Shown here: positions 1-64,000 of the stretch, piece by piece
Numbering within the stretch: the stretch's first letter is position 1
Layout of the letters: each line of letters opens with the position of its first letter
NCBI RefSeq assembly: GCF_026191475.2
Contig: NZ_JAOSLC020000003.1
Span: 1,333,001-1,397,000 of the forward strand
Direction of reading: 5' to 3'
From: Polaribacter ponticola
GTDB taxonomy: Bacteria > Bacteroidota > Bacteroidia > Flavobacteriales > Flavobacteriaceae
Length of the DNA stretch: 64,000 nt
Notes under the pieces: generated by a model
What the model saw: only the letters and a program-made list of their open reading frames with translations
What the model was told of the DNA's origin: nothing
The model's database searches: none
Program-made: the position numbers and the translations under genes

Positions 1-78
1 TTTAAGTCTGAAAAAAATATATTATAAGTTTTGGCTTAAATTTTGATTAATAAACTAAATGAATACTATTTTTGTTAA

Positions 79-1296
79 ATGCTAAAAAAACTCACGTTTT
101 TATTCCTATTTACTATTTGTCTAAATTCTTTTAGTCAAACAATAAAATCAGTTCAATTAAGGCCAAAACAAGAAAATAATTTTTCTTCAATTGTTCCTCT
201 AGGAACAATTTTAGAATTATCTTTTGATGATTTAGGCGCAGATAGCAAAGATTACCAATACAAAATTGAGCACATGACTCATGATTGGCAAAGAAGCAGA
301 TTACTTTCTAGTCAATTTATAGACGGGTTCGATCAAAGCACTATTTTAGAAGTAACAAATTCTTTTAATACTTTTCAAAATTACACACATTATAAGGTTG
401 AAATCCCGAATATAAATACTGTAATTACTAAAAGTGGAAATTATCTTTTATCAATCTTAAATGAAGATGATGAAGTTGTTTTTACAAGAAAGTTTGTACT
501 ATATGAAAAAGCTGCTACAATTGGAGTAACAGTATCTAGAAGTAGAAACGCAAAAACCATTAACACACAACAAACTATTGAATTTACAGTAAATCACCCA
601 AACTTAAGAATTAACAATCCATCACAAGAAGTAAATGTTGTTGTATTAAAAAATGAAAATTGGAACGAAAAAATAAACAACATACAACCTACCTTTTTTA
701 AACAAAATCAGTTAAAATACACTTACAGAAACAAAACAAACTTTTGGGGAGGAAATGAATACTTAAATTTTGACAGTAAATTTATTAGAAACAAAAGTGT
801 TAATGTTGTAAAAATAGAAATGAAAGACATCTCTCATCAATATTTATATCCAGAAACCTACAATCCAAACAAACAATATAAATACAACCCAGACATTAAT
901 GGACAATTTGTGATTAGAACTCTAGATGCTAATATTGCTACAACAGAGGCAGATTACGCGATGATGCATTTTACCCTATATGCAGATGAACCTTTTATTG
1001 AGGAAGAAGTATTTGTGTATGGCGCTTATAATAACTTTAAAATTGAGGAAGAAAACAAACTTTATTACAATTTTGAAGATAAAAGCTATCAAGGAAAAAT
1101 TTTACTTAAACAAGGTTTTTACAATTACACTTTTGCCACTGTTGATAAATATAAGACCATAAATTCTAATAAAATTAATGGAACATTTTACCAAACAGAA
1201 AATCAATACACAGTAATTGTTTACTTTAAACCTTTCGGTGGACTTTATGACCGAGTAATTGGTATTGGCTCTGGTTTTTTTAATCAAAACAATTAG
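79..1296 (+). CDS. Type IX secretion system plug protein (DUF5103 family)
   Basis: A 405-residue secreted protein with a Sec signal peptide (hydrophobic residues about 5-18, then SFSQ). The body matches the DUF5103 family as I recall it: an N-terminal all-beta domain containing HMTHDWQ at about residue 65, and a C-terminal beta domain that resembles carbohydrate-binding folds. In this family the protein plugs the periplasmic side of the large SprA translocon when it is not loaded with cargo. The length is normal. It is followed after 47 bases by apaG on the same strand, an arrangement I recall from other flavobacteria. The family call is from memory of sequence patterns and was not searched. 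Confidence 0.82.
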   Translation: MLKKLTFLFLFTICLNSFSQTIKSVQLRPKQENNFSSIVPLGTILELSFDDLGADSKDYQYKIEHMTHDWQRSRLLSSQFIDGFDQSTILEVTNSFNTFQNYTHYKVEIPNINTVITKSGNYLLSILNEDDEVVFTRKFVLYEKAATIGVTVSRSRNAKTINTQQTIEFTVNHPNLRINNPSQEVNVVVLKNENWNEKINNIQPTFFKQNQLKYTYRNKTNFWGGNEYLNFDSKFIRNKSVNVVKIEMKDISHQYLYPETYNPNKQYKYNPDINGQFVIRTLDANIATTEADYAMMHFTLYADEPFIEEEVFVYGAYNNFKIEEENKLYYNFEDKSYQGKILLKQGFYNYTFATVDKYKTINSNKINGTFYQTENQYTVIVYFKPFGGLYDRVIGIGSGFFNQNN

Positions 1297-1343
1297 AAAA
1301 AATTGATTTGTCGTTTTTAAACAAAAAAACTACATTTACTGTA

Positions 1344-1730
1344 ATGATTCAACAAGTAACTAAAGGGATTAAAATTTCTGTTAAAACTAAATTTAATGGC
1401 ACAAGCTTTAGAAATAATAGATTGTACTATGTATTTGCTTATTTCATTACCATTGAGAATAAATCTTCTGAAACAGTAAAATTGACACATAGAATGTGGG
1501 AAATTTTCGACTCTTTAAACAACACTGAAATTGTTAACGGAGAAGGAGTTATTGGACAAACACCAATATTAAAACCTAATGACAATTACTCATACAGTTC
1601 TGGATGCTTTTTAGAGTCCAATATTGGTGCTATGAGAGGTTATTACTCTATGGAAAATTTAGAAACTTTTCAAAAATTCAAAGTAATTATACCTACTTTT
1701 CAACTTTCAACTCTAGTATTATCAAACTAA
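1344..1730 (+). CDS. apaG: ApaG domain protein
   Basis: A 128-residue ApaG family protein with a single fibronectin-like beta-sandwich. Recognisable stretches are YFITIENKSSETVKL, a tryptophan-containing strand (RMWEIFDS), GEGVIGQTPILKPNDNYSYSSGC and the MRGYYSM strand, all standard for ApaG. The family has been linked to Co2+/Mg2+ resistance in enteric bacteria, but its biochemical role is unclear. I chose the ATG at 1344. An upstream in-frame TTG at 1308 would add 12 residues with no family counterpart. The gene follows the T9SS plug gene closely and is probably co-transcribed with it. Confidence 0.85.
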   Translation: MIQQVTKGIKISVKTKFNGTSFRNNRLYYVFAYFITIENKSSETVKLTHRMWEIFDSLNNTEIVNGEGVIGQTPILKPNDNYSYSSGCFLESNIGAMRGYYSMENLETFQKFKVIIPTFQLSTLVLSN

Positions 1731-1750
1731 CCAAAAAGAAAAATAAAGTC

Positions 1751-2859
1751 ATTAAAAGAAAGGATTCAGAATGTTTAAATTGTGGACATCCTTTTAGTGG
1801 ACAAGAAAAATTTTGTCCAGATTGTGGTCAAGCAAATAAGGGTAATAGAATTACATTTAGAAATTTTATTCATGAAGTTTTTAACGGCCTTTTTAATTTC
1901 GACGCTAAATTTTGGAACACTATTATACCTTTATTAATAAACCCTGGTAAAGTTTCTAGAGATTATATTGATGGAAAAAGGCAACGCTACACAAATCCAT
2001 TTCGATTTTATTTAACAGTTTCTATTATCTTTTTTTACTTGTAGGACTCTCTACAACTATTAGTAAATATGAAGAACTTACAAACGAAAGTAAAGACGAC
2101 ATCGTAGATGTTATTAAAAACGAAGCTACCAAAACAAAAGCTACTTTAACAGAAGAAAAAATTGATTCTATAAAGCAGAACTTAGATAAAGAAATGAAAA
2201 ATTTTGTTATTCCTGTACCAGAAAGTACAAGAAAACAAATTTTAGAGGAGGTCGAAAAAGAAGCCAAAGACACTACAAAAACAAATAATGACGATTTAAA
2301 TTTAAATTTTGGAGGAATTACTAGGTTAGATAAATTTATCAAATTTCAAAAAAAACACCCAGACTCTAAGATTGATGTAGCTTTAGATTCTTTAAATTAT
2401 GATAAGAATTTTACCAATAGATTCTTATACACAAGAGCAAAAACAGCAAACTCATTTACTAAAAACAAAGACAATAGAGAACAGTTTTATAGCCAAATTT
2501 TATCGTATGCATCCGTTTCTCTTTTTATTCTTCTACCTTTCTTTACTTTGTTTTTAAAGTTTTTTTATATCAGAAGTAGATTTACTTATGTAGATCACTT
2601 GATTTTTGTTTTTCACATTCAAACAGTTTTCTTTATGCTATTTTCTATATTTTATATTTTAGAAATATGTAATCTAAACCCACAACTATGGATTTTTACT
2701 TTACTCTTTTTATTATATCTAATAATAGCTATGAAAAAATTCTATAAACAAGGTTATTTTAAAACCTTTATTAAATTTTTGTTACTAAACTTAAGCTATT
2801 CTATAGTAGCAACTATTGGTGTAATTTTTGTTTTTCTAATTTCATTTGCAATGTATTAG
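1751..2859 (+). pseudogene. DUF3667 membrane protein, frame broken by one base
   Basis: The N-terminal part has a zinc ribbon with two CxxC-like pairs (CLNCGHPF and CPDCGQ), then ITFRNFIHEVF and GKRQRYTNPFRFYLTVS, the signature of DUF3667 proteins. The C-terminal part has a charged helical region and at least three membrane segments. The two parts lie in different frames. They join if the run of seven T at 2030-2036 had eight, which restores the residues IFFLLVG. No ATG, GTG or TTG exists in frame after the apaG stop. I therefore give an ATT at 1751 as a provisional start, and the true start is uncertain. The 3' end overlaps the convergent NRDE gene by 47 bases. Function is unknown. The break is probably a sequencing error. 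Confidence 0.7.
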
Positions 2860-3544
2860 TCTCACCTTCTAATACATTAGTATATAGAATATCAATTTTA
2901 GAGTTTTCTTTTTTAATTGATGTAATACTTACAGTTTCAACATACGACCGTTTCATTTTAATAGAAACGCCTGCATCTCCTAAAGTTTCATTTTTATGAA
3001 ATTTCAAAATCTCCTCTTGACTAAAGTCATTGTTTTTAAGTAACCAATCTGAAAACCAATTTTTACGACATTGCTTCATTTCTTCTGTATACAAAGAGGA
3101 AGAAGACCATATTTTAGGCTCTTTATTTAGTTTTGTAAAATACTTTTGTTCGCCATCCCAAACTAACTCATAAGCATATAATTCATTAGAGTAATCTAAT
3201 AAAACTAATGTAAATGGTTCAATCTCATCAAAGTTAAAATCATTAATATAATCTATTGCATTTTCAGAAGAAAGTATATTTTTCACTATAATACCTCTAC
3301 TTAATTTATAATAAGTATTTCTAACATGATTTTTAAAACCCCCGTTTAACAAACAAACAAGTCTATTTTTTTCACTTGCTCCAATCCAAGTTCCGCCAGC
3401 TAATTCATCCTTTGGATAGGTTAACTCAACACCATTTTCAACATAAGATTTTGGAGGCTTCGTTTTCCTCATTGGACTTTCATCTCTACTAGAAGTTAAA
3501 ATAAAATTATTATTTTCCAAAGGAAGATAGGTTAGTGTACACAT
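2813..3544 (-). CDS. NRDE (TANGO2-like) family protein
   Basis: A 243-residue protein that starts MCTLTYLP and carries the motif SSRDESPMRKT, the NRDE signature of the TANGO2 family, whose members start with Met-Cys and resemble Ntn-type hydrolases. GGTWIGASEKNRLVCLLNGGF and a late AGVSI stretch also fit the family. TANGO2 homologues have been linked to haem and lipid handling in eukaryotes; the bacterial role is not established. No signal peptide is present, so it is cytoplasmic. It is convergent with the DUF3667 gene and divergent from pruA, with 157 bases between the two starts. Confidence 0.8.
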   Translation of the reverse strand: MCTLTYLPLENNNFILTSSRDESPMRKTKPPKSYVENGVELTYPKDELAGGTWIGASEKNRLVCLLNGGFKNHVRNTYYKLSRGIIVKNILSSENAIDYINDFNFDEIEPFTLVLLDYSNELYAYELVWDGEQKYFTKLNKEPKIWSSSSLYTEEMKQCRKNWFSDWLLKNNDFSQEEILKFHKNETLGDAGVSIKMKRSYVETVSITSIKKENSKIDILYTNVLEGETNTLQMKLEKQKLHQ

Positions 3545-3650
3545 ATTTACTTCTACTTAATTAAGATATTTTTTATATTTTACTGCTATTTTAAAGCTTT
3601 TAGCAATTAATGAGCTCAAATATGCAATAAATTTATTGAAACAAAAATTG

Positions 3651-3658
3651 TAACTTTG
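3651..3658 (+). promoter_or_regulatory. Candidate -7 promoter element of pruA
   Basis: TAACTTTG matches the Bacteroidetes -7 consensus TAnnTTTG and lies 44 bases before the pruA start. No clear TTG is found 19 bases upstream, so only the -7 half is supported. Confidence 0.4.
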
Positions 3659-3701
3659 CAGCTTTAAAAATTAGTCGATTAAAAACTTAAAATTATACAA
3701 T

Positions 3702-5327
3702 ATGGCAAGAGGATTTTTTAATGTTCCAAAAGCAGTAAATGAGCCTGTTAAAGGGTATGCTCCTGGTTCTCCAGAAAGAGAAGAATTATTAGCTACCTAC
3801 AAAACAATGTTTAACAGCAATATTGATGTGCCTATGCACATTAATGGCGAAGAAGTTAGAACAGGAAACACTAAAAACATAACTCCACCACACGACCACA
3901 AACATGTTGTAGGACAATATCACACAGCAGATAAATCTCATGTAGACACTGCAATTTCGACTGCTTTGGCTGCAAGAGAAGCTTGGTCTTCTGTTTCTTG
4001 GATGGAAAGAGCTTCAATTTTCTTAAAAGCTGCAGAATTATTAGCAGGACCTTATAGAGCAAAAATGAATGCTGCAACAATGATTGCACAATCTAAAAAC
4101 GTACACCAAGCAGAAATTGATGCTGCTTGTGAAATGATAGATTTCTTCCGTTTTAATGTACAATACATGACGGATATTTTTAAAGATCAACCAGCATCTG
4201 CACCAGGAATTTGGAACAGAGTTGAGTACAGACCATTAGAAGGATTTGTATATGCAATTTCTCCATTTAACTTTACATCTATTGCCGCAAATTTACCTGC
4301 ATCAGCAGCATTAATGGGTAATGTTGTTGTTTGGAAACCGTCTGATCATCAAGCATATTCTGCACAAGTAATTGTAGATTTATTTAAAGAAGCAGGTTTA
4401 CCAGACGGTGTAATAAACGTTGTTTATGGAGATCCAGTTATGATTTCTGACACTGTTTTATCACATGCAGATTTCTCTGGATTACACTTTACAGGTTCTA
4501 CATTTGTATTTAAAGAATTATGGAAACAAATTGGTAACAACATTCACACATACAAAACGTACCCAAGAATTGTAGGAGAAACTGGTGGAAAAGATTTTAT
4601 CTGGGCACACAACTCTGCAAATCCTTTACAAATTGCAACCGCAATTACAAGAGGTGCATTTGAATATCAAGGTCAAAAATGTTCTGCAGCTTCACGCGCT
4701 TACATTCCTACTTCAATTTGGGAAGACGTAAAGAAACACCTAGTTACACAAACAAATGAATTAAAAATGGGTTCTCCAGAAGATCCTTCTAATTTTGTTA
4801 ATGCAGTAATACACGAAGGTTCTTTCGATAAAATTGCAAAATATATTGATCTTGCAAAAGCAGACAAAGATGCCGAAGTTATTATTGGCGGTAATTACGA
4901 TAAATCTGTAGGTTACTTTATTGAACCAACAGTAATTTTAGCAAAATCGCCAACATTTGCAACCATGACAACTGAGTTATTTGGACCTGTTATGACTATC
5001 TATTTATACGAAGATTCAGAATGGGAAGCTTCTTTAAAACTAGTGGATGAATCTACAGAATATGCATTAACCGGAGCCGTTTTATCTACAGACAGATACA
5101 TTGTAGAAAAAGCATCTAAAGCACTAGAAAACGCTGCAGGTAACTTTTATGTTAACGACAAACCAACTGGTGCCGTTGTAGGTCAGCAACCATTTGGAGG
5201 AGCAAGAGCATCTGGAACAAATGACAAAGCTGGTTCTGCTCAAAACTTATTAAGATGGACATCTGTTCGTTTAATAAAAGAAACATTTGTAACACCAACA
5301 GACTATAAGTATCCTTTTTTAGGTTAA
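3702..5327 (+). CDS. pruA: L-glutamate gamma-semialdehyde dehydrogenase (P5C dehydrogenase)
   Basis: A 541-residue aldehyde dehydrogenase that oxidises glutamate semialdehyde (from proline degradation) to glutamate with NAD+. The Rossmann region and catalytic stretch are intact. ISPFNFTSIAANLPA is the cofactor region, VGETGGKDFIWAH carries the general-base Glu, and GQKCSAASRAYIP carries the catalytic Cys. FGPVMTIYLYEDSEWE and the C-terminal GGARASGTNDKAGS are typical of the single-domain PruA of Bacteroidetes. The length fits this group. No proline dehydrogenase gene is beside it. It is monocistronic: a strong hairpin terminator follows within 15 bases. Confidence 0.95.
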   Translation: MARGFFNVPKAVNEPVKGYAPGSPEREELLATYKTMFNSNIDVPMHINGEEVRTGNTKNITPPHDHKHVVGQYHTADKSHVDTAISTALAAREAWSSVSWMERASIFLKAAELLAGPYRAKMNAATMIAQSKNVHQAEIDAACEMIDFFRFNVQYMTDIFKDQPASAPGIWNRVEYRPLEGFVYAISPFNFTSIAANLPASAALMGNVVVWKPSDHQAYSAQVIVDLFKEAGLPDGVINVVYGDPVMISDTVLSHADFSGLHFTGSTFVFKELWKQIGNNIHTYKTYPRIVGETGGKDFIWAHNSANPLQIATAITRGAFEYQGQKCSAASRAYIPTSIWEDVKKHLVTQTNELKMGSPEDPSNFVNAVIHEGSFDKIAKYIDLAKADKDAEVIIGGNYDKSVGYFIEPTVILAKSPTFATMTTELFGPVMTIYLYEDSEWEASLKLVDESTEYALTGAVLSTDRYIVEKASKALENAAGNFYVNDKPTGAVVGQQPFGGARASGTNDKAGSAQNLLRWTSVRLIKETFVTPTDYKYPFLG

Positions 5328-5340
5328 AATATAAGAACTA

Positions 5341-5378
5341 AAAAAAGCCTCATCAATAAAATTGATGAGGCTTTTTTT
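5341..5378. terminator. Bidirectional intrinsic terminator
   Basis: A perfect hairpin (arms AGCCTCATCAAT and ATTGATGAGGCT, loop AAA) has an A-run before it and a T-run after it. It can end pruA on the plus strand and the metalloprotease gene on the minus strand. Confidence 0.9.
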
Positions 5379-5403
5379 AGTTTTTAAACGGCTATGCAAG
5401 TTT

Positions 5404-8400
5404 TTATTTTATAATCAGTTTTCTAGTTGTCTGTTTATTTCCATTAATTATTTTAACCAGATATAAACCCGCAACGGTATTCTCGAAAAGCACTTTTTTA
5501 GAGAAATTAGTAACCATATTTGTATATTCTTTTTCACCAATCATTCTTCCTCTAATATCAAATAACTGAACAGTTAATTTATCTGTATTAACCAATTCTA
5601 AATTTAATGTAAATGCTCCTTTAGTTGGATTTGGGTATATATTAAATCCACTAAATGCTATATCTTTTAAAGAAGCCGTATTATCTACCACAATAGTATA
5701 ATCTTCAGTTTCACCAAATTCAGATGCGTGATCACTATCACAAGCTCCTACTCCATGTGGTGATGAAGTTCCAGTATATTCTACAACAACTCTCATTCTT
5801 GTTTCCCCTATTTTAGCATCATTTGGCACAAAAACATCAAATGTTAATGTACTTAAATCATCTAATCCTGTTCCTAAATCATACATTTCTGTAGCTGTAT
5901 CAAAAACATAATCATTGTTCCAATCTATAAATACAGTACAATTATCTTGATAACCATCTGTATCAAAAGTAACACTTACTTGATGTGTTTCTCCTCTTTT
6001 TACAATCGTACTCATAGCTGTATAATCTTCATAACCATCTACCATATCGTTACCAGAATCGTTATTAATTGTATTAAAAGTAACGTTTGTAATATGATCT
6101 GCTTCACTAGTAAAATTAGAAGCACAATAAGAAGGTTTTAACGTAGTAAAACTATATACAGAAGAATAAACTCCTTCTCCACAACTATTTTTTGGTTTTA
6201 TCCTCCAATAATAAATTGTTTCACCAGCTAAATTAGTAGATACATATGAATTTGTCATTACATTTCCACTAGAAACAATAGTAGAAAACCCACTATCTGA
6301 AGCTATTTGAACATCGTAAGATGATGCATTTGAATCTGCATCCCACATTAAAACCTCTGTTAACCCAACATCTGTAGCGTCATGTGCTGGGGAAGTTAAA
6401 GTAGAAGCCACAAAAGTTTGTGTAGTAACATTTAAGTTTACAGCAATATTTTGATTCACACTTGAACTTCCGGCAACATTAATCGTATATAATTGTGGTG
6501 TTGCACCATCAAAATTAGAGATTGTCATAGTAACATTACCATCTGCATTAATAGTTGCAGGGCTAAATGATACTGAAGAGCCTGCTGGTTGCCCAGTTGA
6601 AGATAGAGTAACAGATTCAGAAAAACCATTTACAAAATCAAAATTTAAATCATAATCAACTGAAGAACTTCCTGTATTACATGCAGACATTGTTTGATTA
6701 GATGTACTAATAATATAAGTTGGTGTTGTAGAGTTAATCGTGAAATTTACTGCATTTACATTATAAAAAATATTATCTACAGCTTCAACCATAATTCTAG
6801 CAGATGTTGTACCATTATCTGGTATAACAATATCTTCAGAACCATCATTTGCAGTATTTTCTTTTACCATAATCGGATAAGTTAAACCACCATCTAAAGA
6901 TAATTTAATATTTACCAATGTACAGTTTATTGGTGCAGCATCAGTTGTTCCTTTTTCCCAAGTAATGGTTTGAGTAGAACCCGTATCCCATGTAACAGCA
7001 GTACTAGGTGATGACACTGTAAATGCTTCTGCATTTGTAACTGTAATTTTCATATCATCTCTAGCAGTACTTCCTCCTCCTGCATGGTTATCTCTTACTA
7101 ATAATGAAAAATTCATAGATCTTGCTGTAGATGGTAAAACTTCCCATTCTGTAGCTGTATTACCAGCAAGAACAGTAGCAATAGCTGGCATATACCTATT
7201 TGGAGAAACTGAAGATGGCAAAGACCTAAACGCAGGCCCTCTAAAACTTGTTGAAGCTGGAGGCATAGTAGCATTCTCAGGATCTATTTGTTCCCAGTTA
7301 TATGTTAAACTTTCTTTACCGTCTACGTCTGTTCCATTACCTTTTAAAACAAAAGGAGTCGATTTTGGAATTATATAATCAGCACCAGCTATTGCAACTG
7401 GAGCAGTATTATTAGTATCTGTTTCAACTCCACAGTTTGCAGAAGATTCTATAGTAGACAGCATTTGCGAAATATTTACTGCATGAAAATAATCGTCACT
7501 ATTACCAGTAGAAGGTCCAACCCCTAAAACATTAGGGCTACAAATACCTGCATATCCCATTATTGTAGAACCACTTCCAGGTTCTACAGCAGTTGAAGCC
7601 GTTCTATTACAATCATTATTTTGCGTATGAGTAGCTCCAAATTGATGCCCCATTTCATGCGCAACATAATCAATATCATATGGGTCTCCAACTGGTGAAG
7701 CAATACCCGTTACACCTCTTGCTTTTGAACCATCTATACAAACAACCCCTAAACCAGCTAAACCATCACCACCAATACTAAATATATGTCCAATATCATA
7801 ATTATCATTTCCTATTTTATCATCACAGATAGTTTGAACTTGATTAATCATTGTTTGAGCATTTCCATCAGATATATTATCAAAAAATGCATTAAAGAAA
7901 ATTACTTTATCGTTGTCATTAACTATTTCCATTTTAACAGCTAAATCTCTTTCAAATACACCGTTAATTCTAGTCATTGAAGTATTCATTGCAGATAAAA
8001 CTGCTGTTTTCTTTACTTCATCAGATGCAGCATCATCTACGTTTTGTCTAGTTAAATGAAACTGGGCATATTCTGCACTACAAACTAAAGCTAATCTAAA
8101 AGTTCTTAACTTTCCGTCATTAGTTTTCTTTGCGCTACTACTCAATTGAAGCTCTTTAGATGAAGCTTCTTCTAATAAACATTCAAATTCTCTATCTTCT
8201 TTGCTTAAACTTGTTCTATTATAAACTATATATTCTTGTTTCCTTTTAGAATATGGGTCTATATATAAGGTAGATTCTTTACCTGAAAAAACAACCGCAT
8301 GAAAACCATCTGTTCCTATACTAATTTTTGCAACAGCAGTTGGGTCATCTATACCTTGTGCTGTATAAGATTTTATTGATGGAAACATTGCTGCTAATTT

Positions 8401-8697
8401 TGGTGCTAGATTTGATGATTCTTTTAAATTAAATTTTGAAAGTTTACCCTCTGCATTTGGGAGTTCAATTATTTTTTCTTGTCCTTTAGCTCTTAGCACT
8501 AAACTTTCCTTAAATTCAGTAAGTTCTAAAGACATTAATTCATAATTAGAAGGGAAGTTTTTCTTCTTATAAATATCATTTTCCTTAAGTAAAGTCTTAG
8601 TTTTATCTAACTTTCTCCATTTTTCTTGAGCTGTTGAGTCTTTTACACTTAGAAATAGTGCAGTAAAAACCAATAAAAAAGTAAATTTTATTTTCAT
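5404..8697 (-). CDS. Secreted M12B (reprolysin-like) metalloprotease with T9SS sorting domain
   Basis: A 1097-residue extracellular protease. Residues 1-23 form a signal peptide and about 25-200 a propeptide. The catalytic domain (about 200-420) holds the zinc motif HEMGHQFGATH at 347-357, with the Met-turn TIMGYAG near 380. Beyond it are several beta-sandwich modules, including a fibronectin III-like repeat near 765-852 and a GEVED-type domain with DWNNDYVFD near 925. The C-terminal domain (about 1018-1097, from YPNPTKG to KLIIK) is a type A T9SS sorting signal, so the protein should cross the outer membrane by type IX secretion and be anchored or released. It is a single-gene unit, divergent from lipB. 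The substrate is unknown; nutrient proteolysis is an inference. Confidence 0.92.
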   Translation of the reverse strand: MKIKFTFLLVFTALFLSVKDSTAQEKWRKLDKTKTLLKENDIYKKKNFPSNYELMSLELTEFKESLVLRAKGQEKIIELPNAEGKLSKFNLKESSNLAPKLAAMFPSIKSYTAQGIDDPTAVAKISIGTDGFHAVVFSGKESTLYIDPYSKRKQEYIVYNRTSLSKEDREFECLLEEASSKELQLSSSAKKTNDGKLRTFRLALVCSAEYAQFHLTRQNVDDAASDEVKKTAVLSAMNTSMTRINGVFERDLAVKMEIVNDNDKVIFFNAFFDNISDGNAQTMINQVQTICDDKIGNDNYDIGHIFSIGGDGLAGLGVVCIDGSKARGVTGIASPVGDPYDIDYVAHEMGHQFGATHTQNNDCNRTASTAVEPGSGSTIMGYAGICSPNVLGVGPSTGNSDDYFHAVNISQMLSTIESSANCGVETDTNNTAPVAIAGADYIIPKSTPFVLKGNGTDVDGKESLTYNWEQIDPENATMPPASTSFRGPAFRSLPSSVSPNRYMPAIATVLAGNTATEWEVLPSTARSMNFSLLVRDNHAGGGSTARDDMKITVTNAEAFTVSSPSTAVTWDTGSTQTITWEKGTTDAAPINCTLVNIKLSLDGGLTYPIMVKENTANDGSEDIVIPDNGTTSARIMVEAVDNIFYNVNAVNFTINSTTPTYIISTSNQTMSACNTGSSSVDYDLNFDFVNGFSESVTLSSTGQPAGSSVSFSPATINADGNVTMTISNFDGATPQLYTINVAGSSSVNQNIAVNLNVTTQTFVASTLTSPAHDATDVGLTEVLMWDADSNASSYDVQIASDSGFSTIVSSGNVMTNSYVSTNLAGETIYYWRIKPKNSCGEGVYSSVYSFTTLKPSYCASNFTSEADHITNVTFNTINNDSGNDMVDGYEDYTAMSTIVKRGETHQVSVTFDTDGYQDNCTVFIDWNNDYVFDTATEMYDLGTGLDDLSTLTFDVFVPNDAKIGETRMRVVVEYTGTSSPHGVGACDSDHASEFGETEDYTIVVDNTASLKDIAFSGFNIYPNPTKGAFTLNLELVNTDKLTVQLFDIRGRMIGEKEYTNMVTNFSKKVLFENTVAGLYLVKIINGNKQTTRKLIIK

Positions 8698-8766
8698 AAT
8701 CGAATATTTAAATAATAATTGTAATCCTCAAATATAATGAAATAATTACCTTTGTTATTATAGATT

Positions 8767-9471
8767 ATGAATAGAAAAATACATTTAACAGATTTATCTG
8801 TAAAAGATTACAAAAAAACTTGGGATTATCAATCTGAATTATTACAGCAAATTGTTGATATTAAAATTGACAATAGAAGAAACAACAATAACAATAGTAC
8901 TCCTAATCACTTCTTGTTTGTAGAACATCCTCACGTGTATACGCTTGGTAAAAGTGGCGATATGAGTAATTTACTATTAAATGAAAATCAATTAAAAGAA
9001 AAAGGAGCTACATTTTATAAAATAAATAGAGGTGGTGATATTACGTATCATGGTCCTGGGCAAATTGTAGGTTACCCAATTCTAGATTTAGAGAATTTTT
9101 TTACTGATATTCATAAATATTTACGATTCTTAGAAGAAGCTATAATTTTAACGATTGCCGAATATGGCTTAAAAGGTACCAGAAGCGAAGGAGAAACTGG
9201 GGTTTGGCTAGATGTTGGAACACCCTTTGCTCGTAAAATATGTGCTATGGGAATTCGTTCTTCTCGCTGGGTAACTATGCATGGCTTTGCTTTAAATGCA
9301 AATGTTAACCTTGGCTATTTCGATAATATTATACCTTGTGGAATTAGAGGAAAAGCAGTTACCTCCATGGAAGTTGAACTTGGTAAAAAAGTAGAAATCG
9401 AAGGCGTCAAAGCAAAAATACTAAAGCACATTAAAACTCTTTTCGAGGTAGAAGAATTTATTATTTCATGA
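8767..9471 (+). CDS. lipB: Octanoyltransferase (lipoyl(octanoyl) transferase)
   Basis: A 234-residue enzyme that moves octanoyl from acyl carrier protein to lipoyl domains, the first step of lipoate synthesis. The family signature RGGDITYHGPGQIVGYPI (about 88-104) is present. The catalytic Lys in the KICAMGIR motif (about 157) and the catalytic Cys in PCGIRGK (about 191) are both visible. The region at residues 35-45 is rich in Asn (NNNNNS), which is unusual but lies in a loop before the FVEHPHVYTLGK strand. A candidate -7 element TACCTTTG lies at 8747-8754. A strong terminator follows at once. Confidence 0.95.
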   Translation: MNRKIHLTDLSVKDYKKTWDYQSELLQQIVDIKIDNRRNNNNNSTPNHFLFVEHPHVYTLGKSGDMSNLLLNENQLKEKGATFYKINRGGDITYHGPGQIVGYPILDLENFFTDIHKYLRFLEEAIILTIAEYGLKGTRSEGETGVWLDVGTPFARKICAMGIRSSRWVTMHGFALNANVNLGYFDNIIPCGIRGKAVTSMEVELGKKVEIEGVKAKILKHIKTLFEVEEFIIS

Positions 9472-9498
9472 AAAAATCCTGCTAAAACAGGATTTTTT
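9471..9498. terminator. Intrinsic terminator between lipB and the nucleoid protein gene
   Basis: Hairpin arms AAATCCTG and CAGGATTT with loop CTAAAA, flanked by A and T runs. It serves both convergent genes. Confidence 0.88.
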
Positions 9499-9513
9499 TA
9501 TGCTTTTAAAAAG

Positions 9514-10698
9514 TTATTTTTCTTCGTTAAAATATACTTTATAGTATTTCATTTTCTTCTCTTCATCATAACCTCTTTCTAAATATTCTGAGGCCGCTTC
9601 AGGAGCATCAACATCTAATTTAATACTAATATTTGTATCTAATTTAATTTCAGTTTTAAGCTTGTTTTTTTCTTTCTTTAAAACTACACCAGAAACATCA
9701 AAATTATTTCTTACTAAAACATCATTTAGGTTTTCGAAATGTTTTTTATATTCATCAAATTGCTCTTTATGCTTATCTTCTTCAAAAACCTCATCTTTAA
9801 AAGTAGCATAATCTACAGACTCATTTTCTTTAAAATAATCTACTGTGTTAGCTAGAAAATTACCTTGTTCGTGCATTCCTAACTCAGGTTTAATAATTTC
9901 TTCAGAAAACTCCTTACACATTTCCAAATAGTTTTGTGTATGAGAATTATAATCATCTGCTAATTTAACAGACAAGAAGTTTTTAACCCAATATTGTGCA
10001 TCATAATTATTATTATCTACAGAAAAAACAACGGTTCCTTCTTCATCAGAGGTATTTAAAACCAAACAACCTTTGTCTATCCTTTTAGTAGAAATTCCTT
10101 TTTGAACTACAATATCAAAACTCTCATTATCATCTAAATAAGTTTGAAAAAAATCTACTTTATTCTCTATTTTAAAGATTCCAATAGCTTCTGTTAAAAC
10201 ATCTTTATATTCTAATCCTTCTATAAAAACAACCAGTACATCTCCTGTTTTTATTTGAGCTGAATTAGATTGTTCAAATAAATGATTTACTATGCTTTTA
10301 GAATATTCTACAAAACTTTCTTCATCTTTAAAAACTTCTTTTGCAAACTTATTTAACTCATTTAAACGAACATCTTCATGATTAGTAAAGCGATAACTTT
10401 GCGTTAAAGATCCAAACGGTTTTAATAAAAATCCTTTCATTAAATCGTAACTTTCTTGGTCGAAACGAATTAAATCTTCAGAAAAAACATTGCTACCACT
10501 GTTAAATTTATTGGCTACTTTATGAAGTATACATTTAGTAATTTCTGCTCTAGTTTTTTTATCATCACTTATAATTTTGGAGCGTAAAAATAGTTGAATT
10601 TTTAACTTATTTGATATTATTCTTGAAAGTTTATAAACAAGTTTAACCTTAATTAACTCTGCTCTTATATTTTTTTTGAATCGTTGAATGCTACGCAT
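9514..10698 (-). CDS. Nucleoid-associated protein, NdpA/YejK-like
   Basis: A 394-residue protein resembling the 37-kDa nucleoid-associated family. ITKCILHKVANKFNSG at about 54-69 is the conserved start of the domain. It is followed by LLKPFGSLTQSYRF, a central VVFIEGLEYKDVL strand and an acidic C-terminal half (QYWVKNFLSVKLADD). The family binds DNA weakly; its cellular role is unclear. About 50 basic residues precede the usual family start and no internal ATG exists there, so either this is a real extension or an upstream base error has lengthened the frame. It has no partner gene. rnhB follows upstream on the same strand. Confidence 0.72.
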   Translation of the reverse strand: MRSIQRFKKNIRAELIKVKLVYKLSRIISNKLKIQLFLRSKIISDDKKTRAEITKCILHKVANKFNSGSNVFSEDLIRFDQESYDLMKGFLLKPFGSLTQSYRFTNHEDVRLNELNKFAKEVFKDEESFVEYSKSIVNHLFEQSNSAQIKTGDVLVVFIEGLEYKDVLTEAIGIFKIENKVDFFQTYLDDNESFDIVVQKGISTKRIDKGCLVLNTSDEEGTVVFSVDNNNYDAQYWVKNFLSVKLADDYNSHTQNYLEMCKEFSEEIIKPELGMHEQGNFLANTVDYFKENESVDYATFKDEVFEEDKHKEQFDEYKKHFENLNDVLVRNNFDVSGVVLKKEKNKLKTEIKLDTNISIKLDVDAPEAASEYLERGYDEEKKMKYYKVYFNEEK

Positions 10699-10771
10699 TT
10701 AAAATGACATCCTTTTTTCTTTTTTAGAAAAAAACATAATGAAAAGCGGGTAATAGCTTATAAAAAACAAT

Positions 10772-11370
10772 TTACAACTTTAGCTTTGTCTGTTCTGGCA
10801 ATAATTTAAATGTTTTTCTATGGTATTTAGTTGCTCCAAATTCTCTAATAGCATTCCTATGTTCTTTAGTAGGATATCCTTTGTTTTTAGCCCAATTATA
10901 CATGGGAAATTCAAGATGAATTTTTGCCATATACTCGTCTCTATACGTTTTTGCTAATACAGATGCGGCGGCAATACTTAAATATTTAGCATCTCCTTTT
11001 ACAATTGTTTCATACGGAATCTCATTATATTTTCTAAATTTATTTCCGTCTATGATTATAAATTTTGGTGTAATTTTTAAAGCATCTATTGCTCTATGCA
11101 TTCCAGTTATTGAAGCTTGTAAAACATTAATTTTATCCACTTCTTCTTGCCAAACAAAAGAAACTCCAAAAGCAATAGCATTCTCCTCTATAAATGGTCT
11201 TAACTCTTCTCTTTTTTTTCTGATAATTGCTTGGAATCATTTAAAAAAGGGTGTGTAAAATTTTTAGGTAAAATTACTGCTGCGGCAACTACAGGACCAG
11301 ATAAACAACCTCTTCCTGCCTCATCTGTACCAGCTTCAAAAGAAAACCCACTAAAGTTTGATTTCAACAT
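10772..11370 (-). pseudogene. rnhB: Ribonuclease HII, frame broken by one base
   Basis: The gene starts with ATG at 11370. Its first frame encodes a normal RNase HII N-terminus with [19 protein letters not shown] (metal-binding Asp and Glu) and [11 protein letters not shown], then stops. The second frame continues with [53 protein letters not shown] and [15 protein letters not shown], the rest of the family core. One extra A in the run of eight at 11212-11219 (T on the plus strand) joins them as [10 protein letters not shown]. RNase HII removes ribonucleotides from DNA and is normally kept, so a sequencing error is the likely cause. Confidence 0.88.
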
Positions 11371-11449
11371 TTTACAAATTAACAGATTTCATCATAATTA
11401 TTAACAAATATTTTCGTTTTATTATTTTACATTTGCTACTGTAGAACTT

Positions 11450-13428
11450 ATGATGAATAAACGACATTTTTTCCTCTTATTATTTATTTTAACTTGGCTT
11501 AATAATACTTATTCGCAAATAAGAGAAATTAAAACTGAGTTTAAGAGTACTAAAAACCAATCTAATACATTTAACCTTTCTCCAAACGATTCTATTATTT
11601 CTGGTGAAACAAAAGTGTTACTTTCTGGAAAAACTAAATATACAGACTATAAAGTTTTTTCACATAAAAGAGATACTACTTATATAGACACTACTTTAAC
11701 AATTCAGAAAGAGTATAAATTTAATTATTTAAGAAGAGACAATTTCGAACTTCTTGCATTTCATAATCAAGGGCAGACTTTTAATAATTTAGGTTATAAT
11801 TTTAACAATATTAAACAATTTCCAGATATTGGTTTTACTAGTAAACAATTTAGTTATTTAGATATTGAAGATATAAAATATTATGAAGTTCCTACTCCTA
11901 CTTCCGAAATACTATATAGAACAGGCTTACAACAAGGGCAGGTTTTAGATGCTTTGTTTACCTTAAATTTTTCAAAAAGGCTTAATGTTTCGTTATCTTA
12001 TAAAGGCTTAAGATCTTTAGGTGCATATAGGCAATCTATAGCTAGTAATGGTAATTTTAGAGGTACATTTCATTATAGAACCCAAGAAAATCAATATGAA
12101 GTAAGAGCCCATATTACAAGTCAAGATTTTTTTAATGAAGAAAGTGGTGGATTAACTGCAGGAGCTTTAGAAAATTTTGTTTCTGAAGCGCCAGACTTTG
12201 AGAACAGAGCAAGATTAGACGTTAATTTAACTGATGCAGAAAACCAATTTGATGGTAGTAGAGTTTATTTCGACCACAGTTTTAAATTAATTTCCAATAA
12301 AGACTCAATACACAACAAAGACTTTAGCAACTTAAAAATTGGTCATATTTTTACAAACGAAAGCAAAAGTTATAGTTTTACTCAAGCTACTGCTACAACA
12401 GCAATATTTGGAAATATTAACTCAACAAATGCAAAAAATACAGAAGCCACAAGCAAAATAACAAATAACGAGTTCAACTTAGAATTTAATTCTAAATACG
12501 TTTTAGGAAAATTTAAAGCAAAAGTAAATTACACAAATTATTCTTATGGATATGATACTATTTTAAATAGTAACAGCACAATAAAAAAGCTAAAACTAGA
12601 AGGTAATGCATTTTCTATTGGAGCAGATTGGAAAGCTAGAATTAAAAACTTTTATTTAAATGCTGATGCTTCAATTACTCCAGGATCTGGTAGGTTGGCT
12701 GGAAACTACTTAAAAGGTGAAGCTGCTTATAAAAAAGACAGTCTTTTTACATTTAAAGGAAGCTTATTAATTAGCTCTAAATCATCTAATTTTAACACAT
12801 TATTACATCAAAGCTCATACGATGATTACAATTGGGATAATAATTTTAGTAATGTAAACACTAGAGATTTAGGTTTTATTTTTAACTCTAAATGGATTAA
12901 TGCTGGTCTTAACTTTACCAATATAGATAATTACACGTATTTTGATGAGAACAATGCTCCGCAACAGTTTACAAATCAAATTACTTATTTAAAAGTAAAA
13001 GCTAATAGGGAGTTTAAATACAAAAAATTTGGATTAGATAACACTGTTATGTATCAAAACGTTAGTAGTGGAAGTTCTGTTTTTAGAGTACCAGAAATTG
13101 TAACTAGAAATACACTTTATTATACAGATTATTGGTTTAAAGGAAAACCTATGTTAGTAAATATTGGTGCTACTTTTAAATATTTCACAAAATACAAAGC
13201 AAATGCTTATAATCCTTTATTAGCTGAATTCACACTTCAAAATGATGAAGAAATTGGTTTTCCTACTGTAGATGTGTTTTTTAACGCCCAAGTTCGTAGA
13301 ACACGCTTATATTTAAAGGTAGATAACGTAACATCGAGCTTTACTAAAAAAATTATTTTTCTGCTCCTAACTACCCTTATAGAGACTTTACAGTCCGTTT
13401 TGGTTTAGTTTGGAATTGGTTTATATAA
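11450..13428 (+). CDS. Putative outer membrane porin (Porin_10 family), C-terminus frameshifted
   Basis: About 659 residues with a signal peptide (residues 1-23, ending NTYSQ). The long body alternates polar and hydrophobic residues as in a beta-barrel. It matches the putative porin family of Bacteroidetes, including KQFSYLDIEDIKYYEVPTPTSEILYRTG near residue 145. As read, the frame ends at 13408 with an atypical tail. If the run of seven A at 13346-13352 had eight, the barrel end is restored as NYFSAPNYPYRDF and VRFGLVWNWFI with a stop at 13426-13428. The terminal aromatic residue is typical of outer membrane barrels. The transported substrate is unknown. Confidence 0.82.
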
Positions 13429-13492
13429 GTCTAAAAAAACTTATTATAAACTATGTTTTAAGTTAATTTAAAAAAACAATCTTAATTTTAAA

Positions 13493-13747
13493 ATGAAAAA
13501 TCAACTTAAAAACAACTGGAAACTTTTTTTAATTGCTAGTTTAACTCTAGGTTTAGCTCCTTTTAATCCTCCTCATATTTTTGGAAAAATAAAGTGGATT
13601 ATTGGAGGAAATGCTTTTTCAACTGAAAACGGAATGAATTCTGGAGACTGTTTTGATGTATTATTACACGGTTCTCCTTGGTTTTTATTATTGATTTCTA
13701 TACTGATAAATCTTTTTGCATTATTGGTAAAAAACGACCAGCAATAG
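13493..13747 (+). CDS. Small conserved membrane protein
   Basis: An 84-residue protein with two membrane segments (about 10-24 and 61-79) and a short loop carrying FNPPHIFGKIKWIIGGN and DCFDVLLHGSPW. I recall similar short proteins in Bacteroidetes that are sometimes labelled RND transporter without evidence; I do not assign a function. It starts 64 bases after the porin and its 3' end overlaps the convergent acetyltransferase gene by 50 bases. Confidence 0.6.
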   Translation: MKNQLKNNWKLFLIASLTLGLAPFNPPHIFGKIKWIIGGNAFSTENGMNSGDCFDVLLHGSPWFLLLISILINLFALLVKNDQQ

Positions 13748-14150
13748 AACTTTCTTTTTTATCAATAATTTCAAATCCTTTAGAGCCATAAAAAGTAACT
13801 GCATTAGGATCTGCTAATAATGTTATTTTATTACATCCTAAATCTTTCGCTTTTTGAAAAGCATGTTGTATTAGTTGATTTCCAATTCCTTTACCTATAA
13901 AAACTGGTAATACAAATAAAAATTCTAATTCAACAACTCTTAATTCTGGTTGATTTAAAATATAAAAGCCTATTATTTTATCATCAGAAATAAACTTATA
14001 AACAATCATTTCTTCAATAATACGTTCAGAAACTGTTAAGTCTTCTACCCAACTTTCTAAAATATCATTTGTATAACCCCAAAATGATTTCGATTTTAAA
14101 GCTATTTTAGTAAGTCTTTTTGCGTCAGAAATTTCAGCAATCTTTATCAT
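13698..14150 (-). CDS. GNAT family N-acetyltransferase
   Basis: A 150-residue acetyltransferase. The acetyl-CoA motif is VLPVFIGKGIGNQLIQHAFQKAKDLG (R/Q-x-x-G-x-G/A pattern, about 80-105), preceded by the strand ELRVVELEFLFVL and followed by ITLLADPNAVTFYGSKGFE, the usual motif B. It lies one base from the nhaC stop and reads in the same direction, downstream of it, so the two are probably co-transcribed. The acceptor substrate cannot be told from the sequence. Confidence 0.85.
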   Translation of the reverse strand: MIKIAEISDAKRLTKIALKSKSFWGYTNDILESWVEDLTVSERIIEEMIVYKFISDDKIIGFYILNQPELRVVELEFLFVLPVFIGKGIGNQLIQHAFQKAKDLGCNKITLLADPNAVTFYGSKGFEIIDKKESSIAGRFLPIMQKDLSV

Positions 14151-14151
14151 A

Positions 14152-15636
14152 TTATTTTGTAGCTAATTCTTTAATTTTAATTTTAAAAGCTGCAAAAATT
14201 AAGGTCATAAAAGGACTTAACCAATTAAAGATTGCATAGAGAGCATAATCAAAAACAGAAACTCCTAAAACTCCAGAATGGTAAGCTCCACAAGTATTCC
14301 AAGGTATTAACACAGAAGTTACTGTACCCGAATCTTCTAAAGTTCTACTTAAATTTTCTGGCGCCAAACCTTTATCTTTAAAAGCTTTTGCATACATTTT
14401 ACCTGGAACTACAATTGCCAAATATTGATCTGAAGCCGTAAAGTTTAAACCTATACATGTAAAAACAGTGCTTGCGAATAAACCAAAAACAGAATCGAAT
14501 AAACTTAACATAAAAGAACTAATTCTAGCTAAAGCTCCAATTGCATCCATTATACCTCCAAAAACCATGGCACATAAAATTAACCAAATTGTACCTAACA
14601 TTTTAGACATTCCGCCTGCTGTAAATAAATCTGCTAATGCTTCATTTTCTGTAGCAACAGAAGTTTCTACTGTTATGGCTTGTAAAATACCTTTATAACC
14701 AGAAGAAAAATCTAAACTATCTACTCCAGCTACTTGAGCAACAACTTCTGGCTGAAAAATTAAAGCGAAAATTGCTCCTAAAATAGTACCTGCCAATAAA
14801 GCTGCTAAAGGTGGAGTTTTTTTAACTATTAAAACGATTACAACAACAGGAACTATAAATAACCATGGGGTTATATTAAACGCTTTATTTATATCTATAA
14901 GTAAAACATTAGTATCTGCTTCACCAGAAGTATTAATTGTAAAACCTAAAATTAAAAAAATAATTAAAGTAATTACTACTGTTGGTATGGTTGTAAATGC
15001 CATATATTTTATGTGGGTAAATAAATCTGTACCCGCCATTGCAGGTGCTAAATTTGTAGTGTCTGACATTGGCGACATTTTATCTCCAAAATATGCACCA
15101 GATAAAACTGCACCTGCTGTCATACCTAAAGAAATACCTAATGCCTCTCCAATACCTATTAATGCAATACCTACAGTAGCTGAAGTAGTCCAAGAACTAC
15201 CTGTAGCTATAGAAATTACAGCACAAATTATTAAACATGCTGCTAAAAATATTGTAGGATTTAGTACCTGCAAACCATAATAAATCATTGAGGGTATAAT
15301 ACCACTAATTAACCAAGTACCAGCTAAAGCACCTACCATTAATAAAATTAAAATTGCGCCAGCTGTAGACTTTATGTTTTCTGCTACTTCCTCAATCATC
15401 GTTTTGTAAGAAACTTTATTTCTAAATCCTACAATTGCTGCAACTGCACCACCTAACAGTAACACAAACTGATTACTTCCACTTAAAGCATCATCTCCAA
15501 AAACAAAAACATTATATGCCAACATTGCTACTAAAGCTAAAACAGGAAACATTGCCTCCCAAATATTCAACTCTTTATTTTCAATGATTTTTTGATCTTC
15601 AATGTTAATTTCTGATAGATTTTTATCGTCTTGCAT
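14152..15636 (-). CDS. nhaC: Na+/H+ antiporter, NhaC family
   Basis: A 494-residue inner membrane protein with about twelve hydrophobic segments. The family signature region TGSSWTTSATVGIALIGIGEALGISLGMTAGAVLSGAYFGDKMSPMSDTTNLAPA (polar residues inside the membrane core, around 145-200) is clear. The length is normal. NhaC exchanges Na+ for H+ and suits a marine bacterium. The N-terminal 25 residues are a cytoplasmic acidic stretch. The start is divergent from, and nearly abuts, the metal-dependent hydrolase gene. Confidence 0.9.
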   Translation of the reverse strand: MQDDKNLSEINIEDQKIIENKELNIWEAMFPVLALVAMLAYNVFVFGDDALSGSNQFVLLLGGAVAAIVGFRNKVSYKTMIEEVAENIKSTAGAILILLMVGALAGTWLISGIIPSMIYYGLQVLNPTIFLAACLIICAVISIATGSSWTTSATVGIALIGIGEALGISLGMTAGAVLSGAYFGDKMSPMSDTTNLAPAMAGTDLFTHIKYMAFTTIPTVVITLIIFLILGFTINTSGEADTNVLLIDINKAFNITPWLFIVPVVVIVLIVKKTPPLAALLAGTILGAIFALIFQPEVVAQVAGVDSLDFSSGYKGILQAITVETSVATENEALADLFTAGGMSKMLGTIWLILCAMVFGGIMDAIGALARISSFMLSLFDSVFGLFASTVFTCIGLNFTASDQYLAIVVPGKMYAKAFKDKGLAPENLSRTLEDSGTVTSVLIPWNTCGAYHSGVLGVSVFDYALYAIFNWLSPFMTLIFAAFKIKIKELATK

Positions 15637-15714
15637 TCTATAAATTTTGGTTCTGTAATGTTACGATTTTACATAATGTTATGCAAATCAAATTGGTTGG
15701 CTTATTTTTGCTTT

Positions 15715-16737
15715 ATGGACTCATTAACTCAAATTGTTTTAGGTGCTGCTTGCGGAGAAGCTATTCTTGGAAAAAAGATAGGAAACAAAGCTCTTTTATT
15801 TGGTGCAATTGGAGGAACAATTCCTGATTTAGATGTTTTTATAGGAAAAATGCTATACAATAATGAAATACAAGCTATGGCTTTTCATAGAGGTTTTATG
15901 CATTCTATTTTATTTGCAGTTTTAAGTTGTTTTGTATTTGGATGGATTACTTTTAAACTTTATAACGCTGGAAAAAGAAAACACACAACCACTTTAAAAA
16001 GTTGGATTACGTTATTCTTTTGGTCCATTTTTACCCACCCGATTTTAGATTGCTTTACACCATACGGAACACAATTATTTGCACCTTTTTCTAATTACAG
16101 GGTTGCTTTTAATAACATTTCTGTTGCAGACCCAATGTATACCATTCCTTTTTTAATTTGCATAATCATTTTAATGTTTTTTAATAGAAAAAGGGCTCGA
16201 AGATCTTGGTGGTTAAAAGTTGGCATTTACATTAGTTCTATTTATATGCTTTTTACTATCATTAATAAATTTTATATTGACTCCATTTTTAAAAAATCAT
16301 TTAAAAAAGCAGGTATTAATTATCAAAGGTTTTCTGCTCAACCCACAATTTTAAATAATATATTATGGTATTCTGTTGCAGAAACGGACAAAAATTACCA
16401 TTTAACTTTTTATTCTTTACTTGATAAAAGTTCTGTTGCAGAAAAAATTTTGACAATCGAAAAAAAGCATGATTTAATCGATATGACAGACACAAACTTA
16501 GAAACTTTAACTTGGTTTAGTAATAACTATTACAATCTCTCAAAAAAAGAAAAAGTGGGTACTTATAAATATGTAGATTTAAGATACCCAATGCTAAATC
16601 CAGAAGATGTAAAAACTTCTGTTTTTAATTTCACAATTTTTAATAAAAACCAAGTGTGGGATATTTTACCTTTTGATGGTTCGCCTCCAAATAAAGATGA
16701 TTTTTCTAAATTTATTGAGCGTTTAAAAGGTATTTAA
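15715..16737 (+). CDS. Membrane-bound metal-dependent hydrolase (YdjM/DUF457 type)
   Basis: About 340 residues. The N-terminal half matches the inner-membrane hydrolase family: MDSLTQIVLGAACGEAILG, GGTIPDLDVF, FHRGFMHSI and SIFTHPILDCFTPYGTQLF, whose His and Asp residues are likely metal ligands. Four or so membrane segments lie between 1 and 190. The C-terminal 150 residues are soluble and less conserved. I chose the ATG at 15715; an in-frame ATG at 15631 would overlap the nhaC start and adds no family sequence. Homologues are linked to membrane or phospholipid processes, but the substrate is unknown. Confidence 0.82.
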   Translation: MDSLTQIVLGAACGEAILGKKIGNKALLFGAIGGTIPDLDVFIGKMLYNNEIQAMAFHRGFMHSILFAVLSCFVFGWITFKLYNAGKRKHTTTLKSWITLFFWSIFTHPILDCFTPYGTQLFAPFSNYRVAFNNISVADPMYTIPFLICIIILMFFNRKRARRSWWLKVGIYISSIYMLFTIINKFYIDSIFKKSFKKAGINYQRFSAQPTILNNILWYSVAETDKNYHLTFYSLLDKSSVAEKILTIEKKHDLIDMTDTNLETLTWFSNNYYNLSKKEKVGTYKYVDLRYPMLNPEDVKTSVFNFTIFNKNQVWDILPFDGSPPNKDDFSKFIERLKGI

Positions 16738-16779
16738 TTAATATTACTTAATATATCTAAAACAATTGGTTTTAAACCG

Positions 16780-17373
16780 CTAAAAAAACTCAACAGCAAT
16801 AACCATTACAATTAAACCCATTAAACGCATCATAACATTTATACCTGTCTGACCTAATAACTTTATGATTTTAGATGAACTATAAAGAATTAAGTATGTT
16901 AATAAAATGACCACAAACGCGGCAAAAATTAAGATCGCCTTTTTTTCTAACGAATCAGCATCTTCCATCATTACAATAGCATTTGTTAGAGCTCCAGGTC
17001 CACAAATCATTGGAATTGCTAATGGAGTAACAGAAATATCATTTACATAGGTTTTTATTTCTGATTCTTTTAATTTTACCTTACCCAATCTAGCTTGTAA
17101 CATATCCATTCCCATTAAAAAGAATATAACACCACCAACAACTCTAAAACTATTAACAGAAATTCCAAAGAAATTAAACAATACTTGTCCAGAAAAAGCG
17201 AAAATTATTATTGTAAAAAAACTTACTATTGATGCTTTTTGAGCCGTTCTAGTTCTATGAATATTATCTAATTCAGATGTCATAGTCATAAAAATTGGCA
17301 TTGTACCAAAAGGGTTTATCAACGTAAAAAAAGACGTAAATGATAATATACCAAATGCAATTACTTCGTTCAT
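16780..17373 (-). CDS. MarC family integral membrane protein
   Basis: A 197-residue protein with six predicted membrane segments. The two internal repeats typical of MarC/UPF0056 are seen in SFTSFFTLINPFGTMPIFMTMT and TPLAIPMICGPGALTNAIVMM (NPFG and GPGA motifs in re-entrant positions). The family was once linked to antibiotic resistance but its role is not established. It lies 9 bases downstream of the PLP lyase gene on the same strand, so a shared transcript is likely. Confidence 0.88.
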   Translation of the reverse strand: MNEVIAFGILSFTSFFTLINPFGTMPIFMTMTSELDNIHRTRTAQKASIVSFFTIIIFAFSGQVLFNFFGISVNSFRVVGGVIFFLMGMDMLQARLGKVKLKESEIKTYVNDISVTPLAIPMICGPGALTNAIVMMEDADSLEKKAILIFAAFVVILLTYLILYSSSKIIKLLGQTGINVMMRLMGLIVMVIAVEFF

Positions 17374-17382
17374 AAAAGCTAT

Positions 17383-18606
17383 TTATAAGACTCCAACTTC
17401 TTTCATACAAGATTTCATAATCTCATAAGTTCTCGCAATATCATTATCTAAACCAATAGAAAAACGAATTAAACCATTAGATAACCCCATTTCTTTTTGC
17501 TCTTCTTCTGGTATTTCTGAAGATGTAGAACTTCCTGGAGCAGAAAATAATGTTTTATAAAAACCTAAACTTACTGCTAAATAACCTAAGTTCTTTTCTT
17601 GCATTAACTCCATTAAAGCATTTGCTTTCTCTAAAGAACCTGTATCGATTGTTAACATGCCACCGAAACCATATTCGGTATTCATCATACTTTTAAAAAG
17701 TTGATGAGAAGGATGAGATTCCAAACCAGGATACACTGTTTTTAGTCCATCTGCTTCAAATTTATCAGCTAAAAAAGCAGCATTAAAACTGTGCTGTTTC
17801 ATTCTAAGATGCAATGTTCTCATGTTTTTTAGAACAGATGAAGCCCTTAAAGAATCCATTGTAGATCCTAACAACATACTTGCTCCACTATTTACATTTC
17901 TTAAATCATTTATAAATTCTTGAGTACCACAAACAACACCTCCAACAGTATCTGAAGACCCATTAATAAATTTAGTTAAACTATGAATAACAACATCTGC
18001 GCCTAATTTTATAGGAGATATTGACAAAGGAGAAAACGTATTATCAACCACTAATTTTAAATTATACTTTTTCGCTAAATCGGATAAACCAGCAATATCT
18101 GCCACTTCTAAAAGCGGATTACTCACAGATTCACAATAAATAACTTTGGTGTTTTCTGTAATTGAAGCTTCTACAACATCTAATCTGGTAATATCTACGA
18201 ATGTAGTTTCTATACCCAACCTTGGTGTAAAATTCTTTAAAAAAGCATAAGTTCCACCATAAATTGTTCTACTAGAAACAATGTGCTCTCCTGCTCCTAC
18301 CAACTGTAATAAAACAGGTGTAATAGCGCCCATTCCAGAAGCAGAAACATTTGCTGTTTCTGTACCTTCCATTGCTGCTAAAGCTTCTCCTAAATACAAA
18401 TTACTAGGTGTTGTATGACGTGAATATAAATGACACCCATCTGTATTACCTTCAAAAGTATCTGCCATTGTTTTTGCTGAAATAAAGGTATATGTTGATG
18501 AATCTGAAATTGATGGATTTACACCTCCAAATTCTCCGAAATATTGTAAATCTTGAATTTTATTCGCTGGTTTGAATTTCATAATTGGTTCTGGTTTATC
18601 AAACAA
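17383..18606 (-). CDS. Cys/Met metabolism PLP lyase (methionine gamma-lyase-like)
   Basis: About 400 residues of the trans-sulfuration PLP family. HLYSRHTTPSNLYLGEALAAMEGTE carries the phosphate-binding Tyr/Arg of the neighbouring subunit. ASGMGAITPV, VVDNTFSPLSISPIKLGADVVIHSLTKFINGSSD (PLP Lys in SLTK) and GLIRFSIGLDN follow. The sequence is closest in memory to methionine gamma-lyase or cystathionine gamma-lyase rather than MetB; substrate choice cannot be settled by eye. An internal ATG at 18582 (MKFKPANKIQDLQ) is an equally good start. A divergent Lrp/AsnC gene and a shared inverted repeat suggest local control by amino acid supply. Confidence 0.83.
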   Translation of the reverse strand: MFDKPEPIMKFKPANKIQDLQYFGEFGGVNPSISDSSTYTFISAKTMADTFEGNTDGCHLYSRHTTPSNLYLGEALAAMEGTETANVSASGMGAITPVLLQLVGAGEHIVSSRTIYGGTYAFLKNFTPRLGIETTFVDITRLDVVEASITENTKVIYCESVSNPLLEVADIAGLSDLAKKYNLKLVVDNTFSPLSISPIKLGADVVIHSLTKFINGSSDTVGGVVCGTQEFINDLRNVNSGASMLLGSTMDSLRASSVLKNMRTLHLRMKQHSFNAAFLADKFEADGLKTVYPGLESHPSHQLFKSMMNTEYGFGGMLTIDTGSLEKANALMELMQEKNLGYLAVSLGFYKTLFSAPGSSTSSEIPEEEQKEMGLSNGLIRFSIGLDNDIARTYEIMKSCMKEVGVL

Positions 18607-18640
18607 AATTAATTCAACATAGAAAATTTACCAACCAAAA

Positions 18641-18665
18641 TAGATAAATATAGATTTTTTATCTA
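18641..18665. promoter_or_regulatory. Inverted repeat, candidate Lrp operator
   Basis: Half-sites TAGATAAA and TTTATCTA are perfect complements separated by 9 A/T bases. They lie in the 129-base divergent gap between the PLP lyase and lrp genes. This is a plausible site for autoregulation and control of the lyase by the Lrp protein, inferred from position only. Confidence 0.4.
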
Positions 18666-18735
18666 AATTTGATTAAAAATGTAATTTTAAAATCTAATTA
18701 ACCGTTACTTTAATTCATTTTATAGAAAATTTATA

Positions 18736-19191
18736 ATGTTAGACACCATAGATAAAAAGCTCATTAATTTATTACAAAATGATAGTAAACAAACTACTAA
18801 ACAACTCAGTTTACAGCTGAACTTATCTGTTACTGCTGTTTATGAACGCATTAAAAAACTAGAGAACAATAAGGTTATCGAAAATTATGTGGCCATCATC
18901 AACAAAAATAAAATTGAAAAATCATTTATGGTTTTCTGCCATATTAAATTGATTCAACATTCGAGAGAATACGTAACTACTTTTGAACGAGAAATTCTAA
19001 AACTAGAAGAAGTTTCAGAATGCTTTCATGTTAGTGGTGATTATGATTATATCTTAAAAATTTATGTAAAAGATATGGATAAATATCGTGATTTTATGGT
19101 TACAAAATTAACAGCCATAAAATATATTGGCAGTACTCATAGTACCTTTGCAATTGAGCAAGTAAAAAATACGACAGCTATATATTTGTAA
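18736..19191 (+). CDS. Lrp/AsnC family transcriptional regulator
   Basis: A 151-residue regulator. The N-terminal winged helix (residues 1-55) reads DTIDKKLINLLQNDSKQTTKQLSLQLNLSVTAVYERIKKLE, the standard Lrp helix-turn-helix. The C-terminal RAM domain (about 65-145) includes VSECFHVSGDYDYILKIYVKDMDKYRDF, the effector and oligomer interface. It normally binds amino acids and forms octamers. Divergent from the Met/Cys lyase gene, it may sense methionine or a related amino acid; that link is an inference. Confidence 0.92.
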   Translation: MLDTIDKKLINLLQNDSKQTTKQLSLQLNLSVTAVYERIKKLENNKVIENYVAIINKNKIEKSFMVFCHIKLIQHSREYVTTFEREILKLEEVSECFHVSGDYDYILKIYVKDMDKYRDFMVTKLTAIKYIGSTHSTFAIEQVKNTTAIYL

Positions 19192-19195
19192 AAAG

Positions 19196-19227
19196 AAAAC
19201 CCGAAAACTTTTAGCTTTCGGGTTTTT
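19196..19227. terminator. Intrinsic terminator between lrp and the CDGSH gene
   Basis: Hairpin arms AACCCGAAA and TTTCGGGTT with a 9-base loop, flanked by A and T runs. It can serve both convergent genes. Confidence 0.85.
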
Positions 19228-19247
19228 ATTAATATTTAATAATTAAA

Positions 19248-19328
19248 TTATTTATTTGAGTGAGAACCATCACAATTTCCATTAGGGTCTTGAGTGTTTC
19301 CGCAACCACAAGGTCTATCAGCTTTCAT
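19248..19328 (-). CDS. 26-residue CDGSH-type iron-sulfur mini-protein
   Basis: A very short open frame (ATG at 19328, TAA at 19248-19250) encoding PCGCGNTQDPNGNCDGSH near its end. That is one complete CDGSH-like ligand set, three Cys and one His, which in mitoNEET-type proteins binds a 2Fe-2S cluster. Spacing before the last Cys is longer than the usual C-x-C-x2-(S/T)-x3-P-x-C-D-G-x-H. The frame starts 21 bases after the yceI stop and is followed by a terminator, so it is likely the second gene of a yceI operon. The coding call rests on motif and position. Confidence 0.75.
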   Translation of the reverse strand: MKADRPCGCGNTQDPNGNCDGSHSNK

Positions 19329-19349
19329 AAATTTTATTTTTTAAAATTT

Positions 19350-19988
19350 TTATGCTTTTGTTTTTACTACAAAAGACATCTCTACTAAATCATCTACAAA
19401 TTTATCTTTAAGATCTTTAAAGAACGATTTAGACTTATATTTAATATTAAAATCGGCTCTGTTAATATTAAAGCTTTCACTTTTAAAAACTGAAACTCCA
19501 TTTACTACTGTTAAACTTGCAGGAATTGTTACACTTTTAGTTACATCTTTAATATTTAAATTACCTGTTACAAATAACTTTCCTTCTGTATTTTCTACAT
19601 TAGTTATTACAAATTTAGAAACAGGGTAAACAGCTACATCAAAAAAATCTTCATTTTTTAAATGTCCTTCTATATTTTCTGCTCCCTTACTTCCTTTCAT
19701 GTCAAGGTTTGTAATTGAGTTCATATCAATTATAAACTGCCCTCCTTTTAAAGTTTCGTTTTCTATTAATAAACCTCCACTTTTTAAAGTTACAATGCCG
19801 TTATGAGCTCCACCAGGCTTTGTTCCTTTCCAATTTAAAATAGAAGTAGCAAGATCTACATTATTTAATTCAGCAATATTTGTTTCAACTTTTACAGCTT
19901 CTTTTACCTCAACTTTTTCTTTCTTTTCTCCTTTACAAGCAGTTAATACTGATGCTACTAATATTAATGTTACAATTACTTTTTTCAT
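19350..19988 (-). CDS. YceI family lipoprotein
   Basis: A 212-residue protein with a lipoprotein signal (residues 1-18, lipobox SVLTAC), followed by a Lys/Glu-rich linker and a YceI lipocalin-like beta-barrel (about 45-210). Recognisable stretches are ILNWKGTKPGGAHNGIVTLKSGGLLIENETLKGGQFIIDMNSI, GHLKNEDFFDVAVYPVSKFVIT and GNLNIKDVTKSVTIPASL. The family binds polyisoprenoids or related hydrophobic molecules in the periplasm. Two palindromes overlap its promoter, so expression is probably controlled by a dedicated repressor encoded elsewhere. The CDGSH mini-gene follows in the same direction. Confidence 0.92.
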   Translation of the reverse strand: MKKVIVTLILVASVLTACKGEKKEKVEVKEAVKVETNIAELNNVDLATSILNWKGTKPGGAHNGIVTLKSGGLLIENETLKGGQFIIDMNSITNLDMKGSKGAENIEGHLKNEDFFDVAVYPVSKFVITNVENTEGKLFVTGNLNIKDVTKSVTIPASLTVVNGVSVFKSESFNINRADFNIKYKSKSFFKDLKDKFVDDLVEMSFVVKTKA

Positions 19989-20017
19989 TTTTGTTATAAA
20001 ATTAAATCTCGGAAACT

Positions 20018-20062
20018 ATTTTCCATGGCAAATATACAATGAATTTATTTTCCTTGGAAAAT
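20018..20062. promoter_or_regulatory. Twin 16-base palindromic operators over the yceI promoter
   Basis: ATTTTCCATGGCAAAT (20018-20033) and ATTTTCCTTGGAAAAT (20047-20062) are two copies of a near-palindrome, 29 bases apart start to start, upstream of yceI. The -7 box TATATTTG (complement of 20029-20036) overlaps the first copy, and the expected -33 position falls inside the second. This is the layout of a repressor site; the regulator is not in the window. Confidence 0.5.
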
Positions 20063-20078
20063 ATTTCGTAAATTATTG

Positions 20079-20531
20079 TTATTCCTTATTTTTAGAATCG
20101 ATAATTATGGTAATTGGCCCATCATTAAGTAATTCTACCTTCATATCTGCACCAAATATTCCAGTTTGTAAATTTTTCTTAATTTCTTTTTCTAGAGAAT
20201 TCACAAAATTCTCATACAAAGGTATTGCAATACTTGGTTTAGCTGCTTTTATATAACTAGGTCTATTTCCTTTTTTTGTTAAAGCTTGTAATGTAAACTG
20301 ACTTACAACAATCGCATCTCCACCTACATCTAAAAGCGATTTATTCATCACTTTAAATTCATCATTAAAAATACGAAGATTAGCAATTTTTCTAACCAAA
20401 AAATTAATATCTTCTTGAGTATCATCATCAACAATACCTAGCAAGATTAAGAGTCCAGTCTTTATATCAGCAACTACATTACTATCAATAGTTACGCTTG
20501 CTTTCGATACTCTTTGAATTACTATTTTCAT
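20079..20531 (-). CDS. dtd: D-aminoacyl-tRNA deacylase
   Basis: A 150-residue enzyme that removes D-amino acids from mischarged tRNA. It starts MKIVIQRVSKASVTID. The two catalytic-site motifs are present: SQFTLQALTKKGNRPSY (about 88-104) and the Gly-Pro motif NDGPITIIID near the C-terminus. The length is normal. It lies 3 bases downstream of rsgA on the same strand and is probably translated from the same message. Confidence 0.94.
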   Translation of the reverse strand: MKIVIQRVSKASVTIDSNVVADIKTGLLILLGIVDDDTQEDINFLVRKIANLRIFNDEFKVMNKSLLDVGGDAIVVSQFTLQALTKKGNRPSYIKAAKPSIAIPLYENFVNSLEKEIKKNLQTGIFGADMKVELLNDGPITIIIDSKNKE

Positions 20532-20534
20532 TTT

Positions 20535-21499
20535 TTATTCATTATCTTCTTCGTTCCAAATATCTGTTCTAAAATGCTCTTTTTCTTCTTCTCCTTCTAA
20601 AATTTGTAAGTAACTTTTATAACGAGACCATGAAACTTCTTCTTCTTCTAAAGCATCTTTTACGGCACATTTGGGTTCTTTTAAATGCAAACAATTATTA
20701 AATTTACAATGCTGTTTTAACTCAAAAAACTCTGGAAAATAATCTCCTAATTCATATTTATCGATATCTACAATACCAAAACCTTTTATACCTGGAGTAT
20801 CAATAATTCTTGCATTAAAACTTAAGTCAAACATTTCTGCAAAAGTGGTTGTATGTTGCCCTTGTTTATGTTGTTCTGATATTTCTTTAGTTTTTAAATC
20901 TAAAGATGGCTCAATTCCATTAACTAAAGTAGATTTACCAACTCCAGAATGACCAACAAACATAGATGTTTTACCAATCATCAATTCTTTAACAGTATCT
21001 ACATTTTTGTTTTCTGTAGATGAGACTTCAATACATCTATAACCTATAGCTTCATAAATATCTTTTAAATATAAAATTTCAGCCCTTTCTTCTAGTTTAT
21101 AGGTATCAATTTTATTAAAAACTAAAATTGTATCTATTCTGTAGGCTCTTGTACAAACTAAAAATCGATCTATAAAAGCAGCAAATGTTGGCGGATTATT
21201 TATAGTAATTAATAAAAATACCTGATCTATATTTGCGGCAATAATATGTATTTGCTTAGAGAGATTTACAGATTTTCTAACTATAAAATTATCTCTATCA
21301 ATAATTTTTTTTATAACACCTGTTTCTTCATCTCCTTTTTTATCAAGATCAAAAATAACTTTATCTCCAACCGCAATTGGATTGGTACTTTTAATACCAG
21401 ATATTCTAAATTTACCTTTCATTCTACATTGATAAAAAAACCTTTGTCAGATTTTACTTGATACCAACTACCCGTAGATTTGTATACAACTCCTGTCAT
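20535..21499 (-). CDS. rsgA: Ribosome small subunit-dependent GTPase A, N-terminus frameshifted
   Basis: A ribosome assembly GTPase with an OB-fold, a circularly permuted GTPase and a zinc domain. Motifs in order are FNKID (G4), GHSGVGKSTLVNG (G1), DTPGIKGFG (G3) and the zinc ligands CKFNNCLHLKEPKC. The continuous frame begins at 21422 (MKGKFRISG), inside the OB-fold. The missing start, MTGVVYKSTGSWYQVKSDKG, lies upstream in another frame from the ATG at 21499. Reading the run of seven at 21434-21440 as eight joins them through FYQCRMKGKFR, a typical RsgA sequence. It is followed by dtd. Confidence 0.88.
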
Positions 21500-21644
21500 T
21501 ACTACAAAGATGAGAATAAAAAAATGATTTAAAAAAATAACTACCAATTTAGTAAGCTTCTTTTTACCCCCAACAAAAAGTTAACATTATACATTAGAGT
21601 TTTGTACTCTTAAAATGTATATTCGCAGCTAAATTTTTAAAAAA

Positions 21645-22292
21645 ATGAAACAAACTCTTTTATTATTAGTCCTTTTTATTACTACTTGTACTTTAGCACA
21701 AACTAATCTTTATGAAAACCCTCAATTTGATGAAATTGCAAAAAACCATAAAGCTATAGCTATTTTACCTTTTAAAGCTACAGTAGACCTTCGTCCTAAA
21801 CAAATGGAAAAAATGACATCTGAACAATTTAAAAGATTGGAGTTAAACGAAGGAAAAAGTATACAGACTGCAATGTTTTCATGGTTTTTAAAACGTAAAA
21901 AAAGAGGGAAATTAACTTCAATAGAAATCCAAGAACCAAACAGAACTACTGCATTACTTGGAAAAAATAACATAACTGTAGATAATATTAAAAATTACAC
22001 TTCAGAAGAATTAGCTCAAATATTAGGAGTTGATGCTATTATTTCTGGAACATACGAGACTAACAAACCAATGTCTGAAGGAGCTTCTGTAGCTCTCGGC
22101 CTTTTAATTGGTTTTTGGGGAACTACAAATAGCGCTTTAATAAATATGAGTGTTCATAATGCAAAAGATGGTGTTTTACTATGGAACTATAACAAAAAAG
22201 TAAGAGGCTCAATAGGAAGCAGTCCAGATGATCTTATAAATAAATTAATGAGGAAAGCTTCAAGGAGACTTTCCTACACCAAAAAGAAATAA
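21645..22292 (+). CDS. Secreted protein of unknown function, CsgG/GNA1162-like
   Basis: A 215-residue protein with a signal peptide (residues 1-18, ending TLAQ) and no lipobox. The mature part has AIAILPFKATVDLRPK, a basic middle (FLKRKKRGK), ELAQILGVDAIISGTYETNKP, a hydrophobic VALGLLIGFWGTT stretch and NAKDGVLLWNYNKKVRGS. The pattern of an ILPF strand, then GVDAIISGTY, then DGVLLW resembles periplasmic CsgG-type or DUF799-type domains that sense or build surface structures. This is fold-level similarity only. The gene stands alone between rsgA and a terminator. Confidence 0.55.
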   Translation: MKQTLLLLVLFITTCTLAQTNLYENPQFDEIAKNHKAIAILPFKATVDLRPKQMEKMTSEQFKRLELNEGKSIQTAMFSWFLKRKKRGKLTSIEIQEPNRTTALLGKNNITVDNIKNYTSEELAQILGVDAIISGTYETNKPMSEGASVALGLLIGFWGTTNSALINMSVHNAKDGVLLWNYNKKVRGSIGSSPDDLINKLMRKASRRLSYTKKK

Positions 22293-22293
22293 T

Positions 22294-22323
22294 AAAAAAA
22301 TCCGCCAATTGGCGGATTTTTTT
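22294..22323. terminator. Perfect palindromic bidirectional terminator
   Basis: Arms AATCCGCC and GGCGGATT around loop AATT, with seven A before and seven T after. It ends the secreted-protein gene on the plus strand and the aromatic operon on the minus strand. Confidence 0.93.
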
Positions 22324-22343
22324 ATTATTCGTAAAAGATAATA

Positions 22344-23426
22344 TTACCCTTTAATAATTTTCTCTTGATGATTAATCGATTCTTGATGAATTGCTTTAAA
22401 CATTCTTAAAACAAATTCTTCGCTTAAACCTTTACTTTCTCCTTCTAAAATCATGTTTCCAAGAATCTCGTTCCAACGTTTAGATTGTAGTACGGCTACG
22501 TTTTTGTCTTTCTTTAAAGCTCCAATTTGATCGGATACTTTCATCCTCTTTCCTAACAACTCAATTAATTGATCATCTGCAACATTAATTTGAGCACGTA
22601 AATTATCTAAAGAACTTTGGTATTCAGCTTCGTTATTAGTTTCTTTTCTGATTTTTAAGTCTTCCATAATTTGCTTTAATTTTGTTGGTGTAACTTGCTG
22701 CGCTGCATCAGACCAAGCATTATCTGGATCGAAATGAGTTTCTATCATTAAACCATCAAAGTTTAAATCTAAAGCTGTTTGTGAAACATCAAAAATCATT
22801 TCTCTATTTCCTGTAATATGTGATGGATCACAAATTAATGGTAAATCTGGAAATTTGTTTTTAAATTCAATCGCAATTTGCCATTCTGGAACGTTTCGGT
22901 ATTTAGATTTTTCATAGGTTGAAAAACCCCTATGAATTGCTCCTAAATTTTTTATATCTGCTGTATATAATCTTTCAATACCACCTAACCATAATGCCAA
23001 ATCTGGATTTATTGGGTTTTTAACCAATACAATTTTATCAGTACCGTGTAAAGCATCTGCTAATTCTTGCATAATAAAAGGAGAAACAGCTGTACGTGCG
23101 CCAATCCATAATAAATCTACATCATTCTCTAAAGCTAACTTTACGTGTGCTGCATTCGCTACTTCAGTACAGGTTTTCATACCTGTTTCATCTTTCACTT
23201 TCTTTAACCATTTTAAACCTAAAGCACCAACACCTTCAAAATTTCCTGGTCTAGTTCTTGGCTTCCAAATTCCTGCTCTATAATAATTTACATCAGAATC
23301 TTTTAATTCGTGTGCAATTTTTAAAACCTGTTCTTCGGTTTCTGCACTACAAGGCCCTGCTATTACTAGTGGATGATCTAATTTCATATCGTCCAACCAT
23401 GTTCTTAATTCTTTTGTATTCTTCAT
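22344..23426 (-). CDS. DAHP synthase / chorismate mutase fusion
   Basis: A 360-residue bifunctional protein. The N-terminal part (about 1-265) is a type I DAHP synthase related to KDO8P synthase: PLVIAGPCSAETEEQVL, YYRAGIWKPRTRPGNFEGVG, LVKNPINPDLALWLGGIERL and LICDPSHITGNREMI. The C-terminal part (about 270-355) is an AroQ-class chorismate mutase with LDNLRAQINVADDQLIELLGKRMKVSDQIGALKKDKNVAV and the later E-x-x-R-x-x-K-like WNEILGNM. The fusion puts the first shikimate step and the branch to prephenate in one protein. It is the last gene of the attenuated pheA-aminotransferase-tyrA operon. Confidence 0.92.
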   Translation of the reverse strand: MKNTKELRTWLDDMKLDHPLVIAGPCSAETEEQVLKIAHELKDSDVNYYRAGIWKPRTRPGNFEGVGALGLKWLKKVKDETGMKTCTEVANAAHVKLALENDVDLLWIGARTAVSPFIMQELADALHGTDKIVLVKNPINPDLALWLGGIERLYTADIKNLGAIHRGFSTYEKSKYRNVPEWQIAIEFKNKFPDLPLICDPSHITGNREMIFDVSQTALDLNFDGLMIETHFDPDNAWSDAAQQVTPTKLKQIMEDLKIRKETNNEAEYQSSLDNLRAQINVADDQLIELLGKRMKVSDQIGALKKDKNVAVLQSKRWNEILGNMILEGESKGLSEEFVLRMFKAIHQESINHQEKIIKG

Positions 23427-23448
23427 TTTTCTACTTGTTTTTGCTGCT

Positions 23449-23476
23449 TTTTTCTCGATTTCGCTCGAAATGACAG
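23449..23476. repeat. Short interspersed repeat (TTTCGCTCGAAATGACA type)
   Basis: The sequence TCTCGATTTCGCTCGAAATG contains a small inverted repeat and lies between tyrA and the DAHP synthase gene. Related elements occur at 24484-24513, 25761-25788 and 46551-46581. Confidence 0.55.
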
Positions 23477-23488
23477 TTGTTTTGGCTT

Positions 23489-24340
23489 TTATTTTATGCC
23501 GTTTAAAATTTGTTTAATATAATTTGTATTCTCCATTTCGTTAAAAATTTCGGAGAAATTATCTTGTTGCATCAATTCTTTAAAATGTTGTAAATTATTG
23601 ATGTATTCTTCTAATGTTTCTATTACGTTTTCTTTATTCTGCTCAAAAATTGGTGTCCACATTGCTGGACTACTTTTTGCCAAACGAACTGTTGATCTAA
23701 AACCTGAACCTGCCATATCAAAAATATCGCGTTCGTTTCTTTCTTTATCTATTACTGTTTTACCTAACATAAATGCACTTATGTGAGATAAGTGCGAAAC
23801 ATAGGCAATATGTTTATCATGCGAAACTGGATCCATATAACGAATACGCATTCCAATAGCTCTAAAAAGGTCTAATGCTTTTTCTTGTAGCTTGAATGTT
23901 GTTTTTTCAACTTCGCAAATAATGTTCGTTTTCCCTTTATACAAAGCAGAAATTGCAGCTGTTGGCCCAGAATTTTCTGTACCAGCAATTGGATGACAAG
24001 CTAAAAAATTTCTTCTATTTTTATGATGTTCAACTACTTTACAAATTGCTTCTTTTGTTGAACCTGCGTCTACAACTAAGCCATTATCTGATATTTTATC
24101 TAAAATTGTTGGCAATAATTTTACTGTTGCATCTACCGGAATTGACACAATTACCAAGTCTGCTTTTTCAATATCATCTAAAACTGCTTTTTCTTGAATT
24201 ACACCTAATGCTATCGCTTTATCTAAATGATCTTCATTGGCATCTATTCCGTAAATTACAGTTTCTGGATTGTTCTTTTTTATATCGATAGCAAAACTAC
24301 CGCCAATTAAACCAACACCAATTAAGTAAATATTTTTCAT
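23489..24340 (-). CDS. tyrA: Prephenate dehydrogenase
   Basis: A 283-residue enzyme that converts prephenate to 4-hydroxyphenylpyruvate on the way to tyrosine. The NAD(P)-binding loop is GVGLIGGSFAIDI (residues 6-18). It is followed by VIVSIPVDAT, DAGSTKEAI, the substrate-binding CHPIAGTENSGP and SHDKHIAYVSHLSHISAFML with the catalytic His. FDMAGSGFRSTVRLAKSSPAMW is also standard. No ACT domain follows, so feedback must come from elsewhere or from attenuation. It is the third gene of the operon. Confidence 0.94.
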   Translation of the reverse strand: MKNIYLIGVGLIGGSFAIDIKKNNPETVIYGIDANEDHLDKAIALGVIQEKAVLDDIEKADLVIVSIPVDATVKLLPTILDKISDNGLVVDAGSTKEAICKVVEHHKNRRNFLACHPIAGTENSGPTAAISALYKGKTNIICEVEKTTFKLQEKALDLFRAIGMRIRYMDPVSHDKHIAYVSHLSHISAFMLGKTVIDKERNERDIFDMAGSGFRSTVRLAKSSPAMWTPIFEQNKENVIETLEEYINNLQHFKELMQQDNFSEIFNEMENTNYIKQILNGIK

Positions 24341-24597
24341 TTTTTATTTTTTCAATGGGTTAAAACCCTCTTCTTCCTCAACAGGTTAAAGCCCAATGCT
24401 ATTGATATTTTATTCTAATTTTCCTTATTTCTTAATAATTACCAATTGCAACTCATAAACAAATCCCTAAACCGAATTTCTTTGTGAGATTTCTCCTATC
24501 GTCAAAATGACACTCGTTCCTTTAAATATTTATTTTCAAGGTTTTTATTCGCAAACAGACTAACTGCCAACTGCGACTGTAAAACTGCAAACTTATT
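24341..24597. other. 257-base gap with degenerate repeats
   Basis: This gap between the aminotransferase gene and tyrA (both minus strand) holds no open frame of interest. It carries a hairpin-like pair GGGTTAAAACCC / AGGTTAAAGCCC and, at about 24484-24513, a degenerate copy of the TGAGATTTCTCC..CGTCAAAATGACA interspersed repeat. Confidence 0.45.
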
Positions 24598-25749
24598 TTA
24601 TAGCCTTTTAATCGCTTCTTTAATTACCTCCGTTGTTACACAAAGTGAAAAACGAATATATCCTTCTCCTTGTGATCCAAAAATGGTTCCTGGTGTTATA
24701 AAAATATCGTTTTCATATAAAACTGAATCTGTAACTTCTTCAGATTTTTTTCCTGCGGGAATTTTTGCCCAAACAAATAATCCAGTTGAATTTTTATTAT
24801 AAACTGCATTTAACTTATCAGCTAATTGCCAAATTAGATTTCTGCGTTCTTCGTAAATTTTATTTTGTTTTAAAAACCATTCATCAGATAATTGTAAGGC
24901 TTCAATTGCTCCTTTTTGAATTCCGTAAAACATACCCGAATCCATGTTAGATTTCATCTTTAAAACTTCATTAATAAACGTTGAATTCCCTAACAACATT
25001 CCAACTCGCCAACCTGCCATGTTAAAGGTTTTACTTAATGAATTTAACTCTAAAGCAATGTCTTTTGCACCTTCAACTTGTAAAATACTAATAGGTTTAT
25101 CATTTAAAATAAAACTATACGGATTATCATTAATAATTAAAATGTTGTGCTTTTTACCAAAAGCTACTAATTTTTCAAACGTTTCTAATGTTGCATTTGT
25201 ACCTGTTGGCATATGCGGATAATTTACCCACATAATTTTTACGCTTTCTAAATCTTGACTTTCTAATTCCTCAAAATTTGGTTGCCAATTACTGTCCGCA
25301 CTTAAATCATAAAAAAGTGGTTCTGCTCCTACCAACTTCGTAACTGAAGTATATGTTGGATAACCTGGATTAGGAATTAAAACTTTATCGCCTTCGTTTA
25401 AAAAAGCCATAGAAATATGCATAATTCCTTCCTTACTTCCCATTAATGGTAAAATTTCATTTTCTGGATTTGCGCCTACAGAAAATTTGTTTTTATAAAA
25501 AGTAGCAATTGCATTTCTTAATTCTGGTAAACCTTGATATGATTGATATTTATGTGCACTTGCATCTCCTAAACTATTAGAAATTGCTTCTAATACTTTT
25601 GCTGGTGGTTGTAAATCTGGAGAACCAATTCCCATGTTAATAATTGGTTTTCCTGCAGCTGCTAAACCTCTAACTTCTCTTAATTTTTTAGAGAAATAGT
25701 ATTCTTGAACTGTATCTAATCTTTTGGCTGGTTTAATCATTTTTTTCAC
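24598..25749 (-). CDS. PLP-dependent aminotransferase class I/II (aromatic/aspartate type)
   Basis: A 383-residue fold-type I aminotransferase. It contains GKPIINMGIGSPDLQPPAKVL, YQSYQGLPELRNAIATFY, NPGYPTYTSV, NYPHMPTGTNA and NDNPYSFIL (Asp and Tyr contacting PLP). The PLP Lys is in LNSLSKTFNMAGWRVGML, and a late Arg that binds the substrate carboxylate is in GYIRFSLC. Between pheA and tyrA, its likely job is transamination of phenylpyruvate and hydroxyphenylpyruvate, or of prephenate. The start could also be the ATG three codons in (MIKPAKR, 25740). Confidence 0.88.
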   Translation of the reverse strand: MKKMIKPAKRLDTVQEYYFSKKLREVRGLAAAGKPIINMGIGSPDLQPPAKVLEAISNSLGDASAHKYQSYQGLPELRNAIATFYKNKFSVGANPENEILPLMGSKEGIMHISMAFLNEGDKVLIPNPGYPTYTSVTKLVGAEPLFYDLSADSNWQPNFEELESQDLESVKIMWVNYPHMPTGTNATLETFEKLVAFGKKHNILIINDNPYSFILNDKPISILQVEGAKDIALELNSLSKTFNMAGWRVGMLLGNSTFINEVLKMKSNMDSGMFYGIQKGAIEALQLSDEWFLKQNKIYEERRNLIWQLADKLNAVYNKNSTGLFVWAKIPAGKKSEEVTDSVLYENDIFITPGTIFGSQGEGYIRFSLCVTTEVIKEAIKRL

Positions 25750-25760
25750 TTCATTAATAA

Positions 25761-25788
25761 GACCTTTCGACTGCGCTCAAGGTGAAAT
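25761..25788. repeat. Short interspersed repeat (GACCTTTCGACTGCGCTCAA type)
   Basis: GACCTTTCGACTGCGCTCAA followed by GGTGAAAT, between pheA and the aminotransferase gene. Nearly the same sequence occurs at 46551-46581. Elements of this type are scattered through flavobacterial genomes. Confidence 0.6.
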
Positions 25789-25799
25789 TTCTAACTATT

Positions 25800-26627
25800 T
25801 TATTGTCTGCCATTTTTATAAGTTCCTAAAATCTTGAATTCTTCTGCCATTATTTCTATGATAGCATGTGCTTTTTCATAATCCTTATATTTTTCAAAAG
25901 TAACATCAACAAAAAATGAATATTTCCAAGGTGTTTCTATAACTGGCAACGATTGAATTTTGGTTAAACTCATTTTACAATCGCTTAACACATTTAAAAT
26001 TGCTGCTAAACTTCCTCTTTTATGATCTAATTGAAATTTCAACGATGCTTTATTAATTTGATCTATTCCGTTATTTTGTTCTTCCGTTTGTACAATTACA
26101 AATCTTGTTGAATTGTCTTTTATTATTTGAATTTCATCTTCAATAACTACTAAATCAAATATTTCTGCGGCTATTTTTGGCGCAATAGCTGCAATTCCTT
26201 TCAAATTTTTATTTGCTATTCGTTTTGCAACTTCAGCAGTATCTACATCTTCTACTAATTTAATGTGTGGATGCATTTTAAAAAACTCTTTACATTGTAA
26301 CAATGCCATTGGATGCGACCAAACCTCTTTAATATCTTTAAGTTCCTGGCCTTTTAAACACATTAAATGATGATGAATATTTAAATACTCTTCTCCAATA
26401 ATATGAAGGTTATTATTATCAATTAAAGCATAATTAGGAATAATTGAACCCGCAATTGTATTCTCTAAAGCCATAACAGCATGTGTTGCAGAACCGTCTA
26501 ATAAACTATCTACCAAGACATCAAAAGACATGCATTCTTTTAATTCTATAGTTGAACCATAAAAATCGTGTGCAACTTTATGATGGTTTGAACCCTCTGC
26601 TCCTTGTATGGCAATTACTTTATTCAT
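25800..26627 (-). CDS. pheA: Prephenate dehydratase
   Basis: A 275-residue enzyme that converts prephenate to phenylpyruvate. It starts KVIAIQGAEGSNHHKVA (the GxxGS/T prephenate-binding loop). ALENTIAGSIIPNYALI (about 52-68) and the catalytic Thr in NSTRFVIVQ (about 165-173) are present. The C-terminal ACT domain (about 190-270) has RGSLAAILNVLSDCKMSLTKIQSLPV and binds Phe in homologues, although the usual ESRP motif is QSLP here. It is the first structural gene of the aromatic operon; its start lies 18 bases past the leader terminator. Confidence 0.94.
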   Translation of the reverse strand: MNKVIAIQGAEGSNHHKVAHDFYGSTIELKECMSFDVLVDSLLDGSATHAVMALENTIAGSIIPNYALIDNNNLHIIGEEYLNIHHHLMCLKGQELKDIKEVWSHPMALLQCKEFFKMHPHIKLVEDVDTAEVAKRIANKNLKGIAAIAPKIAAEIFDLVVIEDEIQIIKDNSTRFVIVQTEEQNNGIDQINKASLKFQLDHKRGSLAAILNVLSDCKMSLTKIQSLPVIETPWKYSFFVDVTFEKYKDYEKAHAIIEIMAEEFKILGTYKNGRQ

Positions 26628-26644
26628 TTGCTTTAATTAATGTC

Positions 26645-26675
26645 AAAAAAAAGTCTCGAATTAAATTCGAGACTT
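26645..26675 (-). terminator. Attenuator: intrinsic terminator in the pheA leader
   Basis: A perfect 11-bp stem (AAGTCTCGAAT and ATTCGAGACTT, 3-base loop) is followed on the minus strand by eight T. It lies between the leader peptide stop and the pheA start, so transcripts that end here never reach the operon. The 5' arm AAGTCTC can pair instead with GAGACTT inside the leader peptide gene (complement of 26710-26716), which would form an antiterminator. Confidence 0.88.
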
Positions 26676-26693
26676 ATATATTTTAAATGTTTA

Positions 26694-26774
26694 TTAACAA
26701 CATGATACAAAGTCTCTCCTCTTATTGTAAAAATAAAAGTAAAAATAGAAACGTGTCCAAGTTGTTTTTAACAT
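26694..26774 (-). CDS. Phe/Tyr leader peptide of the aromatic amino acid operon
   Basis: A 26-codon open frame (ATG 26774-26772, TAA 26696-26694) with the run FYFYFYFY at residues 9-16 and one more Phe at residue 22. Eight consecutive codons for the two end products of the operon are the hallmark of attenuation leaders such as pheL. The stop is 18 bases before the terminator stem. The start is 25 bases after a good -7 box. Codons 20-22 include GAGACTT, which is complementary to the terminator's 5' arm. A ribosome slowed at codons 9-16 would leave that segment free to pair. Confidence 0.85.
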   Translation of the reverse strand: MLKTTWTRFYFYFYFYNKRRDFVSCC

Positions 26775-26798
26775 CTTAATTCTCTTTGTTTTGAAAGA

Positions 26799-26829
26799 CA
26801 AATCTAAAGATTAAATTTTGATATACAAA
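26799..26829 (-). promoter_or_regulatory. Promoter of the pheA operon
   Basis: On the minus strand TTTG (-33 element) is followed by exactly 19 bases between TTG and TAGATTTG, a full match to TAnnTTTG. This is the Bacteroidetes consensus with ideal spacing. Transcription would start near 26792, about 18 bases before the leader peptide ATG. The rest of the gap up to 26958 is A/T-rich and shows nothing else I can name. Confidence 0.75.
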
Positions 26830-26958
26830 TATTATTAAGAAACTTTAGAAAAATTTATGAAATTGGTAATTTCATTTAAATTTATTCATTAAAGTTTAAA
26901 TATTTCTTGCTTTAACATTTAATAATGTAATTTAACCCTCTTTAGTCTTAAAAAGATA

Positions 26959-29259
26959 TTAGTTTTTACGTAATTTTCTGTTTTTAATTAAAGATCTAGT
27001 TTCTTGATAATTTAATATGTAGTTTACATTTTTTAATCTTCCGTTTGCTATTACCTCTTCAGAAAACAGCATATCTTCTTTATCTGTAAAACCAGCTCTA
27101 GTAACATAAACAGTAAAATCTGCAAAATGTGAAATTAAAAATGTATCTGTATATAATTTTGTTGAAGAAGTATCTAAAACAATGTAATCATATTCTTTCT
27201 TTACAGAGCTTAAAATATGATCAATTTTACCGTTAGATAATAGTTCTGCAGGAGCAAAAGGGATTTCTCCAGAAAATAAAATATCAAGATTTGTTTCTCC
27301 AATAATATTGGATGTAATTAAATTTCTATAATCGAATTCATCACCTATTAAGTAGCTAGATAAACCATGAGAGTCATCTTTATTTAAATAAGAATCTATT
27401 TTAGGGTTTCTAAAATCTGCTTCAACTAAAAGAACTTTTTTTCCTAAAGCTGCATAAGCAATGGCTAAGTTAACTGCGCAAAATGTTTTTCCTTCATTAC
27501 TTTTAGTAGAAGTTACCATTAGTACAGAAGCTAATTCATTTGATTGTGCTTTTTTTAATTTAAAATTAATATTTGTTCTTAATATTCTAAATTCTTCTGC
27601 TAATAATGAATTATCATATATACCATCAAATATTTTATTTCTGAAAGTATAAGGTACATTACCTACTACATCTATATCATTTACTACCGTATAAATATCT
27701 TCCTTTGTATGAATTCTAGTATCTACAAAAAATATTAGATAAAAAATGATAAAGGGCACTACTAAACCAGCTACAAAAGCTTTTACATATAACATTTTTG
27801 GATTTTCTGATACTGGAATTAAATTGGTAATAGCATAATCTACAACCTTAACAATTGGCACAGTAACAACTAAATTAATAGCAGCTTCTTCTCTTCTTTG
27901 TAAAAGAAAAATAAATAAATTCTCTTTTATTGTTTGTTCCCGTTCTATTTCTCTTAGAATTTTTTCATTCTTAGGGATTGTGTTAAAAAAACCACGATTT
28001 TTAACATCTACTTCGTTTATATTTTTTAATGCAGTTTCAGATTTTTTTTGATAAGCAATTACAGATGTTAAAATACTTTGCCTTAAATTATCTATATTCT
28101 TTTTTAAATTTTTAACTACTGGATTATTAGCTCCTCCACTTATTCTTAGTTTTCCAAAATCTATTAACTTACTATTAAAAAGCACTATTTGGTCATTAAT
28201 ACCAGTAATACCAATACCAACATTTGCGGGTAATAGATTAAAACTTTTTTTATTGATTAATGAAGTTTTTAAAATTCTAGCAATTTCTAATTGAGTCTCT
28301 AAATTTACTTTTTGTGCGTTAGAAGTAGATTTGTCAGATAAATTATGCTCAGTATCTAAATTAATATCGGTTAAATTATTTTTCTCTTTAAACCTTTTCT
28401 TTTTACTTTCTATAGAATCTAGTTCTTTTGTTAAAAACCCGAATCTTTCATCTACAAAGTCAATAGTTCTTTGAAATATTAATTTTCTATCTTGTACTCC
28501 ATCTAGATTAAATTGCTCAATCACTTCATTTAAAATAGCTTCAGACTTAGCACTACTTTCGTTTCTTAATGAAATTTTTAAAACTTCACTATTCTTACCA
28601 ATCTGTTCAATTTTTAGACCAGACAATAATCTTAAAGTTGCTTCTTTTTTACTAAAAAACCTGATTTTAAATTTCTGTTTGTAAAGTTTATTAACATCTC
28701 TTAAACTATCTATCTTAATAACAAAGGGATATGTATTATTGACTGGATTTATTTGATTTTTATTAACCCTCCACTCATTTAAATGAACATCAGAAATTAC
28801 ATATTCATTTTCATAAAAATCTATAAAATATTCTCCTGTTTTGGGTAATAATTTTGCAGAATTAATAGGGTATGGTTTAAAAGGTAGATCCCAAACTTGC
28901 TTATACTTTCGTTGATCATTAAAATAATATCTTACATTTAAGTTTAGCTTTTCAACAACTTTCTCTAAAATTCTGTAAGACTTTATTATTTCAATTTCAT
29001 TCTCTTGGTTTACTTTAAAATCATCAAAAAGAGAACTTAAATTACCAGGCAATTCTATTTCATTTGCTTTTTGACTTGTAATTTTAATTCTAGCTGAAGT
29101 TTCATAAATAACAGAACTATACCTTACTGAATAAAAAGCTGCTGTAACAAAAAGCACAATACTTAACAAAAACCATTTCCAGTTTCTGGTATACTTAAAA
29201 AGTTCTTTTTTTAAATTAAATGTTTCTTTCTTTTTGTGCGCTATGAATGGTGGTTTCAT
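26959..29259 (-). CDS. Wzc-type polysaccharide co-polymerase with BY-kinase domain
   Basis: A 766-residue inner membrane protein controlling exopolysaccharide chain length and export. Membrane segments are at about 29-48 and 493-512, with a large periplasmic coiled-coil region between them (Wzz/GumC type). The cytoplasmic C-terminal part is a tyrosine autokinase of the ParA-like fold. Walker A is TSTKSNEGKTFCAVNLA (about 583-599), Walker A' is VLLVEADFRNPK (about 609-620) and Walker B is YIVLDTSS. The usual tail cluster of Tyr is missing, as the end reads YQETRSLIKNRKLRKN. It is the last gene of the locus, 14 bases after the Wza gene. Confidence 0.9.
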   Translation of the reverse strand: MKPPFIAHKKKETFNLKKELFKYTRNWKWFLLSIVLFVTAAFYSVRYSSVIYETSARIKITSQKANEIELPGNLSSLFDDFKVNQENEIEIIKSYRILEKVVEKLNLNVRYYFNDQRKYKQVWDLPFKPYPINSAKLLPKTGEYFIDFYENEYVISDVHLNEWRVNKNQINPVNNTYPFVIKIDSLRDVNKLYKQKFKIRFFSKKEATLRLLSGLKIEQIGKNSEVLKISLRNESSAKSEAILNEVIEQFNLDGVQDRKLIFQRTIDFVDERFGFLTKELDSIESKKKRFKEKNNLTDINLDTEHNLSDKSTSNAQKVNLETQLEIARILKTSLINKKSFNLLPANVGIGITGINDQIVLFNSKLIDFGKLRISGGANNPVVKNLKKNIDNLRQSILTSVIAYQKKSETALKNINEVDVKNRGFFNTIPKNEKILREIEREQTIKENLFIFLLQRREEAAINLVVTVPIVKVVDYAITNLIPVSENPKMLYVKAFVAGLVVPFIIFYLIFFVDTRIHTKEDIYTVVNDIDVVGNVPYTFRNKIFDGIYDNSLLAEEFRILRTNINFKLKKAQSNELASVLMVTSTKSNEGKTFCAVNLAIAYAALGKKVLLVEADFRNPKIDSYLNKDDSHGLSSYLIGDEFDYRNLITSNIIGETNLDILFSGEIPFAPAELLSNGKIDHILSSVKKEYDYIVLDTSSTKLYTDTFLISHFADFTVYVTRAGFTDKEDMLFSEEVIANGRLKNVNYILNYQETRSLIKNRKLRKN

Positions 29260-29273
29260 GGATTACATCTAAT

Positions 29274-30054
29274 TTACCTAATTACAATTAGAATAGAAGT
29301 TAAGACTAAAGAAATAGCAGACATAACAGATGCTGCACTTCCCATAATTCCTGAGCTTTTTATTTTATTAAGGTTTGGGTTAACAACAATAACATCGTTC
29401 TGTTTTATGTAATAAAAATCACTTCCAAACCAATCTGTTGAAGTTAAATCTATCCTTTTTGTAATTTGAACTCCGTCAACTTCTCTTAATATTAAAATGT
29501 CTTTTCTAGACCCATTTATTGTTAAATCTCCAGCATAACCAAGCGCTTGTAAAACGGTAACTTTATTTTCGGTCACAGAAAAGGTACCAGCTTTTTGTAC
29601 ATCTCCTAAAACAGTAAATTTAAAGTTTAAAATTTTAACACTTACTGCAGGATCTACAACATGTTTCCCATCTATTAACATCTTTTTGACATAATCTTCT
29701 AATTCTGAAGTGGTCTTACCTGTAACTTTTATAGACCCTATAACTGGGAATATAATATTCCCTTCTTGTGAAACTAGATAACCTTGTAAACGTAAAATTT
29801 CTAAAAAACTAGAATTTGGAGTAACATTATTCTCAAGATTATAAGGTACTACAGATTCTGGGTTTAAAGCGGTCACTTTTATATTAATAATATCATTAGC
29901 TTGTATCTTAGAGCTTGTAAAGGTTAGTTTTCTTAAATTAACATCATTTGAATCTTGAAAATAAATTACAGATTTCTTTGATGCACAAGAAAACATGCTA
30001 AAGAAAATTAATGAAATAGCAATAATTTTAAAAAAACTTATTTCTCGAAAACAT
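29274..30054 (-). CDS. Wza-type polysaccharide export lipoprotein (start uncertain)
   Basis: An outer membrane export protein with the Poly_export domain (IQANDIINIKVTALNPESV) and SLBB-type domains (GNIIFPVIGSIKVTGKTTSELEDYVKK; FTVLGDVQKAGTF). It ends in a hydrophobic segment (SVMSAISLVLTSILIVIR). The first in-frame ATG (29996) gives MFSCASKK, only three residues before a lipobox Cys. In-frame upstream sequence encodes a good signal peptide (FKIIAISLIFFSMFSC) but has no ATG, GTG or TTG. The ATG at 30054 reaches it if the run of seven at 30030-30036 is really six. It works with Wzc to form the export channel. Confidence 0.82.
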
Positions 30055-30070
30055 ATAATTCTATTAAATA

Positions 30071-31243
30071 TTAAGCTAAATCACTTAATCTAATTGTTTT
30101 AACTTCTGGTTTTTCAACTGTTAACACTCTCTTCTTAGATTTCTTAGATTTTTTCTTTAATTTATTTGATAAATATAAGTTTTGTATTACAATTACAGAA
30201 ATTACCCAAAAAGAAAACAGAAGAATCGTTTGTTTATTTAGTGTTAAATCATTAAAAATGAACACTCCGAAAACCACCAAACTAGAGAAAACTGATACTA
30301 AAACTGAAATTTTCCAGGGTTGTAAACCTGATTTTAAAAGCACATGATGAATATGATTTTTATCAGCAGTAAAAGGGCTTTTTCTCTTCATTAATCTTAA
30401 CATAAAAACTCTAAGTGTATCTATTAATGGAAAACTAAATAAAGCAAGAACAAAAACTGGTGCCTTAACATTTTGAATTAAAAATTCTGGATTAAAACTA
30501 ACACTTAAAAAGCTAATTGCAAAATAAGAAAGCAAGAAACCTACTATCATAGATCCTGTATCTCCCATAAAAATCTTTTCCTTTTTAGAAAAATTAAAAA
30601 TTAAAAAAGAAATTAATGCACCTACAAGGCTTAAACATAAAAAGAACATTGAATCATTTCTATTAAAAAAATAAAAGACACCAAAAAATGAAGTTATAGT
30701 TATAGCATAACTTCCTGCTAAACCATCTACTCCATCAATAAGATTATATGCATTTATAAATAAAATATACATAAAAACGGTAAGGGCGATAGAAACAGAA
30801 TAATAAAGCTCATTGATACCAAAAAGTCCATATAAATTTTCAATTCTAACTCCTGTCATTACAATTATAGCAACTACTGCTACAATCTGTCCAAGAATTT
30901 TTTGCTTAGCTTTTAATTCTATTAAATCATCCATTAAACCCAGAAAAAACAACAGTGTTGTAGCCCCAAGTACACTAAACAAATTTTGGTCGTCAAAATA
31001 ATTTCCTAAAAAAGTGATAATCAAATTTATAGTAATAAATATACCGATACCTCCTAAATTTGGTGTTCTAACTTTATGAACACTTCTATGATTGGGTTTA
31101 GACGTTAGCTTTTTCATTTTAGAAACCCTAATAATTGCAGGATAACATAAGTATGAAATAACAATAGAAAGTGAGAATGCAATTAGTGGCCAAAAAAAGC
31201 CATAATCTAAGCTTAAATTAATTGATCTTAGGGAGTAAATCAT
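30071..31243 (-). CDS. WecA/TagO-like undecaprenyl-phosphate sugar-1-P transferase
   Basis: A 390-residue membrane enzyme with about eleven segments that loads the first sugar-phosphate on undecaprenyl phosphate. Family motifs are SVHKVRTPNLGGIGIF, FFLGLMDDLIELKAKQKILGQ (the DD motif), NAYNLIDGVDGLAG, MGDTGSMIVGF and KNHIHHVLLKSG (the HIHH loop, near 300). A basic tail follows (LKKKSKKSKKR). The sugar is probably a HexNAc but this cannot be read from the sequence. It initiates the repeat unit in this locus. The 149-base gap upstream of it holds nothing I can assign. Confidence 0.9.
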   Translation of the reverse strand: MIYSLRSINLSLDYGFFWPLIAFSLSIVISYLCYPAIIRVSKMKKLTSKPNHRSVHKVRTPNLGGIGIFITINLIITFLGNYFDDQNLFSVLGATTLLFFLGLMDDLIELKAKQKILGQIVAVVAIIVMTGVRIENLYGLFGINELYYSVSIALTVFMYILFINAYNLIDGVDGLAGSYAITITSFFGVFYFFNRNDSMFFLCLSLVGALISFLIFNFSKKEKIFMGDTGSMIVGFLLSYFAISFLSVSFNPEFLIQNVKAPVFVLALFSFPLIDTLRVFMLRLMKRKSPFTADKNHIHHVLLKSGLQPWKISVLVSVFSSLVVFGVFIFNDLTLNKQTILLFSFWVISVIVIQNLYLSNKLKKKSKKSKKRVLTVEKPEVKTIRLSDLA

Positions 31244-31392
31244 AATAATGGGGGTATGATTAGTTTATAATTTTATAAAATAATTTTGATAAAAACCTAA
31301 GCATCAGAAACATACCTGTTTTTCGCAAAATTTAATATTAGTTAAATATAGTGGTTTTTTTTAAAACTATAACCTTTATGGTTAATTTATTT

Positions 31393-32114
31393 TTAATTTC
31401 TTGAAATTTTAGCTATAAATAAATACCATAAAAATTGAGGAGTAGACACAAAATTTCTTCGCCATAATCTTTTTGGTTCTTTTAATAAACGTGGCAACCA
31501 CTCCAACCCAATATTTATCCAAAATGAACTAGATCTTTTTACTGTACCAGCATAAAAATCAAACACAGCTCCAATAGATACTGTTATTGTAGCGTCTAAT
31601 TTCTTCTTATTCATTGCAACCCATTTTTCTTGTTTAGGAGCTGTCATTCCTACAAATAAAAAATCTGGATTAAAATCATTTACTTCTTTTATCATATTTG
31701 CTGAATCTATATCAGAAAACTCAGGCTTATATGGAGGTGAAAAACTACCTACTTTAATATTTGGATGCTCTTTTTGAATTCTCTTTTCTATTAATTCTAA
31801 TGTGGAAGGAGCTGCTCCTAAATAGAAAATTTTCTTATTATTTTTATCTGCATAATTTAATAAATGTTTATGAATATCTGCTCCAGCAATTTTTTTAATC
31901 ACTTTCCCTCTTAAAACTTTGGCTGCAAGTACAATTCCAGATCCGTCTGGCAACAAAATATCACTTTGCATTAAAGCGTTTTTAAACCCTTCATCAGTTT
32001 TAGAGACACAAAAAGAATGTGGATTAACTGTATTTATTATTGCTTTTTTTCTAAATCAATTGTACTTAAATCTTCAGAGAAAACATTTTCATCAATAATT
32101 TTTAATAGGTTCAT
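31393..32114 (-). pseudogene. WecG/TagA/CpsF family glycosyltransferase, frame broken by one base
   Basis: The continuous part (192 residues) contains DILLPDGSGIVLAAK, GADIHKHLLNYAD, IFYLGAAPSTLELIEKRIQ, DFLFVGMTAPKQEKWV, GAVFDFYAGTVKRSS and WINIGLEWLPRLLKEP, the complete GT26 core. The N-terminus lies upstream in another frame from the ATG at 32114 (MNLLKIIDENVFSEDLSTID). It joins as EKKAIINTVNPHSF if the run of seven at 32044-32050 is eight. The family adds the second sugar, often ManNAc, to the lipid-linked primer, which fits a WecA-like gene just downstream. Confidence 0.88.
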
Positions 32115-32119
32115 AATTA

Positions 32120-33295
32120 TTATAATTCAGGGGTTACTATCAATTTTTTATAAGCCTCTAAAAGCAATATATAATATGCTTTATTGCTATATTTTTCTTT
32201 CACAATTTCAAACCCATTTTTACCTAACTCTTTCATTTTATCTTCATCATTCCAAAGTAATGAGATTTTATCAGCTAAATCTTGGCTATTTAAAGGTTTG
32301 AACAACAATCCGTTTATGCTATTTTCAATTATTTCTGGGTAACTACCAAAATCTGGTGCCATAATTGGAACTTTTTGAGCCATAGCTTCTGGAAAAACCA
32401 TCGCAAAACCCTCATAACATGCACTGGTATGAGCTAAAAACTTTGACTCTGCATAAAAAGTTTTCATTTCTTCAGAATTTAACATACCTCTTAATGTAAC
32501 ATTTTCTGGTATGTCTAACTCCTCTTCATAACCAGGTCTCATTAATCCTGCTATATGAAATGGTATATTAGGTAATTTTTTAGCTGCTGCTAAAAGAACT
32601 GGCAATCCCTTCTCTGGACTAATTCTACCTGCAGAAGCAACGTATTTTTTATTTTTGTAATCATAATCTTTATCAACTATTTCTTTAGTATAAAAATTTG
32701 GAATTACAGAACATTTATCTTTGTTAAATCCATTTTCAATTAATTTATTTTTTTGAAACTCATTTAAGCATAAAAAAGAATCTACATAATCTTGGTACTG
32801 TCCAGAAAATCTTGCCCAAAAACTCCTTAGAGCATAACCTGTACTCTTAAAAATTGATCCTTCACAATTATTAATAATACAATTTAATTCTTTTGAAGCT
32901 CCAGTGCATTTCTCACAAATTTCACCTTTTGTAAAAAACAACCCATTTGGACATAGCAATCTATAATTATGAATTGTCATTGCAATTGGAACCCCAAAAC
33001 TTTTAATTACAGGCAAAATAGCAGGAGATATAAGGGGATATAAATTATGTATATGAACTATATTTGGTTTCTTAGTTTTTATAATTTCTTTTATATCTCT
33101 TATTGATTTATTATTTCTAACACCTAAGAAAAAAGCTTTTGCTTTAGCAAATGGCATTGTTTCTAATTCTTCACTACTTCTAAAATAAGTAATAACCTCA
33201 TGGCCATTTTCTTCCAATAATTGTATTTGAGCTTCTACTACAGCTTCTTCACCACTATGTTTTCCATATTTGTTATGGATCATTAAAATTTTCAT
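32120..33295 (-). CDS. Glycosyltransferase family 4
   Basis: A 391-residue GT-B glycosyltransferase. The N-terminal domain starts MKILMIHNKYGKHSGEEAVVEAQ and has the conserved IVHIHNLYPLISPAIL. It carries a Cys cluster (LLCPNGLFFTKGEICEKCTGASKELNCIINNC) typical of a subset of polysaccharide GT4 enzymes that bind zinc or form disulfides. The C-terminal domain has YVASAGRISPEKGLPVLL, and the nucleotide-sugar site is in YEGFAMVFPEAMAQKVPIMAPDFGSYPEII (EX7E pattern). It overlaps the upstream GT gene by 4 bases, so the two are translationally coupled. Donor and acceptor are unknown. Confidence 0.9.
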   Translation of the reverse strand: MKILMIHNKYGKHSGEEAVVEAQIQLLEENGHEVITYFRSSEELETMPFAKAKAFFLGVRNNKSIRDIKEIIKTKKPNIVHIHNLYPLISPAILPVIKSFGVPIAMTIHNYRLLCPNGLFFTKGEICEKCTGASKELNCIINNCEGSIFKSTGYALRSFWARFSGQYQDYVDSFLCLNEFQKNKLIENGFNKDKCSVIPNFYTKEIVDKDYDYKNKKYVASAGRISPEKGLPVLLAAAKKLPNIPFHIAGLMRPGYEEELDIPENVTLRGMLNSEEMKTFYAESKFLAHTSACYEGFAMVFPEAMAQKVPIMAPDFGSYPEIIENSINGLLFKPLNSQDLADKISLLWNDEDKMKELGKNGFEIVKEKYSNKAYYILLLEAYKKLIVTPEL

Positions 33296-34523
33296 CCTAG
33301 AAGATTTTTATAAACACTATTTAACTTATCAACTTTACCTTCCCAAGAGAAATCTTGAGCTCTTAATAAAGCTCCTTTAGATAATTTTACTCTGTAGTTC
33401 TCGTATTTATAAAGTTTAGTTATAGCATTTTTTATATTTATAAAAACTTTTCGTGGCTCATCTATAGGAATTTTAATCCCACAAGAATCATTAACAACAT
33501 AAGAGAAACCACAATGGTCTAGACTTACAACAGGCACACCTAATGAAATACTCTCTAAAATAACAGAAGAAGTTAAATCTTTTAAACTCGTAATTACTAA
33601 AGCATGTGAATTCTTCATAACATCTAAAGCTACTTTTTTCTCAACCCAACCATACCATGTACAACTATTATGAATCTTTAATTTTTTCGCTAATTTTTTC
33701 CATTTTTTAGTTTGTTTTCCTTTACCTAAAACATGTAATTCCCAAAGGATATCTTTATTTAATAATGCTAAACTTTTTAAAAGAATATGTAAAGCCTTTC
33801 CTGCAGTATGTTGCCCAGACCATACAATTTTAAAAGGCTGATTTTTAACTCTCTTACTAACATTAATGTTAAGTAAATCTACAGTTCCTACCTCTGTAAT
33901 TATAACAGAATCTTGTTTCCAAAGTCTTTGAATTGATCTTTGAATATCTGGAGTAGCTGCAATTAAAGTAGAGTTTTTTTATTTGCTGCTAACCAAGGTC
34001 GTCTTAAAAATATTTTTTGAAAACTATTTAAAACATTTCTGATTCCATGAAAAATTTTACCGTTAAAATCAAACAAAGAAAATAATTTCCATGGCACATT
34101 TTCTGTACCTCCTATTGGACCCCAAACAAAGGGTTTTTTTATCTTCCATAAATAACCAGGTTCTCGATAACCTACCATATTTAATTGATGAACTATATCA
34201 AAATTTTCATTTTTATCTAATTTCTTTGCTAAGGAATAGGCGTCTTTTTGCCAAATTTTATAATACCAATAGTATGATGGTGGCCATATTTTACGTAGGA
34301 AACGATTTCTCTCTTTTTGAATAAAATAAAATTTTAAATTTTTATTCGGCGTATTAACCATTTGTTCAAGAATATCTTTTTCCCATTTTTCTTTTTCAAC
34401 AATTACATGTACTTCATGAGATTTACTTAAACCATTTACAAAACTCCAACCCATACCAGGCTCAGACCCTCTCTTAGGGCTACAGGCATAACAAGAAATT
34501 AATATTTTAAGTTTACTTTTCAT
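33292..34523 (-). pseudogene. Glycosyltransferase family 4, frame broken by one base
   Basis: Two frames make one GT4 enzyme of about 410 residues. The first (from ATG 34523) begins LKILISCYACSPKRGSEPGMGWSF and includes FDIVHQLNMVGYREPGYLW and VWGPIGGTENVP, typical of a GT4 group found in flavobacterial surface polysaccharide loci. The second contains FKIVWSGQHTAGKAL, LHVLGKG and TSSVILESISLGVPVVSLDHCG (donor-binding region). They join as ANKKNSTLIAATPDI if the run of seven at 33974-33980 is eight. It overlaps its neighbours on both sides, which fits an intact operon. Confidence 0.88.
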
Positions 34524-35519
34524 TAATAAATTTTAACATTTCTTTTTCGAATAGTGCTTTTTTCTGCTGATTAGCTGCAACCATTATTTCTTTTAAAAGA
34601 AACAATGAGAACACTTCATTTATTTCTTTAATTTTAATTTTTTTCGAAACATAATTATATAATTCCTCTTTACTTTTCCTTTTTAATAACCTTCCTATTT
34701 GAAAATGATATTTTATTAAATCGAAATACTCTAAACCTTTTTCTGTAAAATACTCAAAATCAAAAGCAGAAAAACCATCTTTTGTTTTTACAATATTCCA
34801 GGGAGCAAAATCTCCATGTTCATAAACTTCTTCATAATTATTTTTAGAAGACAATAAAGTGTTTTCTAATATTTGCAATTCATCGTTAAAATTATTTTCT
34901 TTTAAAAATTCTTTTATTTGTTTAACTCTATAATGCTTTTGTAACTTTTTAAAGACTCCTTTTTTAAAAGGTTGAATAATTTTTAAAACATCTTCATCCG
35001 AAACAGTTTCTATATTACCCTCCAATTCGGGAAGAATAAAAAAGGGAGTTTCTCTAAATTCAAAATTTTTCATTTCATAATTTAAAGCTCTATTTTTAGA
35101 TAGAATTTTAAAAGCATTTATTTCATTTTTTATATTTTCAATTCCAATTTCATTAATTGGATATTTAACGTATCCAAATATTTTATTATCAGCTTGTAAC
35201 TGAATAACAACCTTATCATTTAAGGTAGCTTTATAAATAGATGAAGTAAATTTTTTATCAAATTTTTGATTTAAAAAACGAATAAACTCAGAATTTTCTT
35301 GAGTTTGCAATTCAATTATTTTCTTAAAAAGATTATTAAAGTAAACACAAAAAAAACGAGCAAAGCTTTTAAAAATTTTGGCTTTTTTTGAAAATGGATT
35401 ATATAACTTAAAAGACTTTTTTGCTAAAGAACTTTTACCAACAGCAATTATTACCTTAGGATTTTTACTATTTGGAATATGCAAATAGATGTCTTCAGAA
35501 AAAAATTAACGTCTTTCAT
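34513..35519 (-). CDS. Phosphotransferase-like (APH fold) protein of the polysaccharide locus, start frameshifted
   Basis: About 335 residues. The C-terminal part has an aminoglycoside-phosphotransferase-type catalytic loop, EHGDFAPWNIV, and metal site, SAFDFEYF (about 245-270). The N-terminal lobe includes IFGYVKYPIN..IKNEINAFKIL (Lys and Glu of a kinase lobe). The continuous frame begins with a TTG at 35484. A better start is the ATG at 35519 (MKDVNFFSEDIYLHIPN), reached if the run of seven A at 35499-35505 is eight. That start overlaps the upstream gene by 14 bases. It may phosphorylate a sugar or lipid precursor; the substrate is unknown. Confidence 0.62.
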
Positions 35520-36756
35520 ACATTTTTTTCATTAGAATTGCAGTTACATTACTGACTATCTTAGCTGGTTTTTTGCTTACATCTATTTCAAAGTACCTTT
35601 TATTATCTACTAAACTTTTATATTTTTCAACTTGGTTTTCTAGCTCAGAAAAAGTAACCTCTTGTTTTCTCTTATAAATAGTTTCAGCGTCGGTAACCAA
35701 AATAAAATATAACGCAGGTTTTTTTATAAAACTACGAAATAATTTTGCTACTTTATCTCCTCCTCCGTATCTGTATCGCTTATTATCAGCTATCAAATCA
35801 TCATAATATCTATCAAAAATAATTAGAGATGATCTTACTCGTAAAGGAACTATACTTTTTAACCAACCTAAATTATATTGAAAGAAAAAATAACAAAGTT
35901 TTATAAAGGATTTAAATTTATTATAAGGCTTAAACTTATGAGGATCTGTTGTAACTGTTATTTTTTTCTTTATTCTCTATTGGCTTTAAATGAAAATAGT
36001 TCGTTTGCCTAAAGGGTAGATTAGCGTTTACCAATCCGTTTATTACTGTAGTTTTACCAGAACCATCAGGCCCTAAAAAAGCTATAGAGATTCCAGTAGG
36101 TAATATAATTCTCTTTAAAATTCTTATTTTATCTTTTAACCAATAGGATAAAGTTGGTGTTCCTTTTTTTAAGTCTGATAAAAAGATTTTTTTATGCTGA
36201 TTAATTTCAATTATTTCATCTTTTAAAAAGGCTTCCTTTATCTTCTTACCAGTTTTCTTAAAATAAGTATCTATAGTCTTTAAACAATTAATTTCATCTT
36301 TTAAAAACAATAATCTTAGGTACATAAAAACATTTTCTTCTAACTCTCCTTTAGTAATTTTCTTTAAAAAATAATGAATAAACTCTTGATGTACAGCTAA
36401 AATATTAATATTTTTATATGTAGTTTTATTATTAAAAATTTCTTCTTCAGAAAAAAGATTACATGCTTTCTATGAAACAAACCATAAATATCTAAGTTTA
36501 ATATTTGTTGATTTTCTTGATTATATAAAAATATATTTTTAGCATATACCTCTTGATGATAATTTTGTACAATTTTAAATCCGTTTAAATCACAAAACTT
36601 TTTTAAAGTTTCTTCAATTGATAAAAAGTCATTTTTTTTAAACAAAATATCTACATCATTTTCAGTTGATTTTTCTGAAAATAAATCTTCATAACCATTA
36701 GTTATAACATAGTCTATAGAATTCTTTTTCAAGTATTTTAAAAAAATATGAATCAT
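35506..36756 (-). pseudogene. Nucleotidyltransferase-like / P-loop kinase protein, frame broken twice
   Basis: Three fragments in different frames form one protein of about 416 residues. The first (ATG 36756) has a nucleotidyltransferase-type stretch, SEKSTENDVDILFKKND. The middle has SIAFLGPDGSGKTTVINGL, a Walker A like thymidylate kinase. The last has VRSSLIIFDRYYDDLIADNKRYRYGGG and LYFILVTDAETIYKRKQE, the kinase lid and base region. The first junction is repaired by one extra base in the run of six at 36451-36456 (IFFSEEEIF). The second is repaired by one base less in the seven T at 35961-35967 (EKITVTTDPHKF). It lies beside the APH-like gene, so both may act on one substrate. Confidence 0.65.
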
Positions 36757-36760
36757 TACT

Positions 36761-37860
36761 TTATAAATTTTGATATAATAAGTTATAATTATCTGCAAAG
36801 TTTTGTGTAGAAAACTCTTGCGCTGCTTTTTCCTTACCTTTTTTAGCAATTTTAAATGCCAATTCTTTATTCTTTTTTAATTCTAAAACGGCATTCCCCC
36901 AATCTTCTGCTACAAAAGGGCTCACTAACAAACCTGTTTCTTTATGATCTACAATTTCTGGTAGAGCTCCAGCATTAGAAACAATAACAGGTTTTTCTGC
37001 CATCATAGCCTCTACAACAGATAAGCCAAAACCTTCAATATAACACGGATGTACTAGCACATCTGAACTATATAAAAGATTCCCTACTTTTTTTGACGTC
37101 CTAAAAAGTGTACAAACTCCTCTAATTCATACTCTTTTACTTTTTCTTTTAACTCATTTTTTTGTACTCCATTACCAGCAATATAAAGATGAATATCTCT
37201 ATGATGTCCTAAACTTAATAGATGCATCATATCTATTAAAATATTCAAGTTTTTTATTGTGATTAAACTAGAAACACTTAAAATGTTAAACGTTTTTCTA
37301 GACCATTTAGGTTCTAATTCATCTACTTTTAATTTACTTGTTCCATTATAAATTATAACAGTATTTGCTTTTAATAGCCTTGGAAAAACCGATTCCTTTT
37401 CTTTTTTCACATAATTAGATATATAAATAAAAGTATGCACCTTACTATATACTAATTTCTGTATTAAACGTTTTACAAAACTATGAGACATAGAACCTTC
37501 AAACGTAACTATCAATTTTACTTTTGGTCTAAATAATTTTACCAAACCTGCTATTAACTCTCCAAAAAAGAATTGTGTTTGAATAACCTCAATTTCATTT
37601 TCATCAATAATACGCAACAAGGTTTTAAAATGCTTAAAAATATTTCTCCCAAAATTACCTTCAAAAACTTTGTTACAAACTTTTACAAAATTCTCTTTAA
37701 ATTCTTCGTGATATGCATTTGAATAAACATACAAAAAACTATTATGTTCTGAGTATTCAATTAAGTCTAACGTTTTTTTTGGTGTACCAGTAAACCTATT
37801 ATAAGAAGATAATATGTAAAGTATATTTTTTTCATATTGCTTCATTTTTTTCGTTTTCAA
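36761..37860 (-). pseudogene. Glycosyltransferase family 4, frame broken by one base
   Basis: The N-terminal fragment begins KNILYILSSYNRFTGTPKKTLDLI and runs through VIQTQFFFGELIAG, VTFEGSMSHSF, SVSSLITIKNLNILIDMM and LYIAGNGVQKNELK. The C-terminal fragment has VLVHPCYIEGFGLSVVEAMMAEKPVIVSNAGALPEIVDHKETGLLV (EX7E donor site). They join as GRQKKVGNLLYSSDVLVHP if the run of seven at 37088-37094 is eight. The likely start is the ATG at 37845 (MKQYEKN). The extent overlaps the end of the Wzy-like gene by about 14-29 bases. Confidence 0.88.
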
Positions 37861-39105
37861 CTTTATAATCTTGATACATAATTATAATATAGAAAGCTAT
37901 ACCTCCTGGAATAATACCATGCGAAAACGTATATACAGACCATGTGTAATTTATAAAAAGGTATTGAATTAAGTAAAACGACATAGCTAACGTAATGTGA
38001 TTTTTATATTTAGTAAAAAAACCAAACATAAAATACCTACATAAAGTAAATAACATAATACCAGTACCTAAATAACCGTATTTTAAAAGTAGATCTACAT
38101 ACCCAGAATCAATAACTGTAAAACGCTCCATAAAAGCATTTGTAGCTCCTAATTTATATTGAGTCATTAACTTTGCAGATTGATGAATATAACCATAACC
38201 GAATACTTTTTCTTTATTAATAGCATCCCATCGAAATTTATTATATAAATCTCTGGTTTGTAGTGCTAAATCTTCACTATAGACAACCGCATTTATTTCA
38301 TCAACAATTTTATCATATAATCCATTAATAAAAATTAAAGCTAAAGATGCTGCAAATACCGAAACCCCCAATAATTTAAAAACTGTTTCTTTTCTAAACT
38401 CTAGATTAGCATCATAAGCAAACAAATATAAGACAGCAAAAAACAGCGTCATAACTGTTAAAGCAGAGTGGGTCGCAAATATCAACCCAAGAAAAAGAAA
38501 TACTATTATTCCTAAAATTTTAAATGATTTTTCCCTACTCATTTTAAATTCAATTAAGTATAAAAATATAGCCAAACTTATATAAGTTGGAAAGAATGTT
38601 CTTATGTGAGTGCCTTTAAAATACACTGGTGGTATAATTGCTGGTAAAACAAAAAATAGACAGTAACAAACTGTAAAATAGATACTTACCCATTTTACCC
38701 ATTTAATTAAAGCACTTAAATCAATATTATCATAATACACAATTAAATAAATAAAAATAACATAGAACCACGCATCCTTACTTGCTATTAAAGCTTGTTT
38801 CGCTGATGAGTAATCATTAACAATAGGCCTTATAATTCCATAAGCTAACAACCCTAAAACTAAGATTATAATAACAATACTATTCTTTGGTAATTCCACC
38901 CAATCCTTTTAAAAAATATTCCGAAAAGAGCTACTAGATTTAAACCAAAATATCCAACTTCAATCCCACCTAAAATAAATGTAGCCGGATCAACAAAACC
39001 TAAAAATTTGGTAGAAGCTAACAAATAAAATATCAAGAAAACGTTTGGTCTATTGGCAGCCATCAAAAATGCAAAACCATAAAACCCTAACAGTAATACT
39101 ACCAT
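37832..39105 (-). pseudogene. Wzy-like O-antigen polymerase/ligase membrane protein, frame broken by one base
   Basis: About 424 residues and ten or more membrane segments. The first frame starts MVVLLLGFYGFAFLMAANRPNVFLIFYLL. The second carries SAKQALIASKDAWFYVIFIYLIVYY, GTHIRTFFPTYISLAIFLYL and FGYGYIHQSAKLMTQYKLGATNAFMERFTVIDSGYVDLLLKYGYLGTGIMLF, the long periplasmic loop and D/E-x-G-Y pattern of Wzy and WaaL. One extra G near 38899 joins them (IGVELPKNS). Such proteins polymerise lipid-linked repeat units. Its place next to the Wzx flippase supports this, but the family is diverse and the substrate is unknown. Confidence 0.78.
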
Positions 39106-40384
39106 CCGTTTAGTTTTTTTAATTTTTTATTTTCAATCATAAACGTACAAAGAATTATGATAGCGCTTATTATTAAACTTAACCCGTACGAATAAATAAA
39201 TCTATAAATTACGTCAACTTCTACTAATAAAAAAAGAAAATAACTGAAGTAACTGGCACACTTAATTTTATTAAAAAAGCTTTTTTTAATTGATTATCAC
39301 CGAGGAAATATCTATAAAAAACCTCAACAACCGCAACACTTCCTAAAGAAACAATGAGTATAAAAATAAGATTATATAATACATCTAAATTACTTTCTGT
39401 TAAGCTTAAATACGACAAAATAAATTCACCTAAAAAATGATAACCAGCAATAATGACAATATATACAAGAAAAGATATGTAAAAAATTTTAAAGGCTATT
39501 TTAGACATTTCTGCCGCTTTTTCTTTAATTAATTTAGAAAATACAGCAAACATTGGAACTGACAAAGAAACGATTAGGCTATTTGCCAACATTGCTACTT
39601 TAAAAGAAAGATCGAAAATAGCATACATTCCCACATCTGCTACCATTAGAATAAACAAATACCTCATAACTGGCATTATAATACTATTAATCAACCCTAA
39701 GTTTAAGAATTTTAAAGAACATTGCAATACATACTTTATATGTGTTTTACTAACCTTAACTAATTTAATAGTTGTTCTAGTTTTAATGAAAACAATATAA
39801 AAAAGAAATAAAACAATCGTTATTATTAGTGGAGTTACAATATAAACTAACACATTACTTGTAAAAAAACTTAATAAAAAAATTGATAAATATAAAACAG
39901 GCGTAAATAAAGCTAAACTAAAATTTACAACATGCATAAAATAATTAGCTTCTAAAATAGACTTACATAAGTTATTTAAAAGCATAAAAATTAAAATTAG
40001 AAAACCTGTAATAAGTAAACAGTTTTTTTCTGTGCTACTAAGATTAATATTTTCACCAAGTAAATCAATATTAAGATAATTAAGAACTACAAAAACTACA
40101 CTTATTACAGAAATAACTGTTAGATTAATATAAACTGCAGATGTAATTACTTGATTGGAAGATATTTTTTTATCTCCACTTAACAAAACTATTGCTTGAG
40201 ATAAACCTAAATCTATTAAACTAGAAACTCCACTAAACAAAAGAGTAAGACTAATTATACCGTATAAATCTAAACCAATTTTTTGAATAATAATTGGCAG
40301 TAATAAAAGTGTAACAGAAGAAACCGTTAGAATTTTTCCAACAGAAGCAAATACATTCTTTTTTAAATAATTCTTAATATCCAT
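39099..40384 (-). CDS. Wzx-type polysaccharide flippase, C-terminus frameshifted
   Basis: About 428 residues with roughly twelve membrane segments. The N-terminus is typical of the oligosaccharide flippase family: LKKNVFASVGKILTVSSVTLLLLPIIIQKIGLDLYGIISLTLLFSGVSSLIDLGLSQAIV. As read, the frame stops at 39224. Reading the run of seven A at 39229-39235 as eight continues it as LLVEVDVIYRFIYSYGLSL and on to a stop at 39099-39101, which overlaps the next gene's ATG. It should flip lipid-linked repeat units to the periplasm. Confidence 0.85.
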
Positions 40385-40390
40385 TTAAAA

Positions 40391-40615
40391 CTACATATCA
40401 TAAACAAAAAACGATTCCCCATTCTCTGCTACTAGTTGTAGTTTTTTACTTGATAGATAAGCAATCATAGTAAAAACGTCTAAGTTTAAAAACTTAAAGA
40501 TATCTTTTAAACCAATAATAAAATTTTTATGATTTTTTTCAGAAATACATTGCTTTTCATTTACCATGAGATTGCAAATTAAACTTAAAAAGAGACTACT
40601 AAGTACTAGCTTCAT
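40391..40615 (-). CDS. Hypothetical 74-residue protein
   Basis: A short open frame at the head of the polysaccharide operon, 6 bases before the flippase start. The first 16 residues are hydrophobic (KLVLSSLFLSLICNLM), like a signal peptide or membrane anchor. The rest has no motif I recognise (GLKDIFKFLNLDVFTMIAYLSSKK). Given the many base errors nearby, it could be the 3' part of a longer broken gene. Confidence 0.35.
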   Translation of the reverse strand: MKLVLSSLFLSLICNLMVNEKQCISEKNHKNFIIGLKDIFKFLNLDVFTMIAYLSSKKLQLVAENGESFFVYDM

Positions 40616-40771
40616 TTAGGGGGAATTAGTATTTATGTAACAATAATAACCTTTTTTTTTAGTTTTCATAAAAATACAACTACTTTCTTACTAAAACTAC
40701 GAATAAGACTTGAATCTAAAAAGGGAATTTTTGGGACTTAATTAATTAAGAAATAAAAAAGTGTTTAAACG

Positions 40772-40800
40772 AAAAAAGCATCTCAAATGAGATGCTTTTT
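40772..40800. terminator. Intrinsic terminator after tRNA-Asp
   Basis: Arms AAGCATCTC and GAGATGCTT with loop AAAT, flanked by A and T runs, directly 3' of the tRNA on the minus strand. The 155 bases between it and 40616 are A/T-rich and show nothing else. Confidence 0.85.
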
Positions 40801-40801
40801 G

Positions 40802-40875
40802 CGGTCTGGACGGGACTCGAACCCGCGACCCCCTGCGTGACAGGCAGGTATTCTAACCAACTGAACTACCAGACC
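40802..40875 (-). tRNA. tRNA-Asp (anticodon GTC)
   Basis: A 74-base cloverleaf on the minus strand. The acceptor stem GGTCTGG pairs with CCAGACC. The D-loop is in AGTTCAGTTGGTTAGAAT, the anticodon loop is CTGTCAC with GTC, and the T-arm is GCGGGTTCGAGTCCCGT. The discriminator base is G, as expected for Asp. The 3' CCA is not encoded. Confidence 0.97.
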
Positions 40876-40928
40876 GTTGCTCTTAGCGGTTGCAAATATA
40901 ACTCTGTTTTTTAATCTACCAAAGAAAT

Positions 40929-41851
40929 TTATAAAAAATTTCTTCTTTTTATTAAATAATTTGTGAGAACCTGTTTAAAACCTAAATGTATATCTACAGG
41001 TACATAATCAATCTTATATTGTAAACATTTACCTTTCAATTCGTTAAAATATAAATCAACCTTTTTTTATACTGTTCTAGTACATTTTCTGCATAAATAT
41101 TTATTTCCTCTCCAGTTTCAATATCTACAAATTTTTTAGGAGAATTATCAAATTCAAAGCTAAATTCCTTTTTTCCATCAAAAGTATGGAACAAAACAAC
41201 TTCATGCTTGTTATGTTTTAAATGTCGAAGGGCATCAAAAAGCTTACTTTTATCTTCAGAAGTTTGAAACATATCTGTAAATAAAAAAATGAGTGAACGC
41301 CTATGCATTTTTTCGGCAATCTCATGTAAACACTTATAAGTTTCTGTCGTAGCTTTAGATTTTGACATTAAAAGTTGCTCTAATTGATGTAAAAGCATCT
41401 TTCTATGACGCTCACTTCCTTTTTCTGGAGCATAATAATCATATGCGTCAGAATAAATACTTAAACCAACTGCATCTCTTTGTTTTTTTAAAATCTCCAT
41501 TAATGAAGCAGCAGCTATTGCAGAAAAACCTATTTTATTTAAATTATTAACGTTTTGTTGTTTTAAAATAGGATAATGCATAGATGCTGAGTTATCAATT
41601 ATAATATGACATCTTAAATTCGTTTCCTCTTCATATTTTTTAGTATACAGCTTTTCTGTTTTAGCAAACAATTTCCAATCTATATGGCGGGTACTTTCCC
41701 CCTTATTGTATAATTTATGTTCAGAAAACTCAACAGAAAATCCATGAAACGGGCTTTTATGCATTCCAGTAATAAATCCCTCAACCACTTGTTTTGCGAG
41801 TATGTCTAAGTTTTTTATTTCTGATGATTTAACTTCGGATAAATTTATCAT
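40929..41851 (-). CDS. DUF58 domain protein, C-terminus frameshifted
   Basis: A DUF58 (vWA-like) protein usually found with MoxR ATPases. It has HGFSVEFSEHKLYNKGESTRHIDWKLFAKTEKLYTKKYEEETNLRCHIIIDNSASM, which ends with the MIDAS-like DxSxS. The frame as read stops at 41036. Reading the run of seven T at 41062-41068 as eight extends it with KKKVDLYFNELKGKCLQYKIDYVPVD and a normal end (LTNYLIKRRNF) at 40929, about 307 residues. No moxR is in the window. The role is unclear; homologues are linked to folding or metal insertion. Confidence 0.87.
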
Positions 41852-41864
41852 TCTACCAAAATAA

Positions 41865-41894
41865 AAAAAGGTTTGACGTTAGCCAAACCTTTTT
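41865..41894. terminator. Intrinsic terminator after trxA
   Basis: Hairpin with stem GGTTTG / CAAACC inside A- and T-runs, 23 bases past the trxA stop on the minus strand and just ahead of the DUF58 gene. Confidence 0.75.
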
Positions 41895-41916
41895 ATTTAT
41901 CTTTTTTAATTCTGTT

Positions 41917-42234
41917 TTAAATAGCAGCATCAATCTTACCTGTATAAACGTTTTTAGGTGCAACACCTACCTGCTTATCTACAACTTCTCCGTTTTTAAA
42001 GATTAAAACCGTAGGTATATTTCTAACCCCGTATTTTGCAGCAAACTCTTGGTTTGCATCTACATCTACTTTACCAACAATAGCTTTACCGTCATATTCA
42101 GCATGAATTTCATCAACAATTGGCCCAACCATTCTACAAGGTCCACACCAAGCTGCCCAAAAATCTACTAATACTGGTTTATCTGATTTTAATACTAATT
42201 CGTCAAAATTTGCGTCTGTTATTTCTAAAGCCAT
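41917..42234 (-). CDS. trxA: Thioredoxin
   Basis: A 105-residue thioredoxin with the active site FWAAWCGPCRMVGP (redox WCGPC, about 28-38), the cis-Pro in NIPTVLIFKNGE and the buried Asp in KPVLVDFWA. The length is standard. It is cytoplasmic, with no signal peptide, and should serve CysH and other reductases. It is a single-gene unit with a terminator at its 3' end. The 225-base gap upstream of it, to metF, shows nothing I can name. Confidence 0.95.
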   Translation of the reverse strand: MALEITDANFDELVLKSDKPVLVDFWAAWCGPCRMVGPIVDEIHAEYDGKAIVGKVDVDANQEFAAKYGVRNIPTVLIFKNGEVVDKQVGVAPKNVYTGKIDAAI

Positions 42235-42459
42235 TTTATATATTTTTAAATTTGATTTTTATTTCTTATCACAAAAGTAATCAATTTATTTCCTTTTTAT
42301 ATTTCAAAAAAATTACTTTTTCTTATTAGTCTATCAATACTACCTATGCTTACAAATAAAGAATTCATTAAAAAATAGACTAAAATGAGTTCATTTTTAA
42401 CGAATTCTTAAATTCTTAATCTTCTTTTTAAAAGAAACTTAGTTATAGAAAAATACTAT

Positions 42460-43415
42460 TTAAAATAATTCAGATGCAATAGCTTGTATATTATCGCTTT
42501 TTCCCATAGAATAATAATGTAAAACTGGAGCACCTGCTTCTAATAATTCTTTAGATTGTTGAATTGCCCATTCTACACCAACTTCTCTAACATCTTTATT
42601 AGTTTTACAAAGTTCTACTTCATTTATTAAATCTTCAGGTAAATCTATTTTAAAACCTGTGGCAATAATTGCAAATGTCTTTTTACTGCTAACGGTTTAA
42701 TTCCTGGAATAATTGGCACATTAATTCCTGCTTTTTTAGCAGCTTCTACAAACTGAAAATATTTTTGATTATCAAAAAACATCTGTGTAACAACATAATC
42801 TGCACCAGCGTCTACTTTTTCTTTTAAACGTTTTAAATCTGTTTGTAAAGAAGGTGCTTCTAAATGTTTCTCAGGATAACCTGCTACTCCAATACAAAAA
42901 TCAGATTTATGATTTGCTTCAATTACGTCATGTAAATATTTTCCACAATTTAAGTTCTGAATTTGCTCCACCAAGTCTTTCGCATAATGATTCCCATTTT
43001 TAGAAGGCTCAAAATATTTTTGATGACTCATTGCATCACCTCTCAACGCCATAACATTCTCTATACCAAGATAATGACAATCCACTAAAACATATTCAGT
43101 TTCCTCTTTTGTAAAACCTCCACACAAAACATGTGGCACCGTATCTACATCATATTTATGCTTAATTGCTGCACAAATACCAACCGTTCCAGGGCGCATT
43201 CTGGTTATTTTTCTATCCAACAAACCATTTCCTTTATCTAAATAAACATACTCTTCCCTAGAAGTTGTTACATCAATAAATGGTGGCTTAAACTCCATTA
43301 ACGGATCTATATTTTTATATAAATCTTGAATGTTATTTCCTTTTTTAGGTGGAATAATTTCAAATGAAAACAATGTTTTTCCGTTTGATTTTTTTATGTG
43401 TTCTGTAATCTTCAT
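42460..43415 (-). pseudogene. metF: 5,10-methylenetetrahydrofolate reductase, frame broken by one base
   Basis: The N-terminal 256 residues are a clear MetF: FSFEIIPPKKGNNIQDLY, FIDVTTSREE, GICAAIKHKYDVDTVPHVLCGG, NVMALRGD, CIGVAGYPEKH, KVDAGADYVVTQMFFDN and IPGIKPLAVKRHLQLLPQV. The frame then stops. One extra A in the run of four at 42652-42655 (T in the coding strand) continues it as VFKIDLPEDLINEVELC and on to YSMGKSDNIQAIASELF, ending at 42460, a full-length enzyme of about 318 residues. It makes 5-methyl-THF for MetH and is the last gene of the methionine unit. A break here is most likely a sequence error. Confidence 0.9.
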
Positions 43416-43438
43416 CTTGCTGAATTTATTTCAGTTCT

Positions 43439-43525
43439 TTAGAAGAAATAGGCAATTGTTAATGCAGTAATGGTTAATGTTAAAAGCTTTAGAAAGAATA
43501 CGAACTCTAACCTATGTTTTTTCAT
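43439..43525 (-). CDS. Possible 28-residue single-span membrane peptide
   Basis: ATG at 43525 and stop at 43439-43441, 24 bases before the metF start. The peptide is basic at the N-terminus (MKKHRLEF) and then hydrophobic (VFFLKLLTLTITALTIAYFF), the pattern of a small membrane protein. No homologue is recalled. The region also carries repeats, so it may be chance. Confidence 0.25.
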   Translation of the reverse strand: MKKHRLEFVFFLKLLTLTITALTIAYFF

Positions 43526-43612
43526 CTGATTTATTTTCCTACAAAACTCTTATTTCTTCTTTTATTAGTTGTTAGTTTAAATAAAATTAATTGTTAATTA
43601 ATTATTTCTTTT

Positions 43613-43778
43613 GGGCGTTACCTTTCAGGTCGCGCTTTTCGTTATATCTTTTTATTTATGCTGAACTTGTTTCAGTATCTTTTCTTATTTAGAACTAATT
43701 TTATTTTTTTATATAGATACTGAAACAAGTTGAACATAAAAAGGATGCCACTGCAATCGCTAACGCAACTTGTTTGCC
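43613..43778. repeat. Composite interspersed repeat with nested inverted repeats
   Basis: The outer element runs from GGGCGTTA..TTATATCTTTTT to AAAAGGATGCC..CAATCGCTAACGCAA. Its copy at 55993-56082 lies in the opposite orientation. In the loop of this copy are two 26-base inverted arms (43655-43680 and 43715-43740; core TGCTGAACTTGTTTCAGTAT), 24 of 26 positions complementary, 34 bases apart. A third unit, CGTCATTGCGAACAAAGTGA, follows at 43782-43801. This fills most of the 440-base gap between metH and metF. Confidence 0.65.
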
Positions 43779-43855
43779 TGCGTCATTGCGAACAAAGTGA
43801 AGCAATCTATTATTTAACAAAAAATTACTTCGTCATTCTTTCTCCTAATAACATT

Positions 43856-46531
43856 TTATTGGTCTGCTATATTTGGGTGCAACCATTTTCTAGCCTTTTC
43901 TTTTTTAATTCCTTTTCTCGTTGAATAATCACTTACTTGGTCATCTGTAATTTTACCTAAACCAAAATATTTAGATTCTTTATTGGCAAAATAATATCCA
44001 GAAACTGCTGCTGCTGGCCACATTGCTAAACTTTCCGTTAATTTTACACCAATCTTATTTTCAACATCTAACAAATCCCAAATTGTTTCTTTTTCTAAGT
44101 GATCTGGGCATGCAGGATAACCTGGCGCAGGTCTTATTCCTTTGTAACTTTCTTTAATTAAATCGTCATTAGATAATGTTTCTTCTGAAGCATAACCCCA
44201 ATGTTTTGTTCTAATTTGTTTGTGCAAATATTCTGCAAATGCTTCTGCAAAACGGTCAGCAATTGCTTGTGCCATTATTCCGTTATAATCGTCTTCTTTT
44301 GCTCTGTAACTATCTGCTAATTCTTGAGCTCCAAAAATTCCAACACAAAAAGCGCCCATATAATCTGTTTTACCAGATTCTTTTGGAGCAATAAAGTCAG
44401 CCAAAGCATGATTTGGAATTCCTTCTCTTTTCTTTAATTGCTGACGTAACGTTCTAAAAACGGCTATTTCTTCTCCCTTTTTCTGAACAGAAATATCATC
44501 TTCATTAATTGAGTTTGCTTCAAACAAACCAAAAATTGCTTTTGGTTTTAACAATTGTTTTGCAATAATTTCTTCAATCATTGCTTGTGCTTCTTCATAC
44601 ATTATAGAAGCTTGCTCACCTACAACTTCATCCGTTAAAATAGCTGGAAATTTTCCATGCAAATCCCAACTTCTAAAAAACGGACTCCAATCTATAAAAG
44701 GCACTAATTCTTTTAAACTTAATTGTTCTAACATCTGAATTCCTAACTCCTTAGGTTTTACAATTTCAGAAGTATTCCAATCAATTTTATATTTACGTTT
44801 ACGTGCTTCTTCAATAGAAATATATGATTTTTCTTTACCTCGTTTTAAAAACTTAGTTCTAAACTCATCATAATTTTTCTTTAAATCTGCAACGTATTGA
44901 TTATTTGTTTTCTTATTCAACAAATCACCCACAACAGTAACTGCTCTAGAAGCATCATTTACATGAACCACAGCATTTTTATACTGCGTATCAATCTTAA
45001 CAGCTGTATGTGCTTTAGAGGTTGTTGCTCCACCAATTAATAATGGCAATTCAAAATTTTGACGTTCCATTTCTTTGGCTAAATACACCATTTCATCTAA
45101 AGAAGGCGTAATTAATCCACTTAAACCAATAGCGTCTACATTTTCTCTTTTTGCAGCTTCAATGATTTTTTCTGGCGGAACCATAACTCCTAAATCTACA
45201 ATTTCGTAGTTATTACAACCTAAAACAACGCTCACAATATTTTTACCAATATCATGTACATCACCTTTTACAGTTGCCATTAAAATTTTACCTAATGCTT
45301 TTTGTTCTTCTCCTTTTTCTGCTTCAATAAATGGATTTAGATAACCAACCGCTTTTTTCATTACACGAGCAGATTTTACTACTTGCGGCAAAAACATTTT
45401 TCCTGCGCCAAATAAATCTCCAACCACATTCATTCCTGCCATTAAATTACCTTCAATAACTTCAATTGGTTTATCTGCGACTTGTCTTGCTTCCTCTACA
45501 TCTTCAATAATAAAAGCATCAATTCCTTTTACCAAAGCATGTGTAATTCTGTCTTGTAAAGCGTTTTCTCTCCAAGATAAATCTACCGTTTTCTCTTTTT
45601 TAGAACCTTTTACAGTTTCAGCAAAATCCAATAAACGTTCTGTTGCATCTTCTCTTCTGTCAAGAATTACATCTTCAACGTGTTCTAATAAATCTTTAGG
45701 AATATCATCATAAACTTCCAATAAAGCGGGATTTACAATTCCCATATTCATACCAGCTTGAATAGCATAGTACAAAAATACAGAGTGCATTGCTTCACGA
45801 ACTCCATTGTTTCCTCTAAAAGAAAACGACACATTACTTACACCTCCACTTACAGAAACATTTTCTAGGTTTTCTTTAACCCATTTTGTTGCTTCTATAA
45901 AATCGATGGCATTCCTTCTATGTTCATCCATTCCTGTTGCAACAGGAAATATATTTAAATCGAATATTATATCTTCAGATGGAAAACCAACTTTGTTTAC
46001 TAAAACATCATAAGATCTTTGTGCAATTTCAATTCTACGCTCGTAATTATCTGCTTGTCCAACTTCATCAAAAGCCATTACAATTACTGCTGCTCCGTAA
46101 CGTTTAATTTGAGTTGCTTCCCAAATAAATTTCTCTTCACCTTCTTTTAAAGAAATTGAATTTACAACACATTTTCCTTGAACAACTTGTAAACCAGCCT
46201 CAATTATTTCCCATTTAGAACTATCAATCATCATTGGGACTCTACAAATATCTGGTTCTGCAGCAATTAAATTTAAGAAACGAACCATTGATTCTTTTCC
46301 ATCAATTAAACCATCATCCATATTAATATCGACAATTTGTGCTCCTCCATCTACTTGATGTCTTGCTATTGCTAGAGCTTCATCAAATTTTTCTTCTTTG
46401 ATTAATCGTAGAAACTTACGAGAACCTGCAACATTAGTACGTTCACCAACATTTATAAAATTACTATTTTCATTCAAGATTAGAGGTTCTAATCCTGATA
46501 AACGCATGTATTTCGATTGTTTTATCTTCAT
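43856..46531 (-). CDS. metH: Methionine synthase, folate/cobalamin/activation subunit
   Basis: An 891-residue protein corresponding to domains 2-4 of MetH. The pterin (methyl-THF) domain is at about 20-280 ([37 protein letters not shown]). The B12 cap and binding domains are at about 330-540, with the His ligand in [15 protein letters not shown] (424-438). The SAM-dependent activation domain is at about 570-885 with [12 protein letters not shown] (800-811). The homocysteine domain is encoded separately just upstream, as in other Bacteroidetes. It transfers methyl from methyl-THF to homocysteine via cobalamin. It lies between metF and the homocysteine-domain gene. Confidence 0.95.
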
Positions 46532-46546
46532 CCTCTTTCTATCGTT

Positions 46547-47565
46547 TTATAAAGACCTTCCGACTGCGCTCAAGATGACAGCTTCTCTAGGTTTGTATTT
46601 TTTAGCAATATCTGCAATAACTTTAATATGAGCAGGACTTGTACCGCAACAACCACCAATAATATTTATTAAATCTTTCTTTAAATATTCTTCAATTTGC
46701 GCTCCCATTTCTTCTGGAGTTTCATCATATTCACCAAAAGCATTTGGCAATCCAGCATTTGGATGTGCAGAAATTCCGAAATCTGTTTTATTTGTAATTG
46801 CTTCTAAATGTGGCTGTAATAAATTTGCACCCAAAGCACAATTAAAACCAACCGTTAATAAAGGAATGTGAGATACTGAAATTAAAAAAGCTTCTGCTGT
46901 TTGACCTGATAAAGTTCTTCCTGAAGCATCCGTTATTGTTCCGCTTAACATAATAGGAATATCAATACCTCTTTCATCTTTTACTTCTTCAATTGCAAAT
47001 AGAGCTGCTTTTGCGTTTAAGGTATCAAACACAGTTTCTACTAATAACAAATCTACACCTCCATCAATTAAAGCTTCTGTTTGTTGTTTGTAAGCAATGC
47101 GTAATTCATTAAAAGTTACTGCTCTGTAACCTGGATCATTAACATCTGGAGACATGCTTGCTGTTCTATTTGTTGGTCCAATTGAACCCGCTACAAAACG
47201 AGGTTTATGAGGTTCTTTGGCGGTAAATTCTTCAGCAACTTCTTTGGCAATTTTAGCAGATTGGTAATTTAGTTCGTACACTAAATCTTCCATTTGATAA
47301 TCTGCCATTGCAATAGTTGTCCCAGAAAAAGTATTGGTTTCAATAATATCTGCACCAGCCTCAAAATATTTACCATGAATGGTTTTTATAGCTTCTGGCT
47401 GAGTTATGGATAGCAAGTCATTATTACCTTGTAAAGGTGTAGGATAGTCCTTAAACCGTTCTCCACGAAAATCTTCTTCCGTGAATTTATAGGCTTGTAA
47501 CATAGTTCCCATTGCGCCATCTAGCACAAGGATTCTTTTTTTATTTCTGTATGTATGTTCGACAT
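46547..47565 (-). CDS. metH: Methionine synthase, homocysteine-binding subunit (start frameshifted)
   Basis: A homocysteine S-methyltransferase domain protein of about 339 residues. It has [38 protein letters not shown] and the zinc ligands in VGFNCALGA and [13 protein letters not shown]. The frame is open back to a TTG at 47626, but that lies in the SAM riboswitch P1 stem and is not credible. Reading the run of seven T at 47536-47542 as eight gives an ATG start at 47565 ([17 protein letters not shown]), the usual family start. The C-terminal residues (ILSAVGRSL) are encoded by an interspersed repeat. Confidence 0.9.
46551..46581. repeat. Short interspersed repeat at the 3' end of the homocysteine-domain gene
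   Basis: GACCTTCCGACTGCGCTCAA followed by GATGACAG, nearly the element at 25761-25788. It overlaps the last codons of the metH homocysteine-domain gene. Confidence 0.6.
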
Positions 47566-47614
47566 GTTTGATATTTTTTATCAGTATGTCATCAGGAAAG
47601 GTGTTCTTTTCGCT

Positions 47615-47743
47615 GTTATCTGTCAAGTAGATACTGAAATTAATTCAGCACAAGCTTGTAGAATGTAGCACCTTCTTTTTCTAATTAAAGAAAAGGGTTG
47701 CTAAGGCTTCAACGGGTCTAATCCCTCTGCCTTTCGTGATAAC
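47615..47743 (-). ncRNA. SAM-I (S-box) riboswitch aptamer
   Basis: On the minus strand the S-box core is clear: GTTATCACGAAAGGCAGAGG, GATTAGACCC, TTGAAGCCTTAGCAACCC, then after a hairpin AAAAAGGTGCTACATTCTAC. P1 pairs GTTATC (47738-47743) with GATAAC (47615-47620). P2 pairs AAGGC with GCCTT. P4 is CAAG..CTTG with an inner CTGAA/TTCAG hairpin. It precedes the metH-metF unit by about 50 bases. No terminator follows, so control may be at translation. SAM binding should lower MetH and MetF expression. The 70 bases upstream, to the cysM stop, may hold its promoter. Confidence 0.9.
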
Positions 47744-47821
47744 GTATCAATAAGAGTATGAACTAAAGCACAAATAAACGTACTATTTTTTTATTTTCAT
47801 AATTATATACGAGCAAATAAA

Positions 47822-48712
47822 TTATTTTTCAAATAAAGTTGATGACAAGTATCTATCTCCTCTATCGCAAATAATTGCAACTATTACTCCTTTTTCTATT
47901 TGGTTAGCAACTTTTAGCGCAGTTGCAACAGCTCCTCCACTGCTCATACCAGCAAAAATCCCTTCTTCGGCTGCTAATCTTTGTGTCATTTCTTTTGCTT
48001 CTTTTTCGCTGACCTCTATAACTTTATCTACTTTAGAAGCATTAAAAATTGCAGGAACATAATCGTCTGTCCATTTTCTTATTCCAGGTATTTTTGACCC
48101 TTCTTTTGGCTGCGCCCCAACAATAGTTATATTATTATTTTGCTCTTTTAAATAATCTGAAACCCCCATTATTGTTCCCGTTGTTCCCATTGCAGATACA
48201 AAGTGAGTAACTTCTCCCTCAGTATCTCTCCAAATTTCGGGACCTGTAGTTTTATAATGTGCTTTAGAATTGTCTGTATTATCAAACTGATTCAACCTAA
48301 AGTACCCTTTTTTATATTTTAACTTTAAGGCATAATCTCTAGAACCTTCCATACCTAATTCTTTAGGTGTAAGAACTACTTCCGCACCATAAGAACGCAT
48401 AGTTTTTATTCTTTCTTCTGTTGAATTTTCTGGTAAAACCAAAACCATATTCACACCCAAAACTTTTGCCATTAAAGCTAAAGCAATACCCGTATTTCCA
48501 CTAGTTGCTTCTACTAAAGTATCTCCTACTCTAATGTTTTTTCTTTGGATAGCTTCATTAATCATATTGTAAGCAGCTCTATCTTTAACGCTACCTCCAG
48601 GATTATTCCCTTCTAACTTTAACAATAACTTTACACCTTCTTTTTGTAAAATATTTTGAACTTCCACCAAAGGTGTATTTCCAACAAAATCTATGATACT
48701 TTTTGTTTTCAT
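47822..48712 (-). CDS. cysM: Cysteine synthase (CysM-type O-acetylserine sulfhydrylase)
   Basis: A 296-residue fold-type II PLP enzyme that makes cysteine from O-acetylserine and sulfide. The PLP Lys is in EGNNPGGSVKDRAA (about 35-48), the substrate loop is EATSGNTGIALAL, and the phosphate-binding Gly/Thr loop is SAMGTTGTIMG. GIFAGMSSGGAVATAL near the C-terminus is standard. The length and the lack of a long C-terminal extension point to the CysM group. It lies downstream of cysE with a palindrome in the 95-base gap. Confidence 0.92.
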   Translation of the reverse strand: MKTKSIIDFVGNTPLVEVQNILQKEGVKLLLKLEGNNPGGSVKDRAAYNMINEAIQRKNIRVGDTLVEATSGNTGIALALMAKVLGVNMVLVLPENSTEERIKTMRSYGAEVVLTPKELGMEGSRDYALKLKYKKGYFRLNQFDNTDNSKAHYKTTGPEIWRDTEGEVTHFVSAMGTTGTIMGVSDYLKEQNNNITIVGAQPKEGSKIPGIRKWTDDYVPAIFNASKVDKVIEVSEKEAKEMTQRLAAEEGIFAGMSSGGAVATALKVANQIEKGVIVAIICDRGDRYLSSTLFEK

Positions 48713-48738
48713 GTGCTTATTTTTATACTTTATTATTG

Positions 48739-48752
48739 GTCACATGTGACCT
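48739..48752. promoter_or_regulatory. Perfect 14-base palindrome between cysE and cysM
   Basis: GGTCACATGTGACC is perfectly self-complementary and lies 27 bases before the cysM start, where a regulator could act on an internal promoter. TATCAA and TTGATA-like flanks are present. The binding protein is unknown. Confidence 0.45.
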
Positions 48753-48807
48753 TTGATAATTAAAAAAACCTTAAACTTTTTTAATGATTTTTTTAATCAT
48801 GTCAGTT

Positions 48808-49566
48808 TCATCTTGTTTTTTTAATAATTTTATTTTCCAATTTTTCAATAACAATTACGTCTTTTGGAATTGATTCTGTAACACAAACATTAGCTCCAAT
48901 AATGGAGTTTTCACCAATTACAACATCTCCACCAAGAATAGTTGCATTTGCATAAATTGTTACATTGTTTTCTATTGTTGGATGTCTTTTTGTGGATGCT
49001 AAACTTTTCTTAACTTGAATTCCACCTAAAGTAACTCCTTGAAAAATGGTTACATTATTTTTTATAATTGTGGTTTCTCCAATTACAATTCCTGTTGCAT
49101 GATCTATAAAAAATGAATCGCCAATTTGTGCTCCAGGATGAATATCTGTCCCTGTTAATCCATGTGCAAATTCACTCATCATTCTTGGTAAAACAGGAAT
49201 TTCTTGTTTTAATAATTGATGACTTAACCTGTAAACGGCAATTGCATAAAAACCAGGATATGCTAAATAAATTTCTCTTAAACTTTTTGCCGCTGGATCG
49301 CTATTTAAGGCAAATACTGCGTCTAAATCTAATTTTCTTCTTATTTCTGTAAATGAACTCTCAAAATCTAACCAAAAACAATCTTTGTTTTCAATTGATA
49401 ATCTTTCTAAAATTTTGAAAAATTTATTTTTAGTTGCTACTCCTTTTTCTTGTTGATAATTTTCATCAAAAAGACAATTAATCAACTCTTTTGTAAAGAT
49501 TTCTACAGCATCTTTTAAACACATGCTGTAATTCTTTAATGATATTTTGGGTGCTACTTCTTTCAT
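48808..49566 (-). CDS. cysE: Serine O-acetyltransferase
   Basis: A 252-residue enzyme (EpsC-like group) that acetylates serine for cysteine synthesis. The N-terminal helical part includes [27 protein letters not shown]. The catalytic His/Asp region and left-handed beta-helix follow: [44 protein letters not shown], then hexapeptide repeats ([28 protein letters not shown]). The C-terminus ends in [15 protein letters not shown], without the usual terminal Ile tail that docks into CysK. It lies 11 bases downstream of the ferredoxin gene. Confidence 0.92.
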
Positions 49567-49577
49567 GTCTAAGTAGT

Positions 49578-49907
49578 TTAAGATTCTGGAGCTAAAACCA
49601 CTTCTAAACCATTAATTTCTGTTGTTATTTGTATTTGACAACCTAATCGGCTATTATCTTCAACATCAAAAGCTTCTGCTAACATTGCATCTTCATCATC
49701 TGACATTTCTGGCAACTGGTGATCAGATTCAATATAACATTGACAAGATGCACACATTGCTGCGCCTCCACAAATTCCAATAGTTCCTTCTTCTGCTAAT
49801 TCGTATGAACGAACAACTTCCATTAGATTCATTGCCATATCTGTTGGTGCAACTACATCATGTGTTACGCCATTTCTGTCTGTTATTTTAATATTGATGT
49901 CTTGCAT
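49578..49907 (-). CDS. 2Fe-2S ferredoxin (adrenodoxin type)
   Basis: A 109-residue ferredoxin with cluster ligands in [16 protein letters not shown] (C-x5-C-x2-C) and a fourth Cys in [10 protein letters not shown]. The acidic loop [18 protein letters not shown] is the usual docking surface of adrenodoxin-like ferredoxins. With the ferredoxin-NADP reductase just upstream and the siroheme reductase in the same operon, it probably carries electrons for sulfite reduction. It lies 11 bases before cysE. Confidence 0.92.
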
Positions 49908-50015
49908 CTACTTTTCTTTTATTGATATTGTCTGCAAAGTTAAGTAAACCTAACAATGTAAATTATATATTTATAGGTAAAGAATATGAAAAAAACAATT
50001 TGTTTCAAACAAGTT

Positions 50016-50101
50016 TAGCCCAGATTGAAGCATTTGTTTGAGCTCTTTTTTGCCTTTTTTTAGGCAAAAAAAGCGAGTGCTGAAAGCTGGAAATAGCTTC
50101 T
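50016..50101. repeat. Interspersed repeat with long hairpin
   Basis: TAGCCCAGATTGAAGC..GTTTGAGCTC precedes a hairpin (TTTTTTGCC and GGCAAAAAA around a T-rich loop), then GCGAGTGCTGAAAGCTGG. This looks like another flavobacterial interspersed element. It sits in the 204-base gap between the reductase and ferredoxin genes and could act as a weak terminator. Confidence 0.5.
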
Positions 50102-50111
50102 AAAAAACATG

Positions 50112-51183
50112 CTATTGAATTGCTTTTACTACCGCTTTTGGCGCTTCTTTTTTTGTTCCATCGAAACCTTCTACACCACCAACTGTTGTATATTTCATAA
50201 CATACTTTTTATCTGGAAAAATACGTTTGTACGCACTTTGACACATTAAAGTTGCTTCGTGAAAACCACATAAAATCAGTTTTAATTTTCCAGGATACGT
50301 GTTTACATCGCCAATTGCGTACACTCCTGGAATGTTGGTTTGATAATCTAATGCGTTATTAACTTTTATGGCATTTTTCTCTATTTCTAATCCCCAATTA
50401 CCTATTGGACCTAGCTTTGGAGACAATCCGAAAAGTGGAATAAAATGATCTGTATCTATAATTAATGCATCTTCTCCTTTCTTTTCTACGGCAACTCCAG
50501 TTACTTTATCAGTTCCTAAAATTCCTTTTACTTCCGCTGGAGTTATGATATTTATTTTTCCAAGATTTTTTTAATTCTTGTGCTTTTTCTACTGAATCTA
50601 AAGCGCCTCTAAATTCGTTTCTTCTATGAATTAAAGTTACTTCTGATGCTACATCTGACAAGAAAATTGCCCAATCTAAAGCAGAATCTCCACCTCCAGA
50701 AATTACTACTTTTTTGTCTCTATACAATTCTGGTTCTTTAATAATGTATTCTACTCCATTATCTTCAAACTTTTCTAGATTTTCAATTTTAGGTTTTCTT
50801 GGTTCAAAAGAACCTAAACCACCTGCAATTGCAACAATTTTAGCATGGTGTTTTGTTCCTTTATTTGTGGTTACAATAAAAGTTCCGTCTTCTTGCTTGT
50901 CTATTGTTTCTGCTCTTTCACCTAGTGTAAAACCTGGTTCAAATTGTTTTGTTTGTTCTAACAATTTGTCTGTTAAATCTCCTGCTAAAATCTCTGGATA
51001 TGCAGGAATATCATAAATAGGTTTCTTAGGATAAATCTCTGAACATTGTCCGCCAGGTTGTGGTAATGCATCAATTAAATGACATTTTAATTTTAATAAA
51101 CCAGCTTCAAAAATTGTAAATAATCCTGTTGGTCCTGCTCCAATAATTAGTATATCTGTTGTAATCATTTTTTTATTTTTCAA
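50112..51183 (-). pseudogene. Ferredoxin-NADP reductase (thioredoxin reductase-like), frame broken by one base
   Basis: Two frames form a protein of about 350 residues. The FAD site is ILIIGAGPTGLFTIFEAG, then DALPQPGGQCSEIYP. The NADPH site is VVISGGGDSALDWAIFLSDVASEVTLIHRR, and the C-terminal FAD part is GVYAIGDVNTYPGKLKLILCGFHEA. There is no redox CxxC, so it is a type 2 ferredoxin-NADP reductase, not thioredoxin reductase. Removing one base from the run of seven T at 50566-50572 joins the parts as ELKNLGKINIITPAEVKG. The start may be the ATG at 51168. It probably reduces the ferredoxin encoded next to it. Confidence 0.88.
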
Positions 51184-51747
51184 CTAAACTTTTTGTGAAT
51201 TCGTTTAGTTTTTCAACTTTATCCTCAAAATCTCCTTTAAGGGTTTTTCTATATTTATTTAAATTCTGTACTAAATCATCAATATTATCTGGAATTACTT
51301 CCTCAAAAAACTGACGTAATCTTTTGGCTGTTGTTGGTGATTTTCCGTTTGTAGAAATAGCTACTTTTACGTTTCCTTTGGTTACAATTCCTCCCATATA
51401 AAAATCGCAATATGGCGGATTATCAGCAACATTTACCAATATATTTTGTTCTTTGCAATCTTTATAAACCTGAATATTTACTTCAACTTTATCGGTTGTT
51501 GCAACTACAATGTGTTTGTCTTTTAAATAGGAATTGTTATAATTATCAACAATCATTTTAATTCCGAATTTGTTTGCTAACTCTTTTGTTTCTTCCCTAA
51601 AAAAGGAGAAACCATGGTTACTTTAGAGTTTGGACTCGATTTTAATAAAAAAGACAACTTTTCTAATGCTACAAAACCTCCACCAACAATTAGCGTTTCT
51701 AGTTGTTGCGTTTTTAAAAAGATAGGATATAGTTCATTCTGTTCCAT
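51173..51747 (-). pseudogene. Precorrin-2 dehydrogenase / sirohydrochlorin ferrochelatase domain, frame broken by one base
   Basis: The first frame (ATG 51747) gives NELYPIFLKTQQLETLIVGGGFVALEKLSFLL (Rossmann loop VGGG) and SKVTMVSPF. The second gives KHIVVATTDKVEVNIQVYKDCKEQNILVNVADNPPYCDFYMGGIVTKGNVKVAISTNGKSPTTAKRLR, the CysG N-terminal domain core. Reading the run of six A at 51599-51604 as seven joins them as SPFFREETKELANKFG. The enzyme oxidises precorrin-2, and in CysG-like proteins inserts iron, to make siroheme for the sulfite reductase in this operon. It lies just downstream of cobA. Confidence 0.88.
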
Positions 51748-51759
51748 AATTCTATCTCT

Positions 51760-52522
51760 TTAAATGTTTGCATGTTCTTGTTGAACATTTGCTAAAATTG
51801 CTCTATGTTTTACAACTTCACCTAAAATTATAATTGCAGGATTGCTTAATTCTTGTTCTTTTACAATATCTAAAATTGTATCAACCGTCCCGATTCCAAC
51901 TTTTTTCGTTGCTTCTTGTTCCGTTTTGAATAATTGCAACTGGTAAATCATTTTTATTTTCTTGTTGAAACAATTGTATAATTTCTGGCAATTTTCCCAT
52001 TCCCATTAATACAACAACCGTCGCATTCGATTTTGCTGCCAATGCAACATCTTTCGATAATTTATGCTCTTTTGTTGTACCCGTAATTACCCAAAAACTT
52101 TCTGCGCTTCCACGTTTTGTAACCGGAATATTTTGATATGCAGGAACTGCTAATGAAGATGAAATTCCAGGAACCATAGCGGTTTCTACTCCAAAATCAG
52201 CAGCATATTCCATTTCTTCTGCTCCACGACCAAAAATAAAGGGATCGCCTCCTTTTAAGCGAACTACATGTCCGTGCGTTTTAGCACGAGCAACAATTAA
52301 TTCATTAATCTGTTCTTGTTGATATTTGTAACAACCTCTTCGCTTTCCAACAAAAATTTGTTCAGCTTCTGGATTTATATATGATAACAATTCTTCGTTT
52401 ACCAAAGCATCGTATAAAACTACATCCGCAATTTTTAAGACTTTAATTGCTTTTACTGTGATTAAATCTATATCTCCAGGACCAGCTCCAACTACTGTTA
52501 ATTTTGGATTTTTGAAACTCAT
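51760..52522 (-). pseudogene. cobA: Uroporphyrinogen-III C-methyltransferase, frame broken by one base
   Basis: The main frame carries LTVVGAGPGDIDLITVKAIKVLKIADVVLYDALV, VRLKGGDPFIFGRGAEE and PGISSSLAVPAYQNIPVTKRGSAESFWVITG, all standard SAM-dependent tetrapyrrole methylase motifs. It runs out of frame after LPVAIIQNGTRSNEK. The other frame continues VGIGTVDTILDIVKEQELSNPAIIILGEVVKHR. One base less in the run of six T at 51901-51906 gives NGTRSNEKVGIGTV. It makes precorrin-2 for siroheme and stands between the sulfite reductase and precorrin-2 dehydrogenase genes. Confidence 0.9.
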
Positions 52523-52534
52523 TTCTTTATTTTT

Positions 52535-54628
52535 TTATTTTAAAACTGAAGTTTCATTGTTTCTATACGTTCTTACTTTTTCTAAAAAAAGATTTGCATC
52601 TGCAATATATTTTTTAGCAAATTCTTCAGTGGGAGCAGCATTTTTTATTTGATAAATTAAATCTGAAAAAGATGTTTCTAACTCTATTTTTTTAGAAGTA
52701 ATAAAATAGGTATCAAAATTAGCAATAATACCTGCATGCGTATTTGTTTTTTGGTCTTCTGCCATTAAAGATGCTTTTGCAGAGTTAACAATTGATTGAT
52801 ATGCGTAGTAAATTGAACCAGAATATACTTTGTTATTATAGGCTACTTTTGCGCTATCAATTTTTTCTTCACTTTCAAAAAATAAGGTTGCAATTAAATC
52901 GATTACAACACCAGCACATTCTCCAATTCCTATTTCCTTCACATACTTTTCTTCTTCTCCCCAATCAATAAAATCATCTTGAGTTAAATTGGAAACATCT
53001 TGTAAATCGTTTAATAAATTATAAAAATATTTTTCACCTTTTTCCTTATAATAATTTACAAATTCATTTCCGTTTGCATTTGCTTCAAAATCATCTAAAA
53101 CTCTACGTAACGCTTCTGGACCTCTTTTACTTGGTACTTTTACAACTTTATCAGCAAAAACTCCGTTTCCGTTTCCTAAATTCCCTCCACCTAATAAAAC
53201 TTGTAATGCTGGTGCAACTAATTTATCCGGAGTTCTAACTGTCATTCCTTGAAAACCAATGTTTGCCATATTGTGTTGCCCACAAGCGTTCATACAACCA
53301 CTAATTTTAATAATAAGATCTTTGTTTTTTAAATACTGAGGATATTCCGCAGCAATTACTTTTTCTAATTCTACAGCAATTCCTGTACTACTTGCAATAC
53401 CTAAATTACACGTATCTGTACCTGGACAAGCTGTAATATCTACGGCTTTATTATAGCCAGATTCTACAAAATCTAATTTCTCTAATTCTTGATAGAAATA
53501 AGGTACTAAATCTTCTTTTACAAAAGGAATTACAATGTTCTGACGTAAAGTTAAACGAAGTTCACCTGCAGCATAATTTTCTACTAATTCTGCTAATAAA
53601 CGTGCTTTATCTGTATAAAAATCTCCTAATAAAACTTTAATTCCAATCGCTACAAAACCTGCTTGTTTTTGCGGAATTAAGTTGGTAGATTTCCATAAAT
53701 CGAATGCAGCTTGGTCTTTTATTTCAACTTTTGGGGTTTCTACAGAAACTGGTGTAGACGCAACATAAGAATCTGCATCAATAGCAACCGTTTTAAATTC
53801 AATTGCTTTTTGTTCTTGAGCAATTAAATCTCTAAAAGCCTCTAAACCGATATCTTTTAATAAGAATTTCATACGTGCTTTGGCTCTACTTTTACGCTCA
53901 CCATAACGATCAAAAACTCTTAAAACACCTTCCATTACTGGAATTATTTTATCTGAAGGCAAGAATTCATATAAAGTTTCTGCATGTCTTGGTTGAGAAC
54001 CTAGACCGCCTGCAACCATCACTTTAAAACCTCTTACACCGTTTTCTATTTTGGCGATAAAACCTAAATCGTGTAAATAAGACAATCCTGTATCTTCATC
54101 AGTAGAAGAAAAAGAAACTTTGAATTTACGTCCCATTTCTTGACAAATTGGGTTACGTAAAAAGAATTTATACAAAGCATCTGCATAAGGCGAAACATCA
54201 AAAGGTTCATCTACATCTATTCCTGCAGTTTCTGATGCTGTTACATTTCTAACAACGTTACCACAAGCTTCACGTAACGTAACATCATCACGTTCTAATT
54301 CTGCCCATAATTCTGGCGTTCTATTTAAATCGACATAATGAATTTGAATATCTTGACGCGTTGTAATATGTAATCTTCCTCTTGAATATTCATCAGAAAC
54401 TTCAGAAATTCTACGTAATTGGTTACTCATTACTTTTCCGTAAGGTAATTTAATACGAATCATTTGAACGCCTTCTTGACGTTGACCATATACACCTCTT
54501 GCTAAACGTAAACTTCTAAATTTTTCTTCATCTATTTGTAGGTTATTGAATGCAGCAATTTTATCTGCTAATTCAATAATATCTTTTTCTACAACTGGAT
54601 TTTCTATTTCTGTTCTAAAACTCTGCAT
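52535..54628 (-). CDS. Siroheme sulfite (nitrite/sulfite) reductase with C-terminal HEPN domain
   Basis: A 697-residue protein. Residues about 1-560 are an assimilatory siroheme reductase with two ferredoxin-like half domains. SRGRLHITTRQDIQIHYV and GELRLTLRQNIVIPFV contain the siroheme-phosphate-binding Arg residues. The 4Fe-4S/siroheme ligands are Cys401 and Cys407 (ACPGTDTCNLG) and Cys445 and Cys449 (SGCMNACGQH). Residues about 575-690 form a helical HEPN-like domain (VYSGSIYYAYQSIVNSAKASLM, then THAGIIANFDTYF, His631). The operon context (cysN upstream, siroheme genes downstream) favours sulfite over nitrite. No flavoprotein subunit is present, so ferredoxin is the likely donor. Confidence 0.92.
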   Translation of the reverse strand: MQSFRTEIENPVVEKDIIELADKIAAFNNLQIDEEKFRSLRLARGVYGQRQEGVQMIRIKLPYGKVMSNQLRRISEVSDEYSRGRLHITTRQDIQIHYVDLNRTPELWAELERDDVTLREACGNVVRNVTASETAGIDVDEPFDVSPYADALYKFFLRNPICQEMGRKFKVSFSSTDEDTGLSYLHDLGFIAKIENGVRGFKVMVAGGLGSQPRHAETLYEFLPSDKIIPVMEGVLRVFDRYGERKSRAKARMKFLLKDIGLEAFRDLIAQEQKAIEFKTVAIDADSYVASTPVSVETPKVEIKDQAAFDLWKSTNLIPQKQAGFVAIGIKVLLGDFYTDKARLLAELVENYAAGELRLTLRQNIVIPFVKEDLVPYFYQELEKLDFVESGYNKAVDITACPGTDTCNLGIASSTGIAVELEKVIAAEYPQYLKNKDLIIKISGCMNACGQHNMANIGFQGMTVRTPDKLVAPALQVLLGGGNLGNGNGVFADKVVKVPSKRGPEALRRVLDDFEANANGNEFVNYYKEKGEKYFYNLLNDLQDVSNLTQDDFIDWGEEEKYVKEIGIGECAGVVIDLIATLFFESEEKIDSAKVAYNNKVYSGSIYYAYQSIVNSAKASLMAEDQKTNTHAGIIANFDTYFITSKKIELETSFSDLIYQIKNAAPTEEFAKKYIADANLFLEKVRTYRNNETSVLK

Positions 54629-54655
54629 TTCCTATTTTATTTGTAATTGTTTGGT

Positions 54656-55903
54656 TTATTTTATAAAACCTACTCCAACTGTATTGTTTGTTTTTGGATT
54701 GATTAAAATGAATGATCCATTTGATTTATTATCCTTATAAGAATCAAAAGCTAAAGGTTTACTTAACTTTAATTGTATGTCGCCAATTTGATTTAAAACT
54801 AATTCTGATGGATTTTCTTCTATTCCAGAAAAATCAGTTTTTATAATACTAGATAATTGAGTGATTTTTGCTTGCGCATCATTTACACCATGTTTTATAT
54901 AATATTTTTGCGATGCTTGCAAAGGATCTTTGTCCATCCAACAAATAGTTGCTTCTAATTGTTTTGCAATTGTTGGCTCTTCATTGGTTTTTACTAACAT
55001 ATCTCCTCTACTTACATTTACATTATCTTCTAAAGTAATTGTAACAGAACTCCCTCTTTTTGCTCTCACATATTCTTTATCAAAAAAATTGATGCTTTTT
55101 ATTCTCGATTTAGTTTGCGATGGTAAAACTGCTACTTCATCTCCAATTTCTAAATCTCCACCATAAATCTTACCTGCATAACCTCTAAAATCGTGATACT
55201 CCTCTGTTTTAGGTCTAATAACCGTTTGTACAGGAAAACGAACTTGAGAAACCTCATTAATATCATCTGCATCTAACCTTTCTAAATGATGCATTAATGT
55301 TTCTCCATTATACCAAGGTGTATTTTCAGATTTATGTACAACATTATCTCCTTGTAAAGCTGATAATGGTATAAATGTTAAATTCTGATTTTTATACTCA
55401 CTTTTACTTGCTAAGTATTCTATTTCTCCTTTAATTTGATTGTATTTTTCTTCTGAAAAATCTACCAAATCCATTTTATTAATGGCAATTACAACATCTT
55501 TTATTCGTAGTAAATTATTGATAAAAAAGTGTCTGTAAGTTTGTTCTACAACTCCATTTCTAGCATCAATTAAAACAATAGAAGCTTGTGCTGTTGATGC
55601 ACCTGTAACCATGTTTCTAGTGTATTCTATATGACCAGGAGTGTCTGCAATAATAAAACTCTTTTTTCTTGTTGAAAAATAAATATGCGCAACATCAATA
55701 GTAATTCCTTGTTCACGTTCTGCAACTAAACCATCTGTTGCTAAAGAAAAATCTAAATAATCGAACCCTCTTTGGCTACTTTTTTCTTCTATTGCTTCTA
55801 ACTTATCGTCTGTTAATGATTTTGTATCATATAAAATACGACCAATTAAGGTGCTTTTACCATCATCTACACTTCCTGCTGTTGCTATTTTTAGTACTTT
55901 CAT
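54656..55903 (-). CDS. cysN: Sulfate adenylyltransferase subunit 1 (GTPase)
   Basis: A 415-residue EF-Tu-like GTPase that drives APS formation by CysD. Motifs are ATAGSVDDGKSTLIGRILYD (G1, 8-27), EREQGITIDVAHIYFSTRKKSFIIADTPGHIEYTRNMVTGAS (G2/G3), INKMDLVDF (G4) and SALQGDNV (G5), followed by two beta-barrel domains. There is no C-terminal APS kinase fusion, so CysC activity must come from elsewhere if needed. It lies 186 bases downstream of cysD with an interspersed repeat between them. Confidence 0.95.
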   Translation of the reverse strand: MKVLKIATAGSVDDGKSTLIGRILYDTKSLTDDKLEAIEEKSSQRGFDYLDFSLATDGLVAEREQGITIDVAHIYFSTRKKSFIIADTPGHIEYTRNMVTGASTAQASIVLIDARNGVVEQTYRHFFINNLLRIKDVVIAINKMDLVDFSEEKYNQIKGEIEYLASKSEYKNQNLTFIPLSALQGDNVVHKSENTPWYNGETLMHHLERLDADDINEVSQVRFPVQTVIRPKTEEYHDFRGYAGKIYGGDLEIGDEVAVLPSQTKSRIKSINFFDKEYVRAKRGSSVTITLEDNVNVSRGDMLVKTNEEPTIAKQLEATICWMDKDPLQASQKYYIKHGVNDAQAKITQLSSIIKTDFSGIEENPSELVLNQIGDIQLKLSKPLAFDSYKDNKSNGSFILINPKTNNTVGVGFIK

Positions 55904-55992
55904 TCTTATGAGCTGTTCGCTATTAGCCGTTGGCTTTTAGCTTAATTTGTATTCTTTTTTAATACTTACAAAGTGTTTAAATTTGTAAGGTG

Positions 55993-56082
55993 TTTGCAAA
56001 TAATTGCGTTAGGGATTGAAACGGCATCCTTTTTTTGTCTTTTTCAAAAAAAGATATAGTGGAAAGCCTGTTAAAACGCCCA
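55993..56082. repeat. Interspersed repeat between cysD and cysN
   Basis: TTGCGTTAGGGATTGAAACG then GCATCC, a T-run, an A-run, and AGATATAGTGGAAAGC..AAAACGCCC. It is the same element as the outer part of 43613-43778, in reverse orientation. A small CTTACAAA..TTTGTAAG hairpin lies just before it. Confidence 0.65.
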
Positions 56083-56089
56083 AAATATT

Positions 56090-57001
56090 TTAGAAATATC
56101 CTTGTTGTTTTCTTTTTTCCATTGCCGCTTCAGAACGTTTATCATCTATTCTTGCTCCTCTTTCTGAAATAGATGAATCTCTAATTTCTTCAACAACTTT
56201 TGCAATATCTACTGCGTCGGATAAAACCGCTGCTGTACAACTCATATCTCCAACGGTTCTAAAACGAACCATTCTTTCCTCTACCTTTTCTTCTTCGTCT
56301 CTATAGACAACGGCATCGTCTGCAGACCAGATCATACCATCTCTAACAAATATTTTTCTTTTGTGTGCAAAATAAATTGATGGAATCTCGATGTTTTCTT
56401 GTTCTATATAAGACCAAACGTCTAATTCTGTCCAGTTAGAAATTGGAAAAACACGTACATTTTGACCTAAATCAATTTTTCCGTTTAACATATCGAACAC
56501 TTCTGGTCGTTGGTTTTTTTCGTCCCATTGACCAAAATCGTCTCTTACAGAAAAGATTCTTTCTTTAGCTCTTGCTTTTTCTTCATCTCTTCTTGCTCCA
56601 CCAATACATGCATCAAATCCAAATTCTTCTATAGCATCTAAAAGTGTTTCTGTTTGCAACATATTTCTACTTGCGTACCTTCCAGTTTCTTCTTTTACAC
56701 GTCCAGAATCTATATTGTCTTGTACATTTCTTACAATTAACTCAACGCCTAATTCTTTTGCTAAACGATCTCTAAACTCTATAGTTTCAGGGAAATTATG
56801 ACCTGTATCTATATGCATTAAAGGGAAAGGAATTTTTGCCGGAAAAAAAGCTTTTTGCGCCAAACGCACTAATGTTATACTGTCTTTTCCTCCTGAAAAA
56901 AGTAACACAGGTTTTTCAAACTGCGCTACTACTTCTCTAAAAATATAAATTGCTTCACTTTCTAAAGCATCTACTTGTATCGTTCTTTGATTCATAATCA
57001 T
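56090..57001 (-). CDS. cysD: Sulfate adenylyltransferase subunit 2
   Basis: About 303 residues, an ATP-pyrophosphatase that joins sulfate to AMP. It has ESEAIYIFREVVAQFEKPVLLFSGGKDSITLVRLAQKAF (PP-loop SGGKDS), HIDTGHNFPETIEFRDRLAKE, CIGGARRDEEKARAKERIFSVRD, FPISNWTELDVWSYI and RFRTVGDMSCTAAVLSDA. I use the ATG at 57001. The frame is open to 57025, which overlaps the cysH stop and would add residues foreign to the family. It acts with CysN. Confidence 0.95.
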   Translation of the reverse strand: MIMNQRTIQVDALESEAIYIFREVVAQFEKPVLLFSGGKDSITLVRLAQKAFFPAKIPFPLMHIDTGHNFPETIEFRDRLAKELGVELIVRNVQDNIDSGRVKEETGRYASRNMLQTETLLDAIEEFGFDACIGGARRDEEKARAKERIFSVRDDFGQWDEKNQRPEVFDMLNGKIDLGQNVRVFPISNWTELDVWSYIEQENIEIPSIYFAHKRKIFVRDGMIWSADDAVVYRDEEEKVEERMVRFRTVGDMSCTAAVLSDAVDIAKVVEEIRDSSISERGARIDDKRSEAAMEKRKQQGYF

Positions 57002-57006
57002 GTCTT

Positions 57007-57621
57007 TTAGATATGCAAACCACATTCTCTATTACTTTCTACTTTTGTTGGATCGAAATATGTAAACTCATTTGGCAACCCTTTTTCGTCTAAATAAGTA
57101 TCTAATTCTTCATCTGTCCAATTATAAAATGGACTTACTTTTATGATTCCATCTTTACTTAATGAGACAATATCGATATTGTCTCTAAAAGCTGTTTGCC
57201 CTTTTCTTAAATTTGTAAACCAAACATCTGGTTGGTGCTCTTTCATGGCTCTAGAAAATGGTTCTAGCTTTACTTGCTCTGTAAAAACCTTATGTTTTGG
57301 GCTTTCAATTGAAGGAATTCCCAATACTACATTTCTATGAGCTGCAGTTTGTTTTGGCACATATAACTGGATGTTTAAATTCAGTTTTTCAATAATCTCT
57401 TCTGCGTGCTTGTAGGTTTCATTTGTATTATAACCTGTGTCGCACCAAATTACTTTTATGTTTTTTTTCACTTCTGAAACTGCATTTAAAATTGCTACTT
57501 CGTAAGGTCTAAAGTTAGTTGTTATCACTGCATTTTTTGCAAATGAAACCGCCCAAGCAATAATTTCTGCAGGACTTTTATCTTTTAACTCTTTATTTAT
57601 TTCTTCTAAATTTAAACTCAT
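57007..57621 (-). CDS. cysH: Phosphoadenylyl-sulfate (or adenylyl-sulfate) reductase
   Basis: About 204 residues that reduce activated sulfate to sulfite. It has AVITTNFRPYEVAILNAV, IKVIWCDTGYNTNETYKHA, DVWFTNLRKGQTAFRDNIDI, KVSPFYNWTDEELDTYL and the C-terminal catalytic SNRECGLHI. The CC..CxxC cysteines that bind 4Fe-4S in APS reductases are absent, which points to the PAPS type. The start at 57621 gives a TAATG overlap with the DUF2061 stop, so the two are translationally coupled; the ATG at 57633 is less likely. Thioredoxin is the usual donor. Confidence 0.9.
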   Translation of the reverse strand: MSLNLEEINKELKDKSPAEIIAWAVSFAKNAVITTNFRPYEVAILNAVSEVKKNIKVIWCDTGYNTNETYKHAEEIIEKLNLNIQLYVPKQTAAHRNVVLGIPSIESPKHKVFTEQVKLEPFSRAMKEHQPDVWFTNLRKGQTAFRDNIDIVSLSKDGIIKVSPFYNWTDEELDTYLDEKGLPNEFTYFDPTKVESNRECGLHI

Positions 57622-57884
57622 TATTTTCCCCATTTTACTTTATTCCAAACTCTTTCATGAAAGAAGTACAAAACTAATTTTGTTAAAAAATCTACAGATG
57701 CTATTGATGCTGCTAATGCAATCTCGCCAGACAAAACATAAGAAACTACTAGTGTATCTATTGTACCAACAACTCTCCAACTTAAAGCCTTAGCTACACT
57801 TCTTACTGGTTTTTCTGAAACCTTATCTTCTTCAAAACTTTGTTTTGCTATTTTTTTATTAAAAATCATTTGATCTACAATCAT
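57621..57884 (-). CDS. DUF2061 small membrane protein
   Basis: An 87-residue protein with PVRSVAKALSWRVVGTIDTLVVSYVLSGEIALAASIASVDFLTKLVLYFFHERVWNKVKWG. That is the DUF2061 domain, with two membrane segments and conserved Arg, Trp and His-Glu-Arg residues. The domain is often found at the head of cys operons in Bacteroidetes and some proteobacteria; its job is not known. A link to sulfate uptake or sulfite handling is a guess from position. First gene of the sulfur operon. Confidence 0.87.
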   Translation of the reverse strand: MIVDQMIFNKKIAKQSFEEDKVSEKPVRSVAKALSWRVVGTIDTLVVSYVLSGEIALAASIASVDFLTKLVLYFFHERVWNKVKWGK

Positions 57885-57905
57885 AATAATTAAGCATTTT
57901 TACTA

Positions 57906-57936
57906 CCCTATTTAATTAGTAGGGAATGCAAACATA
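57906..57936 (-). promoter_or_regulatory. Promoter -7 element and operator-like inverted repeat of the cys operon
   Basis: On the minus strand TATGTTTG (57929-57936) fits TAnnTTTG. Four bases on comes CCCTACTAATTAAATAGGG (57906-57924), an inverted repeat of CCCTA with 9-base spacing. It would cover the transcription start, where a repressor acts. The nearest TTG is 13 bases from the -7 element, shorter than usual. The Rrf2 regulator at 59313-59732 is a candidate binder. Confidence 0.45.
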
Positions 57937-58056
57937 CATTATTTTAATACAAAAAAATGGTTTGAAAACTTAAAAAAAACATTTATCCTATAGATTTAGT
58001 AGATTAATAAAAAAATAACAGATAAATTATAAATAATTCAAGATTTTAAGAAGTTC

Positions 58057-59277
58057 TTAAAAAGTTTTACCTAGAGTAAATTGAAGTGGAATAGCAACAC
58101 CATCATTTCTTGTAAAAATATTACCATTAGAATAATGCATAATTCTTAATTCGAAATTGTATTTTCTTTTTTCGCCAAAGAAAATACCAAAGCCCATGGT
58201 ATCTTGATACGTTATTTTAGGACCACTTTCAAAGCCATCGATATTACTTTTTGTTAAAAAAGTTGGGCCAATAAGAGAATAATTAGCATAAAAGTCAAAT
58301 GCGTTTTTTCTTAATAAATAAAAACGCATTACAGGAAAAATTGAAAAAGCAAATACATTTTCATTTTTTAATTCTGATTGAAAAGCCGTTACGCTTACTC
58401 CCCATTCTAAAGAGAAAATCTTTTCGGTTCTAAACGCTAATCTTTGATAGGTTAGCGAAAAAGAATGTTTTGCTTTTACTTGCCCTACCCAAAAAATTGG
58501 AATTCCAAAACTATCGAAATTACCAACCGGTAAACTCATCCCAAAAAATTGATTGAATCCAAAACCAATTTCTCCAGTTCCGTAACTTACTTGAAAAATG
58601 TTTTTTGGAAAAAAATAATCATTCAAAGCATACTCTTTTGCAATCTCATCATCTAACTGTTGCAAATGATATTCAAACCCTAAAGAAACTTGCGATATTG
58701 AAGGCTGATTCTGTTTTGCAGATTTTGGTAAAAAAGTACCGTTTAAAGATAATCGCCATTTATCATTCAATTTATATTGCATACCAAAACCATATAGTAA
58801 ACTAGCATAATGTGCATCTTCATAAACTTCTTTATCATTGATAGAAAAACCAAACCTTGTTAAATTTGCAATTCCTGCTTCTGCATAAAAAGAAGTCTTA
58901 TTATTTATGTTAAAATCTTTTTTTAGTGATAAAGACCAAGCATTTATCCAAACACTTCTATCGTATCCAATATTGTTTACATTATCATACTTAAACCAAG
59001 AGGCTGGTCTCATAGTGCCAAATTGTAGCGCTAAATCATCTGTTAATTTATGTCCTAGAAGCAACCTTCCAGAAAACCAATTTCTACTAAAGGTTTCGGT
59101 TTTATATCCATCAATTAAATTCTCATTAGAAAAAGGATAAAAAATGCCACCAAAATTAATACTATAATAAGATTTTGATAAGAAGTTGGTAAGTTTCGTT
59201 TTAGACTCCACCTCAACCTGACTATAATTATTGAAAGAAATAAAAATTATTAAAATTAAAAGTGCGTTCTTTTTCAT
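58057..59277 (-). CDS. Acyloxyacyl hydrolase / PagL-like outer membrane protein
   Basis: A 406-residue protein with a signal peptide (residues 1-19, ending NNYSQ). The whole chain has the strand pattern of outer membrane beta-barrels. The C-terminal half resembles lipid A 3-O-deacylase (PagL) type proteins: FGIFFGEKRKYNFELRIMHYSNGNIFTRNDG, with the His-Ser-Asn of the active site, and a terminal Phe. The N-terminal half (about 30-205) looks like a separate small barrel. Lipid A remodelling is the family role; activity here is unproven. It stands alone next to the Rrf2 gene. Confidence 0.75.
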   Translation of the reverse strand: MKKNALLILIIFISFNNYSQVEVESKTKLTNFLSKSYYSINFGGIFYPFSNENLIDGYKTETFSRNWFSGRLLLGHKLTDDLALQFGTMRPASWFKYDNVNNIGYDRSVWINAWSLSLKKDFNINNKTSFYAEAGIANLTRFGFSINDKEVYEDAHYASLLYGFGMQYKLNDKWRLSLNGTFLPKSAKQNQPSISQVSLGFEYHLQQLDDEIAKEYALNDYFFPKNIFQVSYGTGEIGFGFNQFFGMSLPVGNFDSFGIPIFWVGQVKAKHSFSLTYQRLAFRTEKIFSLEWGVSVTAFQSELKNENVFAFSIFPVMRFYLLRKNAFDFYANYSLIGPTFLTKSNIDGFESGPKITYQDTMGFGIFFGEKRKYNFELRIMHYSNGNIFTRNDGVAIPLQFTLGKTF

Positions 59278-59312
59278 ATAATATCTTTTAATTTTATCAA
59301 CAGTAAAAAAAC

Positions 59313-59732
59313 TTAAAATTTATTATGTGTTAAATCTTCTAATGTTGTATTTCTAAATATTTGCAAGGTATTATCTCTAACTTGAATCATTAAATTGTGA
59401 ACTGCACAAGCATTTTCATCTGGGCAATCATCACATTTTTCATAAAAATTTAAACTTACACAAGGAACCATTGCAATTGGACCTTCTAAAATTCTCATTA
59501 CAGATGTCATTGGTATTTCCGAAGGATCTTTTAACAAGTAATAACCGCCGCCTTTTCCTTTTTTGGAACCTAACAACCCATTTTTACGCAATGTTAATAA
59601 GATACTTTCCAAAAATTTAAGAGATATGTTTTCACTTTTAGAAATCGTAGCAATTTGTACTGGATTTCTATTTTCAAGTCTTGCGAGATAAGTAAGTGCT
59701 TTAAGCCCGTATTTTGTTTTTTTAGATAGCAT
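59313..59732 (-). CDS. Rrf2 family transcriptional regulator, Cys-rich
   Basis: A 139-residue regulator. The N-terminal winged helix (LSKKTKYGLKALTYLA, VQIATISKSENISLKFLESILLTLRKNGLLGSKKGKGGGYYLL) is typical of Rrf2. The C-terminal half has four Cys at 91, 100, 103 and 109 (PCVSLNFYEKCDDCPDENAC), likely an iron-sulfur or zinc site as in IscR and NsrR relatives. It lies about 1.4 kb from the head of the sulfur operon and may sense cysteine or Fe-S status for that operon; this is an inference from position. Confidence 0.9.
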   Translation of the reverse strand: MLSKKTKYGLKALTYLARLENRNPVQIATISKSENISLKFLESILLTLRKNGLLGSKKGKGGGYYLLKDPSEIPMTSVMRILEGPIAMVPCVSLNFYEKCDDCPDENACAVHNLMIQVRDNTLQIFRNTTLEDLTHNKF

Positions 59733-59764
59733 TATGCTAATATACGTGTTTTTAAAAAGCTAAA

Positions 59765-60977
59765 TTAATTTGTTGAATGTGATTTTTCTAAAGTGTAAAA
59801 AGTAACTTGTGCGAAGTCGTTATCATCTCCAGAATTATTAGCTTGATAAACCCCTGCTTTAAAATACATATATTGCCCACCAACATTAAAACCACTGTTA
59901 ATCATATCTATAGTTTTTACAACATCGCTTTTACCTTCTCTTAGAATGGTAAGAGTTAAACTATCACCAACAACTTTAATCGAATAACTAAATTTTTCGT
60001 TAAGAGCAATACCATCCGATGGATTGGAAATGTCATTACTTTTAGACCCTATAAGTTCATACCATTGCTCATTTCCATTACCATCTGTAGGTTCGTGTGC
60101 AAAATAGATTGACCCTAAAGTGTTATCTTTTAACTTTCTATAATAAATTCGGATAGGCTCATCATTATTAGCATGTATTTGTCCAATAATAATTCTACCA
60201 ATATGACTATTATTTCCTGTAGTTGTAACATGATTTATAGCAAGCGTTGCATACATTTCGCCATCATATCCTGCAGCAGCTTCTTTATCTGTTGAAGGTG
60301 CAGTTCCAAAAACCCAATTATTTTTATTTACGCCTTGTGTAGATATACCTGTATTAGTTCCTCTTAACATTTCTCGCAGTTCTACTCTTGTATAACTAGT
60401 ATTATTAGATGTTTTAAAACCATCAACCGGACATTTAAAAACCATTCCACCATCCGCAGCAGTATAAAAATATTTACTATTTTCATATTTATTATTAATC
60501 TGACTTACTGCAATTGTGGTTGCAGTCCCATTTCCTTTATCTTCCGGTATACTTAAATTCCATGTAGATAAATCGAAATTTTCAGAAGGTGCCTTATTTG
60601 GATCTAATGTTCCCGAAGTATTACTATTATCTTCTACAGCCGCTTGTGTTATTGTTAACGTTTTTGAAATACTTCCTCCAGAAATAGTTAAAATTCCTAT
60701 ACGTTTAGTAAGCGCTAAATTTTCTTCTACAGAAACATTAATAGTTCCATTGTTAGATCCATTGGAGGGTGTAATTGTAATCCAATTTGTGTTATCAGTT
60801 GCGTTCCAAGCTAAATTAGATGTTATTGCAATTGCTTGCGTTTCTTCACTTTTAGAAAATTCTGAAAGGGAAGATAAAATTAAACTTTCCACAATTTCTT
60901 CTTCCTCTGGTTCTGATGAAGCACAAGAAAAAAATTAACAGAGAACCTATAAAAACTATTTTGATTGCATTTTTCAT
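59765..60977 (-). CDS. PL7 alginate lyase lipoprotein with BACON domain, N-terminus frameshifted
   Basis: About 404 residues. The start at 60977 gives a lipoprotein signal (KNAIKIVFIGSLLIFFSCASS) that runs into the main frame if the run of seven A at 60928-60934 is eight; as read, the main frame begins only at 60892. A BACON-like domain follows (NWITITPSNGSNNGTINVSVEEN..TLTITQAA). The PL7 jelly roll has the catalytic motifs YTRVELREMLRG (R-x-E-L-R), IGQIHAN (QIH) and YMYFKAGVYQAN (YxKAGxYxQ). It cleaves alginate at the cell surface. No PUL partners are nearby. Confidence 0.88.
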
Positions 60978-61009
60978 AAGATAAATGATAGCATTAATAA
61001 TTAAATTGC

Positions 61010-61043
61010 AAAATACAAAATTGGTTAACCAATTTTGTATTTT
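61010..61043. terminator. 34-base perfect palindrome, terminator after metZ
   Basis: Arms ATACAAAATTGGTT and AACCAATTTTGTAT with flanking A and T runs, between the metZ stop and the start of the PL7 gene. On the minus strand it ends in a T-run. Confidence 0.8.
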
Positions 61044-61057
61044 TTCTAATATAATTA

Positions 61058-62230
61058 CTATTTATTATTATCTAAAGCTTGCTCTAAATCTGCAATAATA
61101 TCTGCAACATTTTCTAAACCAACAGAAACTCTTACCAAACCTTTAGTAATACCAACCTCTAATCTATCTTCTTCAGACAATCTTCCGTGCGTTGTAGATG
61201 ACGGATGCGTAACAATAGTTCTAGTATCTCCTAAATTTGCTGAAAGAGAACACATTTTAATTCTATCTAAAAACTTTCTTCCAGACTCAATTCCTCCTTT
61301 AATTTCAAAAGCAACAATATTACCACCTAAACTCATTTGGTTTTTAGCAACTTTGTATTGAGGATGCGATTTTAAAAACGGGTATTTTACAAACTCAACA
61401 TTTTCTTGAGTTTCTAAAAATTCTGCAACTTTTAATGCATTTTCTGAGTGTTTTTCTACTCTAATTGCTAATGTTTCTAAACTTTTAGACAAAACCCAAG
61501 CATTAAAAGGAGACATTGCAGGACCGGTATTTCTTGAAAATAAATAGATTTCTCTCATCAATTCTTTATTTCCAACTGCAACTCCTCCTAAAACACGTCC
61601 TTGACCGTCAATTAATTTTGTTGCAGAATGTACAACTAAATCTGCACCAAATTTAATTGGTTGCTGAATATAAGGTGTTGCAAAACAATTATCAACAATA
61701 AAAATAAGGTTGTGTTTCTTAGCAATCTTACCAATTACTTCTAAATCTAAAATATCTACTGCCGGATTTGTAGGTGTTTCAATGTACAAAACCTTTGTAT
61801 TGGGTTGAATTAAACTTTCAACCAAATCGACTTCATTTACCTTAAAATATGATGTTTCAATATTCCATTTTGGTAAAAACTTAGTAAACATACTGTGAGT
61901 AGATCCAAAAACTGAACGACAAGAAACCACATGATCGCCAGCATTTAATAAGGCAGCAAATGTTGAAAATATTGCCGACATTCCTGTTGCAAAAGCATAA
62001 CCAGCTTCTGCTCCTTCCATAGCAACAATTTTATCTACAAACTCTGTTGTATTTGGGTTTGTAAATCGGCTATATAAATTACGTTGTTTTTCTTCTGCGA
62101 AGGAAGCTCGCATTTCTTCCGCATCATCAAAAACAAAACTAGATGTTAAATATAATGGCGTAGAATGCTCAGAAAACTGACTTCTTTCTGTTTGAGTTCT
62201 TATTGCTTTTGTTTCGAAATGTTTTTTCAT
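61058..62230 (-). CDS. metZ: O-succinylhomoserine (or O-acetylhomoserine) sulfhydrylase
   Basis: A 390-residue trans-sulfuration PLP enzyme that makes homocysteine directly from an activated homoserine and sulfide. It has KAIRTQTERSQFSEHSTPLYLTSSFVFDDAEEM, LYSRFTNPNTTEFVDKIVAMEGAE, GMSAIFSTFAALLNAGDHVV, VDNCFATPYIQQPIKFGADLVVHSATKLIDGQGR (PLP Lys in SATK) and THPSSTTHGRLSEEDRLEVGI. MetZ is preferred over MetB from overall similarity as I recall it; acyl donor unknown. It lies downstream of thrA. Confidence 0.87.
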   Translation of the reverse strand: MKKHFETKAIRTQTERSQFSEHSTPLYLTSSFVFDDAEEMRASFAEEKQRNLYSRFTNPNTTEFVDKIVAMEGAEAGYAFATGMSAIFSTFAALLNAGDHVVSCRSVFGSTHSMFTKFLPKWNIETSYFKVNEVDLVESLIQPNTKVLYIETPTNPAVDILDLEVIGKIAKKHNLIFIVDNCFATPYIQQPIKFGADLVVHSATKLIDGQGRVLGGVAVGNKELMREIYLFSRNTGPAMSPFNAWVLSKSLETLAIRVEKHSENALKVAEFLETQENVEFVKYPFLKSHPQYKVAKNQMSLGGNIVAFEIKGGIESGRKFLDRIKMCSLSANLGDTRTIVTHPSSTTHGRLSEEDRLEVGITKGLVRVSVGLENVADIIADLEQALDNNK

Positions 62231-62310
62231 ATTATGTTGTTTAGAATCAAGACCGATAACGCTTCTAGAACCAAGAACAAGGACTAAAACACATCATTCT
62301 CCTCTTTTAT

Positions 62311-62352
62311 CTTGTTTCTTTTATCTTGTTTCTTTTATCTTGTTTCTTTTAT
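62311..62352. repeat. Three tandem copies of a 14-base unit
   Basis: CTTGTTTCTTTTAT is repeated three times without change, in the gap between thrA and metZ, with a partial copy before it. It is a candidate variable-number repeat. Confidence 0.8.
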
Positions 62353-62413
62353 ATTTTTATCAATCAGTTTTATTATTGACTGAATTACTGCCAACTGAAA
62401 ACAGCCTACTATT

Positions 62414-64000
62414 TTAGTTGTTATGTTTTGCCAGTCTTAAAATGTCTCCGAAAACGCCTCTTGCCGTTACTTTAGAACCTGCTCCTGCTCCCTGAATAAC
62501 AATAGGTTGTTCTCCATAAGATTCTGTATAAATTTCAAAAATTGCGTCCGATCCTTTTAAAGACCCTAAAGGAGAGTTTTTACAAACCGACACCAATTTC
62601 ACGTCTAAATTCCCTTTATTTTGTGATAAATCTCCACTCAGTTCTCCAATATAACGCAAAACATGATTTTCTTCTTGATTTTCTTTTAATTCCTGATATT
62701 CATCATTCATTAAATCTAAATTAGACAGAAAATCTTCCACTGTTCCTTCTCTTAAATTTTCTGGAATTAAATTCTGAATATTAACATCTTTGAATTCGTT
62801 TTCTAACTCTAATTCTCTTGCTAAAATCAGTAATTTTCTTGCAACATCATTTCCACCTAAATCTTCTCTTGCATCTGGCTCTGTAAATCCACTATCAATT
62901 GCTTCTTTTAAAACCTCAGAAAAAGTCCTGTTTTCTGCTGAAAAAGTATTGAATAAATAACTTAAACTTCCAGAGAAAACACCTCTAATTTTAGTGATAT
63001 TCTCTCCAGATTCATGTAATAAACGAATCGTATCAATTAATGGTAAACCAGCACCAACATTAGTTTCATACAAATATTGCTTTTGGTATTCTTTTAATTT
63101 TGCTCTTACTTCTTTGTAAAAAGAAAAAGACAAGGTATTTGCAATTTTATTACAAGAAACTAAATCGAAACCTGCTTCTATAAACTGAATATAATTCCCC
63201 ACAAAAGGCACGTTTGCAGTATTATCAACGGCAATTAAGTTTTCGAAATGATGCGATTTTGCAAACTCAATAATATCTTCAATTGAAGTATTTTCTTGTC
63301 CGTTTGCAATTAAATCTTGCTCCCAGTTTTTAGAAACGCCATTTTTATTTAGCAAAGTTCTTTTAGAATCTGCAACAGCAAAAACGTTTAACTGTATTTT
63401 TCTTCGTTCTAAAACTGAAGCTGTATTCTCTAAAATTTGATCAATTAAAGTTCCACCAACAGTTCCTTTACCAAAAATTGCAATGTTTATTTTCTTCGCA
63501 ATTCCAAAAACTTGACCATGAATTACATTTACAGCTTTATGAAGTTCATCTTTCTTAACAACTAAACTCACATTTTTACCTGTAACTGTATTGTTAAATA
63601 AAACGGGTACAATTTGATTTTTTATCAATGCGTTATAAGGCAAATGAAATTCGCTTAAATCTTGACCAATTATAGAAATAACAGCAACATTATCTATTAT
63701 TGAAATATGATTTACATCTTGAGAATAAAAATCACTTTCAAATTCTTTTTCTAATGCTAAAATAGCATCAGAAGCCTTATCTGTATCTATTATTAAACCA
63801 ATTCCTCTTTCAGATGAACCTTGAGAGATGATACTTACACTAATATTTCTATCGCTTAAAGTTTTAAAAATACGTGCATCTACACCAACTTTACCTAGTA
63901 AACCTCTTCCTTCAAAGTTTAAAAGTGAAACATTGCTAATTGTTGAAATTGATTTTATTCCTTTTTCTGTAGATTTCGATGTTATTAAAGTTCCTTTATC
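62414..64000 (-). CDS. thrA: Bifunctional aspartokinase / homoserine dehydrogenase, 3' part
   Basis: The gene runs off the right edge; at least 528 residues are visible. The first 150 or so are ACT domains of the aspartokinase (VSLLNFEGRGLLGKVGVDARIFKTLSDRNISVSIISQGSSERGIG; VAVISIIGQDL). The homoserine dehydrogenase part follows, with the Rossmann loop NIAIFGKGTVGGTLIDQIL, GAGLPLIDTIRLLHESGENITKIRGVFSGSLSYLFN, EPDAREDLGGNDVARKLLILAREL and a final GAGAGSKVTARGVFGDIL. A TTG inside the ACT region (63643) is not a start: the frame is open and conserved to the edge. It supplies homoserine to metZ. Confidence 0.93.
   Translation of the reverse strand, partial: DKGTLITSKSTEKGIKSISTISNVSLLNFEGRGLLGKVGVDARIFKTLSDRNISVSIISQGSSERGIGLIIDTDKASDAILALEKEFESDFYSQDVNHISIIDNVAVISIIGQDLSEFHLPYNALIKNQIVPVLFNNTVTGKNVSLVVKKDELHKAVNVIHGQVFGIAKKINIAIFGKGTVGGTLIDQILENTASVLERRKIQLNVFAVADSKRTLLNKNGVSKNWEQDLIANGQENTSIEDIIEFAKSHHFENLIAVDNTANVPFVGNYIQFIEAGFDLVSCNKIANTLSFSFYKEVRAKLKEYQKQYLYETNVGAGLPLIDTIRLLHESGENITKIRGVFSGSLSYLFNTFSAENRTFSEVLKEAIDSGFTEPDAREDLGGNDVARKLLILARELELENEFKDVNIQNLIPENLREGTVEDFLSNLDLMNDEYQELKENQEENHVLRYIGELSGDLSQNKGNLDVKLVSVCKNSPLGSLKGSDAIFEIYTESYGEQPIVIQGAGAGSKVTARGVFGDILRLAKHNN

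Follow-up and report, generated by a model that had tools for sequence, protein, structure and literature searches.

A putative ribosome-mediated attenuator with Phe and Tyr codons upstream of the pheA operon in Polaribacter ponticola and other Flavobacteriaceae

In Escherichia coli, the pheL leader gene carries Phe codons and is accompanied by a terminator and an antiterminator, and multivalent attenuators are represented by thrL (Thr/Ile) and ilvL (Ile/Val/Leu). Here, we describe a similar arrangement within a 64,000-nt stretch of the Polaribacter ponticola genome (NZ_JAOSLC020000003.1, positions 1,333,001-1,397,000), called the window below, whose own positions serve as coordinates. Like the E. 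coli pheA attenuator (Rfam RF01859, Phe_leader), the P. ponticola locus has a leader gene with Phe codons, a terminator in front of pheA and an alternative antiterminator, but Tyr is the second main control codon and the operon also includes tyrA and a DAHP synthase gene. As in thrL and ilvL, a single leader contains codons for several amino acids that the operon makes, in this case Phe and Tyr and perhaps Trp. The Phe_leader model matched the window's leader at 15.7 bits (E 4.6), below its gathering cut-off of 55 bits, and an Rfam search at a relaxed E-value returned four matches in the leader, Phe_leader included, all far below their gathering scores.

A 2010 paper that presents a Firmicutes case of such an attenuator knew of no earlier demonstration outside Proteobacteria and Actinobacteria (PMC2965389), and one published view is that amino acid attenuators may have originated in gammaproteobacteria, with very few transfers (PMC3766115). 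The family-wide set of leaders reported below argues for a much wider or a repeated origin. The sequence-only reading of this DNA knew of no described attenuator of this kind in Bacteroidetes, which is too strong: passages of a 2021 transcript map of Flavobacterium psychrophilum name structured 5' elements, conserved in Flavobacteriaceae, in front of pheA and hisG, and they report strong clues that leader peptides attenuate amino acid operons (PMC9723704). That pheA element lies before the same gene in the same family and is conserved in other genera, and it is likely to be the leader described here, although the passages on pheA, unlike the present description, give neither a leader sequence nor a model. 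Short ORFs reminiscent of leader peptides are also mentioned in parts of a Bacteroides thetaiotaomicron map (PMC7366714). Among the matches listed in a search of the open-access literature, we found no other paper on a Phe/Tyr attenuator from Bacteroidota; a subscription survey by Lopatovskaya and colleagues (2010) may include predictions for Bacteroidetes. The present work is thus a family-wide, well-supported description of something already half noticed.

Organization of the pheA leader and operon in P. ponticola

All elements of the leader lie on the minus strand. A putative promoter of the Bacteroidota type, TTTG-N19-TAGATTTG, spans 26799-26829, with TTTG at 26829-26826 and TAGATTTG at 26806-26799. 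It is followed by a leader gene of 26 codons plus stop (26694-26774; ATG at 26774, TAA at 26696-26694), which encodes MLKTTWTRFYFYFYFYNKRRDFVSCC and contains the run FYFYFYFY as codons 9-16 (26727-26750). An alternative ORF of 35 residues would result from initiation at a TTG located 27 nt further upstream. We prefer the ATG because it is preceded by A at -3, -6, -12, and -13, which are the positive start determinants reported in passages of a Flavobacterium johnsoniae study (PMC6847099).

Downstream of the control codons, but still within the leader gene, lies GAGACTT (26710-26716), here termed region 2. It is complementary to AAGTCTC in the 5' arm of an intrinsic terminator at 26651-26675, a perfect 11-bp hairpin (-12.5 kcal/mol) in which region 3 (26675-26665) and region 4 (26661-26651) are joined by a TTA loop. 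A run of eight T (26645-26652) overlaps the end of region 4 by its first two letters and stops 17 nt upstream of the pheA ATG (26627-26625). Two alternative structures are predicted. As long as the 3' arm of the terminator is still unmade, regions 2 and 3 could form an antiterminator hairpin (26669-26716, -11.5 kcal/mol). In addition, both the minimum free energy fold of the window and a consensus fold of 26 relatives contain a protector hairpin between regions 1 and 2 (26712-26752), in which GTTTC (26752-26748) pairs with GAGAC (26716-26712) and CTTTTATT (26739-26732) with AATAAGAG (26726-26719). The locus thus holds the parts of a classical attenuator, i.e., a leader ORF with control codons, an intrinsic terminator and an alternative antiterminator with fitting geometry. 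Direct reading of the minus strand bears out the elements named in the sequence-only reading, namely a TTG-N19 promoter (present in the form TTTG-N19), a 26-codon leader with FYFYFYFY at codons 9-16, a perfect 11-bp terminator with eight T before pheA (26675-26645), and the complementarity of GAGACTT in the leader gene to the terminator 5' arm (26716-26710).

The operon consists of pheA, encoding prephenate dehydratase (25800-26627; PF00800, E 4.5e-52), a class I/II aminotransferase gene (24598-25749; PF00155), tyrA, encoding prephenate dehydrogenase (23489-24340; NF006307 above its cut-off), and a gene for a fused DAHP synthase/chorismate mutase (22344-23426; PF00793 and PF01817), all on the minus strand. 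Domain matches recognise all four functions that had been assigned from the sequence alone. They also agree with the earlier view that this TyrA lacks an ACT domain, since PDH_N and PDH_C were found and ACT gave no match at E 0.001. No DAHP synthase other than that of the operon was recognised in the assembly, which is 94% complete: the other class I match in the genome is KDO8P synthase, and class II DAHP synthase gave no match in this 94% complete assembly.

The control codons and the fold of the leader were compared with chance. Across the 3.58-Mb genome, codons for FYFYFY gave two overlapping matches at the leader and one match elsewhere, and the same pattern read backwards matches once. 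The second FYFYFY site was discarded as a leader, as it lies antisense within a 392-codon ORF. The leader RNA folds 3.95 standard deviations below its shuffles, none of which (0 of 200) was as stable.

Conservation of the leader and its hairpins in Flavobacteriaceae

We compared 138 loci: besides the window, they stem from 27 named genome records with a match to its PheA and from 110 further family genomes; the latter were drawn from 136 family genomes with pheA, the P. ponticola genome included, with 25 left out. An ORF upstream of pheA was counted as a leader when it had at least six F/Y in 10 residues (cut 6) or, more strictly, at least seven (cut 7). At cut 6, leaders were present in 136 of the 138 loci, compared to 3/138 reverse strands and 99/1380 shuffles, and at cut 7 in 131, compared to 1/138 and 18/1380, respectively. 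Only L068 and L125 had no leader upstream of pheA. The gene order pheA-aminotransferase-tyrA-DAHP synthase (aroF) is kept in 77 of 81 longer family loci, among them L125, which thus has no leader despite an intact operon; the 300 nt upstream of its pheA contain repeated motifs such as GACCTGTTAGGT. Bacteroidota hereby gain an easily assayed candidate for ribosome-controlled termination that is near-universal within Flavobacteriaceae.

Phe and Tyr account for 22.6% and 14.6% of the residues in the family leaders. The strict alternation FYFYFYFY is typical of the Polaribacter and Tenacibaculum relatives of the window, while the commonest runs elsewhere are, e.g., WFYFFF and FYFYFFF. The spelling of these codons is very constant: WFYFFF is written TGGTTTTATTTCTTTTTT in 21 of 25 cases, and FYFYFYFY is identical in 10 of 12. 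Such constancy is expected if the same codons also form region 1, which weakens a purely peptide-level argument and points to a role of the codons at the RNA level, perhaps as region 1 of the protector hairpin. With such spelling, peptide constraint and RNA constraint are not cleanly separable. In pairwise comparisons of the eight run codons among the 26 relatives, differences at codon positions 1, 2, and 3 numbered 70, 204, and 362; third positions lead, with few changes overall, and synonymous change is a weak argument for translation of the leader.

The leader starts have A at -3 in 76%, at -6 in 59% and at -12 in 57% of cases, whereas -13 is not raised (30%), and a Shine-Dalgarno-like motif precedes the start in only 2 of the 136 leaders. 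The promoter is only partly conserved: 28 of the 136 loci carry the strict form TTTG-N18-20-TANNTTTG in the 90 nt before the leader (0.3 in shuffles) and the other 108 do not, and TANNTTTG by itself was found in 39 (2.4 in control windows).

Each of the 136 leaders is followed by a terminator hairpin with a T-rich stretch and has a region complementary to the 5' arm of that hairpin. Since the hairpin finder always returns the best available hairpin, we used a shuffle control, in which 2 of 2720 shuffled regions scored as high as their own locus. The stems are free of mismatches in 134/136 loci, and 125/136 tails contain at least five T in eight. The distance between the last aromatic codon and the start of region 2 is 5-14 nt (median 10, quartiles 10 and 11), a range whose lower bound is fixed by the design of the search and whose tight upper bound is not. 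In 129 of the 136 loci this start lies within the leader gene, and in the remaining ones less than 12 nt past the stop. The 2:3 pairing has a mean energy of -10.8 kcal/mol, compared to -5.1 kcal/mol for shuffled segments; at most 5 of 100 shuffles were as strong in 121/136 loci, and none in 68.

Regions 2 and 3 occur as matched types, GAGRY with GTCTC, GGGRY with GTCCC and AGGRY with GTCCT, in 114 of the 124 loci that could be classified (12 unclassified). The same-genus genome L219, for instance, has the strands GAGGCTT/AAGCCTC/GAGGCTT where the window has GAGACTT/AAGTCTC/GAGACTT. In the 26 closest relatives, the 2:3 core shows one-sided changes only (3/26 at one pair) and the core of the terminator 5' arm is invariant, so that covariation counting is uninformative in sequences this alike. 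We therefore permuted the partners among divergent representatives with PheA identities below 75, 70, 65, and 60% (45, 29, 23, and 13 loci, respectively). At each of the four cut-offs, 0 of 1000 permutations reached the mean of the own partners, i.e., the 2:3 pairing is lineage-specific. On the PheA tree, the type changed five times on each side, and an independent-pairs test yielded three pairs only.

Segment-wise consensus folds of the 26 relatives contain three hairpins, namely the 1:2 protector, a 2:3 antiterminator with 11 pairs, and the 3:4 terminator. The protector is the least certain of the three, with moderate statistical support across the family. Its mean predicted energy is -9.2 kcal/mol, compared to -6.6 kcal/mol for shuffles and -8.1 kcal/mol for the loci's own F/Y codons in reordered form; at most 5 of 50 dinucleotide shuffles were as stable in 67/136 loci, whereas against reordered F/Y codons this was the case in 19/136. 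The comparison of relatives for aromatic codons and matched stems, which the sequence-only reading had suggested, thus favours the attenuator. The reading had also named homologous leaders lacking aromatic codons or the hairpin as evidence that would count against it, and 136 of the 138 family loci have both.

Proposed mechanism and alternative explanations

We consider it very probable that the pheA operon is preceded by a ribosome-mediated transcription attenuator, a reading supported by the leaders in 136 of 138 loci and the lineage-specific pairing of region 2 with the terminator arm. As a model, we propose that a ribosome begins on the leader immediately upon its transcription. When charged tRNA-Phe or tRNA-Tyr is scarce, this ribosome would stall on FYFYFYFY. 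A ribosome whose A site holds the last aromatic codon should have its front edge approximately at the start of region 2, so that a stalled ribosome would leave region 2, about 10 nt past that codon, free for pairing with region 3, whereas a ribosome at the stop codon would cover it. The 2:3 pairing would block the terminator and allow RNA polymerase to proceed into pheA, the aminotransferase gene, tyrA and the DAHP synthase/chorismate mutase gene. After synthesis of region 4, the terminator is more stable than the antiterminator (-12.5 compared to -11.5 kcal/mol in the window), and the latter must therefore win by forming first. When Phe and Tyr are plentiful, the ribosome would reach the stop and the 3:4 terminator would form; when there is no translation, the 1:2 hairpin would hide region 2, and transcription would be expected to stop as well. 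Attenuation requires a ribosome close behind RNA polymerase, and these leaders therefore make transcription-translation coupling testable where initiation does not use Shine-Dalgarno pairing. They may also serve as a natural amino-acid-responsive switch for laboratory use.

The same hairpins could instead act on translation, if the last one blocked the pheA start until a ribosome on the leader opened it. The position of the hairpin would allow this in roughly one in four of the 136 loci, where it ends 6-14 nt before pheA (lower quartile 14 nt), but in 25/136 it ends at least 60 nt upstream, with a maximum of 337 nt, and 125 of the 136 hairpins have a T-rich tail behind them. We regard translational attenuation as very unlikely. 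Another explanation assigns the sensing to the nascent peptide, which, from within the exit tunnel, would detect free Phe or Tyr and arrest the ribosome, whose position would then set the RNA fold. TnaC senses Trp in the exit tunnel, and a long aromatic peptide that is conserved within lineages, codon spelling included, could likewise contact the tunnel. However, the C-terminal part, which would be placed at the peptidyl transferase centre, varies by lineage (RRDFVSCC, KRNETLYV, KRGTGLF), as does the position of the leader stop, and this stretch also encodes region 2, which is matched to its own terminator. Arrest by the nascent peptide thus appears highly improbable to us.

Conservation of the F/Y codons at the RNA level would also be compatible with an untranslated element, such as a T-box, a riboswitch or a protein-binding site, that contains an ORF by chance. 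Nevertheless, no Rfam match in the leader reached its gathering score, the attenuator hairpins are the only ones in the consensus fold of the 26 relatives, and the F/Y ORF is retained where the letters of the stems differ, which leaves very little room for such an element. An equally small chance remains that the leader peptide is a small protein acting in trans and that attenuation is secondary. The peptide peTrpL of Sinorhizobium meliloti reportedly has a trans role (PMC7298713) and provides a precedent, but the sequence outside the aromatic run differs between lineages of Flavobacteriaceae. Transcription attenuation by a leader ribosome accordingly remains our preferred reading for the pheA locus.

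Amino acids probably sensed, and related leaders

The sequence-only reading had regarded Phe and Tyr codons as fitting an operon that makes both amino acids. This holds in so far as F/Y dominate the leaders, but Trp is enriched as well, and Phe and Tyr may not be the whole signal. A Trp codon is present in 88 of the 136 leaders, compared to 22.9 expected from base composition, and these codons cluster at few places, at or just before the F/Y run. Because of this enrichment and because the operon carries the sole recognised DAHP synthase, the leader may respond to all three aromatic amino acids.

Leaders of the same type occur outside Flavobacteriaceae. In the same class, 20 of 31 further genomes with pheA have a leader at cut 6 and 17 at cut 7, compared to 0/31 reverse strands and to 14/620 (cut 6) and 2/620 (cut 7) shuffles; the other 11 of these 31 genomes had no leader upstream of pheA, and for two of the 20 leaders (L180 and L206) the region 2 given by the automatic parse was not convincing. 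Elsewhere in the phylum, 77 genomes of other classes had a match; we examined 40 of them and found leaders in two, G211 and G176. The G176 leader belongs to a second prephenate dehydratase locus, which encodes a 674-residue chorismate mutase-prephenate dehydratase-DAHP synthase fusion. This locus has 67% GC and contains ...RRFSFYFYFYFGY... followed by a 12-bp terminator upstream of the fusion gene.

A search of 117 genomes of the G176 class yielded five full-length fusions. As a raw count, three of them (L234, L237, and L238) have an aromatic leader with a T-run terminator upstream of position 1501, whereas L235 and L236 had no such leader with a T-run terminator. The three leaders contain FSFYFYFYFGY, YSGYWF, and SFYYGYWF, with 8, 4, and 6 aromatic residues in 10, respectively; YSGYWF by itself is weak evidence. 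In L237 and L238, a GGCGGGC just past the aromatic codons has the same letters as the terminator's 3' arm. In the same search, 25 other chorismate mutase-prephenate dehydratase loci of this class had no leader at cut 7.

Taken at its widest, the reading would be that a three-way sensor, in which Phe and Tyr codons are often joined by a Trp codon in a constant position, gates an operon with the only recognised DAHP synthase and hence the gateway to Phe, Tyr, and Trp alike, and that such attenuators are class-wide and recur in high-GC members of another class before the fused chorismate mutase-prephenate dehydratase-DAHP synthase. We put this forward tentatively, as a possibility somewhat less likely to be right than wrong. 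If true, tight coupling of ribosome and polymerase would be general in a phylum that initiates without Shine-Dalgarno pairing.

Within P. ponticola, the pheA leader is one of a set of amino acid leaders, the others of which lie on the minus strand of contig C3. A His leader, MNFIQKHHHHFYNCSQAI (HHHH; ATG at 456191, L233), precedes hisG and is followed by a 12-bp terminator with a T run, and a Trp leader, MKHNTNNTWWWNSLI (WWW; ATG at 1191134, L231), precedes trpE and is followed by a strong terminator. These two are probably His and Trp attenuators of the same design as the pheA leader. A short leader ORF before thrA, MNTIIRTTTITL (ATG at 2218966, L229), is a candidate Thr/Ile leader, for which we found no T-run terminator downstream. 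In contrast to the his, trp, and thr leaders, which contain single-amino-acid runs, the pheA leader mixes Phe and Tyr. The 420 nt that precede the leading gene of the leu/ilv cluster showed no leader with branched-chain codons. The aspartokinase-homoserine dehydrogenase gene thrA itself appears to be split over two ORFs (L229, minus strand, 12168-12719 and 12851-14605), owing to either a real frameshift or an assembly error. Among other RNA elements, an Rfam search of the window identified a SAM riboswitch at 47613-47745 on the minus strand, and two copies of the Flavo-1 RNA motif lie on the plus strand at 50013-50097 and 56001-56077.
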